In this document: in pieces, positions 1-64,000 of the stretch
How the letters are laid out: every line of letters begins with the position of its first letter
Position numbering within the stretch: the first letter of the stretch is position 1
NCBI GenBank assembly: GCA_002720745.1
Contig: PBJO01000007.1
Span: forward strand, 323,564-387,563
DNA from: Balneola sp.
Lineage (GTDB): Bacteria; Bacteroidota; Rhodothermia; Balneolales; Balneolaceae
DNA length: 64,000 nt
Direction of reading: 5' to 3'
Notes under the pieces: generated by a model
The model's input: the letters and a program-made list of their open reading frames with translations, nothing else
What the model was told of the DNA's origin: nothing
The model's database searches: none
Made by a program: the position numbers and the translations under genes

Positions 1-57
1 TTTGTCAGTCAATGCATAGTTAATTTATGGAATAGTACCTCTAAAGATAGCTGCTGA

Positions 58-2289
58 TTACAGCAAACCGTACCATTTCCTGGCAAACCATTCTATTCCG
101 AGTAAAATCAGAACGATAATGAACCAAAATACCTGTCGAATAGGGTAGAAGTATTTTTCAATCAAAATATCAACGTTTTCAAATAATCCATTCATTCGCA
201 TACCAGATTCAAGCTTTTCTAGTTCATTAAACTCCACAACAACGCCTCCAGTTTCAGAAGTAATACGACCTAAAAGTGCATTATCACGTCTTGTGACTAT
301 AAATTCATCATTTGATTGTTGAATAATAAATTGAGCGGAGCTCCTATGCATTTCAATACCGTTCTTACGAATAATGGCACTGTAAGAAAAAATCCCTTCT
401 TCATCGATTTCTATAGTTCCTGTATATTCTCCTGATCCGGAGGGCGTTAACTGCATATTAAAGCGTAATTCGGATTGATTATTCGATTTTTCAGCCTCGA
501 TAGTTGCCGGTAACTGATTGTCCATTCTATCAACCTGGTATTCGGAATTTTTTAGAGTGGCATCTCGGTAAATAAGTATTTCAACAGAAGCATCATTCTC
601 AGGCTGCCCACTATCGTTGAGTAAGGTTGCATTAAATGCTACAGACTCATTTACAGAGTAGGTTGTTCTTGTGGTATTTACTTGAACATTATCCTGGTTG
701 GGATTACTGTTAAGCCAGTAGATTATGTTTGAAAACAACTGATCAACATAATCTCGTTGAAGAACCCGCGAGCTTTGATAGAATAGATACCAATTCCAGT
801 GAGAAACGAGTACCATTCGGTTCGAGTTATATTGTTTTACTTGAATAATTGGATAATTCTCTTGATCTGCAACATAGCGAGCATTGAGTACGGCATCATG
901 CATTGGAAACGGACTAGTCAATATGCCAGATAGGCTAGGGGTTATGCCTGTAAGCTTTGGTACATCAGTCAGTAACGAATGTTCATTTGACATCCCAGGA
1001 CTAGCAATTGATGCAGACTCATCCTCAAAAGCCTCGTTATTTAATTGAAAACGACCCACTGAATTACTAAACCAAGTATGCATTGGTTCCCAAGCTGAGC
1101 TGTTCAATAGTCTTCTATTTACAGGACTTGGAATATGTAGGTAAACCAATGGTTTGGATAAGAGATCAAATCCGACCTTTTCTTTTAGATCAAGAACATC
1201 TACCCAGGGTTCTCCATGAATAATAAGCACATCTGCTTCTATTTCTGAGTCCAAATCCGACTCTAAAAATTCACCATTTCGCTGCAGGGTTAAGGTATGT
1301 AAGCGTATTTGAGGATTAGTAGCCATGATATCTCGTACCATTCGGATATCGGGATGCACCTGGTTTGCAATGTGCACCACATCGATCTGATCGTCAACCA
1401 CCTGTACCGACAAACGCATTTCATTATTCATAAGGGACCACTCATTTTCAAGTGCTTCAATAGTAAAATGGAACGATTGTAAGCCAGTTTCTTTCAAAAA
1501 AACCCGGAAAGGGTGGACTATACTTTCCTCATTGGATGAAATGAATAATATCGCAGTATCTAGTATGTTCCCCATCACATCACGTATAGATAATATTACC
1601 CTCTTATTAGCATAGCCATCTGCCTGAACGCTAACCAAGAATTCATGCGTAGTATTCAAATAGCCAAGGTTATTGCGTTGTACTTCTATAATGGATACAT
1701 CTTGAACACCATTTGTATCACCCATTGCAACCACATAAAATGGTAGCCCTGTTAATTCCGCTTCTATACTCGCATCTATAGTCGAATTGTGTATTCCATC
1801 AGTGACTAATAGCACTCCTTGAAAATCCTCTTTCAACGTTTGCACCTGCTGTATTGCTTGGATTAATCGAGTGTCTGAGTCGGTGAGATCTAGACTATCA
1901 ATCTTAGAGGAGGGGCGCATAAAATTACCAAATTGATACCACTCAACATTAAGCTGAGCCTCTAGTTGTTGCAGTTTATTCAGCACATTTCTATAGGTTG
2001 AAGCACCCTTATATTCCCCTTTAGTAAGATTCATACTTTCCGAACTATCAAGGAGAATCATTATATTTTGTGGTGACTTTTTTATATCACTACTAAAGAA
2101 AATGGGATTCAATAAAAGTAGAAATAGAATGGTAATGCTCATGCATCGCAGCAAGCTTAATCCTAGTTTTTCATTGGTACCTAATTTTTTGTTTTTGGAG
2201 TAACTGCGCCAGATTAATGCAATACAACCTAGCCAAATAAGCAATATTAAATAGACTGGAAAACTATGTTGAAAGCCAACAAATTCCAT
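58..2289 (-). CDS. VWA-domain membrane protein
   Basis: 743-residue protein with two N-terminal membrane segments (about residues 10-28 and 48-66), then a von Willebrand A-like domain. The MIDAS metal site is visible as D81-S-S-E-S85, a later threonine near residue 140 and the TDG at 163-165. A long extracytoplasmic beta-rich region follows, with a last membrane helix at about 719-738. It resembles the large BatA/VWA plus glutamine-amidotransferase-like proteins found beside MoxR in Bacteroidota. The MoxR ATPase lies 10 bases upstream on the same strand, so the two are probably co-transcribed. The family is thought to act in envelope maintenance or chaperone-like work, but its exact role is unknown. 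Confidence 0.8.
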   Translation of the reverse strand: MEFVGFQHSFPVYLILLIWLGCIALIWRSYSKNKKLGTNEKLGLSLLRCMSITILFLLLLNPIFFSSDIKKSPQNIMILLDSSESMNLTKGEYKGASTYRNVLNKLQQLEAQLNVEWYQFGNFMRPSSKIDSLDLTDSDTRLIQAIQQVQTLKEDFQGVLLVTDGIHNSTIDASIEAELTGLPFYVVAMGDTNGVQDVSIIEVQRNNLGYLNTTHEFLVSVQADGYANKRVILSIRDVMGNILDTAILFISSNEESIVHPFRVFLKETGLQSFHFTIEALENEWSLMNNEMRLSVQVVDDQIDVVHIANQVHPDIRMVRDIMATNPQIRLHTLTLQRNGEFLESDLDSEIEADVLIIHGEPWVDVLDLKEKVGFDLLSKPLVYLHIPSPVNRRLLNSSAWEPMHTWFSNSVGRFQLNNEAFEDESASIASPGMSNEHSLLTDVPKLTGITPSLSGILTSPFPMHDAVLNARYVADQENYPIIQVKQYNSNRMVLVSHWNWYLFYQSSRVLQRDYVDQLFSNIIYWLNSNPNQDNVQVNTTRTTYSVNESVAFNATLLNDSGQPENDASVEILIYRDATLKNSEYQVDRMDNQLPATIEAEKSNNQSELRFNMQLTPSGSGEYTGTIEIDEEGIFSYSAIIRKNGIEMHRSSAQFIIQQSNDEFIVTRRDNALLGRITSETGGVVVEFNELEKLESGMRMNGLFENVDILIEKYFYPIRQVFWFIIVLILLGIEWFARKWYGLL

Positions 2290-2299
2290 GAATACTTTA

Positions 2300-3301
2300 T
2301 TATAGTATACTCAAAATTTTATCTATAATATCTACTGAGCTTAAGCCCTGCGCTTCTGCAGCGTAATTAGGTATAATTCTATGCCGAAGAACAGGGACAG
2401 CAAGAAATTTAATGTCCTCCTCGGTAATGTTGAATCGTCCTTCAGACATAGCTTTAGATTTGGCCGCTGTAATTAAATTTTGAGAAGCCCTAGGCCCTGC
2501 ACCCCAACTCAAATATTCATTTGCAATACTATGATTCTTAGATTTATTATAGTCAGCATCGGGGCGAGTATTATTAACCAAAGAAACTGTGTAATCTAGT
2601 ACAGAGGAAGGTATGGGTACTTCGCGAATTAATTCCTGATACTGCAATATATCATCTTTATTCATTTGAGCATCAGCAGTAACAGAGGATGAGCTTGTGG
2701 TTTGGATGATAATTTGTTTCTCCTGATCAAAAGTTGGATAGTCTACCCATAACTGAAACATAAACCGGTCTAATTGTGCTTCGGGTAGTGGATAGGTGCC
2801 TTCTTGTTCAATAGGATTCTGTGTAGCTAGAACAAAGAAGGGTTGGTCTAGTTCATAACTTTTGCCTGAAGCAGTTACATGATACTCTTGCATACCTTCA
2901 AGTAGAGCAGATTGTGTTTTTGGAGGTGTTCGGTTAATTTCGTCAGCTAATAAAATATTGGAAAAAATAGGACCTTTTATAAATCTAAAGCTTTTTGTTC
3001 GTGCTTCTTTGTTTTCTTCTATGACCTCTGTTCCAGTTACATCTCCTGGCATTAAATCTGGGGTAAATTGAATGCGGTTAAAATTCAAATCCAAGGCTTC
3101 TGAGAGTGTTTTAATAAGCAGTGTTTTGGCCAATCCAGGAACTCCAACTAATAGACAGTGTCCCTTTGAAAAAAGGCTTAAGAGCAATAAATCTATTATA
3201 TCCTCCTGCCCGACAATCACTTTTTGGATCTCAGTTTTTAGAGCACCAAATTGTTGAGAAAAGTTTTGCGCTTTTTCTACTGAATCGACTTTTTGAGTCA
3301 T
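2300..3301 (-). CDS. MoxR-family AAA+ ATPase
   Basis: 333 residues, the normal length for MoxR. The Walker A motif is GVPGLAKT near residue 55, Walker B is LLADEINR near residue 118, and the sensor/arginine-finger block is ATQNPIEQEGTYPLPEAQLD. MoxR ATPases act as chaperones for partners carrying VWA domains, and such a partner follows directly downstream (58-2289). The surA-like gene ends 19 bases upstream, so this may belong to one long minus-strand transcript starting near 7665. Family assignment is firm; the target is inferred from context. Confidence 0.93.
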   Translation of the reverse strand: MTQKVDSVEKAQNFSQQFGALKTEIQKVIVGQEDIIDLLLLSLFSKGHCLLVGVPGLAKTLLIKTLSEALDLNFNRIQFTPDLMPGDVTGTEVIEENKEARTKSFRFIKGPIFSNILLADEINRTPPKTQSALLEGMQEYHVTASGKSYELDQPFFVLATQNPIEQEGTYPLPEAQLDRFMFQLWVDYPTFDQEKQIIIQTTSSSSVTADAQMNKDDILQYQELIREVPIPSSVLDYTVSLVNNTRPDADYNKSKNHSIANEYLSWGAGPRASQNLITAAKSKAMSEGRFNITEEDIKFLAVPVLRHRIIPNYAAEAQGLSSVDIIDKILSIL

Positions 3302-3320
3302 ATCTGAGTAATCATGATTG

Positions 3321-4745
3321 TTAAAATTGAGGAGTTACAGGAGAATTGGGTACTACAATACGATATTCTATATATACCTCATCACGAAGTTCATCTACCC
3401 ATTGCGTGTATTTTTGTAATTGTTTTTGTTGAAGAGCTATGTTTCGGAGTCGTTCAAAATCTTGATCCATATTTGCTACATGCTCTTCAATACGCTGATC
3501 TAAACGAATTATTCTATAGGCACGACTACCTTTGGGTGAATTTAATGTAAAAGGCCTCGGTTCCGATATATCTTTTACATTTTCCAATAATAATACGGTA
3601 CGATAGAGGTTTGCATCTAATCTACTTAAAGGGATATACCGTTCTCCTGTTTCAGGGTCTAGAACCTTACCACCAGTTACTTTTGTGATAGGATCATGAC
3701 TTCTTGTTCGAGCTAAGATTGAAAATTCCAGGTTAGGTATTTCTATTAAACTATCTCTAATACTTACTAACCGTTCAATAGCAACCTCATCATCAAGCTC
3801 TTCTGCATTAACAGAAATTAGTATATGGCGAGTCTCAATTTGATCTCCAATCCGCCTAATTAATTCTATCACATGATAGCCATATTCTGTTTCAACCACT
3901 TCGGATATTTGTCCAGAGGTTAATGCAGAGGCAGCGGCCGAATATTCAGACACCAACTCGTTAAGTCCCATTAAAGGCAGCAATCCTCCTCTTGAACCGG
4001 ACGGACCATCACTGTGGCGTCTAGCCAAATCTTCGAGCGGAATACCATGTTTTAATATAGAATCTCGTAAGCTTACTGCAAAGAAATAGGCCGCTTCTTT
4101 GGCATCATTTTTTGCAGGTGGTATTATAACAATTTGAGAAAGTGCTACTTGTTCAGGTATGGTAGGGAGGCTGTCTTTAGGAATACTTTCAAAAAACTCA
4201 GCCACCTCTGGTCTGGTTATAGAAATACTGGATAAATAGGTCTGTCTAACCTGTTCGGTGGTCATTTGTTCTCTGAATTCTTCTCTGAATTCTTCGCGAA
4301 GTTGTATAACTGGTTTTCCAAAAGCGCGTTCTAAAGCACTTTCTGATCCAGTTTGCATTATAAGCTGTTGAATGCGTTGATCCATTGCCCTGTTAACACG
4401 TTCATCTGGTATCGTGACAGAGTCAATTTTAGCCTTTTGGAGTAAAACAAGGTTTTCAATAGAGTTTTCAAGAAAGCTATACCAAAGTGCTTCATTAAAA
4501 GGGATGTTCTGTCCGTAGCTTCGATTTTGTAATATATAGGTTCGAACATCGGTATCAATATCTGACTTCAATATCACACGATCATTTACCTGTGCTATAA
4601 TTTGATCAATAGGTCTTAGCTGTGTATTTGATATATCTTGAGCCCATGCAATTGCAGGATAAACTAAGTGTAGAAGAGTTACAACGAAAGCTACCCAAAT
4701 AAGTCGTTTGGTAAAGCATTTAGTGTTGCTTTTGGATTCGTACAT
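3321..4745 (-). CDS. surA: SurA-like periplasmic peptidyl-prolyl isomerase
   Basis: 474 residues. An N-terminal signal peptide ends in AWA-QD. A SurA_N chaperone domain follows (about 45-180, starting IDQIIAQVNDRVILKSDID), then two parvulin-type segments (about 195-290, with SDGPSGSRGGLL and TEYGYHVIEL, and about 300-410). SurA escorts unfolded outer-membrane proteins through the periplasm towards the BAM machinery, and a BamD homologue is encoded at 19635. The upstream lipoprotein gene ends 4 bases away, so the two are co-transcribed. A short in-frame duplication gives EEFREEFRE near residue 155. Start is an ATG followed directly by the basic n-region. Confidence 0.9.
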   Translation of the reverse strand: MYESKSNTKCFTKRLIWVAFVVTLLHLVYPAIAWAQDISNTQLRPIDQIIAQVNDRVILKSDIDTDVRTYILQNRSYGQNIPFNEALWYSFLENSIENLVLLQKAKIDSVTIPDERVNRAMDQRIQQLIMQTGSESALERAFGKPVIQLREEFREEFREQMTTEQVRQTYLSSISITRPEVAEFFESIPKDSLPTIPEQVALSQIVIIPPAKNDAKEAAYFFAVSLRDSILKHGIPLEDLARRHSDGPSGSRGGLLPLMGLNELVSEYSAAASALTSGQISEVVETEYGYHVIELIRRIGDQIETRHILISVNAEELDDEVAIERLVSIRDSLIEIPNLEFSILARTRSHDPITKVTGGKVLDPETGERYIPLSRLDANLYRTVLLLENVKDISEPRPFTLNSPKGSRAYRIIRLDQRIEEHVANMDQDFERLRNIALQQKQLQKYTQWVDELRDEVYIEYRIVVPNSPVTPQF

Positions 4746-4749
4746 GGGT

Positions 4750-5601
4750 TTATTTGGGTAAATTTATTTCTATCTCATTATTTGCTTCTGCCTGAAGATA
4801 GAGATTCTGTTGATAGCTTTTAAAACTAGTACGTTTTTTTTCTAATAAGAGCCATTCTTGGATTTCTGATAGCAGCCACTCTAAATCTGGGTGTTCTCCT
4901 TTTGATTTTTCCTCTAAAAGTTGAACAAAATGATATTCATTCCCAACTTTTTGGATCACTGAAATTTCACTCAACCCTATTCTCTGTAAGTATCTATTCA
5001 TCATAGGAGAGTCATAAGCCGCTCTTGAAATTGGCCAAAAGCGTTCGGAATGGTCAAGGGCATACTCAGGTTGAAGTGCATATTTATTGGCGACATACTC
5101 CCAATCAATCCCCCTTAAAAGTTCTTGTCGGGCACTATATGCATTATTAAAGCGTGTACTCTTAAAAAAGCGAAACCGAATAAATCGCTCATCTAACAAA
5201 AAGTTATCCTTGTTGTCTTGATAATAATCCCTAGCTTCAGCTAAAGAAACCTCTATATTCTGGTTTAGTTCTTTTGTTATATAATCTTTTGACACTTGTA
5301 AAATATGGGCTTCTTTGAGCTCGTTTATTTGACTTAAAACCTCTTCATCGTGATGAATACGTAAGCGATATGCCTCTTGTAATAATATCCTCTCTTGAAC
5401 CCACTGCTGAGTATAGGTAGTCAGAATATGAGTTGAATCTGCAAGATCAAACTGTTGTGAAGGTATTTTATTTAATAAATCAGATCGTAATAAAACTTCA
5501 TTGTTTACCTTTGCTAAAATATACTCTTCACTTGAGCTCTTGAAATCACAATTCAAGAGTATAAAGATTAGAAGAAAAGGTGAATAATAAATTAATTTCA
5601 A
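4750..5601 (-). CDS. SurA_N-like lipoprotein (folding-factor operon)
   Basis: 283 residues with a lipoprotein signal: a hydrophobic stretch then ILLNC, making C18 the likely lipidated cysteine. The segment after it (ILAKVNNEVLLRSDLLNKI) resembles the SurA_N opening of its neighbour, and the rest is helical and charged. I see no complete parvulin domain (no GG..GW/L core), so catalytic activity is doubtful. It lies between surA and the PpiD-like gene and is probably co-transcribed with them. A chaperone-type role in outer-membrane protein handling is inferred from similarity and position. Confidence 0.7.
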   Translation of the reverse strand: MKLIYYSPFLLIFILLNCDFKSSSEEYILAKVNNEVLLRSDLLNKIPSQQFDLADSTHILTTYTQQWVQERILLQEAYRLRIHHDEEVLSQINELKEAHILQVSKDYITKELNQNIEVSLAEARDYYQDNKDNFLLDERFIRFRFFKSTRFNNAYSARQELLRGIDWEYVANKYALQPEYALDHSERFWPISRAAYDSPMMNRYLQRIGLSEISVIQKVGNEYHFVQLLEEKSKGEHPDLEWLLSEIQEWLLLEKKRTSFKSYQQNLYLQAEANNEIEINLPK

Positions 5602-5679
5602 CGTTTTAATGTTTAAATAAAGTCTTTTATACAGTTTTACCCATTGATTGATATCCGAAAAAGATAACTTATAACTCTA

Positions 5680-7665
5680 TTAATTCATCTCAAATGATCC
5701 GAATTTTGCGTTAATGGTTTCTGGAAAAGCTTGAATTTGATACTTATCTCTAAGGCGTCGTAGCCAATTTTGCTCACGTATAGGTTGATAATCCGATAAT
5801 AAACGATTAAATGCTTCATCAAAGGTCATTTTTCTGGCCGGTAAAACATCGTTTAGTATAAAAAATGCTTTTCTGCCATTATAAGTGAAGTATTCACTTA
5901 TTTTTCCCGTTTCCATTTCGGCTAATCGGGTAAATGGCTCACCCACAAATATTCCTGTTGAATCGGACATTACTGCTACTGGATAATCATTAGCTCTTAA
6001 ACTATCTGGATGTCCACCTTTGGAAATAAAGTCCTCAGCTTTTTTGAGTGTTGAGTCATATCTTGCAGAGACAAGGTGATAATAATAGCGTGTTTCAAAT
6101 TGGTAATCGGTGTCATTACTAAGATAACGGTTCATAAGGAGGGTAGAGTCTAAAGTTACACTACTCCAAACAGAGTCTTCATTGATTTGATATACTACAA
6201 GACCTCTATGATAAGAGTTGGTTTGTTCAGAAAACTCTGGGAATACACTTAATGTAAAATTCAATAATTCAGAATCTAAAAAATATTCCTGATATTCACT
6301 AAACCAACTTTGTTGTACCTGATTTAGCGCCTTATCAGAATATTTATCTACAAGGAAATCGTAAAAATCAGTGGCTGTTGCGATTCTACCCTGATAAATG
6401 AATAAGGTATCTTGCGTAAAACTATCCGCTGCATCATACACTTGGACAATAGGCAAGGAATCTGAAGTGGATAAGGTGTTTGTAAGTTTGGTTATGAGAT
6501 CTGTGTTAATACTAAGATTGTACTGCTCAGTTAACCAATTTATTACAAATTCATTACTTCGCTCAAAGTTAGAACTTTTTTCCAATTCCTGATTTAAAAA
6601 TTCATCCTTTGCTGTCTCATTTTGAAATGACTGAACGGAATCAATTCGAAAAATATGAATACCATATATACTCTCTATTGGTTTTGAATATGGCAGGATA
6701 GGATCTATGTTCATTACAGAATCAATGAATGCTTGATCATATCGGCTACTATAAGATACCCAACCAATATTTCCTTCATTAGACGTAGATGCTCTATCCT
6801 CTGAAAATTCGACAACTAAATTCAACCATGGGGTTCCTTGTTCTAATTGTTCATATAAATTATCCATCTTTTCAAGATCACCCTGACGAGAAATGAAGAT
6901 GTGGGAAACATTTCTTGCAGGAGTGCGTTTTCTTCGCTCTTCTAAATAGATAAGGTGGTAACCAAATTGGGTGCGTACTGGCATAGATAACTCACCTTGA
7001 TCAAGTGCATATAAAGCATCCTCAAAAGCCCCCACGGTTACACCCACACTAAACCAGGGTAAATTACCGCCCATCAACTGACCATTTCGGGATGATGAGT
7101 ACTCTTCATTTAATTCAGCAATTGTCTTTTCTCCCGATAAAAAGAGTTCTCTAGCTTCTATAATCTTGTTATAAGCAGCTAAGGTATCCGATGGTTGTGC
7201 ATTTTGGGATAAAGAGATTAAGATATGCGAAGATTTTAATTCTTCATTATATCTGCTTTTAAATTGTTCGGAAATCGTTGGTTTAATTTGTCGGTCTAAC
7301 CAGTAAGCATACGCAGCTTGTTTTGCATACAAGGCGTATTCATCCAGTATTTTTTTGTTTTCGAAATAACCCGCTTCTCGTGCCGACAACAATTTGGCTC
7401 GATAATTCAAATAAATAGGTAAAAATTCTTTTAACTCCTCGGCTGTTGGTTCTTGGTTTACACCACCTGAGAGAAATCCTTGTATTAAATCCTCGTATTC
7501 AATTGTCTCGGCTCCAACGATACCTACGACAGATTCTAAATAATTATTGTTAAGTATTTTGGATGTACTTGTACAATAAAGGGTTATCATACTCAATGCA
7601 AGAACTAAAAGTAGGGGAGTTTGATATCCTCTTTTTGTGAACATAGCAGTTATCCTCTCTATCAC
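5680..7665 (-). CDS. PpiD-like peptidyl-prolyl isomerase lipoprotein, two parvulin domains
   Basis: 661 residues. The N-terminal hydrophobic segment ends in TLYC, a plausible lipobox with C30 lipidated. A first parvulin domain sits at about 140-240 (SSHILISLSQ, NGQLMGGNLPWFSVG, TQFGYHLIYLEERR). A second follows at about 250-355 (VSHIFISRQGD, NEGNIGWVS, SIYGIHIFRID). The C-terminal half, about 300 residues, is helical and unassigned. It is the first gene of a three-gene set of secreted folding factors. The 122 bases upstream, to the nupC stop, hold a TAAATTTG on the minus strand (7761-7768) that could be a -7 element. Confidence 0.85.
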   Translation of the reverse strand: MIERITAMFTKRGYQTPLLLVLALSMITLYCTSTSKILNNNYLESVVGIVGAETIEYEDLIQGFLSGGVNQEPTAEELKEFLPIYLNYRAKLLSAREAGYFENKKILDEYALYAKQAAYAYWLDRQIKPTISEQFKSRYNEELKSSHILISLSQNAQPSDTLAAYNKIIEARELFLSGEKTIAELNEEYSSSRNGQLMGGNLPWFSVGVTVGAFEDALYALDQGELSMPVRTQFGYHLIYLEERRKRTPARNVSHIFISRQGDLEKMDNLYEQLEQGTPWLNLVVEFSEDRASTSNEGNIGWVSYSSRYDQAFIDSVMNIDPILPYSKPIESIYGIHIFRIDSVQSFQNETAKDEFLNQELEKSSNFERSNEFVINWLTEQYNLSINTDLITKLTNTLSTSDSLPIVQVYDAADSFTQDTLFIYQGRIATATDFYDFLVDKYSDKALNQVQQSWFSEYQEYFLDSELLNFTLSVFPEFSEQTNSYHRGLVVYQINEDSVWSSVTLDSTLLMNRYLSNDTDYQFETRYYYHLVSARYDSTLKKAEDFISKGGHPDSLRANDYPVAVMSDSTGIFVGEPFTRLAEMETGKISEYFTYNGRKAFFILNDVLPARKMTFDEAFNRLLSDYQPIREQNWLRRLRDKYQIQAFPETINAKFGSFEMN

Positions 7666-7787
7666 GTTTAAATGAGTAGTTAATTAATGATTTTTTAAAA
7701 TTTTGGAATAGCTATAGCGTAAACAAATTAAGATTAATCTCATCAGCTATTAATAACGTCCAAATTTAAAGAAAGATTGTGACTTTT

Positions 7788-9122
7788 TTAAAATAACATT
7801 CCAGCCCAAGTAGCAGTCATCAAATTAGCCATTGTTCCGGCAAAAACAGCTTTTATCCCGAAGCTTGCTATTTCTGATTTTCTAGATGGTGCTAGACTAC
7901 CAATTCCTCCAATCTGAATGGCAATGGAGGATAAATTTGCAAAACCACATAAAGCAAAAGTAGCCATGGCAATGGTTTTAGGTGTTAGATTTGCAGCAGC
8001 GACTAATTCAGCCAATTTTAAATAAGCGACAAATTCATTGAGTACAATTTTAGTCCCTATTAAAGAACCAACGGAAGTTACATCTTGAAGAGGTATGCCA
8101 ATAACCAAAGCAATAGGTGCTAAAACCCACCCAAGTATCAATTCTATACTTAATGAATTACCTATTAAAGAGTTCAATCCCGTATTCAGGCCTACCCAAT
8201 CCAATAGGCCGTTGATCATTGCTAAAAGGGCAATGAATGCTAGTAACATAGCTCCCACATTAGCAGCAAGTTTAAGACCAACTCCTGCGCCCGTTGCCGC
8301 TGCATCAATCCCATTTACATCTGATTTCTCAACAATCAATTCAACAGTGCCGGCAGTAACGGCTTTTTCGGTTTCAGGCTCTAAAATTTTGGCTACAACT
8401 AATGCTGCTGGGGCGGCCATAAGAGAGGCTCCTAATAATCGCTCTGCGAAAAGTTGTTGCGCTACTATTAACTCTAAACCATTAGCCATTGAGAATGATT
8501 GACCTAGCATAGCTACATAAGCTGCCATCACACCACCAGCAATGGTAGCCATTCCGCCCGTCATAATCGCCAATAACTCAGATCTTGTCATTTTATCTAA
8601 GAAAGGCTTAATCACTAATGGTGCCTCTGTTTGGCCAACAAAAATGTTGGATATTACGGACAGGGTTTCTGCGCCTGAAGTTCCCATAAGCTTTTGCATA
8701 CCCCTAGATACTCGTTTTATAACCCACTGTAAAATACCATAGTGGTATAGTATGGAAGTGAGGGATGCAAAAAAGATGATGGTTGGGAGTACCTGAAAGG
8801 CGAAAATAACTCCAAATGAATCTTCGTACTCTGGTCCTCGGGCTAACGAACTAAATAGAAATTCAGCACCAGCTGTGGTGTAGGTAAGTACGATGACAAA
8901 AAAACTGGCTATCCACTCAAATAATAACTTGGGCCAGCCTAAAGGAAACCAAAAATCACTTAAAACATTAGATTTTAAAATAAAAATTGCCAGTATAAAT
9001 TGGATTGTAAGCCCCGTGAGGACCAACTTCCAATTAACCGCTTTCTTGTTAGAACTTAAGGCGTAGCTTAGTCCTATAATCGCCAACATTCCCATAAGGC
9101 CTCTTAATATATCTAATAACAT
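7788..9122 (-). CDS. nupC: NupC-family concentrative nucleoside transporter
   Basis: About 444 residues from the ATG at 9122, where MLLDILRG opens the first membrane helix. A longer frame to 9191 exists but would run into the thymidine kinase gene. The protein is polytopic. CNT hallmarks are visible: the [12 protein letters not shown] loop, [17 protein letters not shown], and [24 protein letters not shown] near the C terminus. The family imports nucleosides with Na+ or H+. Thymidine kinase lies immediately upstream, so the pair forms a nucleoside salvage unit: import, then phosphorylation. Confidence 0.92.
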
Positions 9123-9148
9123 GAAGGTATTTCCATTGGTTAGTGATC

Positions 9149-9739
9149 TTAATGCTGCTTGGTTCTTTTGTCGATTCCTGCAGTAAAACAATGTCGTGCT
9201 CTAGGTTCATAAGCATCGTATTCACCTACTAGGACTTGACTATCTGAGTCAGTGACCCGCTGCGAATAACTTGCTAGCATTCCACTTTTGGTGCAAATTG
9301 CATGTAATTTTGTTACAAATTCTGCGATAGCCAATAAATAGGGCATTGGACCAAAAGGTTTACCCTCATAATCCATGTCTAGACCTGCAATGATGACTCG
9401 TTTTTTATTGTTGGCTAACTCATTTACGGTGTTTAATAGTTCGTTGTTGAAAAATTGTGCTTCATCAATACAAATAACCCTAAAATTCTCACTTTTTTCT
9501 ATAATTTCATCAATACTTTTAACTACTAATGAGGGTATAGTGCTCTTGTCATGAGAAACTACGTCAGATGAACTGTATCGGTTATCAACAGTGGGTTTTA
9601 TAACCAACACCTTTTGTCCTGCAATCTGAGCTCGTCTTGCTCGTCTAATTAATTCTTCGGTTTTTCCACTAAACATCCCCCCACAAATAACTTCAATCCA
9701 TCCATACTCTTGGGGTAGATAACTGGGCTCATTTATCAT
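9149..9739 (-). CDS. tdk: Thymidine kinase (type II), zinc site incomplete
   Basis: 197 residues from the ATG at 9739; a longer frame back to 9814 starts at TTG and adds a tail without family likeness. Walker A is [14 protein letters not shown], the catalytic/Walker B block is ICIDEAQFF, and the lasso carries YSQR. It phosphorylates thymidine to dTMP. The usual four zinc cysteines are only half present: CTKS replaces the CxxC knuckle, and RARHC has lost the first cysteine of the second pair. Such loss occurs in some Bacteroidota relatives, to my recollection. It sits directly upstream of the nucleoside transporter gene. Confidence 0.92.
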
Positions 9740-9958
9740 ATTCTCAGTTAGATATTTTATGTTAATGCGTCTATATAATTGATCACTAGCTTCTTTGATG
9801 ATTTTATTTACCAAAATTTCATACTAATGCTACACAAAGCGATGCGCAGCACGGCAAATATTACCCATTATTCACTCATAGGCAAATTCTTATTTCATCT
9901 GGATTCAACACAAAAATTTAACAGATAAGACATTATACATATATTTTACATATTAATA

Positions 9959-12013
9959 ATGAATCAGTATATTCATCGCTATATGAAGCTGTTTCACCTA
10001 AACAAAACCCCTCAACCAACAGGAATAGACTATCTAATCGATTATAAATCAGTATTAAATGAGCAGCAACTAAGCGCTGTTACCAGCAATTCAAAACGAT
10101 TGTTAATATTGGCAGGGGCAGGAACAGGGAAGACGAAAACACTCATATACAAAGTTGCACACCTCATTGAATCTGGCACCCCCCCTGAAAAAATTATTCT
10201 ACTGACCTTTACTAGGCGAGCTGCAAAAGAAATGTTGGACCGAGCAACCGAATTATTAGATGATCGTTGTAAATATATACAGGGTGGTACTTTTCACTCA
10301 TTTTGCACTCAAATATTGAGAAAATATAGTTGCCATATTGGGTACAATAATGAATTTAGCATACTAGACAACTCTGATAGTGTGGACTTAATTCAGCATG
10401 TTCGTTCGAGTCTTTTCATTAAGCATAGCTCGCAACGTTTTCCAGCTAAGCAAAGTCTTGCTAAGCTATTTTCACTCCATAAAAATAAACAGCTCGACAT
10501 TAGGCTATTACTGCAACTACACTATCCTAAATTCTTAGTGCATGAAAAAGATATTATTAAACTATTTAATGCATATGAACTATACAAAGCCAAACACCAT
10601 ATAATGGATTTTGATGATTTATTATTTAATACCGAAAAGCTTTTTTTAGAGTATCCTAAAATATTAGAACGAGTATCAAGTACATGTAAGAATATTTTAG
10701 TAGATGAGTACCAAGATACTAATAAGATACAGGCAATTTTATGTGAACGCTTTTCATCCTTTCACAAGAATATAACCGTGGTTGGTGATGATGCTCAAAG
10801 TATTTATGCCTTTCGCGGATCTGATCATGAAAATATACTGAGGTTTGCAAATGAATATGCCAACACAAAAATTATCAAACTAGAGGAAAATTATCGCTCA
10901 ACACCCGAAATACTGGATGTTGCAAATTCCATACTAATGCAGAGTTCTAAATTATTTGACAAAAAACTCTTTACCAATCGTGAATCCAGTGATTTACCAG
11001 CATTAATCAAAGCTATTGATGAAAAAGAAGAGGCGGAATTTATATCGCAATTAGTACTTCACCTTAGGGAGCACCAAATCGCTTTAAATCAGATTGCAAT
11101 ACTTTTTCGTAATGCCAGAGATTCCTTCACCTTAGAGCTAGCATTACAATCCAAAAATATGCCTTTTAAAAAATTTGGCGGACAAAAGTTTACTGAAGCA
11201 GCACACATTAAAGATGTGTTAGCACATATAAGAGTACTAAACAACCCTAATGACACGGTGGCTTGGCAGAGGATTCTTATGCTTATTGAAGGAGTTGGAC
11301 CAAAAACAGCAGAAGATCTATTTCTTTGGATCCAGCAAGTTCAGTCGAAAAAAGAAAGAGTTTCATCGGTAGATTCTACCAACTGGTTTAGTGATTCTGA
11401 GTGGATGAATAAAAGTTATTACAATGGGCTAAACAAGCTAGGTAAATGCCTTATACAAGCCTCTCAATGTGACAAATGGTATGATTTCATACCTTTAATT
11501 GTAGACTATTATCTACCCATCTGCCATAGTCTATATGATAATGCTCAGAAAAGAGAAGAAGACTTAGCCGCATTACTTCAAATTGCAAAGAGCCATCAAG
11601 ATATACAATCTTTTTTAACCGACCTTGTATTGGATCCAATTACCGATACGGTTATTGATACTTTAGAATCCAAAGAAGAAGAATCATCTCTCACCTTAAG
11701 TACCATACACTCTTCAAAGGGTTTAGAATGGAAGCATGTAATCATTATGCAATGCTTAGATGGAATCATACCAAGTACGTTTTCACTAGATCAGGATGAC
11801 TCACTAGATGAAGAACTCCGCCTATTATATGTGGCAGCTACCAGAGCACAAAAGATGCTCTATTTTACCTACCCAAGAACTTCTTACAGGCAAAGGGAAG
11901 GCGACTATTTAACCAAAGCTTCACGATTTTTGGATCCTATCACATCTAAATTAGAGCCATGGGAGTTAGTACATGATGCCCTAAGTTCCAATACTAAAAA
12001 AGAAATCAAATAG
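9959..12013 (+). CDS. UvrD/Rep-family ATP-dependent DNA helicase
   Basis: 684 residues with the superfamily 1A motif set in order: Q-motif LNEQQLSAV, Walker A AGAGTGKTKTL, motif Ia LTFTRRAAKEM, Walker B LVDEYQDTN, motif III VVGDDAQSIYAFRGS, motif IV ENYRSTPEIL, motif V STIHSSKGLEWKHVI and motif VI RLLYVAATRA. Length fits UvrD/PcrA/Rep. It is probably a 3'-5' helicase for repair and replication restart; I cannot say which subfamily. It is a single gene, divergent from tdk, with 231 bases before the next gene. Confidence 0.93.
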   Translation: MNQYIHRYMKLFHLNKTPQPTGIDYLIDYKSVLNEQQLSAVTSNSKRLLILAGAGTGKTKTLIYKVAHLIESGTPPEKIILLTFTRRAAKEMLDRATELLDDRCKYIQGGTFHSFCTQILRKYSCHIGYNNEFSILDNSDSVDLIQHVRSSLFIKHSSQRFPAKQSLAKLFSLHKNKQLDIRLLLQLHYPKFLVHEKDIIKLFNAYELYKAKHHIMDFDDLLFNTEKLFLEYPKILERVSSTCKNILVDEYQDTNKIQAILCERFSSFHKNITVVGDDAQSIYAFRGSDHENILRFANEYANTKIIKLEENYRSTPEILDVANSILMQSSKLFDKKLFTNRESSDLPALIKAIDEKEEAEFISQLVLHLREHQIALNQIAILFRNARDSFTLELALQSKNMPFKKFGGQKFTEAAHIKDVLAHIRVLNNPNDTVAWQRILMLIEGVGPKTAEDLFLWIQQVQSKKERVSSVDSTNWFSDSEWMNKSYYNGLNKLGKCLIQASQCDKWYDFIPLIVDYYLPICHSLYDNAQKREEDLAALLQIAKSHQDIQSFLTDLVLDPITDTVIDTLESKEEESSLTLSTIHSSKGLEWKHVIIMQCLDGIIPSTFSLDQDDSLDEELRLLYVAATRAQKMLYFTYPRTSYRQREGDYLTKASRFLDPITSKLEPWELVHDALSSNTKKEIK

Positions 12014-12244
12014 TCTTTAAAAGAATAGATAGAACAGTTTATTGAGAACGTCTTAAATGTTTTATTTAAGATTGAGTGTTTTCCAAAAATATCATAAAAA
12101 AGAGTTATGGATAAACTATATAATAGTAGATAAATAAACTGCCTAATACAACTGCAAGTTCAATCACACTTGCAAAATATCAAACTAATACTATATCTTA
12201 ATATATAATTAGGTAAATATTTTAAATAATTGCTGTATAGTATT
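12014..12244. other. Intergenic region with a small hairpin
   Basis: This gap separates the convergent helicase gene and the small membrane protein gene. The one structure I see is a perfect 7-base inverted repeat, TGCAAGT at 12153-12159 and ACTTGCA at 12168-12174, with an 8-base loop. It could help end transcription in one or both directions, but no clear U-tract follows. Nothing else stands out. Confidence 0.3.
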
Positions 12245-12493
12245 TTATCTATCTTTATTTGTTTTCATTATAGAGAATTGATTCCATATTTGGTTAATTA
12301 TCCAAGCAATAGGGTACACTGGAATCAAGACTGCAAGCCATACCATCCACGTTTTATATCGAACTTTACCACCATCTTTGAGCTGAGCAATTCCTGCCAT
12401 CCCTGCTAACCACAGTATAAGGAACAAGAAAATTAGCAGAGATAGCAGTAAAGAGCCTGCGAAGCCAAAACTTTCAAAAATAGTCTTTAACAT
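12245..12493 (-). CDS. Small two-helix membrane protein
   Basis: 82 residues with two long hydrophobic segments (about 11-33 and 48-66), joined by the basic loop LKDGGKVRYKTW, which probably faces the cytoplasm. The second segment (WLAVLIPVYPIAWIINQIW) vaguely recalls the PLDc_N membrane hairpin, but I would not assign it to that family. It is divergent from der, with 58 bases between the starts. Function unknown. Confidence 0.6.
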   Translation of the reverse strand: MLKTIFESFGFAGSLLLSLLIFLFLILWLAGMAGIAQLKDGGKVRYKTWMVWLAVLIPVYPIAWIINQIWNQFSIMKTNKDR

Positions 12494-12551
12494 TCTAGCT
12501 AATTATATATTTACGTATCTTTAATTGTAATGTATCTAAATAATAACGCAA

Positions 12552-13859
12552 ATGCTTCCTATAGTCTCCATTGTAGGCCGGCCCAATGTCGGTAAATCAA
12601 CTATTTTCAATCGCCTTGTTGGCGAAAGAAAAGCTATAGTCCATGATGAGTATGGAGTAACACGTGATCGACATTATGGAGATACTTATTGGAATGGAGT
12701 TGATTTCAACATCATAGATACTGGCGGTTATTTGCCCGACGAGCTGGATATAATTACAGTAGGTGTTCGCGAACAAGTAATCATCGCTATAAATGAGTCT
12801 GATTTAATACTGTTTGTGGTCGACTCAAAAACTGGTATAAATATGCTAGATAACTCTGTCGCACAGATTTTACGAAGGCAGCAAAAGCCTGTTTTACTCG
12901 TCGCAAATAAAGCAGATAATGAAGCTAGAAGGCTTGATGCCTCTGAATTTTACAGCTTAGGATTTGATGAATTGTATCCAATTTCCGCTGTCAGTGGGAG
13001 TGGTACAGGTGAACTCATGGACCGAATAGTAGAATTATTACCTGAACATGAACCCGAACATCATGAAAGTATTCCAAAACTAGCCTTCATTGGACGGCCA
13101 AATGTAGGTAAAAGCAGTCTAATCAACGCCTTAGTTGATGATGAGAGATGCATTGTTACGGATATTGCAGGTACAACCAGAGACACCATTAATACTTTTT
13201 TGTCATATGATGATAAAGAATACATATTAATGGATACCGCTGGACTTAGAAAAAAGGTAAAAATCAAAGAAAATATTGAGTTTTATAGCACTGTAAGAAC
13301 AGAAAAAGCCATTCGTGAATGCGATATAGCAGTACTCATTTTAGATGCAGAAAGAGGATTTGATGTTCAAGACAAGCGCGTACTTCGGCAAGCAGAAGAA
13401 TATAACAAAGGTTTAGTTATTGTATGGAATAAATGGGATTTAATAGACGATAAAAATACCCATACCGTACGCGAATTCGAAAAAATAGTATATGATGCGA
13501 TACCTCAGATGGATTATATTCCAGTATTAACAATTTCTGCAATCAATAAAAAACGCATATATAAAGTCTTGGAGCTATGTGACAAAGTAATTGAGGAAAA
13601 AAACAAGCAAATTAGCACCTCAGAATTAAATAATTTTATAGCAAAAACACTTCTCAAACGTCCATTACCTATGAAGAGAGGCAAAGAATTGAAGATTCAG
13701 TATGGCTTACAAGTGAAAGTCAATCCACCTGTTTTTATGTTTTTCATGAATAATCCGCAAGACTTGCCTGCTAATTACAGACGATATTTAGAGAATCAAA
13801 TTCGGGAAACCTACAAGTTTGCCGGCGTACCTATAACAATGGTATTTAAACAGAAATAG
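12552..13859 (+). CDS. der: Ribosome-assembly GTPase Der (EngA)
   Basis: 435 residues with two tandem GTPase domains and a C-terminal KH-like domain, the normal Der architecture. Domain 1 shows GRPNVGKST, DTGG and NKAD. Domain 2 shows GRPNVGKSS, DTAG and NKWD. The KH-like part starts near residue 350. Der is essential for 50S subunit maturation. ATG start at 12552. The next gene begins 7 bases after the stop, so they are likely co-transcribed. Confidence 0.97.
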   Translation: MLPIVSIVGRPNVGKSTIFNRLVGERKAIVHDEYGVTRDRHYGDTYWNGVDFNIIDTGGYLPDELDIITVGVREQVIIAINESDLILFVVDSKTGINMLDNSVAQILRRQQKPVLLVANKADNEARRLDASEFYSLGFDELYPISAVSGSGTGELMDRIVELLPEHEPEHHESIPKLAFIGRPNVGKSSLINALVDDERCIVTDIAGTTRDTINTFLSYDDKEYILMDTAGLRKKVKIKENIEFYSTVRTEKAIRECDIAVLILDAERGFDVQDKRVLRQAEEYNKGLVIVWNKWDLIDDKNTHTVREFEKIVYDAIPQMDYIPVLTISAINKKRIYKVLELCDKVIEEKNKQISTSELNNFIAKTLLKRPLPMKRGKELKIQYGLQVKVNPPVFMFFMNNPQDLPANYRRYLENQIRETYKFAGVPITMVFKQK

Positions 13860-13866
13860 GAAAGTT

Positions 13867-14475
13867 ATGGAAATTGAGGTCGTGATACATGGTTTAGAGA
13901 TTTTTGTAGCTATTTTATGTTTTATCGCACTACTTCCAAGCTCGTTAAACTTCAAAAACCTAACAAAAGTATATCTTTTAGGTAGTTTACTTAGCTTCAT
14001 TATATCTAAGATCTATATTTTAGAAGGTCCCAGCTATCTTGTTCGAGATGTGGTGGCATGGGGAAACTTTGTAAGCATTAGTTTAGTCTTATCTGCTTTA
14101 TTTGTAATCATTAGAGACTCAAAGCCAGTGTTCGCACGATTTCCTATCTATCTGACAATGCTTCCTTTGTCTGGTATTATTTTCTTTGCTACTATCCCTA
14201 CCAGTTATGCAATAAAAGATATTTTAGAACTTATAATGCAGGCCGGTGCTGTTTTAGTCGCGCTACTCTTGTTTTGTGTAAATACTATTCTTTTTGAATG
14301 GAAATGGACATTTTTGATATCAATACTTGCTTTTTTATGCGCTTATATTATCCCCATAATAAGTTTTAAAAATACGGAAAATGAATTATTATTGGGAGCA
14401 ATTTTTCTATGCCTTGGAATGATTTTCTTAACGTTTAGTTTGATTAAATACCCAATTAATATTGAAAAATCTTAA
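13867..14475 (+). CDS. Polytopic membrane protein of unknown function
   Basis: 202 residues, almost entirely hydrophobic, with about six predicted membrane helices separated by short loops (breaks near RDSKPVFARFP and SFKNTENE). I recognise no family. It follows der by 7 bases and precedes the peroxiredoxin by 13 bases, so it is probably the middle gene of a der-membrane protein-peroxiredoxin transcript. No function can be inferred from this. Confidence 0.7.
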   Translation: MEIEVVIHGLEIFVAILCFIALLPSSLNFKNLTKVYLLGSLLSFIISKIYILEGPSYLVRDVVAWGNFVSISLVLSALFVIIRDSKPVFARFPIYLTMLPLSGIIFFATIPTSYAIKDILELIMQAGAVLVALLLFCVNTILFEWKWTFLISILAFLCAYIIPIISFKNTENELLLGAIFLCLGMIFLTFSLIKYPINIEKS

Positions 14476-14488
14476 ATATTTATTTTAT

Positions 14489-14947
14489 ATGAGTTACCAA
14501 ATAGGGGATGAAATTCCCAGTATTACATTACAAGATACAGACGGGAATTATGTTACAATTGAGGCGGGAACAGGTAAGAAAACTGTTCTATTATTCTTTC
14601 CATTAGCGTTTTCTGGTGTATGTACAGAAGAAATGTGTACGGTGCGTGATAATATGAAAATATATGAGTCATTAAAAGCGCAAGTTTATGGTATATCTAT
14701 TGATAGTTTTTTCTGTTTAAAAGTCTTTAAAAAGGCAATTAATTTGAATTTCAACTTATTAAGTGATTTCAACAAAATTCTATCTACTAATTTTGGTGTT
14801 CTAAATAACGATCACTTTGGAATGATTGGTGTGGCAAAGCGAAGTGTATTTATACTCGATAGTGACATGAAATTAGTTCACTCAGAAATACTAGAAGACG
14901 CAGGCAACTTACCCAACTTTGAAAAAATCAAAAAAGCTGTGAGTTGA
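14489..14947 (+). CDS. AhpE-like peroxiredoxin
   Basis: 152 residues from the ATG at 14489 (MSYQIGDEIPS). An upstream in-frame start at 14462 would overlap the preceding gene and adds residues outside the fold. It has a thioredoxin-like AhpC/TSA fold with the peroxidatic cysteine in the PLAFSGVCTEEMC block. The C-terminal part (GVAKRSVFILDSD then EILEDAGNLPNFEKI) matches the AhpE/1-Cys group. It reduces peroxides in the cytoplasm using thiols. Further cysteines lie at C58-like and SFFC positions, so the resolving mechanism is open. Confidence 0.9.
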   Translation: MSYQIGDEIPSITLQDTDGNYVTIEAGTGKKTVLLFFPLAFSGVCTEEMCTVRDNMKIYESLKAQVYGISIDSFFCLKVFKKAINLNFNLLSDFNKILSTNFGVLNNDHFGMIGVAKRSVFILDSDMKLVHSEILEDAGNLPNFEKIKKAVS

Positions 14948-15032
14948 TCAACGACTTGAATGTAATTTATTTTGAATATACAATCGTATTGGGGAATGGG
15001 TATCTGTAGATTTTAAAAAGATTGGTAGCACA

Positions 15033-16169
15033 TTATAACTTTACATAATATATATTATAGGACATGTAAACACTTATATTTCTCATAATTATAGTGAAGA
15101 TTATTCGTGACTTGCTCCTATTATATTCTTTTTCATAATATATTCTGAAAAATACTGAGTTTTTAATTTTTACACCTTTTTCATTTAAATGCCTTCCGTC
15201 AGCCCAATAAGTAATTTCTTTTGACATAATTTTAGCAAAATCGAACAAGGGAATGTCTTTTTCTATAGCAATACTTTTCAAGACATTGTTATGTTCACTA
15301 AACCCAATTTGATATACCAGTGTTGATGCATAATCATTAAAGTATGGTGTATGTGCCCATGTTGATAATAAAACTGCTATTTGATTTTCTCTAACTATCG
15401 CTATCATATTTTCAATGTTACGCTTGAAATATATTGGCTTATTTTGATTAAGTATTTGTATCAATTCTTCTTGACTAAGTATATCTAATTGCTTGCCAAC
15501 GAAATGATTTGAACTAATTACCGAACCCAAATTAAGTTGATGTGTTAGACCAAATTTGCGCAAGAATATTCTTAATAAAGCGCTCCTTTCCAAAATATTT
15601 ATATCAGGATTTTGCCATTGTTTTCTGCATCCTGAATTATCACTCTTATAATACTCTGGTAATACAAGTCTTGAATGTACATCATTAGTACCATGATAAA
15701 TAATAATTAAGTCTGGCTCTAAATCTAAAATGTTTAGTTGTAGATTTAGTTATGATTCCCATGTTGTATATCCGCCAACACCTGCATTAATAACTTCAAC
15801 TTTTAAATTATCTATTTGTTTATTTAATTCGTTCTCTAATAGTTGGGTAAATGTACTATCATCATCATCTACCTCTATGGTGTAAGTGGTGGAACCTCCT
15901 AATACTACGATTCTATAAATTTCATCCTGCTTAATCTTTACAATTTCATCACCTCGAAAACCAAGCGAATTATGATTTGTTAATCCTCTGTTGTAGTTTG
16001 GTGTGGGATAATAGTTTAAATAGTGGTGTTTAGACCATTGAAATTTAGTTTCAGGAATATTTGTATAAAGTGAATATTTACGATATTGTGACTCTTCAGC
16101 AAAATATTTAAGCCATATAATTGCATCAATCTCTGTAAGCAATAGAGATATTATGAAACTACCAATCAA
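15033..16169 (-). pseudogene. SGNH/GDSL-type hydrolase interrupted by one in-frame stop
   Basis: Two pieces lie in the same frame with a single TAA (15750-15752) between them. The 5' piece carries block I, VVLGGSTTYT, and INAGVGGYTTWES. The sequence after the stop continues LNLQLNILDLEPDLIIIYHGTNDVH, which is block III with GxND. The 3' piece ends with ADGRHLNEKGVKI, which holds the catalytic D and H. Removing the stop gives one continuous SGNH hydrolase with an N-terminal membrane segment, so all catalytic parts survive. The 5' end is unclear: TTG at 16169 is the first start codon, and the frame stays open to 16250 without an ATG. Recent null mutation or a base error are both possible. Confidence 0.8.
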
Positions 16170-16356
16170 TAAAATATATTCATACTTAGAAAAAAATTCT
16201 CTTGTATATTTTTTTGTTATTCTGAAACAGTAATCGAAATAAATGCTGATCTATATTTTAAAAGAAAAATTAAATTTCTTTTTATCAATTTTAACTCAAT
16301 GGTATTTAAACCATAACACTATTTAGAGAAACTTTATAAATCAAATGCTTTGTGAT

Positions 16357-16755
16357 TTAGTCAACAGTCTCAATGTGTATATGAAACAATCCATCCTTAC
16401 TTCTTTTGATAGGAATTCGATCAATAACTGCATCAATGGGTATTTCACCCTGCAGATGTACTACAGAATATCGCTTACTCTTAATAAAACTATGTTCTTC
16501 ATTATTTGGAAAAATATCTCTTAATACATTTTTGATAGGAACTTGTACCCTAATAGGATCAATAATAATTAGTAAGAGATCATTTTGGTCTAAATATTTA
16601 AAATTGAGTACTTCTTCAATTAATGCAGATGTATACGCTTGAATATTTTGTTCCGATTTTGATCCTTCTAGCTTTGATGGTTTAATAAATCCTTGCGATG
16701 AACATTCTTTCCATTGATCTGAATTCAAAGGAATAAAAAATAAGTCTACATCCAT
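16357..16755 (-). CDS. DUF952-family protein
   Basis: 132 residues. The pattern matches my memory of DUF952: an opening FFIPLNSDQW, GFIKPSKLEG where the family has GFIHCS, a central LLLIIIDPIRV, and a closing block HLQGEIPIDAVIDRIPI then DGLF. Family members are small cytoplasmic proteins of unknown function. It is divergent from the PLP-enzyme gene (82 bases) and upstream of the broken SGNH gene, but 187 bases away, so a shared transcript is uncertain. Confidence 0.7.
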   Translation of the reverse strand: MDVDLFFIPLNSDQWKECSSQGFIKPSKLEGSKSEQNIQAYTSALIEEVLNFKYLDQNDLLLIIIDPIRVQVPIKNVLRDIFPNNEEHSFIKSKRYSVVHLQGEIPIDAVIDRIPIKRSKDGLFHIHIETVD

Positions 16756-16837
16756 TAGGCGTTCTGTTTCAGTTTATAAACTTTTACTATTTTAAGATAA
16801 TGTCATTTTTTCTAATAGCAATACATCTATTCAACTT

Positions 16838-17929
16838 ATGATTGAAAAACCAAGGTTGGTATTAAATAAAAAAGTCGTGCTACGAAACATCTCGCGAATT
16901 ATTAATAAAGCCAAATATAATTCCATACAATTTCAGCCTCACTTTAAGACCCATCAATCTATCGAAATAGGTCGATGGGTACGTGATTTAGGGATTTCTA
17001 ACATTACCGTTTCAAGTATGGATATGCTAACCTATTTTTTTAAAGATAATTGGGATTCTTTTTTACTGGCACTCCCCTTGCACCCTGGAATTTTCAAATC
17101 AATTAACCAAGTGAATAATGAATGCCATCTAAAGGTGCTTACTAGTTCAGTTGAACACCTTAAAATACTCAACAGCATTCTCGATAAACCATTACAAATA
17201 CTCCTAGATATTGATCCAAATTATGGGCGAACTGGTATTCCAATTGATCAAATACCACACATAATGAAGTTCAATCACGACATAAGTGCATTATCAAAGA
17301 TAAAACTTACAGGTTGTTATATTCATGCTGGAAATTCCTATCAAGAGTATAATAGGAAGTCTATTCTATCTTTTTCTGAACAGTTAACTCAATCAATTAT
17401 AGCCTTGAAAAATTCTCTGAATATACCCATTTATTATGGAGACACCCCCACCTGTTCGTTAATGAATGACTTCAAAGGCTTAGATGTATTAACACCAGGG
17501 AATCTATTTTTCTATGACCTGACCCAAGAACATATTGGTTGTTGTAAGCAAGAGGATATCGCTGTATGGGTAGATTGCCCGATTATTGACATTAAAGACC
17601 GAAAAATACAAGATGTACCCATGAATATGAGACAATCAGACAATAAAGAATTTGCTCAAATAGTGATACATGGCGGAGCAATTCATTTCTCAAAAGATTT
17701 CCTAGACCTCAATGGACGAATAGTTTATGGGCGCTTAAAAGATGAAGCTAGTTTATATTTAGATAAGATTTCTCAGGAACATGGTTTAATTATTGGTCCA
17801 AAAGATCTTATCCAAAAATTCGCAGAGCAGAGCTATCTTTCGATCTATCCAGTTCACTCCTGCTTAACCGCTGAATCTATGGCAAGCTATACGGACTCAA
17901 TAACCTTAAGGCGCTATGATCACATGTAA
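16838..17929 (+). CDS. DSD1-type PLP enzyme (D-threonine aldolase / D-serine dehydratase-like)
   Basis: 363 residues with an N-terminal alanine-racemase-like TIM barrel. The PLP lysine lies in QPHFKTHQS, where the family usually has RPHxKTH. A C-terminal beta domain ends with VHSCLTAE, which fits the His-Cys zinc site of D-serine dehydratases and D-threonine aldolases. It probably acts on a beta-hydroxy D-amino acid; the exact substrate cannot be read from sequence. It stands alone on the plus strand and converges with the LD-carboxypeptidase gene. Confidence 0.85.
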   Translation: MIEKPRLVLNKKVVLRNISRIINKAKYNSIQFQPHFKTHQSIEIGRWVRDLGISNITVSSMDMLTYFFKDNWDSFLLALPLHPGIFKSINQVNNECHLKVLTSSVEHLKILNSILDKPLQILLDIDPNYGRTGIPIDQIPHIMKFNHDISALSKIKLTGCYIHAGNSYQEYNRKSILSFSEQLTQSIIALKNSLNIPIYYGDTPTCSLMNDFKGLDVLTPGNLFFYDLTQEHIGCCKQEDIAVWVDCPIIDIKDRKIQDVPMNMRQSDNKEFAQIVIHGGAIHFSKDFLDLNGRIVYGRLKDEASLYLDKISQEHGLIIGPKDLIQKFAEQSYLSIYPVHSCLTAESMASYTDSITLRRYDHM

Positions 17930-17953
17930 AGTTCAACAATATGGTACTTTATT

Positions 17954-17966
17954 CACTGACTCAGTG
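17954..17966. terminator. Short hairpin between convergent genes
   Basis: CACTG-ACT-CAGTG, a 5-base stem followed by TATATTTTAT on the plus strand, lies 24 bases after the PLP-enzyme stop. It is nested in a wider inverted repeat (TACTTTAT, then ATAAAGTA about 25 bases further on). It is a weak candidate for a bidirectional terminator. Confidence 0.3.
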
Positions 17967-17972
17967 TATATT

Positions 17973-19049
17973 TTATGATAAAGTAACGGCGGACTCCAAA
18001 ATTTCTATTTTACCTAATTCAGCATCCATACTTGCTTTTATTCCAACTGGTATTGTGCTATTGTCTGTTTCATGACTAATAAGTGCACCATAAAAAGAAG
18101 GTATCCCAAGTGGACCTATGTGATCTGAAAAAACCTGTGTTAAACTCAAACTATTTGAGCCAGCATCGCAATTAGTGCACTTACCAAACACAAAGCCATT
18201 AATTTTATCCAATAAACCACTCAATTTTAATTGAGTTAGCATCCGGTCTACTCGATATACATCTTCACCCACATCCTCTAGATACAGTATTGAATCCGAA
18301 AAATCAGGGATGTACTCACTTCCAATCAAGGAGCACAAAACGGTGAGATTACCACCCAGAAGTATCCCCTCAGATCTACCTGGTACTATAGTATAATGGT
18401 CATCTTCATAATTTTCAGGATATTGGTAACTTGGCCTCCCTCCTTTTTCAATTACCTCTTTGAAATATCGTGTGGAATATGTACTCCAACTTGATGTTCC
18501 TACGGGACCATGAAACGTATGTAGTTTTGATTTTTCCCAAATAGCCAAATGCAATGAGGTTATATCACTGAAACCGCAAAGAATCTTAGGATTGGCAGCA
18601 ATGGCTTCATAATCCAAATATGGTAACATACGATTACAGCCCCAACCTCCTCTAACACATAAAATTCCATCTATTGATGGATTCAAAAACATATTCATTA
18701 AATCTTTTGCACGATCTTGATCGGTTCCGGCTAGGTATCCTCGCCTGTCACGTGCATGTTCACCTAGAACTACATTGTATCCTAAAGGCTTAACTTTGGC
18801 GAGCATTTCTTCAAACTCATCGGGATTGTATACAGGACTGGCAGGAGAAACTAAACCAAGTGTGTCACCCTGTTTAAGCGCTTTAGGTTTAAGAGCTAGG
18901 TTATTTTTGTTAGACTGCTGTATTTTCCACTCATTCATAGCTCGCTTCTTTGCTAGTAATTCTAAGTGAGCGTTGGAATCTAGTAGATGAAACACGGTAC
19001 CTAATGCTAAGCTTTTAATAAAGTGACTTCTATTTATAGGCATGATCAA
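17973..19049 (-). CDS. LD-carboxypeptidase, peptidase S66 (LdcA/MccF-like)
   Basis: 358 residues. The N terminus (NRSHFIKSLALGTVFHLL) looks like an export signal resembling a Tat signal that has lost its second arginine. The catalytic Ser is in GFSDITSLHLA, Glu in ILYLEDVGED, and His in LISHETDNSTIPVG, so the S66 Ser-Glu-His triad appears complete; GGWGCNRMLPYLD is also typical. S66 enzymes trim the terminal D-Ala from murein tetrapeptides or cleave related amide bonds. The gene overlaps nadD by 4 bases, ending a long minus-strand run. Confidence 0.9.
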   Translation of the reverse strand: MIMPINRSHFIKSLALGTVFHLLDSNAHLELLAKKRAMNEWKIQQSNKNNLALKPKALKQGDTLGLVSPASPVYNPDEFEEMLAKVKPLGYNVVLGEHARDRRGYLAGTDQDRAKDLMNMFLNPSIDGILCVRGGWGCNRMLPYLDYEAIAANPKILCGFSDITSLHLAIWEKSKLHTFHGPVGTSSWSTYSTRYFKEVIEKGGRPSYQYPENYEDDHYTIVPGRSEGILLGGNLTVLCSLIGSEYIPDFSDSILYLEDVGEDVYRVDRMLTQLKLSGLLDKINGFVFGKCTNCDAGSNSLSLTQVFSDHIGPLGIPSFYGALISHETDNSTIPVGIKASMDAELGKIEILESAVTLS

Positions 19050-19624
19050 CGGTATAAGTTGTGTTTTATGATATATTCTAATGTGGTTGAATGCAGTTGG
19101 TCGTCTAACGGACTTCTCTGAAGAAGCTTTTCTCTGAGCTTGGTAGAAGAAACAGAAACTAATTCATGCTCAACCAATATGGCTCTCATTTTCAAATAAC
19201 TTGGTAACCTAAATTCAGCCTTTCTTCTCGCTACCAATAACATAACCCTATCAAGTATTTTTTCATAATTCTTCCAGTTCTTAAAATTCTCAATACTATC
19301 AGAACCCAAACAAAAATATACTTCAGTGAATCCTAGGGTATCGATGACATAATCAATGGTTTTAAAACTAAAATTAGGAATTTGTAGATTTTCTTCGATG
19401 CGAGAAATTAGACATCTATTAATATTTTTTGTTGCTAGTTCAACCATACGTAAGCGATCTGAATAACTCGTATCCAGAGAATTTTTATGAGGTGGGTATG
19501 GGTTTACTAGCACCCATAATTCATCAATATATCCACTGGAAAGAAACGATTCTAATATGGCTAAATGCCCTAAGTGTATTGGGTCAAAACTACCACCAAA
19601 GAGCCCAATTCGCTTCTCTAACAT
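19046..19624 (-). CDS. nadD: Nicotinate-nucleotide adenylyltransferase NadD
   Basis: 192 residues, the family's usual length. The nucleotidyltransferase signature GGSFDPIHLGHLAI is at the N terminus and the SSTKLREKL motif (ISSTxIR) near the C terminus. It makes nicotinate adenine dinucleotide from NaMN and ATP in the NAD pathway. It overlaps the following LD-carboxypeptidase gene by 4 bases and lies 10 bases downstream of bamD. Confidence 0.95.
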   Translation of the reverse strand: MLEKRIGLFGGSFDPIHLGHLAILESFLSSGYIDELWVLVNPYPPHKNSLDTSYSDRLRMVELATKNINRCLISRIEENLQIPNFSFKTIDYVIDTLGFTEVYFCLGSDSIENFKNWKNYEKILDRVMLLVARRKAEFRLPSYLKMRAILVEHELVSVSSTKLREKLLQRSPLDDQLHSTTLEYIIKHNLYR

Positions 19625-19634
19625 TTTGAATAAA

Positions 19635-20450
19635 TTAATTAGTGGTAGCTACCAGTTCTAACTTTTTTATCTCACTAACTGCTTGTAAATAATGGAATTC
19701 TGCTTCTGGACGAAGTATACTTTGCGGAAATAATTGTAAGAATTTTTCGTAATTCTCAACAGCTAAGTTATACCGTTCCAATTGTTTGGATTGTATGCTT
19801 TGCTCAGCATAACTGACATAAGTCTCTATGATTTTTAACAGAGCAGATTCTGCCCATTGTGTTTCAGGGTATATATCTAAAGTCTGATCGAAATAGATAG
19901 CTGCAGCTTTGTATCGAAGAGTTCGCAGATAAAATTGACCTGATTCATATGTTTTACGAGCGAGTTTATTTCTTAGTTGATCGATTTTTTGAGCACTTTC
20001 TTCGATGAAGGTTGAATTTGGATAACTATTATTGAACAATTGAAACAGTTCAATAGCTCGCATTGTTGGCCCTTGATCTAAGCGGTAGCGAGGAGATTGC
20101 TGATAATAACTCAGCGCCCTATAGAACTCAACCTCTTCTCGGCGTTCATCTTGTGGATAATAGCTAATAAAGCGTTCATACTCTGAAGCAGCTAGTAAGT
20201 ATTGCTTATTTTTGAAATAACTTTCAGCTAATAAGAATTGTGCTTGCTTTGCATAGGTAGTTCCTCTACCCATTCTAGTAACCAAATCAAATCCAGATGC
20301 GGCGTCGGAATATTCTTCTCTTTCATAGAAAGCAATTGATTTTTCAAACGCTGAATCAAGAGGTTCACCTGGTTTGATTAGCTCTTTATTCGAACATGAA
20401 AGTGTTATACTTAGCAGTAGTAATAACGCAAGACGTAATAGCATAATCAT
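19635..20450 (-). CDS. bamD: Outer-membrane assembly lipoprotein BamD
   Basis: 271 residues. The signal peptide ends in ITLSC, making C19 the lipidated cysteine. TPR-like helical repeats cover about residues 28-250 (GTTYAKQAQFLLAESYF, QYLLAASEYERFISYYP, the family hallmark). BamD is a periplasmic lipoprotein that works with BamA to insert beta-barrel proteins. It starts within the last 4 bases of the polyprenyl synthetase gene. Confidence 0.93.
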   Translation of the reverse strand: MIMLLRLALLLLLSITLSCSNKELIKPGEPLDSAFEKSIAFYEREEYSDAASGFDLVTRMGRGTTYAKQAQFLLAESYFKNKQYLLAASEYERFISYYPQDERREEVEFYRALSYYQQSPRYRLDQGPTMRAIELFQLFNNSYPNSTFIEESAQKIDQLRNKLARKTYESGQFYLRTLRYKAAAIYFDQTLDIYPETQWAESALLKIIETYVSYAEQSIQSKQLERYNLAVENYEKFLQLFPQSILRPEAEFHYLQAVSEIKKLELVATTN

Positions 20451-21430
20451 TTTTTCCGGGACATTAAATAGTCTATGAGTTGATGGAGTTCACCACGGTA
20501 ATAAGAGTGTTCAAACCCTCCTATAATATCATAAATCTGTGCATATTTATTGTTGATAAGATCAGATATTTCATTAATGACCTTGTACTTATACATGAGC
20601 TCAATAACCGATGCTACCCATCCATCATTTAGTTGCGCCTTGGAACCGGTATAGGCTAAATCCATTAGAATTTGTTCTTTGGTGTTGCATTGCTCATAAG
20701 TACGAATCCATAAGTATGTTTTTTTTCCTTCTAGAATGTCTCCAGCTTTCTTTTTCCCAAAGTTTTCAGGTTCAGCTGTGACGTCCAAAAGATCATCTTG
20801 CATCTGAAAGGCAACCCCCATTAATAGACCAAGTTCTTGCATATTAGATAAGAGATCTAGTCTTCCACCTACAATTGCACCTAATCCAAGTGCAGCGGAC
20901 AGTAAAGCGCCCGTTTTACCTTCAATCATCCTAAAGTATTGATGAACTTGCACTTTTTTTCGTTGCATCAACTCCATATCTAAAGCTTGACCATCGCATA
21001 CTTTGATGGTCGCTTGAACAAATATATCCATCAATGCATGAAAGGCTTTTGTACCAATATATTCATTCTTTCCATAGTATACTAGCTGTTGAAACGCATA
21101 TACATACATTACATCACCACTTAAAATAGCCATATTTGAATCCCATTTCTTGTGTACGCATGCAAAGCCTCTTCTGGTATTAGCCTGGTCCATTATATCA
21201 TCATGGACTAATGTAAAATTATGTAGGATTTCTATGGCAAGAGCTGCTTGTATGGCATTTTTATGCCGCCCAGATGCAATTCCAGAAGCTAAAAGAGTCA
21301 AGTAGGGACGAATTCTCTTCCCTCCCATGTCCATTGTGTATCGAAATGGATCATACAAAGTGTTTGGTTCTCTAGGTAGCTCTAAATGCTGAATAGCCTT
21401 TTCAATTTCTTCTAACCAATACTTATTCAT
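20447..21430 (-). CDS. Polyprenyl (geranylgeranyl/farnesyl-type) diphosphate synthase
   Basis: 327 residues with both aspartate-rich motifs: the first in LVHDDIMDQANTRRG, the second in QMQDDLLDVT. GGKRIRP lies at the N terminus and FGKKKAGDILEGKKT follows the second motif. It condenses isopentenyl diphosphate onto allylic primers; product length is not readable with certainty. The type 2 isomerase gene lies directly upstream, overlapping by 4 bases, giving a compact isoprenoid unit that can feed carotenoid and quinone synthesis. Confidence 0.94.
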   Translation of the reverse strand: MNKYWLEEIEKAIQHLELPREPNTLYDPFRYTMDMGGKRIRPYLTLLASGIASGRHKNAIQAALAIEILHNFTLVHDDIMDQANTRRGFACVHKKWDSNMAILSGDVMYVYAFQQLVYYGKNEYIGTKAFHALMDIFVQATIKVCDGQALDMELMQRKKVQVHQYFRMIEGKTGALLSAALGLGAIVGGRLDLLSNMQELGLLMGVAFQMQDDLLDVTAEPENFGKKKAGDILEGKKTYLWIRTYEQCNTKEQILMDLAYTGSKAQLNDGWVASVIELMYKYKVINEISDLINNKYAQIYDIIGGFEHSYYRGELHQLIDYLMSRKK

Positions 21431-22500
21431 AAAGACATGAGTATTATATGTTCTTCACTTAAGAGGCTCCATTCGTGAACTCCGAGCAATGTCATAACCA
21501 TTTTTGCTTCTTTACGCCATAAAGAAAACCATTTTTCCAATCCGTCTATACCTTCTTCTTTCAACACTCGAACAATAGGCTGGGCAACAGCTACAAAATG
21601 AGCCCCTAAACATCGGGCTTTTATCATATCCTGAGCATTTCGGATTCCCCCAGATGCAATAATTTCAAATTTACGTTCCCATACTAGTTCTTGTAATGAT
21701 TCTAAGCAATAAACGGTACTATTTCCCCATTCATTAAAGCGTTCATGCATTTCTTGTTCATATTGGTATGTCAAAGTATTATCCAAGTTTACATCCCATT
21801 TTGAGGGTATTCGCGCTGCCTCAACCCGAGACCATGATGTACCCCCAACTCCAGCAATATCAATTACTTTTACTCCTGCATTAAGTAATCGTTTTGCTAC
21901 TTTAGAATCAATCCCCGCACCTGTCTCTTTGACTATTATAGGAACTGAAGAGTGCTTAACCAATTGTTCAATTCCCTTGAGTATACCAGAAAATTGAACA
22001 TCTCCTTCAGGCTGAATTAACTCTTGAAGTGGATTAAGATGAACAATAATTGCATTGGCTTTGATAGAATTAATCATTGTTTTGAGACCATAAGTAGGCA
22101 TTCCTCCAATAAGTTGTGCTCCTCCAATATTCGCAGCTATGAATGCGTTTGGTGCCTTATCACGAACAATGGTAAAACTATTTTCATGGGTACTATCCTC
22201 CAGCATCGCCCGTTGACTACCCACTCCAAAAGGAATGTCGAATTTCTCACAGAAGGTAGCAATGTCTGCATTAAGGGTGGTAGCTTCTCCATGTCCTCCA
22301 GTCATAGATGATATAAATAAAGGAAAATCAAATTCACGTCCCAACAAATGTGATTTAAATGATATGTCATCAAGTCCACATTCTGGTAATGCATTATGCT
22401 TGAGTTGATACATTTCAAATCCAGTCGTTCGCTTGTACTGACTAGTTTCAGATAAAGTAAGATCTATGTGATCTTTTTTACGGGTTGAAATAGAGCTCAT
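21427..22500 (-). CDS. fni: Type 2 isopentenyl-diphosphate delta-isomerase
   Basis: 358 residues from the ATG at 22500; an in-frame non-ATG start at 22545 would add 15 atypical residues. It is an FMN-dependent TIM-barrel enzyme. RKKDHIDL opens the fold, ISSMTGGHGEATTLN binds FMN, and IDIAGVGGTSW and ASGGIRNAQDMIKA are phosphate and flavin loops. It interconverts IPP and DMAPP. The type 2 enzyme is common in Bacteroidota-related phyla. It is coupled to the prenyl synthase gene by a 4-base overlap. Confidence 0.95.
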   Translation of the reverse strand: MSSISTRKKDHIDLTLSETSQYKRTTGFEMYQLKHNALPECGLDDISFKSHLLGREFDFPLFISSMTGGHGEATTLNADIATFCEKFDIPFGVGSQRAMLEDSTHENSFTIVRDKAPNAFIAANIGGAQLIGGMPTYGLKTMINSIKANAIIVHLNPLQELIQPEGDVQFSGILKGIEQLVKHSSVPIIVKETGAGIDSKVAKRLLNAGVKVIDIAGVGGTSWSRVEAARIPSKWDVNLDNTLTYQYEQEMHERFNEWGNSTVYCLESLQELVWERKFEIIASGGIRNAQDMIKARCLGAHFVAVAQPIVRVLKEEGIDGLEKWFSLWRKEAKMVMTLLGVHEWSLLSEEHIILMSL

Positions 22501-22563
22501 ACTATAAGTTAGTAAACTTGTACAGGGATTAAAATTAAGCGACACAAAATCTCGGTATGAATC

Positions 22564-23295
22564 TCAAAATAAATAAGAACCCGAATTAATGTGAAAAGTT
22601 TGACCAGTAGAGTGTTTGAGTTCTCCTATACCTATTCGATAGGCCAAGGTCGCTATATCTGATGGGGGTACAATGGCATCTAGTGCTAAACCTTGAGTAA
22701 GGTATTCTTCACCATATGTTTTAATCGATTCAATAGCCATATCTGTTTGAACAAAACCTGGTGCTATACTAAACGCCGTAATACCCTGTTTTCCATAATT
22801 ACGCGCCACACTTTTAACAAAGGCAATCATGCCAGCTTTAGAAGCAGCATAAGCAGCAAATTCCTCAGTATCACCTCGCTGTGCTGCCCGTGAAGAAATA
22901 TTAATTAATATTCCATCAATATGTAAGCCGGACCATATTTTAATCACTTTCTTTGCAAGGTAACTACTGGCTGTCAAATTTATGGATATGGTTTTGTTCC
23001 AACTCTTTAACCAGGAGTCATCTGAAGAACTAATAGAACTTTCTATAAAAACAGCAGCATTATTTATTAAAACTTCAGGGAATTTTTCAAGTTTTTGTAG
23101 CGAATGTATCCATTGATCAATAGGGTCTTTATACACATTCAGATCGATAGCGGTATGTGTATACCTTGGATTATCTTTCCAAAATGGGATTTTTGTGGTT
23201 GAAGCACCGAATACAGTCCAATCTTCATCCAGATAACGCTCAACAATAGCTTTTCCAATTCCTCTTGACGAACCAGTAACAATTACTCTTCCCAT
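22564..23295 (-). CDS. Short-chain dehydrogenase/reductase
   Basis: 243 residues with a Rossmann fold. The cofactor motif is VTGSSRGIGKAI, NNAA is near residue 85, the catalytic Ser is in LINISSRAA, and YAASK supplies Tyr and Lys. The C-terminal PGFVQTDMA is typical of classical SDRs. Substrate unknown. It follows the DUF2480 gene with no gap and lies 64 bases before fni, so it is part of the suf-to-isoprenoid run. Confidence 0.9.
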   Translation of the reverse strand: MGRVIVTGSSRGIGKAIVERYLDEDWTVFGASTTKIPFWKDNPRYTHTAIDLNVYKDPIDQWIHSLQKLEKFPEVLINNAAVFIESSISSSDDSWLKSWNKTISINLTASSYLAKKVIKIWSGLHIDGILINISSRAAQRGDTEEFAAYAASKAGMIAFVKSVARNYGKQGITAFSIAPGFVQTDMAIESIKTYGEEYLTQGLALDAIVPPSDIATLAYRIGIGELKHSTGQTFHINSGSYLF

Positions 23296-23814
23296 CTATG
23301 TTTGTTTTTCTGCTTGGCCAATATACACAGGCACAAATGAACAAGCTTCACCATACATTATTTTTTTTGCTATACCTATTAGTTTCTTTGTTATATATGC
23401 ATAGATTTCAGGTGTAACTGATTTATTACTACAACCCTTTAATAAAACATATTTTTCCTTATATACGCTAAAATCTGCTTCATCAATATTCATTTTAATT
23501 AGCTGAACATGTGCTTTTAATGGGTTGGTAAAGAAAATGTCTCTTGCATACCGCTTCCCTTTTTCAACTAGTAACATGTATGCCCAAGGAGCTATTAAAG
23601 CATCTTTATTGATTTCAATACACAGATAAGATTTCTGATATTCCTGCCAGTTATGTTGGTTAATGCCTTCTCTAAACAAATCTTCCTTGAGTAGAAGACC
23701 TTTATATAACCAAGGGGTAATATCAAGTGATTTTAAAGGAAATTCCGATCCAAAGCTTTTCGCAATATCAATCGCAATTAGCTTTTTATTTGATTGGATT
23801 TTATTAGTAATCAT
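23296..23814 (-). CDS. DUF2480-family protein
   Basis: 172 residues. The segments SLDITPWLYKGLLLKEDLFRE, IAPWAYMLLVEKG and KGCSNKSVTPEIYAYITKKL match DUF2480 as I know it, a family common in Bacteroidota and often found beside suf genes. A conserved cysteine lies in KGCSNK. Function is unestablished. Location between the A-type Fe-S carrier and the SDR suggests an accessory role in Fe-S biogenesis, which is inference. Confidence 0.8.
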   Translation of the reverse strand: MITNKIQSNKKLIAIDIAKSFGSEFPLKSLDITPWLYKGLLLKEDLFREGINQHNWQEYQKSYLCIEINKDALIAPWAYMLLVEKGKRYARDIFFTNPLKAHVQLIKMNIDEADFSVYKEKYVLLKGCSNKSVTPEIYAYITKKLIGIAKKIMYGEACSFVPVYIGQAEKQT

Positions 23815-23868
23815 ATTTGTTTGAATTGACCAACATTTTTATCAGGTTATAAATAAGGTCTTAAAAGA

Positions 23869-24213
23869 TTATAGTGAAAAACTATCTCCACATGAACAAG
23901 TACGACTTGCATTGGGATTGTAAAAATGAAATCCTTTTCCTTCTAAACCATCACTAAAATCTAACTCCGAACCTGCTAACATTAAATAACTGCGCATGTC
24001 AATAAATAAATTGAAATCTGGAAACTCGTAGAGATGATCAGAATCTTTCATCGTTAAATCTTGCTGATTTACTAGTTTTAAATCGTAGCTTAAACCACTG
24101 CATCCTCCACTTATAATAGATATCTGAAGTAAATTCTTATGCATCCCCTGATCGGATGCTTTTATTTCACATATTCGATTATAAGCACTATCACTTATAG
24201 TGATTTTAGACAT
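23869..24213 (-). CDS. A-type Fe-S carrier (IscA/SufA/HesB family)
   Basis: 114 residues. The three conserved cysteines are present, one in SGGCSGLSYDLK and two in the C-terminal CSCGDSF. A-type proteins pass assembled clusters from the SufBCD scaffold to apoproteins. The nfu gene ends 1 base upstream, so the two are tightly coupled. Confidence 0.93.
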   Translation of the reverse strand: MSKITISDSAYNRICEIKASDQGMHKNLLQISIISGGCSGLSYDLKLVNQQDLTMKDSDHLYEFPDFNLFIDMRSYLMLAGSELDFSDGLEGKGFHFYNPNASRTCSCGDSFSL

Positions 24214-24214
24214 C

Positions 24215-24766
24215 TTAAACTGAGATTACTTGTATTTCAGGATCTATACGCTTGACCATACTTTCAATAGCATATAGCGTTCCCGTAGTTGCTGTTGGAC
24301 ATGTACCACAAGCTCCTTGATAGTGTACTTTAAGTCTATTCTCCTCTAGACCAATCACCTTTAAGCCTCCACCATCAGCCAGTAAATAGGGACGCACTTG
24401 CTCATCAAGCATCCGGTTAATTTCTTGCAATCTCGGATCATCCGAATCAAGAGCATCTTTGCTCACATGAACTTCGTCATCATCAACTAAATTTTCTTGT
24501 GCTTCAGCATCTCGAATTGGTGGAGCTAATTTTCTCAATAATTCAGACCAAACAGCTCCACCATCTTGAGTTACTGTTATATAACGATCTACATAATACA
24601 CGTTGATGACATGTTCAATTTCAAAAAGAGACGCGGCTAATCGGTCGTCTTTAGCTTCTTGCGCATCTTCATAAGACCGGGTGATACCATTGGTTAAAGG
24701 TTCTGCTAGAACAAAACGCATTGCATCTGGATTTGGGGTACGTTCGATTTCTTTGATTTTAGCCAT
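24215..24766 (-). CDS. Nfu-type Fe-S scaffold/carrier
   Basis: 183 residues from the ATG at 24766 (MAKIKEIERTPNP); a longer frame overlaps sufS and adds no family sequence. It has an N-terminal Nfu_N domain (TPNPDAMRFVL, about 10-95) and a C-terminal NifU-like domain with GACGTCPTAT supplying the CxxC cluster ligands. The same two-domain layout occurs in mitochondrial Nfu1. It probably carries a 4Fe-4S cluster from SufBCD to targets. It takes the place next to sufS where a SufE or SufU gene might be expected. Confidence 0.92.
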   Translation of the reverse strand: MAKIKEIERTPNPDAMRFVLAEPLTNGITRSYEDAQEAKDDRLAASLFEIEHVINVYYVDRYITVTQDGGAVWSELLRKLAPPIRDAEAQENLVDDDEVHVSKDALDSDDPRLQEINRMLDEQVRPYLLADGGGLKVIGLEENRLKVHYQGACGTCPTATTGTLYAIESMVKRIDPEIQVISV

Positions 24767-24776
24767 TTTATTTGGA

Positions 24777-26000
24777 TTAATTAAAAAATGATTGAGTTTC
24801 TTTGATACCATTAATCAATGCATCAATATCTGCTTCATTGTTATAAAAAGAAAGTGAGGCGCGTATGGTGCCTGGAATTCCAAATCGTTCCATAATTGGT
24901 TGGGTACAATGGTGACCTGTACGTACAGCAACGCCATACTTATCCAATATGGTACCTGCATCTGTTGGGTGAATATCGTCCAATAAAAAAGAAATAACCG
25001 CGGTTTTATTATTAGATGTACCAAATAATTGAAGTCTTTGCAAGCTTTTGAAGCCTTTCATTGCATATTTTAATAAATAAGACTCTCTTTGAGCAATCTC
25101 ATCCATCCCAATTTTATTAAGATAACGCAAGGCTTCACCGAACACCACACCCGATGCGATTGGTGGTGTTCCAGCTTCAAATTTGTGGGGTAGATCGTTG
25201 TACGTAGTTCCACTAAAACTAACCTTATCTATCATATCACCACCCCCTCTGTAGGGAGGCATAGCTTCTAATAATGATTTATTTCCGTATAAGACACCAA
25301 AACCAGTAGGCCCACACATTTTATGTGCAGAAAAGGTATAGAAGTCGGCTCCTAACTCCTGCAGGTTTACCGCCATATGTGGAGTTGCTTGCGCACCATC
25401 AATAAGTACTCGGGCACCTACATTTTTAGCCATCGCTATTATTTCCGAAACAGGATTAACTGTTCCTAAAGTGTTAGAAACATGAACAACAGCAACCATC
25501 TTAGTTCGTTCATTCAATAAATTTGCGTATATATCAAGGTCAAGTTCACCATTATCAAGTAATGGTATCACTTTTATATTTGCCCCTGTCTTTTGAGCAA
25601 TCATCTGCCAAGGGACTATATTTGCATGGTGTTCCATTTCGGATAAAATAATTTCATCCCCATCTGAAAGAAAACTACTCCCCCATGACTCTGCAACTAA
25701 ATTGATAGAGTCAGTGGTACCTGTCGTAAAAATAATTTGTTCAAGACTTTCAGCATTTAAAAAATCCGCTACAAGTCTACGAGTTTCTTCATAGGTGGTA
25801 GTAGCAGTTTGTGAAAGATAATGAACTCCACGATGAATATTTGCATGCTCATGCTGATGGTAACTAGCTAACCTAGTAATGACGGACTCTGGCATCTGGC
25901 TAGAGGCGCCATTGTCTAAATAACTAAGTGCATATCCATTCACTTGCGTTTTAAGCACAGGAAATTGATTACGTATATTATTCCAATCTTGCATTATCAT
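24777..26000 (-). CDS. sufS: Cysteine desulfurase SufS
   Basis: 407 residues, fold-type I PLP enzyme. The PLP lysine is in FSAHKMCGPTGFG and the persulfide cysteine in RTGHHCTQP, the group II SufS pattern. It releases sulfur from cysteine for cluster assembly. SufS normally needs SufE or SufU as sulfur acceptor, and neither is encoded nearby. It sits 39 bases after sufD and 10 bases before nfu. Confidence 0.96.
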   Translation of the reverse strand: MIMQDWNNIRNQFPVLKTQVNGYALSYLDNGASSQMPESVITRLASYHQHEHANIHRGVHYLSQTATTTYEETRRLVADFLNAESLEQIIFTTGTTDSINLVAESWGSSFLSDGDEIILSEMEHHANIVPWQMIAQKTGANIKVIPLLDNGELDLDIYANLLNERTKMVAVVHVSNTLGTVNPVSEIIAMAKNVGARVLIDGAQATPHMAVNLQELGADFYTFSAHKMCGPTGFGVLYGNKSLLEAMPPYRGGGDMIDKVSFSGTTYNDLPHKFEAGTPPIASGVVFGEALRYLNKIGMDEIAQRESYLLKYAMKGFKSLQRLQLFGTSNNKTAVISFLLDDIHPTDAGTILDKYGVAVRTGHHCTQPIMERFGIPGTIRASLSFYNNEADIDALINGIKETQSFFN

Positions 26001-26039
26001 TTTGACCTAATGAATGTTTTTAATATCAATATAAGATAG

Positions 26040-27335
26040 TTAGTCTCTGTTGGTATATGCAATTACTTCTTTTAATAGTAACTCTTCAACTGATTTAACT
26101 GCCATACTCTCAACCGATTCAAGAGCAAAAGCGTAGACCAGTAGTTCTCTACTTTTTTGTTCTGTAAGTCCTCGACTTTGCAAATAAAACACTTCCTCAT
26201 CCTGAAGTTGACCGATGGTCGCACCATGTGAGCACCGTACATCGTCAGCAAAAATTTCAAGTTGAGGTTTTGTATTTACCTTACCTGTATCAGAAATAAG
26301 TAAATTTCTATTTTCTTGAAAAGAATCAATTTTCTGTGCGTCTTTTGCTACAAAGATTTTACCATTAAATATAGAATGTGCTTGGTCATTAACGACCACT
26401 TTATGTAATTGGTGCGAGTTACCGTGCGAAAATCGGTGATCCATAACAGAATGTGTATCCGCAATTTGCTCCCCGTCGATCAAAACTAGGCCATCAACAG
26501 TAAAGTCAACTTCTTCCTCGTTTTGGATTACCCTGGGTTCATTTCGGAATAATTTAGCCCCTAAACAAATTGTATAAGAGTGATATTCCGCATGAGCGTC
26601 AAGCATGGCAACAGGTCTAGAAATGTGAGATGCATTTTTACTATCACGTTGGATACGCGCATGGTGTACATGTGCACCGCTATAAAGTCTGAACTCGTTG
26701 ACAGGAATGTTCAGATATACATTGTTTGATAGTCCGATATGTTCTTCAATAATGGTAGCTTTTGAATACATTTCTCCCACAAACAGTACTCTAGGTGTCA
26801 CAAAATATGGGTTTTCTAAATCAGTAAATACATTTAAGATGTGAATTGGTTGCTCAATAAATGTTTGTTTAGGCACATAAATAAACGTTCCGTCTTGGAA
26901 ATTTACATCATTAAGAGGAACGAATACATCGTCCTCGTAATTTGTTATGGCTCCCAAATGCGAACGTAATTGTTCGTGTTCGCTGAAATTGTTGAGATTG
27001 CTCACAATTACACCATCGGGCATTCCCTCTACGGAAGAATGTATTGGACTAAAATTACCATTAATAAAAACTAACCTGGAATTCATAGCCTCTGGCAAAT
27101 GGTATTTATTTAGTTCTAAACTAACTTGGAGTATTCCTGATTTTACAGACTCAAATTTATTGGCTGTGATGCTCTTAAGATCTGTAAAGCGCCATTCCTC
27201 ATCCTTCTTCGTTGGAAATACGGTGTTTTCAAGAGATTCTTTTGCTTGTAATCTTAGCTCTTCGAAATTCTCACGGTATACACTAGGTAATTGGACGTAA
27301 GTATGAATTAATTCTTTTGTACTTACTTTACTCAT
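26040..27335 (-). CDS. sufD: Fe-S assembly scaffold subunit SufD
   Basis: 431 residues with the SufB/SufD beta-helix core. Visible family blocks are DEEWRFTDL near the N terminus, NGKIFVAKDAQKIDSFQENRNLLISD, and DDVRCSHGATIGQLQDEEVFYLQSRG. The conserved cysteine and histidine of RCSHGA help form the SufB-SufD cluster site. It pairs with SufB and SufC in the cytoplasmic SufBC2D scaffold and lies directly after sufC. Confidence 0.95.
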   Translation of the reverse strand: MSKVSTKELIHTYVQLPSVYRENFEELRLQAKESLENTVFPTKKDEEWRFTDLKSITANKFESVKSGILQVSLELNKYHLPEAMNSRLVFINGNFSPIHSSVEGMPDGVIVSNLNNFSEHEQLRSHLGAITNYEDDVFVPLNDVNFQDGTFIYVPKQTFIEQPIHILNVFTDLENPYFVTPRVLFVGEMYSKATIIEEHIGLSNNVYLNIPVNEFRLYSGAHVHHARIQRDSKNASHISRPVAMLDAHAEYHSYTICLGAKLFRNEPRVIQNEEEVDFTVDGLVLIDGEQIADTHSVMDHRFSHGNSHQLHKVVVNDQAHSIFNGKIFVAKDAQKIDSFQENRNLLISDTGKVNTKPQLEIFADDVRCSHGATIGQLQDEEVFYLQSRGLTEQKSRELLVYAFALESVESMAVKSVEELLLKEVIAYTNRD

Positions 27336-27350
27336 TTAGATTTATCCTAC

Positions 27351-28106
27351 TTAAGCTAATTTTTTTTGCATCTGGTCATATCCATTAGCTTCTAATTCCT
27401 CAGCTAGCGAAATATCTCCAGACTTAACAATCTTACCATTCATCATCACATGCACTAAATCCGGTTTTATGTAATTCAGTAGTCTTTGATAGTGGGTAAT
27501 CATGACAATTGCATTCTCAGGGCTTGAAATTTTATTCACACCGTTGGATACCACTTTCAATGCATCAATGTCTAATCCTGAGTCAGTTTCATCTAAAAAG
27601 GATAACCTTGGATTTAACACAGCCATTTGAAAAATTTCGTTCTTTTTTTTCTCACCACCCGAAAAACCTGTGTTAATAGATCGGTTCAAAAATTCATCTT
27701 TCATCTCGATGATATCTAATTTCGAAACTAAATAATCTTCAAACTCAAGTGGATCCAATTCTTCACGTTTATTGGCGCGAGCTATGGTATTATATGCTTC
27801 TCTGAGTAGAGTCTTATTGGTGATACCCGGCACTTCCACAGGATACTGAAAAGCTAAAAACAACCCTAAATGAGCACGTTCATCGGCATCCATTTCAGTG
27901 ATATCTTCCCCTTCAAACAGGATAATACCTTCGGTAACCTCGTATTCCGGATGTCCTGAGACTACCTTAGAAAGAGTACTCTTCCCACTCCCATTAGGAC
28001 CCATTATAGCATGAACTTCACCTTTATTAACAATTAAATTAACTCCCTTTAAAATTTTTAAGTCCTCACCTTCTACAACCGCATGCAGGTCTCTAATTTC
28101 TAGCAC
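27351..28106 (-). CDS. sufC: Fe-S assembly ATPase SufC
   Basis: 251 residues, ABC-type ATPase without membrane segments. Walker A is GPNGSGKST, the signature is SGGEKKKNE, and Walker B with D-loop is SFLDETDSGLDIDAL. It powers conformational change in SufBC2D. It lies 43 bases after sufB and 15 bases before sufD. Confidence 0.97.
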   Translation of the reverse strand: MLEIRDLHAVVEGEDLKILKGVNLIVNKGEVHAIMGPNGSGKSTLSKVVSGHPEYEVTEGIILFEGEDITEMDADERAHLGLFLAFQYPVEVPGITNKTLLREAYNTIARANKREELDPLEFEDYLVSKLDIIEMKDEFLNRSINTGFSGGEKKKNEIFQMAVLNPRLSFLDETDSGLDIDALKVVSNGVNKISSPENAIVMITHYQRLLNYIKPDLVHVMMNGKIVKSGDISLAEELEANGYDQMQKKLA

Positions 28107-28149
28107 TATCCTATAGTTTATAAATTATAATTGTGGGGAAGGTGGTAGT

Positions 28150-29595
28150 CTATCCTACACTACCTTCTAATTTGACGTCTAATAGCTTATTTGCCTCAAC
28201 TGCAAATTCTAGAGGCAGCTCTTTCAATACATCTTTCACGAATCCATTGATGATCATAGAAATCGCATTTTGCTCACTAATACCTCGTTGCATTAGGTAA
28301 AATATCTGTTCTTCTCCCACTCTCGATGTAGTAGCTTCATGTTCTACACTGCTACTTGCATTTTCAGAGGATATATACGGGAAGGTGTGAGCACCACAAG
28401 TTTGGCCAATTAGCATAGAATCACAGACTGAATAATTTTTGGATCCAATAGCCTTTTTACCAATTTTAACTTCACCACGATAGCTATTATTGGATTCACC
28501 AGCCGAAATTCCTTTTGAGATTATTGTACTGCGAGTATTTTTGCCTAAATGAATCATTTTGGTTCCGGTGTCAGCTTGTTGCTTTTTTGTAGTAACGGCT
28601 ACCGAATAAAACTCGCCAATTGAGTGATCACCTTGCAAAATAACCGAAGGATACTTCAACGTCACCGCAGAACCTGTCTCTAACTGAGTCCAAGAAATTT
28701 TACTGTGATTTCCCTTACAAATACCTCTTTTAGTAACAAAATTGTAAATACCGCCTTTACCATTTTCATCGCCAGAATACCAATTCTGTATGGTAGAATA
28801 CTTGATTTCTGCATGATCCATGGCAACTAACTCCACTACAGCAGCATGGAGTTGATTCTCGTCATACATCGGTGCCGTACAACCTTCTAAATAGCTAACA
28901 CTAGCACCTTCCTCAGCAATAATGAGAGTGCGCTCAAACTGACCAGACTCCATATTATTAATACGGAAATAAGTAGAAAGTTCCATTGGGCAGATTGTAT
29001 TTTTTGGGATGTAGCAAAAAGAACCATCCGAGAATACGGCTGAATTAAGTGCCGCATAGTAGTTATCTCTTGCTGGAATTACTGAGCCTAAATATTTTTT
29101 TACTAAATGTGGATATTCCTTGATAGCTTCTGATATAGAACAAAAAATAACGCCGGCTTCTGCTAATTTCTCCTTAAATGAAGTAAATATAGAAACGCTA
29201 TCAAAAACAGCGTCCACCGCTACTCCAGCCAACATTTTCTGCTCTTCGAGTGGTATACCTAGTTTATTATAGGTCTCTCTAATATTGGGATCTACATCGT
29301 CTAGGCTGTCTAAGCTTGGTCTATTTTTAGGGGCTGAGTAATAAAGTAAATTTTCAAAATCAGGTTTCGTGTATGTAGCATTGAACCACTCAGGTTCTTC
29401 CATCTCTAACCAAGCATGGTAGGATTTCAAGCGGAATTCCAACATCCATTCAGGTTCATCTTTTCTACTAGAAAGTTCTCGAATTATGTCTTTGCTAATA
29501 CCTTTTGGGAAATCTTCATATTCGACATCGGTTGTGAATCCGTACTTGTAGTCTTCACCAATCAATGACTCTAAAGCCTTGGTCTCTTCACTCAT
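28150..29595 (-). CDS. sufB: Fe-S assembly scaffold subunit SufB
   Basis: 481 residues, full length. The N-terminal half carries [18 protein letters not shown] and YFRIN. The core shows [26 protein letters not shown] and [18 protein letters not shown], with cysteines that hold the nascent cluster. First gene of the suf run. A -7-like TATATTTG lies about 90 bases upstream (29685-29692, minus). Confidence 0.97.
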
Positions 29596-29684
29596 ATTTT
29601 GCTATTTTTATTGTATAAATGTTACCTGCTAAACCTAAGTAATGGTGCTTGCGTTCACTCTAGGAGGCTTATTTAGAACAACTT

Positions 29685-29692
29685 CAAATATA
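29685..29692 (-). promoter_or_regulatory. Possible -7 element of the suf operon
   Basis: Read on the minus strand the bases are TATATTTG, an exact match to the Bacteroidota -7 consensus TAnnTTTG, 90 bases before sufB. A TTG lies upstream, but only 14 bases away, shorter than the usual 19-21, so the -33 part is not convincing. Confidence 0.3.
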
Positions 29693-29759
29693 ATGATTTC
29701 GAAAGGCAATTGTTAGAATATCTTATCGAGTTTGTCTATTGACTCAATAAGAAGTACAC

Positions 29760-30734
29760 TTAACCAGGAATCTTAATTTCAAGCAAAATCGCATTGCTTT
29801 GTGGTTTTAATATAAGTTCTTCAATACAACTTGGTACGAGTACTGTATCACCTTTTGAAATTGTTGGAAGCTCATCAAAATAAGATACTTCAAGACTTCC
29901 CTCGACACAAATTAATACAGTACAGGAAGAGTGATTAAAATTTAAAGTAGTAGACTTATTAACAATTCTACGCTTGGTAATAAAATAATTTGAAGTTCCT
30001 ATGACTTGTTCACTAGTAGAACAATCATAGATAGTCTTGTACGAATCGGGCATAGTAAAATCAATTGCCTTAATGGCTAAATCGTTATGTAAATCTCTTT
30101 TGTTTCCCTTTGTATCAACCCTATCAAAGTCATGAATCCTATAGGTAACGTCTGATGTTTGTTGTATTTCGGCAATTATTAATCCTTTACCTATGGTATG
30201 TACCCTCCCAGCAGGAATGAAAAAAACATCGTGTGGTTTTACCCTCTCCTTGTTTAATACACTCATAAGCCTATTATTTTTAACGATATCTAAAAACTGA
30301 ATAACGTTTAACGATTCACTAAAACCAACAATAATATTGGCATCTGGTTCTGCATCGATTACATACCACATCTCGGTTTTCCCAAGACAATTATGACGAT
30401 ATTTAGCTAATTCATCGTTAGGATGTACTTGTATGGACAAATCTTGTTGAGCATCTATAAACTTAATTAATAATGGAAACGTAGTCCCATGTTCCTCATA
30501 AACAGCTTTACCTACCAAATTACCTCTAAATTGTTCTATTAGTTCTGTCAATGTTTTACCAGCAAGTGGTCCATTACGAAGAACTGAAACATTGTCAGGA
30601 ACACAAGATAATTCCCAAGATTCACCATCATTATCACTCATCCGTGGTTTATTTAAAATCTTATTTAAGTTCTTACCTCCCCATAATTTTTTTTTTATGA
30701 TGGGTTCAAAAATAAATGGATAAATATATTCCAT
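29760..30734 (-). CDS. manA: Mannose-6-phosphate isomerase (type I)
   Basis: 324 residues, the short bacterial class I form. Zinc-site blocks are LSIQVHPND (Gln and His) and GKTEMWYVID (Glu), with FIPAGRVHTIG and the catalytic arginine region IQQTSDVTYRIHDFDR downstream. It interconverts mannose-6-phosphate and fructose-6-phosphate, supplying GDP-mannose precursors or mannose catabolism. Its own promoter-like element lies about 105 bases upstream, and the stop is 164 bases from sufB, so it is a separate unit. Confidence 0.94.
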   Translation of the reverse strand: MEYIYPFIFEPIIKKKLWGGKNLNKILNKPRMSDNDGESWELSCVPDNVSVLRNGPLAGKTLTELIEQFRGNLVGKAVYEEHGTTFPLLIKFIDAQQDLSIQVHPNDELAKYRHNCLGKTEMWYVIDAEPDANIIVGFSESLNVIQFLDIVKNNRLMSVLNKERVKPHDVFFIPAGRVHTIGKGLIIAEIQQTSDVTYRIHDFDRVDTKGNKRDLHNDLAIKAIDFTMPDSYKTIYDCSTSEQVIGTSNYFITKRRIVNKSTTLNFNHSSCTVLICVEGSLEVSYFDELPTISKGDTVLVPSCIEELILKPQSNAILLEIKIPG

Positions 30735-30820
30735 AATCTCAGTTTTTTGTAATTAATAAACCATCATAAACTTAATATTATCACTATTGGTAATAGCCTC
30801 ATCATTGGAAAAAATAAATC

Positions 30821-30837
30821 CCCTATTTCAATTAGGG
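30821..30837. promoter_or_regulatory. Inverted repeat at the predicted manA transcription start
   Basis: CCCTA-TTTCAAT-TAGGG: 5-base arms with a 7-base centre, lying 3 bases downstream of the -7-like element. It could be an operator or a short hairpin at the 5' end of the mRNA. No regulator gene is adjacent. Confidence 0.35.
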
Positions 30838-30839
30838 TC

Positions 30840-30871
30840 CAAATATACCCCCCCAATCCCTAACTACACAA
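30840..30871 (-). promoter_or_regulatory. Bacteroidota-type promoter for manA
   Basis: On the minus strand, TTG (30869-30871), a 21-base spacer, then TATATTTG (30840-30847). This fits the -33 TTG / -7 TAnnTTTG pattern of the Bacteroidota housekeeping sigma factor. Predicted start is near 30833, giving a leader of about 100 bases before the manA ATG at 30734. Confidence 0.5.
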
Positions 30872-31061
30872 GGAAACTAAAAGGTTTGTCTACTCTATGG
30901 TCAAAAGGACGAACTAGATAAATTTTTAAATACTTATTTTTTTTCCATAAACATAGCAATTCAGTGTGATTCATAACTAATTGCTTTTCAGATGCATTCT
31001 GTGGATTTGATGATATCATTATTTTTCAGATACATCAAAAAAAAGTGATTAAATAATCCCA

Positions 31062-32810
31062 TTAAAACTCAATATTTGAATTACCGAAAAATACAATGTT
31101 TTGTGGAGTATCATGTAATCTACGGGCTGTATAATCCACATTTCTTTGAACATAATTAATAAGTTGACTAGTGTTATAATTACCTTTTTTTATCGCGTCA
31201 GCTATGTAGTAACTGAAAATACTATGATACTTTTGCGCAATAGCTTGCTTTGTATATAGTTGCGAATCACTCCTACCATCAGAAGAAAATAGCAACCCGA
31301 AATTAATATTTCTATTGGATAATAATGTAGAATTGAGGGCATAGAAAGCATCGTAATACTTAGCCCTAGAAATAGTTGACTCTTGATTTTCTAAAGAGAA
31401 TGAGAAATCCCCAACGATAAAAAGTTCGATGAAGCCTGCTTCTATGATATCTAGAAGTAAATCGGTTAATGATATACTGTTATTTTGCCAAGTATATGAG
31501 GCTTGATCACCTAATAAATATATTATATTTTCTTTATTATCAATTGTTACATAACCATTTACATATAATATAAATTGTTTTTTATTTTCATGGTTCTGTT
31601 TCAAAAATTCATCCCAAGTGAACCTGAACTGCTCAATTCTCGAAGCATTTATAGAAGTTCGAATACCTACAAAACCCAAACCTAAACTATTCACTAAATA
31701 TTCTTCTATGAGCTTAGAGTCCCGTTCAGCGTATTTTTTTGTTGGAAAGCTGTCTCCATAAAATTCATTACTTAATACAAAAGCTACTGCTTGATTATTT
31801 TCCGTTAATCGTACAGGTATCCCGCGTTCAACATCTACATTCCCAAAAGGCATATTTGGGATTGTGATAATGGATAACTCGTCGATGTAATCAGTCGGAC
31901 GCCAAATTAATTTGGTATCATTTTTAGAAATATAAGTTTCAGTAATCCCGTATCGAACTACATACCAATTATCTAAATCACCAAGTAATAACAATTCACT
32001 TCCCTTTACCAAATCAGTTAATATGGAATTGTTAGTATTGTCTGGATTTTGCCGGAGTGCCGTAACCTCTGACTCAACCACTACAAAACGCTCAAATATA
32101 TCTTCAACAGGTACTACTTGAATATATAGGCTATCGTTAAAATCAAGTTCGATACGTATGCTTTGATTTTCCTGAACTAGAAAATTAGTAGGGTTAATAT
32201 CTTCAAGTAAATTAATGTGATAGTTATTCTTATCGAACTTCACATTGTTTCGAATAGCAATTGCTTCAAGATCATTATAGATAGTGTAGCTTGGGGATGT
32301 ATTTGGCTCTTTTGTAGCCCTAAGAGTGTCACTTAATTGTATAACACCGGTTTGCTTCAATAATCTTTGTTCACCGGTCGAAGTAGCTTCATCAAGGCTT
32401 CTATCTCCCGACAAACCTGTAATTAGGCTTAACATACCAATACCATAAAGCATATATTGGTCAGTACTTTTTGTGGACAATAAGTCCGCAGTTAAATAAG
32501 CAGCACTAGCACCTAAAAAACCGAAAAAAGTAGAAATTAAGGAAGGTCGATAACGTTGTAAATATCTATTAGTTTGAATTTTAATGCTGTAATCATAGGT
32601 ATTTACATTCCAGACATCATAAACTAATATCGGCCTGTTCGGATCAGGTTTTTGACTAATTTCCAGAAATGAATCTTCACTTACCAAATTAAACTCAGTG
32701 CGGTCTATGGATTGCATCGATTCTACTGTCCACTTAGAACTAGTGCATGTGCTAAAGAAAAGGCCTAGTGATAGCCATTTGAATGTATATAGTATTTTGT
32801 TTAAACCCAT
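31062..32810 (-). CDS. Lipoprotein with SH3b-like and degenerate caspase-like domains
   Basis: 582 residues. The lipobox FSTC makes C22 the likely lipid anchor. Two hydrophobic segments lie at about 92-110 and 119-133. A bacterial SH3-like domain spans about 243-302 (ALRQNP, KGSELLLLGD, WYVVRYG, ETYIS). From about 340 to the end the layout follows a bacterial caspase (peptidase C14): AVAFVLSNEFYG, a KKYAERDSKLIEEYL block, FILYVNGYV, LFIVGDFSF, IFSYYIADAIKKG and a closing TPQNIVFFGN. The catalytic His position (usually SGHG) holds Y420, and the Cys position (usually DAC or DSC) holds S470, so it should be inactive. It stands alone, with over 320 bases on each side. Confidence 0.65.
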   Translation of the reverse strand: MGLNKILYTFKWLSLGLFFSTCTSSKWTVESMQSIDRTEFNLVSEDSFLEISQKPDPNRPILVYDVWNVNTYDYSIKIQTNRYLQRYRPSLISTFFGFLGASAAYLTADLLSTKSTDQYMLYGIGMLSLITGLSGDRSLDEATSTGEQRLLKQTGVIQLSDTLRATKEPNTSPSYTIYNDLEAIAIRNNVKFDKNNYHINLLEDINPTNFLVQENQSIRIELDFNDSLYIQVVPVEDIFERFVVVESEVTALRQNPDNTNNSILTDLVKGSELLLLGDLDNWYVVRYGITETYISKNDTKLIWRPTDYIDELSIITIPNMPFGNVDVERGIPVRLTENNQAVAFVLSNEFYGDSFPTKKYAERDSKLIEEYLVNSLGLGFVGIRTSINASRIEQFRFTWDEFLKQNHENKKQFILYVNGYVTIDNKENIIYLLGDQASYTWQNNSISLTDLLLDIIEAGFIELFIVGDFSFSLENQESTISRAKYYDAFYALNSTLLSNRNINFGLLFSSDGRSDSQLYTKQAIAQKYHSIFSYYIADAIKKGNYNTSQLINYVQRNVDYTARRLHDTPQNIVFFGNSNIEF

Positions 32811-33136
32811 AGTGTTTACAGAGAGGTATTTGCTATTTTTGCAGTATCAATAGGAATAACCGATTCTTCGTTTGAAATACATAATTTCTGTTTGGTTTTT
32901 TGGATGAATAGCCAAAAAAGGTTCTGTCTGTATGATTAATTCCATGGATTTAGACGAATCTGTAGAGTGATTTTTTAGGGCTGTCGTTTTTTTTAGATGA
33001 TTTCATACTGAATAATAGAGATGACTTCCCCAATATTTCAAGCAATCCTACACATATTGCAGACAACTCCTTTGCGTTGATTTATTGAAATCCAAAGTGA
33101 TAACTTCCATGATTTAAAACTAAATTTTTCATTCAT
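32811..33136. other. Gene-free region with an A/T hairpin
   Basis: 326 bases without a supported gene, between the pseudo-caspase start and the NUDIX stop. An 8-base perfect inverted repeat, TTTTTTGG (32896-32903) and CCAAAAAA (32912-32919), encloses an 8-base loop. It may be a terminator for the NUDIX unit or a regulatory hairpin. No TAnnTTTG promoter was found here on the strand serving 32810. Confidence 0.35.
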
Positions 33137-33586
33137 TTAGTACTTTATAATCCATTCTGAAACTATTTGCTTTTTCTCAACAATATTGGCTATCAAAACC
33201 ATAAGCCTCTGTTGTTCTGGCCAAAATATATAGTCCGAAACTTCGGATATATGGATCCATTTATACCTCTTGTGTTCGTCATCTAGTATAGGACTAAACG
33301 TACCTGGTGCTTTTGCGGCAAAAGCTGGAATATGTAAAATCTGATTAGTTTTATCCTCAAAAAAAGTATTAATCGAAGGAACAACCCAGAAGAAAGATGG
33401 TCTTAGTTGTACTTCTTCCTCAATTTCACGTAAGGCCGCATGAGCATATTCTTCATTTTGCTTAACCTTACCACCCACCATACGCCATTGGTCTGCATAT
33501 ATTCTATCCTTAGCTCTCTGAAGTATTAAAAATTCTATCTCATTTGAACTCTCTCGATATATATACGCGTCAATAAGTTTTTTCAT
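33137..33586 (-). CDS. NUDIX hydrolase
   Basis: 149 residues. The Nudix box is complete: GGKVKQNEEYAHAALREIEEEVQL gives G-x5-E-x7-RE-x2-EE. The opening YIYRESSNEIEFLILQRAKDRIYADQWRMVGGKV resembles dihydroneopterin-triphosphate / dATP pyrophosphohydrolases, which remove pyrophosphate from nucleotides. Substrate not determinable. It follows greA by 48 bases on the same strand. Confidence 0.9.
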   Translation of the reverse strand: MKKLIDAYIYRESSNEIEFLILQRAKDRIYADQWRMVGGKVKQNEEYAHAALREIEEEVQLRPSFFWVVPSINTFFEDKTNQILHIPAFAAKAPGTFSPILDDEHKRYKWIHISEVSDYIFWPEQQRLMVLIANIVEKKQIVSEWIIKY

Positions 33587-33634
33587 ATAAAAATAGGTTG
33601 TATGATGCTGGCTGTACTACATTATTCATTTGAT

Positions 33635-34111
33635 CTAGTCTATCTCGATTTTAATTATTTCTAATTCAAGTATACCTGCTGGCACTGTGACCATAACAAT
33701 ATCTCCTACTTCTTTACCTAGAAGAGCTGCACCTATAGGAGAATCCACGGAAATTTTACCTTTTGCAAAATCCGTTTCGTTGGGTGATACCAAGGTATAT
33801 TTCATTTCTTTTTTAATTTTTCTGTTAAGTATAGTTACCTTTGTCAAAACACGAACTTTAGTTAGATCTAACACTTTAGTATCCAGCACACGAGCATTCG
33901 CTAAAATATCTTCTAATTGGGTAATTCTCGTCTCCATGTGCCCTTGTGCTTCTTTAGCCGCATCGTATTCAGCATTTTCGCTAAGATCACCTTTTGCTCT
34001 TGCTTCTGCTATATCGTCTGCAATTTCACGACGTCCCCTTGTCTTTAGATCGCGAAGTTCCTGATCTAACTTGTCATATCCTTCCTGGCTCAAATACTGA
34101 ATCTTACTCAT
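33635..34111 (-). CDS. greA: Transcription elongation factor GreA
   Basis: 158 residues from the ATG at 34111 (MSKIQYLSQEGYDKL); an ATG two codons earlier is possible. The N-terminal coiled coil carries ARAKGDLSENAEYDAAKEAQ with the acidic tip D and E residues, and the C-terminal FKBP-like domain carries ISVDSPIGAALLGKEVGDIV. It rescues backtracked RNA polymerase by stimulating transcript cleavage. Confidence 0.96.
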   Translation of the reverse strand: MSKIQYLSQEGYDKLDQELRDLKTRGRREIADDIAEARAKGDLSENAEYDAAKEAQGHMETRITQLEDILANARVLDTKVLDLTKVRVLTKVTILNRKIKKEMKYTLVSPNETDFAKGKISVDSPIGAALLGKEVGDIVMVTVPAGILELEIIKIEID

Positions 34112-34262
34112 ATGCATACCTTTTTTAAAATAGTAAAATAGTTATAGGACTACTTTTTCATATGTTTATTGTATGCCATAATACGGCCTTTAAACTTGTT
34201 ATTCTACCTTTATAGTTTGAACAATTCACAACATTGAATTATGTTATTTTAGTAAATAGGAT

Positions 34263-35498
34263 TTATCTTATCTCTACGCTTTTTTGAACAACTTGTCCTA
34301 AGGTTTTTACCCCGACAATTAGAGCTAGTATGGATAAAAAAGCACCTAAGATAAACGGCGCTCCAGGCATATAAAGTGCCCCATCAGAACTAAAGTAGCT
34401 AAATAATTGCGTCATCACTGGTGGTCCAATTATAGCCGAAAAACTAATAAGGCTTGTCAATACACCCTGCAGTTCTCCTTGCATGTTTGCAGGTACTTGA
34501 TTCGATAGTATTCCTTGCAAAGAGGGCCCTGCAAAGCCTCCTAAAGCGTAAGGCATTATCATTGCTAACATTATTTTACCATTTGGAGCCCAAGAAAATC
34601 CAAAAAATCCTATGATATAGGCTCCAATACCTAAATATACGGCTTTAGTAGGACCAATTTTTGGTGAACACCACCGAATGAGCCCTCCCTGCACCACTGC
34701 CACACAAATACCAACAACACCTAATGAAATTCCCACCATCGCTTCATCCCAGCTAAACTTGAACATGGTATAATAGGTCCATGTACTATGTATGGCATGA
34801 TGAGATAAATAGATAAGAAATAGTACAAGAAATAAACCTGCGGTTGCTGAAAAACCGCTAATTATTTTCAATGCTCCAAAGGGATTGGCTCTATTCCATT
34901 CAAATGAACGGCGTTTTTGATTAACCAATGATTCGGGAAGGATGAAATATCCATAGATAAAATTAATCAAGCTCAATGCAGCTGCAGCTATGAATGGTAA
35001 ACGGGAACCAAATTCACCTAATATTCCCCCAATAACAGGACCAATTATAAATCCTAAGCCAAAAGCAGCCCCTAACAAACCAAAATTTTGAGCCTTATCT
35101 TCTGGTGCACTAATATCTGCAACGTAAGCACTTGCTGTGGTTGTGGTTGCACCCGTTATTCCAGATAAAAAACGGGCAATAAATAACCACATTATAGTTG
35201 GGGCCCACGCTAAAAACATGTAATTTAAACCATAAGCAAAAAGTGAACAAAGTAGTAATGGTCGGCGCCCAAATCGATCACTCAAAGCACCAATCATTGG
35301 AGCAAAAAGAAACTGAGTCCCTGCATAAATAAACATCAATAACCCACCATATTCGGCAGCATTGCTGATAGTTTGACCAGTGAGATCAATAATTAGACTA
35401 GGAACTACAGGTATAATTATTCCAAGCCCAATAACATCGATTAAAACGGTTATGAAAATAAAAAATAAAGCCGCTTTTCCTTTTTTATTTAGCTTCAC
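34263..35498 (-). CDS. MFS transporter (TetA-like DHA1 exporter)
   Basis: About 411 residues from a GTG at 35498, which places basic residues (KLNKKGKAA) directly before helix 1. The longer frame to 35594 overlaps the DUF971 gene by over 100 bases and is unlikely. Twelve membrane helices; motif A is GALSDRFGRRPLLL after helix 2, and motif C-like glycines (FGLGFIIGPVIGGILGE) are in helix 5, the drug:H+ antiporter pattern. The TetA-like group includes tetracycline exporters, but many members are not resistance genes, so the substrate is open. It overlaps the DUF971 stop by 14 bases. Confidence 0.85.
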   Translation of the reverse strand: MKLNKKGKAALFFIFITVLIDVIGLGIIIPVVPSLIIDLTGQTISNAAEYGGLLMFIYAGTQFLFAPMIGALSDRFGRRPLLLCSLFAYGLNYMFLAWAPTIMWLFIARFLSGITGATTTTASAYVADISAPEDKAQNFGLLGAAFGLGFIIGPVIGGILGEFGSRLPFIAAAALSLINFIYGYFILPESLVNQKRRSFEWNRANPFGALKIISGFSATAGLFLVLFLIYLSHHAIHSTWTYYTMFKFSWDEAMVGISLGVVGICVAVVQGGLIRWCSPKIGPTKAVYLGIGAYIIGFFGFSWAPNGKIMLAMIMPYALGGFAGPSLQGILSNQVPANMQGELQGVLTSLISFSAIIGPPVMTQLFSYFSSDGALYMPGAPFILGAFLSILALIVGVKTLGQVVQKSVEIR

Positions 35499-35820
35499 TC
35501 TTCCATTCTTCGTAAAGATCTCGTAAGGTACTCCAACGATACATCCCTGAATTATGCCCGTCTGACCAGTGTATCTGAATGGCATGATTACCAATCTGGT
35601 CTGCTCTGCGAATAGTTACAGGCACAGATGCTTTTTCGTTAAATGCCAAGGGTTCAAATATCTGCATTTTATCATGTCCTCCTCTACACATTATGCATGG
35701 ACAGTTTCGACGTAAACCAAGAAGTGGATAATGATATATTTTGCCATCGCTCCAGACGATTTGAAAATACTCTTCTTCATTATTTATAACTATTTTTGCG
35801 GGTACAAACATCATAAACAT
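35485..35820 (-). CDS. DUF971-family protein
   Basis: 111 residues. The family pattern is visible: IVWSDGKIYHYPLLGLRRNCPCIMCRGG with a CxxC pair, and IHWSDGHNSGMYRWSTLRDLY. DUF971 is also called the gamma-butyrobetaine hydroxylase-like N-terminal domain and is often linked to Fe-S or metal chemistry, but its role is unsettled. The start could be any of three close ATGs (35820, 35814, 35811). It overlaps the MFS gene start, so the two are probably translationally coupled. Confidence 0.85.
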   Translation of the reverse strand: MFMMFVPAKIVINNEEEYFQIVWSDGKIYHYPLLGLRRNCPCIMCRGGHDKMQIFEPLAFNEKASVPVTIRRADQIGNHAIQIHWSDGHNSGMYRWSTLRDLYEEWKSEAK

Positions 35821-35849
35821 TTATTGTTCAGAATAAATATACAGAATTA

Positions 35850-36551
35850 ATGACTCTTGTTTATCTGCTTTCTATTCCTTTTCTAATGCTCGGATACTTC
35901 GTTGGAAGACGCTATATCCAACTTCATGCTATCACTCTACGAAATACTCTTCAACTAGCTAGTATAATCACAGCATTTTATATAATTGCCATGCTTCTTT
36001 TTGTCAATGGATTTTTAAGTGAGTCATTGGCAGGGACGATTATAAGCTTATTTTACGCTTTTTTAAGTGGGGTAAGCGTTGGAAAGCTATATAGCCAACT
36101 AGATAAAAAAAAAGCGGCAGGCTATCCTCTTTATAGTTGCAAAAATGTTGTCTTACATTTCACTCCTTTACTTGTTGGCTCAACATTAATTATAGCAGGA
36201 TTTTTGCGCATTGGTTGGGCATTTGATTTTGTAATTACCCCTATACGTTTATTTTCAGGCGCTTCGCTTGTTTTGTTTGGACTAGTAAGTTTTACTTTAT
36301 ACATAACCCCAAACATAAGAACTAAAAGTATATTGATTATTGATCAAGCAATCGATTGGAAAACATTTTTAGACTATAACTGGTTAAGTGAAGATGAAGT
36401 TCAAATGATTTTTGAAAAAAAAGTTCATAAATCTAATAATCCTAGTCAAATCAAAAGCGTGATCAACATACAAGTTAATCCAGGTGAACGGGTAAAATTA
36501 GAACGCATATTAGCGATGAAAAAAAAGGCTCGATATAAATTGAACACCTAA
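35850..36551 (+). CDS. Membrane protein of unknown function with a soluble C-terminal tail
   Basis: 233 residues. Five or six membrane helices occupy about residues 1-152 and a soluble basic tail of about 80 residues follows (IDWKTFLDYNWLSEDEVQMIF, then VINIQVNPGERVKLERILAMKKKARYK). I recognise no family. It is divergent from DUF971 with 29 bases between the starts. Confidence 0.65.
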   Translation: MTLVYLLSIPFLMLGYFVGRRYIQLHAITLRNTLQLASIITAFYIIAMLLFVNGFLSESLAGTIISLFYAFLSGVSVGKLYSQLDKKKAAGYPLYSCKNVVLHFTPLLVGSTLIIAGFLRIGWAFDFVITPIRLFSGASLVLFGLVSFTLYITPNIRTKSILIIDQAIDWKTFLDYNWLSEDEVQMIFEKKVHKSNNPSQIKSVINIQVNPGERVKLERILAMKKKARYKLNT

Positions 36552-36694
36552 GTTTTATAAGTTCCAAATTAGTATGTATCTGTTTTAATTGTCACTTCTA
36601 AATTGTTTTTTTACTATTATGAAATTATTAAAATCTTGCATCCATTTAAAATTTGCATCATAAATAGCTTAATTTTTCATCTTACCCATATATT

Positions 36695-37126
36695 TTGTTT
36701 AAAGTCAAAAACGGTGACACAGTATCAGTTCATTACTCAGGAACTTTGACGTCTGGAGAGGCTTTTGACAGCTCTCTTGAACGTAAGCCATTAAAATTTA
36801 CCCTTGGAGAAGGTCAAATAATACCCGGTTTTGAAAATGCTATTATAGGGCTTTCAGTTGGCGATAAAGTGACAACTACTATCCCAAGTAAAGAGGCTTA
36901 TGGGGAATATGATTCTGAACTAGTAGTCGAAGTTCCAAAGAATCAACTACCACCTAATCTTGACGCTCATGTAGGCATGCATTTACAATTAAATCAACCT
37001 GATGGACAGGCTATCCCACTACAAATTACCCAAGTTGAGGATGAAAGTGTCACAATAGATGCGAATTATCCTCTAGCAGGCAAAGATCTCTTTTTTGACA
37101 TTGAGATTGTCGAAATTCACGAATAA
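36695..37126 (+). CDS. SlyD-like FKBP peptidyl-prolyl isomerase
   Basis: 143 residues starting at TTG; no in-frame ATG or GTG lies upstream close by, and the first residues (FKVKNGDTVSVHYSGTLTSGEAFDSS) already belong to the fold. FKBP catalytic blocks are present (LGEGQIIPGFENAI, AYGEYDSELV), followed by the IF insert-in-flap chaperone region and the closing FDIEIVEIHE. No histidine-rich metal tail is present, unlike E. coli SlyD. Cytoplasmic folding factor. Confidence 0.9.
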   Translation: MFKVKNGDTVSVHYSGTLTSGEAFDSSLERKPLKFTLGEGQIIPGFENAIIGLSVGDKVTTTIPSKEAYGEYDSELVVEVPKNQLPPNLDAHVGMHLQLNQPDGQAIPLQITQVEDESVTIDANYPLAGKDLFFDIEIVEIHE

Positions 37127-37158
37127 ATGTGATGTTTCGCTTTTATAATTTAAAGAAT

Positions 37159-37652
37159 TCATAACGACACCTTACTCTCTTGGTTTGGATCTAGATCATA
37201 TAATGATGATGCTGTTGCTTGAATTGTCTTGTACCATTCATTACCGTATCTGTCGTTAATGACGTAAAAATCCGAGAAATCAGGTCTTCGGATATTCATC
37301 CTCCATTCTTGTGTTTTTTGATTTAAAATGTGGGTTAACATGCAGAAGTTCATGATACAGTAACATTTCTTTGGTTTGATTATCTAACATATCCCATAAT
37401 TCTCCTGATATTTCTATCAGATAATCGTTTCAAGAGTAATATTTTATCTCTCGACTTGTTTTCATGCACTTGGCAGCTTTTTTGTCTAGAAATATTTGGA
37501 TAAACCAAGAAATAACCAATTTCGTTAGGTCCAAATTCCATTTTATTTTATTCTACAACCTTCTTGGCGATGGCTTTCACTTCGGGGGATTCAATAATTT
37601 GTTTATCGGATTTGATGTTTTCTTCAGGGGATGAAAAGTCATTATTGGGCAT
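37159..37652 (-). pseudogene. Decayed phage-type putative metallopeptidase
   Basis: Fragments in different frames line up into one gene. From the ATG at 37652 the frame reads MPNNDFSSPEENIKSDKQI and SPEVKAIAKKVVE, then a TAA at 37548-37550, then KMEFGPNEIGYFLVYPNISR. A frame change near an A6 run (about 37477-37484) leads to AAKCMKTSREIKYYS, a TGA, then NDYLIEISGELWDML and TKEMLLYHELLHV. A second frame change leads to IRRPDFSDFYVINDRYGNEW. The order (FLxxYP, a WD helix, a HExxH-like HELLH, then a DF..F...RYG tail) matches phage-associated putative metallopeptidases. Two stops and two frame changes mean it is dead. Confidence 0.7.
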
Positions 37653-37673
37653 ATGTTAATCACTCAGAATTAG

Positions 37674-37681
37674 TACATTTG
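37674..37681 (+). promoter_or_regulatory. Possible -7 element for the 37738 gene
   Basis: TACATTTG matches TAnnTTTG, 56 bases before the ATG at 37738. The nearest upstream TTG is 26 bases away, longer than the usual 19-21, so only the -7 part is supported. Confidence 0.25.
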
Positions 37682-37737
37682 ATAACTATTAATGAACCCA
37701 TAAATAGAAATTAAAGCTTACAAAAATAGCCTAAAAC

Positions 37738-38214
37738 ATGGCCAACTTCCAACTCAAATATCATATAAAAATATTGGTCATTTATCCATTTTTAGGATTT
37801 TTTTTCATACGTGCATTTGATAGATTCACCCGTCTTATACTCCATATTTATGCTAATCAAGAAGTTATTTGGAATGGATTTGTAACTCTTAGTAATTCAT
37901 ATTGGATAGCGATGTTGTGGCTGGTTCATTTAGCCACAACTTTACTAGTTAGTATGGTACTAATGACATTAACCAATAGAAATAGAAGTACAATTATCTT
38001 TTTTGCCAGCATTATTTCATTTCATAGTCTGTTTAAATGGCTACATTTAATCCAGGCCCAAAAGTATTCTATTGAAGTTATCTTGAGCTTAGAAAATGTA
38101 TGGAGTTCAGATCTCTTACCCGTACTTATACATACAATAATAGGTATAGTAGGATGCTTTTTGAGTTACAGGCTTTCAAAGACAAGCAGGACTGCCGAAG
38201 TGAAAAAAATCTAA
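37738..38214 (+). CDS. Four-helix membrane protein of unknown function
   Basis: 158 residues with about four membrane helices (about 11-30, 52-78, 82-100 and 122-145) and a short basic C terminus. No recognisable family or motif. It lies between the decayed metallopeptidase and the convergent alkaline phosphatase gene. Confidence 0.6.
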   Translation: MANFQLKYHIKILVIYPFLGFFFIRAFDRFTRLILHIYANQEVIWNGFVTLSNSYWIAMLWLVHLATTLLVSMVLMTLTNRNRSTIIFFASIISFHSLFKWLHLIQAQKYSIEVILSLENVWSSDLLPVLIHTIIGIVGCFLSYRLSKTSRTAEVKKI

Positions 38215-38244
38215 CAGTTCTTAGATATGACTCAGTAGATATCT

Positions 38245-39453
38245 TTAATCGACTTCACTGAGAATGAGTGGAAAATTTTCAAAACCTAGTAAATTAGCCA
38301 CCTTCTTACCTATATCAGTATTATCCCACCATCCACTGAATTTTACGGCATGGGGTCCAAAAGCCATTAATGGAATAGGTGTTCCTGTATGACCAGTAGT
38401 TGTCCAGGCAATATCTACTACAGTATTTTCTCGGTTAACTCCATTAATAGTCATTCCCCCAGTTTCATGGTCAGAGGTGATTATAACGAGTGTACCCGGA
38501 TTTTGCTCTGCGAAACTCAAAACTAATCCAATAGCATCATCAAAGTCTTTTACTTCTCTCAGAACATAAGGTGTATCGTTTGCATGACCACCCCAATCAA
38601 TTTGTGAACCCTCTACCATTAAAAAGAACCCATTTTCACTTGAAGAAAGATTTTTAAGAGCTATACTTGTCATTTCAGATAGGCTTGGTATTCGATTTTT
38701 ACTTGGCATACCACCTAGAGAAAAAAGACCCACTATTTTATCCGAATCTTCTTCAATCATAGCCTGCCGGTTTAAAACAATAGAATACCCCTTTTTTTCA
38801 AAAATTGATAACAAATTTAGTTGATCAACCCGATTACTTCCAGCAGAGTCCAAGGGTATAAAATATTCCAATCCCCCTCCAAGTATAACATCAACCTCAG
38901 ATTCAACCAATTGCTCTGCAATCTCAGAGTATTTATTACGGGAATCAATATGTGTTGCAAAACTTGCAGGTGTTGCATGAGTAACTCCTGAGGTCGCAAC
39001 TAAACCAGTCTTCATACCAGCGTTTTGAGCTAGCTCCAACAGGGTGACACATTCATTGCCATTAGAATCTTGCGCTATAACTCCATTTTTAGTTTTAATA
39101 CCGCAGGAATATGCAGTAGCTCCGGATGCAGAATCAGTAATTAAATCGCCCTTAGCATGTGTTTTTACTATTCCTGTTATTGGAAGACGCTGAGCATGTA
39201 AATAGCCACTAGGACCGACCTCCTGCAATTGACCACTATGTAGTTGTGCAATACCTATACCATCACCAATCATAAAAATAACATTTTTGATTGGTTGATC
39301 AGTAGTTAAAGAAAGCCGCTGCCCCTTAATGATCGTTTCTGAGGCTATAACTAATTGCTCGATCTTAAGTATATTTTCTTCATTATTTGAAGAAGTATTG
39401 CAGCCAAATATAACAGTAGCGACTAAAATTAGGGTTAAAAATAATTTTTTCAT
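38245..39453 (-). CDS. Alkaline phosphatase (PhoA family), lipoprotein
   Basis: 402 residues from the ATG at 39453, where MKKLFLTLILVATVIFGC forms a lipoprotein signal with the Cys after FG. The upstream in-frame extension to 39501 lacks signal features. Metal and catalytic blocks are complete: IFMIGDGIGIAQ, TDSASGATAYSCG with the phosphorylated Ser, THATPASFATH, EGSQIDWGGHAND, ITSDHETGGM and TTTGHTGTPIPL. It hydrolyses phosphomonoesters outside the cytoplasm to gain phosphate. I saw no recognisable Pho box. Confidence 0.94.
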   Translation of the reverse strand: MKKLFLTLILVATVIFGCNTSSNNEENILKIEQLVIASETIIKGQRLSLTTDQPIKNVIFMIGDGIGIAQLHSGQLQEVGPSGYLHAQRLPITGIVKTHAKGDLITDSASGATAYSCGIKTKNGVIAQDSNGNECVTLLELAQNAGMKTGLVATSGVTHATPASFATHIDSRNKYSEIAEQLVESEVDVILGGGLEYFIPLDSAGSNRVDQLNLLSIFEKKGYSIVLNRQAMIEEDSDKIVGLFSLGGMPSKNRIPSLSEMTSIALKNLSSSENGFFLMVEGSQIDWGGHANDTPYVLREVKDFDDAIGLVLSFAEQNPGTLVIITSDHETGGMTINGVNRENTVVDIAWTTTGHTGTPIPLMAFGPHAVKFSGWWDNTDIGKKVANLLGFENFPLILSEVD

Positions 39454-39521
39454 TGTATCAAGGTGAAAAGTGTCAATGAATAAAGAAAAGAAAAATGGCA
39501 CATCGATTAGAGAAACTCTAA

Positions 39522-41282
39522 CTATTTCTTATTAAATCTTGGTAACATACTCTTGATTATACCCCAAATACCTTTCGCTGGCCTTGGTGTTTTCTTTGCT
39601 CTTTTTGTAGCTTGGTTTAAGGTCTTAACTTCAATTGGAGGTCTTTTTTTTGACCTCGAAGTAGAGCGTGATGGAGTCTTCTTGGATTTATTATTATTAA
39701 TCTTAACAAATTTTTCACCATTTTCCTCATTAGTCTTGTTATCTTTTTTTAGTTTGACAGTAATCGATTTTTTTGAGTTTTTTGTATTTTTTTTCTTTGA
39801 TCGCGCTACAGCTTTAACATCATTTTTTTGACCGTCATTATTTATAATCTTTTGCTCACTGGATTCATTGCTGGCTTTAGGTATGATAATCTCACCGTCA
39901 ACTATTAGATTAATGACTAACCTACCCTGAGTATCTCGGCTAAATTTAACATTTCTGGCTTTGCTATAATCAGCTTCAATTGGCTCATTTGCTTCATCTA
40001 GGTTTGTATCAGGGGGTTTTTGAGGTATTTCTAGTGAGTCTTTTTTAGACTTTGCGATAACTACCTTTACACTTCTTTTCTTAGAAGTTAATATAGAATC
40101 TGTAGAATTTTCATTGAACACATTTTTTGTTGATTTATTTTGATCAACTTCCCCGAACATAGTATTTAATTTACCCTTGCTAACCTCCACAATGCTAAGT
40201 GTATCTCCAACCTTTTTCTCGATAGCTTGAAAATATTTTTGGTCTTGACGATTCACTAGTGTTACTGCTGTTCCTTCTTTATCATACCTACCTGTTCTTC
40301 CAATACGATGTATGTAATCCTCCACTGCTCTTGGCACATCATAATTGATGATCATAGACACATCACTAATATCAATGCCTCGTGCAAGCACATCTGTAGC
40401 CACAATAACAGATACTGTCCCATTTTTAAATGCCTGAAGGGCAATATTTCGCTCGTTTTGATCTCGGTCTCCATGTATTCCAACAGCCTCAACATCAATT
40501 TTTTTAAGAGCGTTAACTAATTGATCAGTTCCTTTTTTAGTTGCTGTAAAGATAATGCATGAATTCCATTCGTGATGCCCAAAATAATGTTGAATGAAAC
40601 GCAACTTTTCTCGACCATCCAGTAAAAATGCTTTTTGCTCGACAGAGTAAGATGTGGTGGATACTTCAATCTCAACTTTTTTTGGGTCTTTCATAATATT
40701 TGATGCTAGCTTATGAATGTCTCTAGGCATCGTAGCTGAAAATAATAGATTTTGCCGCGTTTTTGGCAACTTATCTATAATGTGTTGGACATCAGGCAAA
40801 AATCCCATATCCAACATTCGGTCAGCCTCATCTAATATCAGAAATTCAATTCCAGAAAAATCAACATCGAGCACCTTCATTTGATCAATCAAACGTCCAG
40901 GTGTAGCCACTAATATGTCTACTCCAGCACGAATAGCTTCTGCTTGTTTGCCAAAATCTTCTCCTCCAATAATAGTACAAGATGTAGTATCAGTATGGTA
41001 ACCAAGAGCAAATATTTGTTCATCAATTTGCTGAGCTAACTCTCGGGTAGGTGACAAAATTAGCGTTCTAATGTGATCTTTCTTTTCTTTAAGCATTAAT
41101 TCTAAAACAGGTATTACAAAGGCACCCGTTTTCCCTGTTCCAGTCTGCGCGGCCCCTAGTACATCAAACCCTTGTAATAGAAGCGGTATACATTGTTCCT
41201 GAATAGGCGTTGGCTCTTGAAATCCAACATCATCTAATCCTACCTGTAATAATTTGTTTAGATTAAATTCTTTGAAAAGCAA
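39522..41282 (-). CDS. DEAD-box RNA helicase with a long basic tail
   Basis: 586 residues. The helicase core covers about 1-375 with the Q motif FQEPTPIQEQCIP, Walker A AAQTGTGKTGAF, PTRELAQQ, DEAD in LDEADRMLDMGF, SAT, and the C-terminal VATDVLARGIDI and HRIGRTGR. The remaining 210 residues are low-complexity and lysine/arginine-rich (NTKNSKKSITVKLKKDNK, TPSRSTSRSKKRPP), an RNA-binding tail. The core is RhlE-like. Likely roles are ribosome assembly or mRNA turnover, as in relatives. Confidence 0.94.
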   Translation of the reverse strand: MLFKEFNLNKLLQVGLDDVGFQEPTPIQEQCIPLLLQGFDVLGAAQTGTGKTGAFVIPVLELMLKEKKDHIRTLILSPTRELAQQIDEQIFALGYHTDTTSCTIIGGEDFGKQAEAIRAGVDILVATPGRLIDQMKVLDVDFSGIEFLILDEADRMLDMGFLPDVQHIIDKLPKTRQNLLFSATMPRDIHKLASNIMKDPKKVEIEVSTTSYSVEQKAFLLDGREKLRFIQHYFGHHEWNSCIIFTATKKGTDQLVNALKKIDVEAVGIHGDRDQNERNIALQAFKNGTVSVIVATDVLARGIDISDVSMIINYDVPRAVEDYIHRIGRTGRYDKEGTAVTLVNRQDQKYFQAIEKKVGDTLSIVEVSKGKLNTMFGEVDQNKSTKNVFNENSTDSILTSKKRSVKVVIAKSKKDSLEIPQKPPDTNLDEANEPIEADYSKARNVKFSRDTQGRLVINLIVDGEIIIPKASNESSEQKIINNDGQKNDVKAVARSKKKNTKNSKKSITVKLKKDNKTNEENGEKFVKINNNKSKKTPSRSTSRSKKRPPIEVKTLNQATKRAKKTPRPAKGIWGIIKSMLPRFNKK

Positions 41283-41412
41283 TGGTTCAATTTAGTAAAA
41301 TTATTTTTGATAAATATACGTACAATATGTGAAAAGTGTTTTAATGCATGAATTATTCTATCTTATACTTATATGATTTTTAATTAAACTATTAAACATA
41401 CACAACACTTTT

Positions 41413-42132
41413 ATGCGATCATTCAAATACCTTAAATCTACCCTAGGTATCTTAATTGGATTTGGTTTAGTCACAATATCCTGCAATAATCAAACCACTA
41501 CCTATCCCGAAAAAGCTTCAATGAATACTCTAGTCGACAGTGTGAGTTATGCCATTGGGTATCAAAATGGCAGCCAATTAACCGCACAAGGTTTCAAAAA
41601 TGCAGACTTAGATAATTTTATTGCTGGATTTCAAGCAGGTCAAAACGGTACAGAAAACGAAATGTCTACTGTAAATGTACAGGAACTATTTGGACGTTTT
41701 GGACAATATTTAATGGACCAAATGAAAGTGGCTAATTTGGAAGAACAAGAAGATTTCTTGTCTGAAAACCGAATGAAAGAGGGAGTTATGGAAACTGGCT
41801 CTGGCTTACAATATAAAGTTCTTGAAGAAGGAATGGGGGCCTCACCTACTCCTGAGAATACCGTAGTAGTACAGTATGAAGGTACCTTAGTCGATGGTAC
41901 CCGATTCGATGGAACCTATGACGAGTTAGGTAATCCAGGTGAACCAGCTGAATTTGTTCTTGGTGGCGTAATTCCAGGATGGACCGAAGGTCTTCAATTG
42001 ATGAAAGAAGGTGCTGTGTACATGTTTTACATACCTTCCGACCTTGCCTACGGCGAAAACCCACGACCAGGTGGTGCCATTCAACCCAATGACATGCTTA
42101 TTTTTAAAATTGAATTAACAGAGGTTAAATAA
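41413..42132 (+). CDS. FkpA-like FKBP isomerase lipoprotein
   Basis: 239 residues. The signal peptide ends in TISC, a lipobox. An N-terminal dimerisation domain (DSVSYAIGYQNGSQLTAQG, about 40-120) precedes a C-terminal FKBP domain (VVQYEGTLVDGTRFDGTYDE, PGWTEGLQLMKEGAVYMFYIPSDLAYG), as in FkpA/Mip proteins. It is a periplasmic or envelope folding factor. Its stop overlaps the recD stop by 8 bases on the opposite strand. Confidence 0.93.
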   Translation: MRSFKYLKSTLGILIGFGLVTISCNNQTTTYPEKASMNTLVDSVSYAIGYQNGSQLTAQGFKNADLDNFIAGFQAGQNGTENEMSTVNVQELFGRFGQYLMDQMKVANLEEQEDFLSENRMKEGVMETGSGLQYKVLEEGMGASPTPENTVVVQYEGTLVDGTRFDGTYDELGNPGEPAEFVLGGVIPGWTEGLQLMKEGAVYMFYIPSDLAYGENPRPGGAIQPNDMLIFKIELTEVK

Positions 42133-43888
42133 GCTTCTGAGTAAGTTTTTTAATGAGGCCGCTTCTACGATTTGTACGTGTAGAAACGGCCTTTTTTAGT
42201 TGCTCCTCGGTGGCTAGTATAGTGATCGATTTCTTAGCCCTCGTTACAGCCGTATAGAGTAATTCACGGGTATGCAGAAGAGAGTCTTCCGGGTGCAAAA
42301 TCACTAACACATGATCAAATTCAGATCCTTGTGATTTATGAATGGTTAGTGCATAGGCTAATTCGTAATGTGGTAATCGACTAACTAAAATATCTTCTTC
42401 CCCATCATCAAGTTTTGTAATTCTATCAGGGTCTATAGCGGTACAAACTCCAATATCACCGTTGTAAAGTTTTGTATTTGGATCATTCACTTGAATAATG
42501 ATAGGACGCCCAACGTACCACAATGAGAGATTCTTTTGAGGGTATAGTTGGCGGTTCCTCTGATCCATGATACGGTTAAAAGTATCGCATCCAAAAGAAC
42601 CTACTCGATGTGGACTTAACACCTTATAGCTCTCTATTTGCGCAACTTCTATCGATGAATCTCCCAATTTGAGATCTTGTAAATAGCTAAGATCATGTTC
42701 TGCCCAAGAATGAAGTAAGGACACATGTGAATTAATGTTAAGGTTTGACTCAATCCAATTCACATCTACTTTGGAAACATCCTTAAGTATATGTTTAACC
42801 AAGTCCACATTTCCCATCTTAATGGATTCTGCTAATTCAGGAATATGACTCGATTCAGTCTGTCGATAAACCCGGTACAACTCAAAAACCTGATAAGGTA
42901 ACGATAGCTGAGTAGATTCAGCTCCAATGGAACACAGGTCTCCAAGTAGACTACCAGCCTCTACGGATTCTAACTGATGGTGATCACCCAATAATACAAG
43001 CTGTGTATCATCTTTTAATGCCTTCAGCATATGATAAAAAAGATCAATATCGACCATAGATGCTTCGTCAATTATGACCAGATCCGCCGAAAGTTTTCTT
43101 TTTTCTGTTCTTCTAAATATACCATCCCATTGAACCTCAAGCATTTTATGAATGGTAGTAGGAGCTCCATAGATATCTTTAAAGTCAATTGAAATAGATT
43201 GTCCCATTCGCTTAGCCGCCTTCCCAGTAGGTGCCGCCAGATAAACTCTTTTATTAGGAAACCAATGGTGACAAACCCGTAGAATTTTCTCTAAGGTATA
43301 GGTTTTACCGGTTCCAGGGCCACCTGTTATAATACTAAGACGAGTGTCAAATAGGTGTAGTAATACGCTTAATTTCGCCTCATCCAATTCCTTAAAATGT
43401 TCACGCACCCAATCTTCATAGTCTCTTTGTGAATATAGTCTTTTTGCGTCCTCGAAATATACTGTACTAAATTCCGTACCTCTGCTAATCCAGTCGGCAA
43501 TAAATCGCTCATAATCCCAGTATCGATGCATATAAAGTCTATCCTCTTCTAAAATAAAAGGTCTAAAGTCTCCTTTGAAGGGTAAGTTTTGAAGCAACTC
43601 AAGGACAAAATCATTGGTCCATTCCTCACCCTTAAGTCGTTTGAATAAATCACTAAATAACGAGCTTGGACTCAACAAATCCTGTATGGTTGTACATACA
43701 TAACCCATTTGCTGATAATAATACCATTGCAAAAGAATATACCTCTGTACACAGCCTTGAAGAGTATCGGCATACTGAATACCAAACTCTTCACGTAGAT
43801 ATGAGTTAAAGGAAGTATAGCATAGATATTCTTTGTTGGCATACAGCTGCTTTTCTAGCCAGTTTTCAATAACATCCCGATCTTTCAT
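42125..43888 (-). CDS. recD: Exodeoxyribonuclease V subunit RecD
   Basis: 587 residues. Superfamily 1B helicase: Walker A is ITGGPGTGKTYTLEKIL, Walker B VIIDEASMVD, followed by LLGDHHQLESVEAGSLLGDL and the C-terminal YALTIHKSQGSEFDHVLVIL and YTAVTRAKK. It supplies 5'-3' helicase activity in RecBCD. The start overlaps the recB stop by 4 bases. N-terminal domain about 1-165, shorter in conservation, as expected. Confidence 0.95.
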   Translation of the reverse strand: MKDRDVIENWLEKQLYANKEYLCYTSFNSYLREEFGIQYADTLQGCVQRYILLQWYYYQQMGYVCTTIQDLLSPSSLFSDLFKRLKGEEWTNDFVLELLQNLPFKGDFRPFILEEDRLYMHRYWDYERFIADWISRGTEFSTVYFEDAKRLYSQRDYEDWVREHFKELDEAKLSVLLHLFDTRLSIITGGPGTGKTYTLEKILRVCHHWFPNKRVYLAAPTGKAAKRMGQSISIDFKDIYGAPTTIHKMLEVQWDGIFRRTEKRKLSADLVIIDEASMVDIDLFYHMLKALKDDTQLVLLGDHHQLESVEAGSLLGDLCSIGAESTQLSLPYQVFELYRVYRQTESSHIPELAESIKMGNVDLVKHILKDVSKVDVNWIESNLNINSHVSLLHSWAEHDLSYLQDLKLGDSSIEVAQIESYKVLSPHRVGSFGCDTFNRIMDQRNRQLYPQKNLSLWYVGRPIIIQVNDPNTKLYNGDIGVCTAIDPDRITKLDDGEEDILVSRLPHYELAYALTIHKSQGSEFDHVLVILHPEDSLLHTRELLYTAVTRAKKSITILATEEQLKKAVSTRTNRRSGLIKKLTQKLI

Positions 43889-46800
43889 TCTTGGGCCTCC
43901 TGCGGCAACAATTCATCAAGCAAACTAGAAATTACACGGATATCGGGTCTATGATAATACACCCCATTTTTGGGATTTTCAGGGTCTAATCCTCGTACAA
44001 ATACATACACATACCCCCCAAAGTGCTGGTCATAATCATACTCACTCATGTACACACTAAAAAACTGATGCAATGCCAAGCTGTACAAATGACCTTGCAC
44101 ATCAAAATCTAATTCAACCATCGCCTTTGTCAACTGTTTAGGCGAATAGGCACCTTCACCTACTCGTGTATTGGTCTTATAATCCAAGACATAAAATTTA
44201 CCTTCGAATTCAAAGACTAAATCAATAAAACCTTTTAAAAAACCCTTTGGCAATTCCTTTATTTCATGATTCGAATCGAATATTAGCTCGGCTTCCTTAA
44301 CCCTGATTAAGGAATATATTTTTTCGAGTTGAAGGGTTTCTGATGGTATGAGAAATGGTTTTTCAACAACCATTTGCCCCTGCGGCAGATCTCTTAATGA
44401 ACAACCTGGTATTACTTCTGCATTCATGGTTGCATGTACCCATGAGTAGATATGTTCAGAATGGGCTTCATTTAAACCAAAATTTCCGGACTCTTGAATC
44501 ACCCATTCCTGATAATCATATTCGCCCGAAACCCATCGTTCTAGTAATTGTTCCATCAGTCGATGAAAAAAGCTTCCAATTTCGGCCCCTTTTGGCATAT
44601 AATTGCTGGAATATGTTTTATGATTTTCACCGCTACCCATATCCTCTCTTTCTAAATCTTCACTATCCACATCTTTTAGGTCAGATAAGCCGTTATGTAT
44701 GTCAAATACATCTGTACCTTTGACATGATGCTTTAAACTTGTGTAAGAGTGTATCCTATTATACTTCTGAAGAGATTGGAGTGCCTTTAACTCATTACAT
44801 TGGAATTCTGATAAATCTTTCAAGAGACCAGAGTGGATAGTGTCCATGGATATAGGTGGCATATGTTTATAGGACCAAGCTCGAATGGGTTCATACCTCC
44901 CATTCAACGTTTCCAACATGTGCAATGCTAAGGTATCGGCGTGCCATAAGGAATCTGCTTTTGGTTTCTTTTTGGGATTCCTCATTTTTGTTTCAATCAA
45001 TGACCCTAACAACTTTTTGTCCATACCGGCAGTTAAAAGACCCGAATTCCACTCACTCATCCCAGTGTGATTATAGATCAAACACAGTGACTCTGCCCGT
45101 GTAATTGACACATAAGTTAAGCGAATTCGATTAGCGATTTCTTCACTCATCATTGATACAATGGGTGTTGCATGTAATTCTTGAGCCGTTAAAACAAGTC
45201 GAATATCGTAGCACTGGCTACCTTCAGACCGATATTTTATGACTTTATTGGTAATACTTGGAGTTTTACCAGCTGACTCAAAGGGACAGAATACAACAGG
45301 ATACTGTAGCCCCTTACTTCGATGAGTGGTAACAATATTAACCATCTGTTCATCGGTATTGATGCGAATAACTTCCTCATCTGTTTCTAGCCGATGTTCG
45401 GATTTTTGACTTTCAAAAAAGTGGATCAATCCACTAATACCTAGGCCTTTTGAGTTCTGTTGATGTTTTATGATTTCTAGTAAGTGATCAATATTGGTAA
45501 CAATTTGCTCGAAATCCTTTCTTAGAGGCCAACGGGTATACACCTTTAGATACTTAAATACGTCTCGTAGTACCCAAGCCACATCTTTACTTTTGGCATC
45601 AACTGCGGACTTATGGATGATTGTATGTAGTTCAGCCCAATATGATCCGTCTGCTTGTTGCGTCCTTAATTCATCCGCAGTTAGACCACCAATAGGGTGT
45701 GCTAAGACATAATTGATACGCTTTTCATTATTGGGATTCTGTAAAATACTCAGCCATGATCGGATATACTCTGCTTCTAAACTTTGATATATAGATTCCT
45801 GAACATTTATAATGGCTAGTATGCCCCGACAACTAAGTAAGTCTTTAATATCAGATGCCTGATAGTTGGTGTGTACCAGAATGGCTATATCCGACGGTTG
45901 AAGTTCATGCATCTGCACTCCAGATCTACTCTTTTTTGACACATATAATGAATGATATAGCAGATATTCGACCCTTTTCACTACATCATCCAGTATTGCC
46001 GCACTAGTTTCTTTAGATGTGCCGCCAGTGATTGAGATCCACTGTATAGGATGCATACGTCGCGTCCCCTCTTTATCTAACCAAACATGGTTATCATAGC
46101 TGGCCAAGGCCTGTGATTCAGTATCTTTAGTTGCAGATGGGTGAAGACTGTCTTGATAGTCAATATCTAACCAAAATGGACGTTCAGAAGATTCTGGAGT
46201 GAAAAATTGGTTTGTAAACTCCAATATTTCAGGATTCGAACGATAATTATAAGAAAGTTTGTACTGATGATCTTTTGTGACCCATTTTTTAGCTTCTAAG
46301 TAGGTATGTATGTCGGCTCCTCGAAATCCATAAATTGCTTGCTTTGGGTCTCCAATTAAATACAAAGTGCCATTTGGGAACCCCTCAAACAGTTTTCTAA
46401 ATATGGCAAATTGATAGGTATCAGTATCTTGAAATTCATCAATTAGGGCTACCGGATATAACTGACGAAGAACCTTCAAAAATTCGAAACTACTTTGCTC
46501 AATACCTCTAGAGACCACTCTAATTAAATCGTCGTAATCTAGCAGTCCTCTATTCTTTTTTTCGTCTGAAAAAAGCCCTCGTAACTCCCTAATCCAGAGT
46601 TCTGTTAGCGTGTGAAATAACTGTTGTTTTTCCTTTACCACCTCTTTATCCACCCAATAATTAGCGCTTGTAGTTTCTTCTATAAATTGGAATAGGGATT
46701 GCAAACAAAAAGAAACTCTTCGTGTGCTACAGTATTTTTCAAATCGACTACTTAACTCACTCTTGGGATGTATCGGATATTCATTGTAAAGAGTTTCACC

Positions 46801-47388
46801 AAATATGGAGTAAAACTCTTCAGGGCTTTTTATTCCCTTAGCTGAGTGTAAAAAAGTATCTTGAAATAATTTTTTAACCCAATGATTTTTTGTTGAAAAA
46901 AACATCCGCCAATATGAGCGAATTACATCCAAAAGTATGGGTTTTGGATTAGGAAGAAGCTCAAAATCGGGGTTCACACCAAATTGAAACGGATAGTCTC
47001 GAAGTAATTTGTGACAAAACCCATGAATCGTGCATATTTGAGACTCATCAAAGGCAACAATGGCATGTTGTAGGCGATAAATCACCTGATCATTTGAGGC
47101 ATACTTTCTAACATAATGTTCTAAGAATTCATCACTTAAAAAATCTTGATTCTGGGGCTTTTGGAGCCTCTCCAATACCTCACGACATCGTAATTGTATT
47201 CTTTCCCGTAGTTCAACTGTAGCCGCATCGGTGAAGGTCAAAACTAAAAGCCTACTAATCTCATAATTCGTTTCGGCGATCAATCGTACAAATAGTGAGC
47301 TAATACTATAGGTTTTACCTGTTCCCGCGTTTGCTTCAACCAAGTGAATACCTCTTAAATCGGCAAGCTTAACATCAAAGCCCTTCAT
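43885..47388 (-). CDS. recB: Exodeoxyribonuclease V subunit RecB
   Basis: 1167 residues, full length. The N-terminal helicase starts with EANAGTGKTYSISSLF and includes LLDYDDLI, ALIDEFQDTD, LIGDPKQAIYGFRGADIHTYL and VTTHRSKGLQYPVVF. The C-terminal nuclease domain has GFIDLVFEFEGKFYVLDYKTN with the metal-binding D and DYK, then QGHLYSLAL, so both helicase and nuclease should be active. It is the motor and nuclease of double-strand break repair. It overlaps recC and recD by 4 bases each. Confidence 0.97.
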   Translation of the reverse strand: MKGFDVKLADLRGIHLVEANAGTGKTYSISSLFVRLIAETNYEISRLLVLTFTDAATVELRERIQLRCREVLERLQKPQNQDFLSDEFLEHYVRKYASNDQVIYRLQHAIVAFDESQICTIHGFCHKLLRDYPFQFGVNPDFELLPNPKPILLDVIRSYWRMFFSTKNHWVKKLFQDTFLHSAKGIKSPEEFYSIFGETLYNEYPIHPKSELSSRFEKYCSTRRVSFCLQSLFQFIEETTSANYWVDKEVVKEKQQLFHTLTELWIRELRGLFSDEKKNRGLLDYDDLIRVVSRGIEQSSFEFLKVLRQLYPVALIDEFQDTDTYQFAIFRKLFEGFPNGTLYLIGDPKQAIYGFRGADIHTYLEAKKWVTKDHQYKLSYNYRSNPEILEFTNQFFTPESSERPFWLDIDYQDSLHPSATKDTESQALASYDNHVWLDKEGTRRMHPIQWISITGGTSKETSAAILDDVVKRVEYLLYHSLYVSKKSRSGVQMHELQPSDIAILVHTNYQASDIKDLLSCRGILAIINVQESIYQSLEAEYIRSWLSILQNPNNEKRINYVLAHPIGGLTADELRTQQADGSYWAELHTIIHKSAVDAKSKDVAWVLRDVFKYLKVYTRWPLRKDFEQIVTNIDHLLEIIKHQQNSKGLGISGLIHFFESQKSEHRLETDEEVIRINTDEQMVNIVTTHRSKGLQYPVVFCPFESAGKTPSITNKVIKYRSEGSQCYDIRLVLTAQELHATPIVSMMSEEIANRIRLTYVSITRAESLCLIYNHTGMSEWNSGLLTAGMDKKLLGSLIETKMRNPKKKPKADSLWHADTLALHMLETLNGRYEPIRAWSYKHMPPISMDTIHSGLLKDLSEFQCNELKALQSLQKYNRIHSYTSLKHHVKGTDVFDIHNGLSDLKDVDSEDLEREDMGSGENHKTYSSNYMPKGAEIGSFFHRLMEQLLERWVSGEYDYQEWVIQESGNFGLNEAHSEHIYSWVHATMNAEVIPGCSLRDLPQGQMVVEKPFLIPSETLQLEKIYSLIRVKEAELIFDSNHEIKELPKGFLKGFIDLVFEFEGKFYVLDYKTNTRVGEGAYSPKQLTKAMVELDFDVQGHLYSLALHQFFSVYMSEYDYDQHFGGYVYVFVRGLDPENPKNGVYYHRPDIRVISSLLDELLPQEAQE

Positions 47389-50300
47389 GAATCCAGACTT
47401 TTAAAGGGTTTATCATCACTAAGTTCATTCCATTTACCCCAAAATTCATGAGATTTTTTTATAAACATATCATCCTCAACCGGGGACTGTTCATCCCATA
47501 TAATACGGTTCCAAATATCTTCCGATTCACTGGCTACTGAGCTATCATAAGATTTTGGTTTCCATTCACTTTTAGCTTTATTCAAGGCTTTATTGTGATC
47601 AAATTTTTTATTTCTTCTGTCGTACCCACCATTAATAAAGGCAAAAGAGCTTTTAGGTAAAAAAAACATCGAATCTCTGATTAAGAGACCGTCTACATAA
47701 CCACGAACAATTCGTTTTAACGTCTGTTCTGCTTCATTTCGATCGTCCAAGACTAGACTGCACACTCGAGGCTTATTACCACTCATATAGTAATAATATG
47801 CATGTGTATTGCCCCCTGCCATCAAATTATACAAGAAACTTATCCAGTATTCTATTGCATATTTTGCATTAAACGATCCTAATCGAAATTCCTGTATAAC
47901 CTTCTCTTGTGTACGCCTATAGCTACCTGAAAGTGTATAAGTTCCGATGGCTATTTCGGGTTGAACCAGATCAACCTCTGATTGACTTGGTATTACCAAG
48001 TCATAAAATGACTGTATGCTTGAGTATAGCTCATCAAATTCTAGTTGATAAACTCGTAGGGAAGGAATTATTTTTTTAGATGCCAAATAACTCTCGCATT
48101 CTGATTTCGTGTAGCCTAATCGAATGGAATCCCAAATAGTGTTTTTGACCAGATACCTATCTAGATAGTTTAAATCATATTGTTCGAAATCTGTTAGTTC
48201 ATTAGATTCGTATTCGGGCATAATGTTTAACTGCTTTTCTAATAAATACTTCGTTGGATGCTGGTAAAAACGAATCATATCATTCAAATCAATTGACTCA
48301 TCGACTTCCTGCGATTTAGTTTGAGTATTATAAAATTGCTTGGTAATGAACTTATTAGTGGGATTCTGACTTATTTGTTTGCTTCTAAACTGGTCGTAAT
48401 ATTCCTTGTGGTATGAAACAAATGTTGCATCAGATGTAAAGTAGTTTTCAGAAAACCCATGTAATCGGTGATCATAAACCTTAAGCTTTGGAGACACGAC
48501 TTCAAAATCTATAACCTTTTCAGTAAACTCATTATGCTCTAAATCAGCATTATAATTAGCCGAGCTTCTCTTTTTATGATATCCCTGATGTAAATAAATA
48601 AGCTGTGTTATATAAGGAGAAGGGTTCTTTAGTTTATTGGTATGTACATCATAGCCTTCATAGCTCAGAAAATACGATTGTTTTGCCAAGGCTAATCGCT
48701 CAATAAATAAGCGTTGGAGATCCTTTTTTTTCTCACGCTCTCCTGAAATTGGATGACGATGAATCAAATCGAAAATCGGCCTAGACTGATCCCCTGGTAA
48801 TACCTGCTCATTGAGTCCGAGTATAGCTACGAAATTGAATGGGATGAGCCTGTTTGGTATATGCTCACTTACCTGTATACCATAGCCAAAGGGTGATGCA
48901 TGGTTCGTATTTTCTACCACTACCTGACGAAACCATTTTAAAAATAATTCTTGACTTATGGTTGCATGGGTATAGGAGAGCTCAAGTTCTAGATTATCTA
49001 ACCACAGTATCTCCTGATCATATATCCATCCACTGGTATTCCGAATGATTTCAAATTGATCAACTACTATCTTACGTATCCATTTTATCCATTCTAGAGC
49101 AGTTCTTTGAGTAAATAATTCCTTTTTTAAAGCCCATAAATGATCATATAGATATTGTACCTTAGACAATAGTTTTAGCTGATCGTTTTTATGAACTAAA
49201 GATGAAGGATAAGGTGTAATACTAGTTACAAATTCTTCTTCACTAAATAAGAAGCCCCTCCACCAGGATAGTAAACCATCTTTTAGACTAAACGGATGGT
49301 TATCTTCTAACCCAAAATGTATGTGTGTCTCAGTCATCCAATGCTTTAACTGTTTTAGGTCTTCTTGCCTAAAGTCATACACAATAGCCATATTAGGATC
49401 ACTGAGAAGATCCATAAGATCGTTCATTTTGAATGAACTAACCACCAACTCAAGAAGCCTAATTAGTGTTGTCCTAAGTGATTTTGTCTTATTGATTAAT
49501 ACATAAACAGGCAAACGAGGCTCTTGTCCAAAGACATGTGTTATGATAGGTGCATAGGTCATTATATCCGGTACTGAGATACCGATGGTGTCCAGTGAAA
49601 TATCAGGATTAGAATTTATGTAGTCTAGCACATGATCTTTAAGGACTTCAACTTCCCGTTTAGGAGAATGGCAGATATGGATAGCCCCGGGTGTTTCTAA
49701 GATTTTTTCGAGCGTGAATAACTTATTGGAAACCTGTGTAGTTACTTGGGATACGTAATTCTTTGCAATCAATTTCAGAAGTGCCTCAGATTCGCGACAA
49801 CAGTGTTGCCATTTATGAAACAGATTTCTCATTAACGAATCATAGGTGTGTTCGTTTTCCAAAGACAAACTAGAATAATTGAGCAGATGAACCTCACTTA
49901 CAAATGAGATTCCCTCTAAACTCCCAAGAAACACCTCTCCCCAATCGCGTTCGCCTAAAACAAATAATTGTTTGGGTAAAAGAGACTTCAAAGTAGATGT
50001 ATGCACCCCATTTAATAATTCAAACCAGTTTTTATAAATACTAGTTCGAGAATACTGATGGATCCCTTCTTCTTCAAGGCCTATCATAATCCTTTTCCAA
50101 AGTCGCATCTGGATATCCAGATGGTCGCTACTCATTCCTTCACATGGATATTTTGACTCATGTAAACCCCTCTCCCAACCAAATACCATTTGGGGGCGTA
50201 TATTTAAGTATTGATCAAAAACATCGGCATACTGCTGCGCTAAGGCAAAACGTTGCATCTCGTTTTCAAGCCCCTTATAGCTACTCAAAATTAATTCATC

Positions 50301-50597
50301 CTCCTCGAGAAGTTTAAAAATTCGAAAACTTAGAGCATGAATGTCTGTAGGTAGCTTTTTTGGAACCTCAGGGTACACCTTTCGATATAATTTCCATATC
50401 AATTCAATTGGAAAAACATAATTCAGATGTGCAGAACATCCTTTCTCGACCGAAATCTCTCGCTCAATCCATTCTTGAAATTCACGATTCGGAACCACTA
50501 CCCACGGAGCTTCTAACGGTAGTGCAACTTTTTGAAGCTGTTGGCTCAAATAGGTTACAAGCTCGGCAGGATGTTGAGCTTCAAAGTAGTGGATCAT
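47385..50597 (-). CDS. recC: Exodeoxyribonuclease V subunit RecC
   Basis: 1070 residues, close to the usual length. The helicase-like fold without a functional Walker A is typical: WVVVPNREFQEWIEREIS near the N terminus, LFVLGERDW, HICHSPKREVEVLKDHVLD, VSEHIPNRLIPFNFVAILGLNEQVLPG, RLFIERLALAKQSYFLSYEG and the C-terminal KLNIMPEYESNEL-like nuclease-fold segment. RecC holds the complex together and reads Chi. First gene of the recCBD operon; ATG 96 bases from the divergent thioesterase gene. Confidence 0.94.
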   Translation of the reverse strand: MIHYFEAQHPAELVTYLSQQLQKVALPLEAPWVVVPNREFQEWIEREISVEKGCSAHLNYVFPIELIWKLYRKVYPEVPKKLPTDIHALSFRIFKLLEEDELILSSYKGLENEMQRFALAQQYADVFDQYLNIRPQMVFGWERGLHESKYPCEGMSSDHLDIQMRLWKRIMIGLEEEGIHQYSRTSIYKNWFELLNGVHTSTLKSLLPKQLFVLGERDWGEVFLGSLEGISFVSEVHLLNYSSLSLENEHTYDSLMRNLFHKWQHCCRESEALLKLIAKNYVSQVTTQVSNKLFTLEKILETPGAIHICHSPKREVEVLKDHVLDYINSNPDISLDTIGISVPDIMTYAPIITHVFGQEPRLPVYVLINKTKSLRTTLIRLLELVVSSFKMNDLMDLLSDPNMAIVYDFRQEDLKQLKHWMTETHIHFGLEDNHPFSLKDGLLSWWRGFLFSEEEFVTSITPYPSSLVHKNDQLKLLSKVQYLYDHLWALKKELFTQRTALEWIKWIRKIVVDQFEIIRNTSGWIYDQEILWLDNLELELSYTHATISQELFLKWFRQVVVENTNHASPFGYGIQVSEHIPNRLIPFNFVAILGLNEQVLPGDQSRPIFDLIHRHPISGEREKKKDLQRLFIERLALAKQSYFLSYEGYDVHTNKLKNPSPYITQLIYLHQGYHKKRSSANYNADLEHNEFTEKVIDFEVVSPKLKVYDHRLHGFSENYFTSDATFVSYHKEYYDQFRSKQISQNPTNKFITKQFYNTQTKSQEVDESIDLNDMIRFYQHPTKYLLEKQLNIMPEYESNELTDFEQYDLNYLDRYLVKNTIWDSIRLGYTKSECESYLASKKIIPSLRVYQLEFDELYSSIQSFYDLVIPSQSEVDLVQPEIAIGTYTLSGSYRRTQEKVIQEFRLGSFNAKYAIEYWISFLYNLMAGGNTHAYYYYMSGNKPRVCSLVLDDRNEAEQTLKRIVRGYVDGLLIRDSMFFLPKSSFAFINGGYDRRNKKFDHNKALNKAKSEWKPKSYDSSVASESEDIWNRIIWDEQSPVEDDMFIKKSHEFWGKWNELSDDKPFKSLDS

Positions 50598-50693
50598 AGA
50601 GTAAAGAAAAGAATAGGTGTATTAAACAATGAATTAGCGTAAATTAAAAGTTAATTATTTAACACTTCATTATATAGAAAAATATACTTTTGT

Positions 50694-51062
50694 ATGCAAT
50701 TTTACAGTAGAAAAATCATAAAGCCGCAAGATCTTAATAATTATGGTACCTTATTTGGAGGTACTGTTTTAAGTTGGATTGATGAAGAAGCCGCTGTATT
50801 TGTTGCGTGTCAGTTAGGGAAAAAAAATATTGTGACAAAATACATGTCTGAGGTTAACTTTGTGCACTCAGGAGAACTCGGCGATGTAATAGAAATCGGT
50901 ATGGAAACTGTAAAATTTGGCACTAGCTCGATCACTGTCCGATGTGAAGTCCGAACAAAATTTAGTAAAAAGACTATTGTTACTATCGAAAAAATAGTCT
51001 TTGTTCATGTTGACGAAAATGGTCGGCCAAAGGCCCACAAAATCACTCAAGCTGTAGAATAA
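50694..51062 (+). CDS. Hotdog-fold acyl-CoA thioesterase
   Basis: 122 residues, single hotdog domain. YGTLFGGTVLSWIDEEAAVFVA is the acyl-CoA hydrolase signature, and VNFVHSGELGDVIEIG and VRTKFSKK follow the usual strands. Cytoplasmic; substrate chain unknown. TACTTTTG lies 1 base before the ATG, so the start context is odd. Its TAA shares a base with the next gene's ATG. Confidence 0.9.
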   Translation: MQFYSRKIIKPQDLNNYGTLFGGTVLSWIDEEAAVFVACQLGKKNIVTKYMSEVNFVHSGELGDVIEIGMETVKFGTSSITVRCEVRTKFSKKTIVTIEKIVFVHVDENGRPKAHKITQAVE

Positions 51063-51586
51063 TGACTTATTGCTATGAAAGTGAACTCCTAGACACTGAT
51101 TATATCTATTCACTTTTAGGGAGCCCCTTCAAAGATAGTACTCGATTATTTACTGTTTCTGGATCTGGTGGATACTTTATTGATCACATTATTTCAGGGG
51201 ATTCATCTTTAGCTCGTATACCGGATGATGCAAAAGCAAATATTCAACGGTATGAGAAGGGACTTCTCATTGCCTTTAATAAGAGCAATAGATTGTATGG
51301 GATAAGTTTAGAATGGAACGAAATTGACCAAATAACCCTAACAAAGGGAAAAGAACAACTTCAACCCAAATTCCCTCTACCTGTATGGTGGTTAATAAGA
51401 TTGGGTTTGCCTGCTGAAAAAGCCAAATATTTTGGTCTTTTTGGTGAGTTCAAACAAGAACCCTTGAAATTAGAAATCGGCTTTGAAAAACAATTGGTTT
51501 CACTTTATGCCAACGGCTTTTCCTTTGATGAAAAAGCATTTTATTTTAGCGCTTTATCAGTGAAGGTAAAAGTAATTATTGAATAG
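51062..51586 (+). CDS. Unknown cytoplasmic protein coupled to the thioesterase
   Basis: 174 residues, mixed alpha/beta, no signal peptide or membrane helix. Blocks such as RYEKGLLIAFNKSNRLYGISLEWNEIDQITLTKGKEQ suggest a PH-like or beta-rich fold, but I recognise no family. The ATG overlaps the thioesterase stop (TAATG), pointing to translational coupling. No cysteine pattern or catalytic motif stands out. Confidence 0.7.
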   Translation: MTYCYESELLDTDYIYSLLGSPFKDSTRLFTVSGSGGYFIDHIISGDSSLARIPDDAKANIQRYEKGLLIAFNKSNRLYGISLEWNEIDQITLTKGKEQLQPKFPLPVWWLIRLGLPAEKAKYFGLFGEFKQEPLKLEIGFEKQLVSLYANGFSFDEKAFYFSALSVKVKVIIE

Positions 51587-51631
51587 GTATCTTTGAGTAG
51601 TGTACTACTAGTTAATAAAAATAACAAACCA

Positions 51632-52664
51632 ATGAATATTCTAGTTACAGGAGGGGCAGGATATATAGGAAGTCATACCTGCTTAGAATTAATAGTTCAA
51701 GGTCACCAAGTCATTATCACAGATAATTTGTCTAATTCACGCCGATTATCCGTTGAGAGGGTTCAAAGCATCTGTCAAAAAGAGATCGTGTTTTATGAAG
51801 TTAACCTACTTAATGGAAAAGCACTAGATGACATCTTTCAAACTCATTCCATTGATGCCGTGATTCATTTTGCTGGTTATAAGACTGTGTGTGAATCCGT
51901 AGAAAAACCACTGATGTACTATCAAAATAACCTTCAATCAACATATACTTTGCGAAACCATGGAGCGCCACAAAGTTCATCATTTGGTATTTAGTTCATC
52001 AGCAACCGTCTACGGGTTAAATTCAAAAAGTCCGATACCTGAATATGCATCTCTATCTGCTACCAACCCATATGGTAGAACCAAATTATTCATTGAGGAG
52101 ATACTTCGAGATTGGTCAATAACTATACCTGAAAGCTCTATAGCATTACTGCGCTATTTCAACCCTGTGGGTGCCCATTCTTCGGACCTTATCGGTGAAG
52201 ATTCGCAAGGTATTCCAAATAATTTAATGCCCTATATAACCCAGGTGGCTGCAGGACGCAAAGAAATACTAACCATTTTTGGAAACGATTATGACACCGT
52301 TGATGGAACTGGTGTTAGAGATTACATTCACGTAATGGATTTGGCATTAGGTCATGTGAAATCCCTAGAATACATCTTAAACTCAAGAGGATGTGATGCC
52401 TTTAATTTAGGTACTGGAAAAGGAACGAGTGTACTTGAATTAGTTGAAGCATTTGAACTAGCGACTGGGCAACAAGTACCCTATCAAATTAGCAATAGAC
52501 GACCTGGGGATGTAGCTACTTGTTGTGCTAATCCCACCAAAGCAAAAAATAAACTCTCTTGGGAAGCGACTAGGGATGTTGTAGAGATGTGTAGAGATAG
52601 TTGGAACTGGCAAAGAAAGAATCCTATGGGATATCTAAGTTCCTATATTAGGCCTTGTGATTAA
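51632..52664 (+). pseudogene. galE: UDP-glucose 4-epimerase GalE, frameshifted
   Basis: The ATG at 51632 starts ILVTGGAGYIGSHTCLELI, the NAD-binding motif. The frame continues through DAVIHFAGYKTVCESVEKPLMYYQNNLQSTYTL and is lost at about 51951-51960. The second frame resumes with ETMERHKVHHLVFSSSATVYG, then NPYGRTKLFIEEIL (YxxxK) and RDYIHVMDLA, to a normal C terminus. Comparison with the usual helix length fits loss of 2 bases in TTGCGAAACC (T-L-L-E-T expected). All catalytic residues survive across the two frames. GalE interconverts UDP-glucose and UDP-galactose. No slippery run is present, so a mutation or consensus error is likelier than programmed shifting. Confidence 0.88.
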
Positions 52665-52694
52665 TACGAAAATGCTCTTAATTTCGAACTTATT

Positions 52695-52776
52695 GCCAGA
52701 GTGGCGGAATTGGTAGACGCGCACGACTCAAAATCGTGTTCCTTCGGGAGTGTGGGTTCGATTCCCACCTTTGGTA
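52695..52776 (+). tRNA. tRNA-Leu (anticodon CAA)
   Basis: Acceptor GCCAGAG pairs with CTTTGGT (two G-U pairs), followed by discriminator A; CCA is not encoded. The D-arm contains GGAATTGGTAGAC. The anticodon stem CACGA/TCGTG encloses loop CTCAAAA, giving CAA, which reads UUG. A class II variable arm (TTCCTTCGGGAGT) marks it as leucine, and the T-arm is GTGGG-TTCGATT-CCCAC. It lies 30 bases after the broken galE. Confidence 0.96.
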
Positions 52777-53009
52777 CAATTAGCCATCTATAATAGACCA
52801 GATAAGCAAAGAGCCTGTAACTATAGGCTTAAATGTAACTAGGCAAGATATATTTGGTTTTTTTCTATAAGTACAGAGGGAGCCCATTAAGTATAATTAT
52901 ACCTGCATTAGCTGATATTTTGGTAAAAAACAGCGTAATAATTTTACCCTCTCTTCTCTTTATTTATCATAACATCATGCCCAAACAACATTTAGAATTA
53001 AATGTATGG

Positions 53010-53699
53010 TTACTTTTTTCTCACGATAGTACAACCATCTCGAATAGGAAGTAGTAGTTGATTAACACGATTATCGCCTTTAATATGTTTATTAAAAGCA
53101 TCAAGAGTACTGGATTTAGGGTCCTTAGGTGCTAGTACTTGTGCGCCCCAAAGCACATTATCAACTAAAAGGATACCCCCACTTTTCAAAATAGGTATGC
53201 AATATTTATAGTAATGTTGATAGTATAGTTTATCTGCATCAAGATATATGAAGTCGTATACCTTGTTCAACTTGGTTATTTCTTCTCTGGCATTACCCTT
53301 AATAAGCTGGATCCTGTCATCGAATCCAAACTTATAAAAATTATTTTGAGCAATTTTTTGATATCGAATATTCATCTCAATAGTATCAATTTGTCCATAT
53401 TCAGGAATAACCTCGGCCATTTTTATGGCACTATACCCTGTAAAGGTTCCAATTTCTAAACAATTCTTAGCTCCTGTTGTTTGTACTAAGATTTGTAGCA
53501 AATGCCCCACCAATGGTCTACTTAGCATGTCAACATGTGCAAGTTCTTCATCAGAACTCTGAATCAAATTTGTAACTACTTCACTTTCAGCAGTAGAATG
53601 GTCTTCGGCATATTTTTCAACTTCACTATCGGAAATAACTCTGTATTGCTTTGGTCGATTTTTCACTAATTTTATCTTTATTTTATTATCTCCATTCAA
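53010..53699 (-). CDS. SAM-dependent O-methyltransferase (caffeoyl-CoA OMT-like)
   Basis: 229 residues. SAM-binding motif I is CLEIGTFTGYSAIKMAE, IDTIEMN follows at strand 2, and YDFIYLDADKLYY and GGILLVDNVLWGAQV complete the cation-dependent family 3 pattern; the metal ligands are likely the D residues in LDADK and the VDN. Substrate unknown. The start lies head-to-head with the acyltransferase gene, with almost no room for separate promoters. Confidence 0.92.
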   Translation of the reverse strand: MNGDNKIKIKLVKNRPKQYRVISDSEVEKYAEDHSTAESEVVTNLIQSSDEELAHVDMLSRPLVGHLLQILVQTTGAKNCLEIGTFTGYSAIKMAEVIPEYGQIDTIEMNIRYQKIAQNNFYKFGFDDRIQLIKGNAREEITKLNKVYDFIYLDADKLYYQHYYKYCIPILKSGGILLVDNVLWGAQVLAPKDPKSSTLDAFNKHIKGDNRVNQLLLPIRDGCTIVRKK

Positions 53700-53713
53700 A
53701 AATACATTTTCTT

Positions 53714-54331
53714 GTGAACTTTATCCAAGCCAAAGAACATCCCTTATATTTGTGGTTTTTTTACTATGTAACGGCTTATTTGTTGAAGCGTCGATTCAAC
53801 AGGGTTCATATAGAAGTAGAATACTATCCCTCTAAGAACACCTCCACATTATTTTATTTGAACCATAATTATTGGTGGGATGCCCTAATGCCCAATTATC
53901 TAAACCGTCGTTTTTTTAGACAGAAGGCACGCGGAATGATGGATATTAGAGAGTTAAAAAAATATCCTTTTTTTACAAAAATTGGAGCTTTTTCAGTTGA
54001 CGTAGAACAGCCTAAAACCTCAATATACAGTCTTAAATATGCATTAAATCACCTTCAAACAGCCAATGCTTCTTTATATATATTCCCAGAAGGTGAAATT
54101 GTGCCCGTTCATTCCGGTCCTCTTCAGTTTAAACGAGGTCTGAAATGGCTACAAACCCAAGCAAGTTTTGTAGACCTTGTCCCAATTGCTATTTACATTG
54201 ATTATTCAAAGTCATCTAAGCCCAATTTACACATAAATATTGGTTCCGAGCTTCTGCCAGATGAGAATCACAGCAGATATCTAGAAAAAAAGTTGGCACT
54301 AATAAAAAATCGTCTGCATCCATCAAAATGA
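53714..54331 (+). CDS. PlsC-like acyltransferase (possible carotenoid-glycoside acyltransferase)
   Basis: About 205 residues from a GTG at 53714 (VNFIQAKEHPLYLWFFYY); a TTG at 53651 is possible but overlaps the methyltransferase gene. The catalytic HX4D motif is NHNYWWD, the substrate loop is FPEGEIVPVHSGPLQFKRG, and LVPIAIYI is block IV. PlsC-family enzymes add acyl chains to lysophospholipids; CruD of green sulfur bacteria, which acylates a carotenoid glucoside, belongs to the same superfamily. Neighbouring crtC-like and GT2 genes favour a CruD-like role, which is inference. Confidence 0.8.
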   Translation: MNFIQAKEHPLYLWFFYYVTAYLLKRRFNRVHIEVEYYPSKNTSTLFYLNHNYWWDALMPNYLNRRFFRQKARGMMDIRELKKYPFFTKIGAFSVDVEQPKTSIYSLKYALNHLQTANASLYIFPEGEIVPVHSGPLQFKRGLKWLQTQASFVDLVPIAIYIDYSKSSKPNLHINIGSELLPDENHSRYLEKKLALIKNRLHPSK

Positions 54332-54391
54332 GTCGCTCGATAAATTTTTTTTAAAATGGTGTACCATTACTAAACATAAATCCTAGAATAT

Positions 54392-55516
54392 TTACCAAGT
54401 TTTTGAATAAAGAAATCGTGATTTTTGTACCCAATGCGTTTTGGAGGACATATATCGCAGCCGCATATTAATCATCCACCAATACTTGCGGTCATAAATG
54501 CGCTTCGGCATAATATACTCCGAGATTCCTCGCTGAGTCCTCTTCGTTTGACCCGTTTTTAATGTTACCTCACTAAAATATCGCTGATAAAAGGGACCAT
54601 CATCAATTATTTGATTGGCGAGCACCTCACATTCTACCCCAGGCCCTTTCATAATGATTTTTCGAAATGCATGCAACCCTTGCCGATTGGTTACATCATT
54701 CAGTAACTCAATTTCGCGTATATTTAATTCTGTACTATTTAACTCAACAGAAAACAACCATGCATTTTTTTTCACTCCATCTTTAGTATTCATTATATAG
54801 TAAACCAAAGTGTAATCAGTGAAATGAACCCGCCCCCAATACCAATCTTCAAAACTATCTTTCAAAGGCTCAAAACCTACATTATGATCGTGATAACCTA
54901 AGCCATTTAAGGCTATGTTATACATATCAGTCCGTCCATCGAGCACTAGGTTTCCCATGACACCCGCTCTAGGCTGTATCAAATTCCAAGCATGTTGAAA
55001 TTTTGTCTGTTCTGGCGCCTTAAGTAGCGAACTAAAGTCAGCAGACTCTTGCAACTTTTTTGTATCGAGAACGAATTTAATCCTTCCAGTCAGCTGATAA
55101 CTAGAATCCAACATCTGATTCAATATAATCTCGTACTCTAATTTATCATCCAAGACTCTTCGTTCGAAAATATTACTGCCCAATGATATTGAGAATGGTT
55201 CATTTTGAGAAGTTAATCTATTGGGTGCATACTCCAAAAAACTGTAATATTCTGCTCTTTGTGCATTGTAAACTGATACACTTATAGCAGGGAATGAGCT
55301 TGCACATGCTGTTTTATCTTCGGAGTGTTTACTTGTATTATTCGTTTGATTTTGTGCTCTAATGTATGCAGGAGAAAAGGGATTTCCCTCATAAAAAATA
55401 ATAACAATTGCCCACTTTTTATCTGCAGACAATGCATCAAAATACCACCATTCATAACTACCTGGATTTTCTTTTTTATGAGGTAACTCAGATGATAGTT
55501 TAGAACGTATATACAT
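54392..55516 (-). CDS. CrtC-like carotenoid 1,2-hydratase
   Basis: 374 residues, soluble. Family blocks are visible: PGSYEWWYFDA near the N terminus, GLGYHDHNVGFEPL with the catalytic-type His/Asp residues, and DWYWGRVHFTDYTLVYYI. CrtC adds water across the terminal 1,2 double bond of an acyclic carotenoid end, giving the tertiary alcohol that can later be glycosylated. It is divergent from the GT2 gene (50 bases) and convergent with the acyltransferase gene. Some relatives act on other lipids, so the substrate is inferred. Confidence 0.8.
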   Translation of the reverse strand: MYIRSKLSSELPHKKENPGSYEWWYFDALSADKKWAIVIIFYEGNPFSPAYIRAQNQTNNTSKHSEDKTACASSFPAISVSVYNAQRAEYYSFLEYAPNRLTSQNEPFSISLGSNIFERRVLDDKLEYEIILNQMLDSSYQLTGRIKFVLDTKKLQESADFSSLLKAPEQTKFQHAWNLIQPRAGVMGNLVLDGRTDMYNIALNGLGYHDHNVGFEPLKDSFEDWYWGRVHFTDYTLVYYIMNTKDGVKKNAWLFSVELNSTELNIREIELLNDVTNRQGLHAFRKIIMKGPGVECEVLANQIIDDGPFYQRYFSEVTLKTGQTKRTQRGISEYIMPKRIYDRKYWWMINMRLRYMSSKTHWVQKSRFLYSKTW

Positions 55517-55566
55517 CTTAGGTTGGTACTGTAGGTGGTTTATTTAAGAGTTCGTTAACTTCCCCT

Positions 55567-56772
55567 ATGGAAATAACATTATCCCTTTTAATTATAGTGC
55601 TAATGAGCTTTGCGCTGCTCTTTCACTTAGGCACAACACTCAATTATTTACGAAACCGTAAACATATACGCTGCATTCCACAATTTGGAAAAGATATCAA
55701 TAATCCCAACAATAATTATATTACCGATTTAAGTGTTTGTATTCCATGCCGAAATGAAGAACATAATCTCAGAAAAACGCTGAAATCTTTGGTCAATCAA
55801 ACAAAGAAAAATATCTCTATACTAATATTGAATGACCAATCAACCGACGGAACACAATCAATTCTGGATGAATATAGTACTAAATATTCGCACATTAGAG
55901 TGATTCAAGGAAAGGAAAAGCCCGAAGATTGGTTGGGTAAGAACTGGGCCTGTCATCAGCTATCTGAACAAGTGACCACCAAATTCATGGTTTTTCAGGA
56001 TGCGGATGTCTGGTTATGTCCCTATGCGTTAGATACTATCACCAATTTATTACATTCTTATGATGCATTAACTGTCTGGCCCCATCAAAAGTTATATACT
56101 TTTTTTGAGCGATTGATTGTCCCTAGTGTGTATTATTCTTTTTTTACTTTATTTCCTGCTGCCTATTTACATCGTAAACCAAGATGGCTGCCTACATTCT
56201 TATATGGACGGGTCAAAGAATTATTCACTGCTGCAAATGGACAGTTTATGGCTTTCAATATGTCAACGTATTGCAGCATAGGGGGACATTATAATGTTCG
56301 GAATGAGGTAGTGGAGGATATGGCTTTAGCGCGTCTGATAAAAAAATCCCCTCATTCAATGGGAATGTTTCATGGCAAAAACACTATTTTTTGCAGGATG
56401 TATCGATCTGGAAAAGAGGTATGGGACGGTTTTGGCAAGAATTTTTTACAGGGTTTTCCCAATACGTTTACTTTTATATTTCTAGGTTTGCTACATCTAA
56501 TCGTTTTCATTTTCCCTGTAACTGTACCATTTATTATTTACGGATTTGGGCGTGCTACCCTCTATGAGCTAACCATAATTTATGTTTTAATTTCAATAAT
56601 TGTGCTTCTATTTACTCTTCAACGATTGTCACTAGATAGTTTATTCGATTGGAAGCGAAGTTATTCATTCCTCCATATTTTTTCTGTGATTTGGTTTCAA
56701 GCACTTGCAATTCGTTTAATTTGGAATAAATTGAGCGGTAGGAAAGTCAAATGGAAAGGACGATCAATTTGA
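55567..56772 (+). CDS. GT2 membrane glycosyltransferase (CruC-like)
   Basis: 401 residues with an N-terminal membrane helix (about 3-25), a GT-A domain (LSVCIPCRNEEHNLRKTLKSL, NDQSTDGT, a DxD-like QDADVWL, and EDMALARLI as the acceptor-base block) and C-terminal membrane helices (about 295-370). This layout matches the CruC / 4,4'-diaponeurosporenoate glycosyltransferase group that attaches sugars to carotenoids at the membrane. The crtC-like and acyltransferase neighbours support that reading. Confidence 0.83.
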   Translation: MEITLSLLIIVLMSFALLFHLGTTLNYLRNRKHIRCIPQFGKDINNPNNNYITDLSVCIPCRNEEHNLRKTLKSLVNQTKKNISILILNDQSTDGTQSILDEYSTKYSHIRVIQGKEKPEDWLGKNWACHQLSEQVTTKFMVFQDADVWLCPYALDTITNLLHSYDALTVWPHQKLYTFFERLIVPSVYYSFFTLFPAAYLHRKPRWLPTFLYGRVKELFTAANGQFMAFNMSTYCSIGGHYNVRNEVVEDMALARLIKKSPHSMGMFHGKNTIFCRMYRSGKEVWDGFGKNFLQGFPNTFTFIFLGLLHLIVFIFPVTVPFIIYGFGRATLYELTIIYVLISIIVLLFTLQRLSLDSLFDWKRSYSFLHIFSVIWFQALAIRLIWNKLSGRKVKWKGRSI

Positions 56773-56809
56773 ACTGCATTTTTTTTAATCATATAACTCA
56801 TAAAAAACT

Positions 56810-57763
56810 ATGATGAGCCCATATTTAGAAAAATTTATGGTGTTTTTGAGAGTGGAAAAAAATGCTTCTCATCACACTCTAACCTCCTATAAGACTGATC
56901 TAAATCAGTTTATTTTTTTTCTTATCTCACATTTTGATTCGAAAGAGTTTTCTATAGAACAGATAGATCGGTTAGCCATTCGTCTTTGGTTAGGCGAATT
57001 ATCTGAACAAGGACTAACACAAAATAGCATAGCACGAAAAGTTGCTGCATTGCGTTCTTTCTTTAAATATGCGTTTAGAAATGGTTGGATAAAAAAAAAC
57101 CCTGCACACCTTTTAGTCATTCCAAAAAAAACTCGAACTCTTCCAAAAACAATTCCTGCACCTGATCTGCAACGTATGCTCGATAGCTATCGCAATTTGA
57201 TAGATTCCGTTGGATCTATCCAAGATTCTGTTATTCTTGAACTTTTTTATACATCTGGTATACGTGTAAGTGAATTATGTGGACTCGATACACAAGACGT
57301 AGAAGTGACCAAAGCATTGATTAAGGTTCGCGGGAAAGGAAATAAAGAAAGAATCGTTCCTATCAGTTCGTCAGTTAATAAATTGCTGAAAAATTTTCTT
57401 AATCAAAGAAGCCATCCTGCACAGAATATTCAAAGCATTTCTGATGAAATTAAAAGAACTTCTAAAGTTAAGAAAAAAGAAAGCCCATTATTTATTGCCC
57501 CTTCAGGCCAACGTATGTATGCCAAGCAGGTCTACCGTATTGTTAATAAAGCTATTAGGCAATATTGTGAGGTGTCCCAAAAAAGCCCTCATGTGCTTCG
57601 GCACAGCTTCGCCACGCATATGTTAGATAATGGAGCCGATATTAGATTAATTAAAGAATTTTTAGGCCATTCTAGCCTCGCCTCAACCCAGGTATATACT
57701 CATACTAGTGTGGAACGCTTACGCACAATTTACGAGCAAGCACACCCTCGTGCAAAATCCTAA
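56810..57763 (+). CDS. Xer-type tyrosine recombinase (XerC/XerD)
   Basis: 317 residues. The N-terminal SAM-like core-binding domain spans about 1-90. The catalytic domain carries R in TSGIRVSELCGLD, K in VRGKGNKERIVP, HxLR in HVLRHSFATHML, H in LGHSSLAS and the nucleophile Y in TQVYTHTS. It probably resolves chromosome dimers at dif. A lysine-rich insertion (QNIQSISDEIKRTSKVKKKE, about 207-226) is longer than in E. coli XerC/D. It lies 17 bases before hpf. Confidence 0.94.
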   Translation: MMSPYLEKFMVFLRVEKNASHHTLTSYKTDLNQFIFFLISHFDSKEFSIEQIDRLAIRLWLGELSEQGLTQNSIARKVAALRSFFKYAFRNGWIKKNPAHLLVIPKKTRTLPKTIPAPDLQRMLDSYRNLIDSVGSIQDSVILELFYTSGIRVSELCGLDTQDVEVTKALIKVRGKGNKERIVPISSSVNKLLKNFLNQRSHPAQNIQSISDEIKRTSKVKKKESPLFIAPSGQRMYAKQVYRIVNKAIRQYCEVSQKSPHVLRHSFATHMLDNGADIRLIKEFLGHSSLASTQVYTHTSVERLRTIYEQAHPRAKS

Positions 57764-57767
57764 CTGT

Positions 57768-57774
57768 AAAGGAG
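57768..57774 (+). promoter_or_regulatory. Strong Shine-Dalgarno for hpf
   Basis: AAAGGAG lies 6 bases before the hpf ATG. This stands out because most starts in the window have weak or no Shine-Dalgarno sequence, as is usual in Bacteroidota relatives. Confidence 0.6.
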
Positions 57775-57780
57775 TATAGT

Positions 57781-58077
57781 ATGAAAAAAATAATTACATC
57801 CCGTCATTTTGAAGCAAGCGAGCAATTAAAGGTTTTTGCTAACGATTACCTACAAAAGCTAACCACCGTGTTCAATAGAATAACTTCATGCTATTTGGTT
57901 TTGGAAGAAGATCCAGACCACGATTTTCCTCAATCGGCAAAACTTATTGTACACATTCCAAAAAAAAGCTTAAATGCAAAAAGCGCAAAAGCAACATATG
58001 AGAAAGCAGTCCATGATGTGGTAGAAAATATGAAACGACAACTCAAATGTTATAAAGAAAAAAAACTGCATTACTAA
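57781..58077 (+). CDS. hpf: Short-form ribosome hibernation-promoting factor
   Basis: 98 residues: the beta-alpha-beta-beta-beta-alpha RaiA/HPF domain only, without the long-form C-terminal dimerisation domain. Blocks ITSRHFEASEQLKVFANDYLQKL, and DHDFPQSAKLIVHIPKKSLNAK fit the family. It binds the 30S A/P-site region and stalls ribosomes in stationary phase. It is preceded by a strong Shine-Dalgarno and placed between xer and hprK. Confidence 0.92.
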   Translation: MKKIITSRHFEASEQLKVFANDYLQKLTTVFNRITSCYLVLEEDPDHDFPQSAKLIVHIPKKSLNAKSAKATYEKAVHDVVENMKRQLKCYKEKKLHY

Positions 58078-58118
58078 AGATTTTTTTCTAATTATTTAAA
58101 CAAGTAATCTTCCGGTAT

Positions 58119-59150
58119 ATGCCCTTTTCAACCCACTCACCAATACCAATCAATGAAAAATTAACCGTTGAAGAACTCATAACAAAGCTTCGCAAACGAG
58201 TTAATATAAATCTTATTGCTTGTGCAGCTGAAGATAAATGCTGTGATAAATATGTCCGTGAAGCAGAGTTAAACCGACCTGGTTTAGCTCTCACGGGCTA
58301 TTTAGATGTATTTTCATGGCACAGAATACAAATTATTGGCAATACTGAAAATGATTACCTTAAGAAATTATCCCAGGATAAACAACGAAAGGCCTTTGAT
58401 AATATTACCAAATTTGACATACCTATTATTTTTCTGACAAATGGGAACATACTACCTCAAGCTCTGCTTGAAAATGCTACACAACGCGGTATTCCTATTT
58501 TTACTACCCCCTATGAGACTACTCGTTTCATGCACTTATTAAAAGACTTTCTAGACGATCAGTTTGCATTACAAACTATGGTACATGGTGCAATGGTAGA
58601 TGTATATGGTGTCGGCATTCTCATTGTTGGTAAATCAGGTATTGGTAAAAGTGAAGTCGCATTAGACTTAGTTGAACGAGGTCATCGCTTAGTGGCTGAC
58701 GATGTAGTTATGATTACTAAAAAAGGAAGCGTGCTTATGGCTTCAGCTACCATTATGAGTAAACATTTTATGGAAATACACGGATTAGGTATTGTAGACG
58801 TTATGTCTATGTTTGGTATTCGATCGGTTCGCTATCAAAAACGATTGGAGATCGTGACAGAGTTATCACTATGGGATGATACCCTTGAAATAAACAGAAC
58901 GGGGTTGGATCATGAGCAAGTAAGTATTTTAGATAATGAAATTCCTTATATAAAATTGCCAATAACACCTGGTAAAAATATAACAGTAATTGCCGAAGTT
59001 ATTGCCATGAATCATTTACTAAAACATTATGGCTATGATGCAGCTGAAGCTTTTCAAGAAAAAATTAAATCTTCCATAGCGGAAAAAACCAATGGAATGA
59101 ACCCTAGTATGAAACGTGCTATAGAATATTTTGAAGGAGATGTAGAATAG
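58119..59150 (+). CDS. hprK: HPr kinase/phosphorylase
   Basis: 343 residues, slightly longer than the usual 310-330. N-terminal MurF-like domain (about 1-145). The C-terminal kinase domain holds the Walker A GKSGIGKSEVALDL, LVADDVV, and the HprK signature EIHGLGIVDVMSMFGI with the catalytic region; a basic tail includes MKRAIEYFEGD. It phosphorylates and dephosphorylates HPr on serine. No HPr (ptsH) gene is in the window. Adjacent to hpf, an arrangement also seen in other phyla. Confidence 0.93.
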   Translation: MPFSTHSPIPINEKLTVEELITKLRKRVNINLIACAAEDKCCDKYVREAELNRPGLALTGYLDVFSWHRIQIIGNTENDYLKKLSQDKQRKAFDNITKFDIPIIFLTNGNILPQALLENATQRGIPIFTTPYETTRFMHLLKDFLDDQFALQTMVHGAMVDVYGVGILIVGKSGIGKSEVALDLVERGHRLVADDVVMITKKGSVLMASATIMSKHFMEIHGLGIVDVMSMFGIRSVRYQKRLEIVTELSLWDDTLEINRTGLDHEQVSILDNEIPYIKLPITPGKNITVIAEVIAMNHLLKHYGYDAAEAFQEKIKSSIAEKTNGMNPSMKRAIEYFEGDVE

Positions 59151-59210
59151 TGATACTATTAATGCCAATCTGTTTAGTCATGATAGATGTGTTTATTTAT
59201 GTTCATATAT

Positions 59211-59250
59211 AAGACTATAGACGGAATTATAAGACTATAGACGGAATGTC
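59211..59250 (+). repeat. Two tandem copies of a 20-base unit
   Basis: AAGACTATAGACGGAATTAT and AAGACTATAGACGGAATGTC lie directly end to end; the first 17 bases are identical. The repeat sits in the 172-base gap between hprK and the M23 peptidase gene. It may be a slippage duplication or a double regulator site. Confidence 0.85.
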
Positions 59251-59322
59251 ATAAAATGTTTACTAGCCTCATTGCGTTGGAACTCTTGGTTAATATCCCT
59301 AATTTAAAGTATTAAACAAATT

Positions 59323-60294
59323 ATGCACATCAATAACCATTACTTTTACGATCAAGAAAGATGCGAGTTCATACCGATAGAATATAATATCTATCAACAG
59401 GTGGCATACAATTTGTCTATTTGGATTTTGACAGGTATAACACTTGCGAGTATTGGAATGATCGTTTTAAGTAATTTTGTTGGCACACCTTCTGAGTTAG
59501 CACTTACCACAGAAAATAAAATTCTTCTTGAAAAATTAGAAGAAACCAAACAAACTATTACAAATTTAGATCAACAGCTTAAAGATTTAAGTCAACGTGA
59601 TGCTGAATTGTATCGGTCTATTTTGGGCTTAGAAAAGTCTTTGGATGAAGAAATACTGCTCGGTATTGGAGGGTCAAATTTGTACAAGGAATATGAAATT
59701 TACAGCGAAAATGCTGCAGAAATATTAGAATGGACAAGTCAAAAATTAGATGAATTAGAGCGAAGAATAAATATTCAAGATCTTAGTCTAGAAGAAATAA
59801 AAGCTCAATACAACGAAAATAAATCAGCATTAAAACATATACCTGCCATTAAACCAGGTGGTGGTATTCTGTTAAGTGGATTTGGTATGAGGCGGCATCC
59901 TGTACTCGGATACACTCGTCCTCACGACGGATTGGATTTTAGGGCTGATATCGGATCCGATGTCTACGCAACAGGTGATGGTGAAGTCATTTTAGCAAAA
60001 CGACGTGGCACCTTTGGACGGACAATAATCATAGATCATGGGTTTGGCTATAAAACTCTCTATGCACATCTTAGTGCTTATGAAGATTATATAAAAGTTG
60101 GAACCAAGGTAAAAAGGGGACAAGTAATCGCAAAAACAGGTAATACTGGTCTAACCGAAGGCCCGCACCTTCACTATGAGGTCCACTTCAACAACAAACC
60201 TGTAGATCCTTTAACCTATTTATTTGCCGATATTTCTCCGGAAGAATATCTTCTATTTAAACAAATCGCTGAAAAAAATAATAAGTCCTATTAA
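59323..60294 (+). CDS. Membrane-anchored M23 metallopeptidase (murein hydrolase)
   Basis: 323 residues. One membrane helix (about 29-50), then a coiled coil (about 62-165, many Leu/Glu/Lys heptads), then an M23 LytM domain (about 185-300). Zinc ligands are the His and Asp of RPHDGLDF and the second His of GPHLHYEVHF; AHLSAYEDYIKVGTKVKRGQVIAKTGNTG is typical. It cleaves peptidoglycan cross-links or activates amidases from the periplasm. The stop overlaps the next gene's start by 1 base. Confidence 0.93.
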   Translation: MHINNHYFYDQERCEFIPIEYNIYQQVAYNLSIWILTGITLASIGMIVLSNFVGTPSELALTTENKILLEKLEETKQTITNLDQQLKDLSQRDAELYRSILGLEKSLDEEILLGIGGSNLYKEYEIYSENAAEILEWTSQKLDELERRINIQDLSLEEIKAQYNENKSALKHIPAIKPGGGILLSGFGMRRHPVLGYTRPHDGLDFRADIGSDVYATGDGEVILAKRRGTFGRTIIIDHGFGYKTLYAHLSAYEDYIKVGTKVKRGQVIAKTGNTGLTEGPHLHYEVHFNNKPVDPLTYLFADISPEEYLLFKQIAEKNNKSY

Positions 60295-61709
60295 TGTCAA
60301 TAAAAAAGCTTATCTACTCTTCTTTTAGTAGACTCGTTACAGTTTTATGTATACTTTTTTTTTTAAGTCACTATAGTGTAGCCCAACCTAGCGATTCAAC
60401 TTTATTTTTGAGCACAAAAACGAAACAAACAAACTCATTACTAATACAACAAGCACTTACATCTAAACTTGGTTTTGATCGACTTGCTCACTTAAGTGAT
60501 TATTATGGCCACCGACTAAGTGGATCAGAAGAATTAGAGCAAGCGATCGATTGGATTGTTGGTGAAATGAGCAAAGACGGTTTCGATAAGGTTTGGAAGC
60601 AGGAGGTGATGGTACCTCATTGGGAACGTGGTCATGAATATGCTACGTTAAATGTTCCAATACAAAAAGATTTACCTATGCTTGGATTAGGCGGAAGCGT
60701 AGGAACAGGTGGCAAAGCTATCACTGGTGAAATAATCATGGTTAACTCTTTTGAAGATCTTGCAGCAAAAAAAGATTCGATCCCTGGAAAGATCGTATTG
60801 TTTAATGTTCCATTTACTACATATAGGCAAACCGTTCAGTATCGAGTTAATGGAGCCATAGAAGCTGCTAAGTATGGCGCAATAGCAAGTTTAATAACAT
60901 CAGTGACATCTTATTCTATGCAAACGCCTCATACTGGGGTAATGTACTATGTAAATGGAATTCAAAAAATCCCACATGCTGCTATTACTGTAGAAGATGC
61001 TTTACTCATAGAACGATTCATACATCGTGGTGAATTCATTGAGATTAGCCTATATATGGAAGCTCAGCAATTTGAAGATGCGATATCTAATAATGTTATT
61101 GCAGAGATAAGAGGTTCAGAATTCCCCAACGAATTAGTTGTACTGGGTGGACATATAGATTCCTGGGATGTAGGCCAGGGTGCAATGGACGATGGTGGTG
61201 GCTGTATAGCGGCATGGGAAGCCGCCAGACTCATTATTGAATCTGGCATTCGCCCTAAAAGAACTGTAAGAGTTATTCTATGGACCAATGAAGAGAATGG
61301 TTTACGTGGCGCTAATCATTACGCTGAATGGGCTGAAAAAAAAGAATTCTCGATCGAAAATCATGTAATAGCAATGGAGTCCGATGCGGGGGTATTTGAT
61401 CCTATTGGTGTTGGATTTTCTGGAAGTGATCAAGCCTATCAACAATTAAGTGAGATTGCCCAACAATTGACAGATATCGATGCTGCAGAACTTCGAAAAG
61501 GTGGTGGTGGTGCAGATATAGGTCCACTCATGAATAAAGGCGTTCCAGGTATGGGGCTAAACGTCGAGTCTGAAAAATATTTCTGGTATCACCATTCAGC
61601 TGCAGATACCTTTGACAAACTTAATCATGAGGATTTCAACAATTGTGTTGCTACTATGGCTGCATATACATTTGGAGTAGCAGACGCGGAAATTCGTTTA
61701 GCTCGTTAA
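60294..61709 (+). CDS. Secreted M28 aminopeptidase / carboxypeptidase Q-like
   Basis: 471 residues. A signal peptide ends near SVAQP. The PA-type insert lies at about 130-240 and the M28 catalytic domain follows. The two-zinc site is complete: H in GGHIDSWD, D in GAMDDGGG, EE in WTNEENGLRG, D in MESDAGVF and H in YHHSAADTF. It hydrolyses peptides outside the cytoplasm. Translationally coupled to the M23 gene. Confidence 0.94.
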   Translation: MSIKKLIYSSFSRLVTVLCILFFLSHYSVAQPSDSTLFLSTKTKQTNSLLIQQALTSKLGFDRLAHLSDYYGHRLSGSEELEQAIDWIVGEMSKDGFDKVWKQEVMVPHWERGHEYATLNVPIQKDLPMLGLGGSVGTGGKAITGEIIMVNSFEDLAAKKDSIPGKIVLFNVPFTTYRQTVQYRVNGAIEAAKYGAIASLITSVTSYSMQTPHTGVMYYVNGIQKIPHAAITVEDALLIERFIHRGEFIEISLYMEAQQFEDAISNNVIAEIRGSEFPNELVVLGGHIDSWDVGQGAMDDGGGCIAAWEAARLIIESGIRPKRTVRVILWTNEENGLRGANHYAEWAEKKEFSIENHVIAMESDAGVFDPIGVGFSGSDQAYQQLSEIAQQLTDIDAAELRKGGGGADIGPLMNKGVPGMGLNVESEKYFWYHHSAADTFDKLNHEDFNNCVATMAAYTFGVADAEIRLAR

Positions 61710-61792
61710 ATCCAAAAAATAGCATTCACGGTTGTTAATTTATGACTAGAATAAAATTGATTGGTGTTCACTGGTGAATCGAAAGCAAAGAC

Positions 61793-62482
61793 TTAACCAC
61801 CTTTAGTTTTTAGATACCTTAGCCAAATACGTTCACCTTGTTGAATAGATTTAATCATCCAATCTTTTTTCAATTCAAGGCATTCATGTTGGCTTAACTG
61901 CCACTCAGATTTAGGTTGATGCATAAGTTTCGTTCTTAAACTGTGAAGACAGATAGCCGCGCTTGCTGATAGGTTATAACTTTCTACAAAGCCAAACATG
62001 GGTATGTTTACAAGTCCATCGGCTAACTGTACTACTTCCCGGCTTACGCCATTTAATTCTGTACCAAAGACCAATGCCGTTTTTTGATCTATGGGTACCT
62101 CCGAAATGGGAGCATTACCATGGTGTGGGGAAGTGGCTAAAATAGTATAGCCTTTATTTTTCAATGACCTAAAACACTGTGAGACGTTGGACTCATAGGT
62201 AGAATATTTATGCAAAGTCAACCATTTATGACTGCCAAGAGAACTGGTTGAACTCGACTCAAAACGATTTTTGTTTTCTATAATATGTACATCCTGAACA
62301 CCAAAACCATCACAAGTACGCAAAATAGCATTGGCATTGTGAGTTTTGTGAATATCCTCAAGTACAATTGTTATGTTCCTAGTTCGGGAGCTAAGCACGT
62401 CATCAATCCGTGATAAACGGTCTTCATTGATAAATTGTGCGAGGTAGGCTATTTCTTCTTGTAAACTATTAAACCCTTCCAA
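61793..62482 (-). CDS. trmH: SpoU-family tRNA 2'-O-methyltransferase (TrmH-like)
   Basis: 229 residues with the knotted SPOUT motifs: NANAILRTCDGFGVQDVHI (motif 1), TALVFGTELNGVSREV (motif 2) and VNIPMFGFVESYNLSASAAICL (motif 3). The N-terminal and C-terminal helical extensions and length fit TrmH, which methylates the ribose of G18 in tRNA. It starts 3 bases after the sugar-isomerase-like gene stops. Confidence 0.9.
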   Translation of the reverse strand: MEGFNSLQEEIAYLAQFINEDRLSRIDDVLSSRTRNITIVLEDIHKTHNANAILRTCDGFGVQDVHIIENKNRFESSSTSSLGSHKWLTLHKYSTYESNVSQCFRSLKNKGYTILATSPHHGNAPISEVPIDQKTALVFGTELNGVSREVVQLADGLVNIPMFGFVESYNLSASAAICLHSLRTKLMHQPKSEWQLSQHECLELKKDWMIKSIQQGERIWLRYLKTKGG

Positions 62483-62484
62483 AC

Positions 62485-63381
62485 TTACAGCGAATTCAAA
62501 TATGTTAAGCCAGCTTCAATGTTTTGAATAGGTGTCTCTGTGCGTTCGTCTTCCACAAAGAGATAATCCACACCAGAGATGTTATTTAATTCGAAAATTT
62601 CAGGGAATGGGATAATCCCTTTACCTATAGTAGTTTGATCCAAATTATTATCCGCATCCTTAACATGATAGGACAAAAACCGCCCTGGATATTTCTTAAC
62701 AAATTCTAAAGGATTGACCCCTGCTTTACGCACCCAATACAAGTCAGCCTGAAAAGATACTTTGTTCGCATCGGTTTCAGTGATTAAGATATCCATCGGG
62801 ATCCGGTCATCCGAAGTTATGAAGAATTCAAAATCATGATTATGATAGCCAAATCGTAAGCCAGCAGAGCTACATAGCTCACCAATTCTATTTAAGTTTT
62901 CTGCAACACCATAGTAATCCTCTCTCATACTTTCATCTAGATAGGGAATAACAAGGTGTTTGGTATCCATTGCTAAGGCGGCATTGATAAAAATATCGGC
63001 TTGCTTATCCGTAAAATAACCTGTGTGTACCGAAGCAACATACATTCCTGTATTTTTGACTATAGTATTGAACTCCTCAGGGGTATACTGCCCAAAAAGT
63101 TTCCCATCCGTACCTAGTCCATAGGCTTCTATACATGAATATCCCAAGTTTGCTATGGCTGAAATGGTTTCTTCAAGATCTTCATTAAGTTCATTTCTAA
63201 CGGAGTAAATTTGCACTCCAATATCCTTAACCAAATTGTTGATGAGTGTTTTTCCCTGTTCAATAGAACCACTCTTAGAAGTACAAGCTGTCATTATATA
63301 GGGTAAACCCACCAAACCAGCACCAACAACACCTAGTTGTTCTAAAAACGTACGTCTGCTGTTTAAACTTTTTTTGTCCAT
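62485..63381 (-). CDS. Exported sugar phosphate isomerase/epimerase-like TIM barrel
   Basis: 298 residues. The N terminus carries a Tat signal (NSRRTFLEQLGVVGAGLVGLP) ending in TAC, a lipobox, so it is exported folded and lipidated. The AP-endonuclease-2/xylose-isomerase-like barrel (about 52-298) shows Glu, His, and Asp residues in CIEAYG, SVHTGYF, GYHNHDFEF and DLYWVRKAG, compatible with a divalent-metal site, and VEDERTE near the end. Such enzymes occur in Bacteroidota sugar-utilisation sets. Substrate unknown. Confidence 0.88.
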   Translation of the reverse strand: MDKKSLNSRRTFLEQLGVVGAGLVGLPYIMTACTSKSGSIEQGKTLINNLVKDIGVQIYSVRNELNEDLEETISAIANLGYSCIEAYGLGTDGKLFGQYTPEEFNTIVKNTGMYVASVHTGYFTDKQADIFINAALAMDTKHLVIPYLDESMREDYYGVAENLNRIGELCSSAGLRFGYHNHDFEFFITSDDRIPMDILITETDANKVSFQADLYWVRKAGVNPLEFVKKYPGRFLSYHVKDADNNLDQTTIGKGIIPFPEIFELNNISGVDYLFVEDERTETPIQNIEAGLTYLNSL

Positions 63382-63548
63382 TAATTAAAACTACACATTA
63401 AGATTTATTAGTAAAGTGCGGGATATTTATCATTTTTACAAAAGATATTCTGATATCAGCAAAAATGGCGAAGTTACCTTAGCGACTATAGTGCGCAAAC
63501 GATAAGCCTCTAATAGCAGCAGCTAAATATTATTTTTATCTTGACCTC

Positions 63549-64000
63549 ATGGATAAAGCAGTTATGAATAAAACGGTTGCCTTCAAAACCCTAGGGTGTA
63601 AACTCAATTTTTCAGAAACCTCTTCAATGAGACGAGAATTTCTAGAGGCAGGATATATTGAAAAAGAATTACAAGAATCCGCAGATATATATATTATAAA
63701 TACCTGCTCAGTAACTCTAGATGCTAACAGTACCTGCAGAAAAACGGTTCGGCGTGCCAGAAGAACCAACCCCAATGCTTTTATAGCCATAGTCGGTTGT
63801 TATGCCCAATTAAAACCAGAAGAAATTGCATCCATTGAGGGAGTTGATGTGGTACTAGGTGCGAAGGAGAAATTTGAATTACTTCATTTATTCGATGACT
63901 TTATAAAGCAAGAAAAAACCATTATTCATCGTGAAGATGTAAATAAGGCCGCCAAATTTCACCATGCATTTTCTTCTAATGATCGTACAAGGGCCTTTTT
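63549..64000 (+). CDS. mtaB: tRNA t6A methylthiotransferase MtaB, 5' part only
   Basis: The frame is open from the ATG at 63549 (a second ATG at 63564) to the window edge, 150 codons. The methylthiotransferase N-terminal domain is clear: FKTLGCKLNFSET, IINTCSVTLDANST and IVGCYAQLKPEEI carry the three cluster cysteines, with TCRKTVRRARR between. The radical-SAM domain lies beyond the window. MtaB converts t6A37 to ms2t6A37 in tRNAs reading ANN codons. RimO and MiaB are alternatives, but KTLGCKLN favours MtaB. Confidence 0.88.
   Translation, partial: MDKAVMNKTVAFKTLGCKLNFSETSSMRREFLEAGYIEKELQESADIYIINTCSVTLDANSTCRKTVRRARRTNPNAFIAIVGCYAQLKPEEIASIEGVDVVLGAKEKFELLHLFDDFIKQEKTIIHREDVNKAAKFHHAFSSNDRTRAF

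Follow-up and report, generated by a model that had tools for sequence, protein, structure and literature searches.

A predicted lipid-anchored pseudo-caspase with an SH3b-type domain, conserved within one bacterial order

Pseudo-orthocaspases, bacterial proteins with a C14 p20-type domain in which the His-Cys dyad is replaced, are a published class (PMC6426788). Ninety percent of those described come from Alphaproteobacteria and Cyanobacteria, and 10 of 1078 Bacteroidetes sequences in the survey were counted as pseudo-variants. Tyr-Ser is a common published combination at the dyad, and the pocket Asp is reported to be retained (PMC6426788). In Trypanosoma brucei, MCA4 (TbMCA-Id) is a metacaspase pseudopeptidase that lacks the catalytic Cys and is held at the membrane by lipid (PMC10896300).

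The gene described here lies in a 64,000-nucleotide stretch of DNA, which is referred to as the window. Its product shares with the bacterial pseudo-orthocaspases the p20-type domain, the replaced dyad and the Tyr-Ser combination. It differs in that Asp or Glu is the usual replacement of the Cys among its orthologues, and in that the caspase domain lies at the C-terminus of a protein that also comprises an SH3b domain and a lipoprotein N-terminal domain. The terms SH3, lipoprotein and Balneol- are nowhere mentioned in the text of PMC6426788. MCA4 is likewise a Cys-less pseudopeptidase with a lipid membrane anchor, but it is eukaryotic, acylated on the cytosolic face and without an SH3b or N-terminal beta domain, and is an analogue only. 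The principle of a lipid-anchored dead metacaspase therefore has a precedent, whereas this architecture does not. A literature search of incomplete coverage returned no description of this family, of its architecture or of its conservation across an order; the architecture is apparently undescribed, within a class that is already known.

The gene (31062..32810, minus strand) encodes 582 amino acids from an ATG start, exactly as proposed in an earlier note on this DNA, and all motifs quoted there were found in the protein. In relatives the same ATG sits within the final codons of the acetate kinase gene ackA (CCATGGGCATAA), and this context is retained in the window, which independently backs the start codon. 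The gene is present in a single copy in the genome of the window (2.17 Mb, 98.6% complete). Close relatives that carry names are Balneolaceae metagenome-assembled genomes and an uncultured Balneola.

The caspase-fold (C14-like) domain spans residues about 326-579 (31074..31835, minus). A Pfam scan of the window protein alone gave no match to any model, neither C14 nor SH3_3, and neither a PDB sequence search with this protein nor a comparison of a 40-member profile with PDB sequences recovered the caspase domain. It was detected solely by Pfam scans of the individual members, by comparing profiles with each other and by fold search. Peptidase_C14 (PF00656) matched 24 of 40 orthologues (best 1.3e-10), and the orthologue profile aligned over residues 316-579 with six dyad-intact caspases of the phylum (probability 99.9, E 6.5e-33), a match that chance does not explain. 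An AlphaFold model of the full protein (mean pLDDT 86.9, pTM 0.68) returned MALT1 paracaspase as the top Foldseek match in the PDB (E 2.4e-9), followed by caspases 7, 9 and 3 (to about 1e-6). These animal proteins share the caspase fold at about 10-15% identity, but are active proteases. Since sequence homology and structure prediction agree, the earlier assignment of a caspase layout from motif order is supported, and the protein is predicted to be a peptidase C14 homologue with a caspase alpha/beta sandwich rather than some other fold.

The earlier note placed Tyr420 (31551..31553, minus) at the catalytic His position and Ser470 (31401..31403, minus) at the catalytic Cys position, and both residues indeed align with the dyad columns of intact homologues. 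Among 40 full-length orthologues, all from one order and with the named ones Balneolaceae, the Cys column holds D in 26, E in 6, S in 3, F in 2, and I, N and M in one each; no member has C. The His column holds Y in 20, H in 8, F in 5, S in 3, and A, K, I and Q in one each. The Cys is thus gone from every orthologue and the His from 32, and the pair has not been relocated, so that the family lacks the His and Cys of active C14 peptidases and falls within the pseudo-orthocaspases as a p20-type domain with a substituted dyad. The inserted GxAD segment (EF-hand-like loop) of active relatives is also missing in all 40 orthologues. The eight members that keep the His all belong to one family of the order (f3) and read YYYGHA, YYYGHG or YYFGHA, near the active YYSGHG. 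With equal weights, parsimony gives two changes for the His (one loss and one regain) and one for the Cys, on a tree whose deep branching is not resolved. Because f3 retains almost the whole active motif, several separate losses of the His are preferred over a loss followed by a regain. The Tyr-Ser pair itself was considered as a significant feature and rejected, as Ser at the Cys position is limited to the species of the window, its closest relative (L002) and one further locus (L020).

Asp or Glu stands in for the Cys in 32 of the 40 orthologues, close to Asp468 (31407..31409, minus), which lies two residues ahead of the lost Cys and is invariant in all 40. Such paired acids (D-x-D/E at 468/470) could mean that the old active site was turned to other chemistry or to metal or ligand binding. 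This is very unlikely, however, because the genus of the window has lost the second acid (S, F, I or N in the Cys column) while the gene is still under selection, and because the His is gone in most members. Asp468 can also be compared with the S1 pocket of metacaspases, which is lined by two Asp. In T. brucei MC2, Asp211 and Asp95 coordinate basic substrates (PMC6426788). By motif position rather than structural alignment, Asp468 is placed at Asp211, and Asp364 in a ..RDA.. motif (31719..31721, minus) at Asp95. In the family to which the window belongs (f1), 25 of 26 members have Asp364, which might correspond to the pocket Asp retention reported for described pseudo-orthocaspases. As families f3 and f5 have lost Asp364, the idea of an acidic pocket does not extend to the whole order, and the conservation of Asp468 may reflect a structural role.

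The N-terminus has the features of a lipoprotein, as the earlier note had recognized: a putative signal peptide (residues 1-21; 32748..32810, minus) forms a hydrophobic helix ahead of Cys22 (32745..32747, minus), the predicted lipid attachment site. Cys22 is present in all 40 orthologues, with S/T residues after it and an invariant Trp27. The -1 residue of the lipobox is A, G or S in 34 of 40 orthologues, with an atypical Thr in the window that otherwise occurs only in the closest relative. None of the 40 orthologues has an acidic residue at positions 1-5 after the Cys. In Bacteroidota lipoproteins an acidic stretch after the Cys favours surface display, a rule that is not established for this phylum. 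The lack of acidic residues here favours a predicted lipid anchor that faces the periplasm, which we consider at least as likely as the position on the outside of a membrane suggested in the earlier note.

Between the lipobox and the SH3b domain lies an elongated N-terminal beta domain of about 220 residues (23-240; 32091..32744, minus) that the earlier note had missed, together with the helical hairpin it contains. Modelled alone by AlphaFold (pLDDT 90.9), its predicted strands are very long (24-53, 61-89 and 143-164) and surround the hairpin (residues 91-134; 32409..32540, minus), which is rich in Gly, Ala and Ser and moderately hydrophobic. The mean best 19-residue hydrophobicity of the hairpin is 1.40 compared to 1.08 for the rest of the protein, a modest excess. 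From this composition and hydrophobicity we infer that the hairpin contacts the membrane. A fold search of the N-terminal domain against the PDB gave no significant match. Weak fold matches to long-strand pores (lysenin, perforin-like) and to SlyB had very low TM-scores (at most 0.2) and were discarded, and a SlyB-like glycine-zipper origin of the domain was weighed and found unsupported. Across 56 related genomes the domain turned up in no other protein, except as fragments that were short or scored below the threshold.

The SH3b-type domain occupies residues about 245-304 (31899..32078, minus). Its presence, which the earlier note had suggested, is borne out by Pfam SH3_3 matches in 10 of 40 orthologues (best E 4.9e-7), among them L006 with a match at 249-296. 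In most genus pairs this region has the lowest dN/dS of the protein.

Matches to the pseudo-caspase were obtained in 43 of 58 genomes searched, one of which (G042) is weak and covers 49 residues. They include members of families f1, f2, f3 and f5, all within one order, whereas family f4 yielded no full-length orthologue among the 58 genomes. Searches of G022 and G028, which are among the most reduced relatives and whose genomes are about 90% complete, did not reveal the gene either. Among 297 genomes drawn from the phylum, matches over the full length were confined to the order, and outside it the caspase domain alone was matched. The distribution looks vertical. Invariant in the 40 orthologues are Cys22, Trp27, Arg82, Gln85, Tyr87, Glu147, Trp282, Glu328, Asp468, Arg563 and Gln570. 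The mature protein has a dN/dS of about 0.06-0.19 within the genus, indicating that the gene is under purifying selection. The retention of a dead protease across an order suggests that it now has another job, probably the binding of a partner at the cell envelope.

We therefore propose, with a probability of roughly 0.6, that the protein is a non-catalytic, lipid-anchored adaptor or scaffold of the envelope which uses its caspase fold and SH3b domain for binding, and that it is neither a protease nor a defence effector. The protein would be exported and tethered by a lipid, probably at the periplasmic face of the outer membrane. The Gly/Ala-rich hairpin would pack against this membrane or insert into it, and the long N-terminal strands would act as a spacer between the membrane and the SH3b and caspase domains. 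The caspase domain would act as a binding surface, possibly holding a basic segment of a partner uncut in an acidic pocket formed by Asp364 and Asp468, and the SH3b domain would provide a second contact, for example with peptidoglycan or a protein. A bolder version, which we regard as doubtful, is an envelope receptor common to the whole order in which the caspase domain recognizes basic segments of proteins without cutting them and is borne by an N-terminal fold that associates with the membrane and is without a known relative.

Dead homologues frequently regulate active relatives, and the protein could instead regulate an active protease of the caspase type or act as its decoy, by substrate competition or by forming inactive heterodimers. 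One genome of the same family (G301) indeed encodes a lipoprotein caspase with an intact dyad (locus L076). However, active caspase matches are absent in most sampled relatives, and no other Peptidase_C14 match was found in the genome of the window or in eight other searched genomes of the genus, by a search that misses divergent members, the window protein included. As the genome of the window is 98.6% complete, this argues against regulation of a sister caspase, and we consider such a role quite unlikely. A defence or cell-death function is extremely unlikely. Bacterial caspases occur in such systems, and the closest NCBIfam match of the family is the EACC1-associated caspase model, which matched 18 of 40 orthologues. 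Nevertheless, PADLOC matched none of the 40 members, the catalytic dyad is missing, and both the fixed chromosomal synteny across the order and the vertical-looking distribution argue against a defence system, leaving the association with defence raised in the earlier note unsupported.

The envelope adaptor or scaffold proposed here would place a dead caspase in the cell envelope with a new partner domain. Most of the conserved dead bacterial caspases known so far come from Cyanobacteria and Alphaproteobacteria, and in this case one is found in a whole order of another phylum. Two lipoprotein caspases of the same phylum (L076:4826-6106, minus, and L075), one of them in the same family, have intact dyads. 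As in the pseudo-caspase, their N-terminus carries a lipobox, and their caspase domain, which is homologous, is preceded by a similar linker (D[VI]E..[NI]P). They differ in that the dyad (YYxGHG/FYSGHG and DACFSG) and the EF-hand-like loop are present, and in that another N-terminal part (PEGA in L075) takes the place of the long-strand domain. With a sister family that keeps the His and intact lipoprotein caspases in the phylum, the transition from a protease to a binding protein can be traced, which would make this a tractable case for what the caspase fold does after cutting ends.

The earlier note saw no obvious partner gene. This holds for function, but not for position, since relatives set the gene between ackA and the phosphate acetyltransferase gene pta. 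The layout across the order is greA, a nudix gene, a probable outer-membrane barrel gene in most relatives, ackA, the pseudo-caspase gene, in some cases an EamA transporter gene, pta and the suf genes. Such a slot, together with a start codon that lies within the last part of ackA, could mean that the protein assists acetate metabolism in concert with AckA and Pta. In the window, however, both enzyme genes are relics. The ackA relic (32807..33132, minus) consists of fragments at 33010-33132, 32922-32996 and 32807-32875, which come from the beginning, an early part and the end of the gene, with stops and an internal deletion; the deletion is also present in the closest relative (G008). A fragment match to pta (30777..30974, minus) covers residues 1-66 and contains two stops. 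As no intact ackA or pta was found in the genome, the acetate kinase - phosphate acetyltransferase route has apparently been lost in the lineage of the window. The pseudo-caspase gene lies intact and selected between these decayed genes, and its function is therefore probably independent of AckA and Pta. In family f4, pta directly follows ackA in the three readable genomes (L120, L126 and L128) and the pseudo-caspase gene is missing between them, suggesting that it was inserted elsewhere or lost in that family. In addition, the two enzymes are cytoplasmic, whereas the pseudo-caspase is apparently exported. An acetate-related role is thus highly improbable, and we rejected this link because of the decay of ackA and pta beside an intact pseudo-caspase gene. 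One search of the genome of the window did not find the barrel gene. In most relatives ackA is adjoined by this gene (represented by L085:11344-12747, minus), which has homologues in 18 loci and whose conserved product is exported, is probably a beta-barrel and has no Pfam match.

Follow-up and report, generated by a model that had tools for sequence, protein, structure and literature searches.

Three adjoining genes in a Balneola genome very likely act on one end of a carotenoid, adding first water, then a sugar and then a fatty acid, as judged from sequence comparison and a structural model. They lie in the window, the 64,000-nucleotide stretch of DNA analyzed here (G000:C10:323564-387563), which comes from a 2.17 Mb genome of 25 contigs that is 98.63% complete. 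The sequence-only reading of this DNA had proposed a carotenoid glycosyl-ester module at this site, and the proposal is supported by the gene content, the conserved residues, the modelled fold, the gene neighbourhood and an exchange, in two relatives, of the hydratase CrtC for the hydratase CruF. This natural swap is the strongest evidence for our reading of the trio and the least expected part of the result.

The three-gene locus

The acyltransferase, CrtC-like and membrane glycosyltransferase (GT2) genes are all present and adjoin as the sequence-only reading had placed them (Table 1). The acyltransferase and CrtC-like genes converge, the CrtC-like and GT2 genes diverge, and the trio is flanked by an O-methyltransferase gene and xerC. 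The mechanical open reading frame of the acyltransferase starts at 53651; a GTG at 53714 agrees with the homologues and with the start given in the sequence-only reading, and the stop is at 54331. The earlier observation that fni and a polyprenyl synthase gene lie within the same window also holds. The best NCBIfam models for the polyprenyl synthase, IdsA (256 bits) and GGPP synthase (230 bits), both score below their cut-offs, and this enzyme is a possible supplier of GGPP.

Table 1. Features of the trio locus and of isoprenoid supply in the window (window positions).
Feature	Position	Strand	Evidence
CruD-like acyltransferase (LPLAT/PlsC superfamily), predicted sugar acylation	53714..54331	+	PF01553, motifs, crt run of G002
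CrtC-type carotenoid 1,2-hydratase (predicted)	54392..55516	-	Invariant residues and modelled fold
Intergenic gap of 50 bases between the divergent CrtC and GT2 starts; presumed shared promoter region	55517..55566	.	Coordinates; divergent layout in 67/79 loci
CruC-like membrane glycosyltransferase (GT2; predicted)	55567..56772	+	PF00535; sole strong match in own genome; beside cruF in G002
Polyprenyl diphosphate synthase, outside the trio	20447..21430	-	PF00348, 228 bits
fni, type 2 isopentenyl-diphosphate isomerase, outside the trio	21427..22545	-	TIGR02151, 356.5 bits (cut-off 281.3)

The O-methyltransferase (PF01596; window 53010-53699, minus strand) is divergent from the acyltransferase. 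At the named loci described below the two are mostly gained or lost together, so the O-methyltransferase may share the pathway of its neighbour. A galE gene is broken over two frames (window 51593-51994 and 51960-52664, plus strand), the N half scoring 126 bits and the C half 284 bits against TIGR01179. In a genome of the same genus galE is one unbroken frame (L083:10682-11698), and the split here is either a sequencing error or a pseudogene.

A probable remote CrtC-type hydratase

The CrtC-like protein scores 37.1 bits against the NCBIfam model of proteobacterial CrtC, NF045922, short of the cut-off of 400, and 28.3 bits against Pfam DA_N (cut-off 27), a Diels-Alderase family that is the Pfam call for all 51 CrtC-like members. 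The NF045922 cut-off was passed by none of 394 genomes of the phylum; Balneolales sequences reached up to 72 bits, and those of f27, a family whose genomes we take to be Chlorobiaceae, up to 42 bits among the matches listed. These scores indicate that NF045922 covers only the proteobacterial branch, and a hydratase such as this one, at 37 bits, escapes the standard models.

In Rubrivivax CrtC, replacing His239, Trp241, Tyr266 or Asp268 by alanine abolishes activity, according to PMC4717167, and a section of PMC12402844 describes W110, W283, W285 and D268 as critical too, with W283 and W285 as carbocation-stabilising tryptophans. The catalytic H, W, Y and D of Rubrivivax map to H175, W177, Y208 and D210 of the window protein, and the equivalents of W283 and W285 are W225 and W227. 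The spacings HxW, YxD, D+15 and D+17 are identical in the two proteins, the gap from W to Y is 31 here versus 25 in Rubrivivax, and W23 and W24 are candidates for the counterpart of W110. All six residues from H175 to W227 are invariant in a 51-row alignment made of the window protein and 50 of the 79 named loci. They are also kept in every row of a wider set of 20, of which 16 rows come from other families.

The AlphaFold2 model of the protein (pLDDT 91.6, pTM 0.92) has the two-beta-barrel fold of the CrtC family. Among solved structures it most resembles fungal Diels-Alderases (Z 26-27), and AttH (2ich; Z 21.7, rmsd 4.0, 286 aligned), kievitone hydratase (Z 20.5) and 25-phosphosteroid lyase (Z 19) also matched. 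After this AttH-type group the next unrelated row fell to Z 6.8, and no CrtC structure was among the fold matches listed. On residues and model together, we assign the protein as a remote CrtC with a predicted CrtC/AttH-type fold, and our confidence that it would catalyse the carotenoid hydratase step is very high.

The glycosyltransferase and the acyltransferase

The GT2 scores 84.8 bits against PF00535. It reaches the cut-off of neither NCBIfam HpnB (TIGR03469; 112.6 bits, cut-off 379) nor CruG (NF045692; 88.5 bits, cut-off 600). It is the only strong member of its type in its own genome, at 574 bits with the next match at 50. Likewise, each of six f27 genomes contains one strong match (295-320 bits, the next at most 63), presumably CruC, while the GT2 matches in eight genomes of the class outside the order do not exceed 162 bits. 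In a tree of 48 rows, for which no root was inferred, the GT2s of the order, those of f27 and the other CrtC-neighbouring GT2s were split, at 100/100, from seven GT2s of the class. Because the ingroup includes a very long row from the own genome (L012) and a branch of length 3.4 that carries four weak GT2s, the tree was used only for this split. In f27 the CrtC gene adjoins Rieske and cytochrome b genes, as in Chlorobaculum tepidum, which is one reason for taking this family to be Chlorobiaceae. Membership of a carotenoid clade, on which the sequence-only reading depended, is favoured for the GT2 by its grouping with the single strong GT2 of f27 and by an enzyme of this type in the G002 crt run that includes cruF, and a CruC-like glycosyltransferase step is very probable.

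The acyltransferase scores 32.2 bits against PF01553 (cut-off 23), and its H-x4-D (NHxxWWD) and PEG motifs are invariant in 16 of 16 rows; NHxxWWD is common to the acyltransferases of the window, G001 and G002. It differs from the canonical PlsC-like protein of its own genome, which is encoded by a separate gene. The G002 crt run contains a member of the same subfamily, as does a CrtC-GT2 locus of G350. The predicted role in acylation, as a CruD-like enzyme, is likely, with somewhat less assurance than the roles of the other two proteins.

Conservation of the locus in relatives

A search with the CrtC-like alignment gave 79 named loci, labelled mostly as Balneolaceae, Balneola, Fodinibius, Gracilimonas, Rhodohalobacter or Balneolales, with some other MAG labels. 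A GT2 gene adjoins CrtC at 67 of these, always divergent, and an acyltransferase gene at 37, always convergent, frequencies that make the layout more than chance. Where the GT2 is absent beside CrtC (12/79), the available space is under 1.2 kb at five loci and at least 3.1 kb at seven; where the acyltransferase is absent (42/79), eight have less than 1.1 kb and 34 have at least 1.5 kb. The difference between the two counts suggests that CrtC and GT2 form a stable core from whose locus the acyltransferase is often missing. The 30 loci of the order search all contain the GT2, and 21 contain the acyltransferase. Outside the order, a GT2 is near CrtC in 5 of 16 CrtC loci, with the identical three-gene layout in one (L196). 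At none of the 79 named loci do crtB, crtI, crtD or crtO lie within 8 kb of the trio.

We also surveyed 116 genomes of the order. crtI is present in 115, a PF00494 match in 112, a CrtC-like gene in 105 (a count that takes in fragments and a decayed copy in G002) and CruF in 2. Neither hydratase was detected in ten genomes, eight of them less than 90% complete and the others G036 (94%) and G010 (92%). The G010 contig stops just beyond its GT2. In G036 the GT2 (L242:5931-7130) is beside xerC, the roughly 5.9 kb upstream of it contain no CrtC, and the genome gave no CruF match, which reflects either an assembly gap or a third hydratase.

Sister lineages have a more distant GT2 (L226, L222 and L227); one of these GT2s lies by a crtI-like gene, and two have an acyltransferase close by. 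In class genomes outside the order the glycosyl-ester pairing may recur as a parallel module.

Exchange of CrtC and CruF

G001 and G002 alone, of the 116 genomes, carry CruF. G001 retains the stretch of O-methyltransferase, acyltransferase and GT2 genes, in which the GT2 and acyltransferase genes share a 4-base overlap and no CrtC gene separates them; its CruF gene is elsewhere and adjoins a CrtYcd-type cyclase gene. G002 has a run on a single strand of crtI, crtB, one open reading frame, a CrtYcd-type cyclase gene, crtD, the acyltransferase gene (101 bits to A3), the GT2 gene (285 bits to A2) and cruF. A leftover CrtC homologue lies outside this run (L240:5804-6817) as an open frame of 337 codons. 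Its catalytic H, W, Y and D are replaced by N, C, C and Y, respectively, and W227 by Q. It keeps 20 of 42 invariant positions, whereas three sequences of other families keep 34, 35 and 37. It is either a dead copy or one with a new role.

Since the same types of GT2 and acyltransferase stand beside CrtC or CruF, the pair appears to work with either of two unrelated hydratases. The gene content indicates that CrtC is lost or ruined where CruF is present, a swap seen in two genomes, from which we infer the order of events. The CrtYcd-type cyclase is found in 3 of the 116 genomes (G001, G002 and G060). The G060 match (C6:330105-330602, L241) is in a genome that also has a CrtC-like gene. We give even odds to a fuller account in which the GT2-acyltransferase pair of Balneolales is a hydratase-blind cassette and CruF replaced CrtC twice in the sampled order, each time with a CrtYcd-type cyclase. 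Hydratase and cyclase would then have been swapped as a unit, after which CrtC was deleted (G001) or decayed to a dead copy (G002).

Exchange of the hydratase by a constant sugar-and-acyl pair amounts to a natural complementation experiment, which favours the proposed function for each gene of the trio. It also shows how unrelated enzymes replace one another in carotenoid pathways.

Core carotenoid genes

The sequence-only reading had pointed to the rest of the genome for crtB, crtI and cruF. Both crtB and crtI are present. The single PF00494 match of the genome is crtB, at C10:450880, and the strongest TIGR02734 match is crtI, at C7:88075 (590 bits). Two weaker TIGR02734 matches lie at C10:415796 (375 bits) and C10:527340 (136 bits). 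By NCBIfam the former is crtD-like (330 bits, below the cut-off of 500) and the latter crtO-like (364 bits, below the cut-off of 1000). Known relatives of the crtD-like desaturase act on 1-hydroxycarotenoids. The search of the genome for CruF (PF04240, Caroten_synth) gave no match, nor was a CrtYcd-type cyclase matched there. Together with a crtO-like ketolase, this desaturase points by sequence to an end product of the salinixanthin type.

Proposed pathway and alternatives

In the pathway that we propose, the trio would tailor the open (psi) end of a C40 carotenoid. Asp210 of the CrtC-type enzyme would protonate the terminal C1'=C2' bond, and water would then give a 1'-hydroxy carotenoid. The CruC-like membrane GT2 would place a sugar onto the 1'-hydroxyl, to which the CruD-like acyltransferase would esterify a fatty acid. 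We infer the substrates, sugar, acyl group and pigment. Several observations count against this reading of the trio. The scores with the curated CrtC, CruG and HpnB models are far below their cut-offs, ten order genomes gave no match to either hydratase, and the swap is seen in two genomes. At seven of the 79 loci no GT2 adjoins CrtC although 3.1 kb or more is available, and the acyltransferase is missing from 42, of which 34 have space for it. Also on this side are the lack of crtB, crtI, crtD and crtO within 8 kb of the trio and of a CrtYcd-type match in the own genome.

The GT2 and acyltransferase could instead make a glycolipid or hopanoid glycoside, with CrtC a chance neighbour. HpnB is the top NCBIfam model for the GT2, most enzymes of the acyltransferase superfamily act on phospholipids, and the acyltransferase is missing at 42 of the 79 named loci. 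The HpnB model does not discriminate, however, since the f27 GT2 scores even higher with it (187 bits) than does the window GT2. The sole squalene/phytoene-synthase match of the genome is crtB, which leaves no HpnC plus HpnD pair, and the genome has its separate, ordinary PlsC-like gene. The recurrent divergent placement of the GT2 by CrtC, and its place in the G002 crt run with cruF, also oppose a chance association. We consider this explanation improbable; as the main reading, a hopanoid or plain glycolipid product was rejected because HpnB also tops the f27 GT2 and the genome has one squalene/phytoene synthase. Less probable still is that the CrtC-like protein acts as an AttH-type lyase or pericyclase of some other kind instead of hydrating carotenoids. 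The uniform DA_N assignment and the fungal Diels-Alderases as nearest solved folds favour it, but all the residues on which carotenoid hydration is known to depend are conserved without exception, crtI is present in 115 of the 116 order genomes, and where CruF is present the CrtC residues are lost (G002) or the gene is gone (G001). A Diels-Alderase function, as the Pfam name would have it, was rejected in view of the conserved CrtC catalytic residues.

Of the alternatives, a non-acylated carotenoid glycoside, with the acyltransferase acting elsewhere, is the least improbable. In its favour, 34 of the 79 loci lack the acyltransferase beside CrtC despite having room for it. It is nevertheless unlikely: the same acyltransferase subfamily is found in the G002 crt run and at the G350 CrtC-GT2 locus, and in G001 the gene overlaps that of the GT2.

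Comparison with known systems

Formation of OH-gamma-carotene glucoside laurate by CrtC, CruC and CruD is described in part of PMC6166724, and the C. tepidum route to hydroxychlorobactene and hydroxy-gamma-carotene glucoside laurate has the same three activities in the same order. The host of the trio is not a green sulfur bacterium, unlike C. tepidum. Genomes of f27, taken as Chlorobiaceae, have one strong relative of the GT2, and their CrtC shares its catalytic residues with the window protein. The trio genes adjoin in our window, whereas no such GT2 or acyltransferase was found in the 11-12 kb stretches at four f27 CrtC loci. In the class but outside the order, GT2s score 95-162 bits and group apart from that of the trio. 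CruF, the bisanhydrobacterioruberin/carotenoid hydratase, has the same predicted step as CrtC, for which it stands in in G001 and G002, and belongs to a membrane protein family unrelated to CrtC.

In the literature searched we found no carotenoid tailoring pathway for Balneolales, and a search by C. tepidum locus tags returned no paper. Nothing on CruC or CruD function was found in the sections of PMC2889829 and PMC9560492 consulted, and a passage of the Odiel paper (PMC12942990) reports cruC, crtB and crtI in a Gemmatimonadota genome. The present analysis gives a specific, testable pathway to a bacterial order with poorly known pigments.

Rhodothermus marinus has neither a CrtC nor a CruF homologue, according to a passage of PMC5822342, which places CruD within the crt operon and CruC at a distant site. 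We considered the present CrtC branch as the missing Rhodothermus hydratase and rejected it, since in the class search 90 of 195 genomes matched, all within the order (96 order genomes were counted among the 195, six of them without a match). Among the phylum-search matches listed, no CrtC-type protein came from a same-class genome of another order. The branch was thus not seen in the sister lineages searched, and their hydratase is still to be found. Salinixanthin, of Salinibacter and Rhodothermus marinus, is of the same class as the pigment predicted here, and the crtO-like and crtD-like genes make a keto, didehydro, glycosyl-ester monocyclic product plausible. By analogy, the chemistry would be that of the already-known CrtC-CruC-CruD route, and its product is probably salinixanthin-like.
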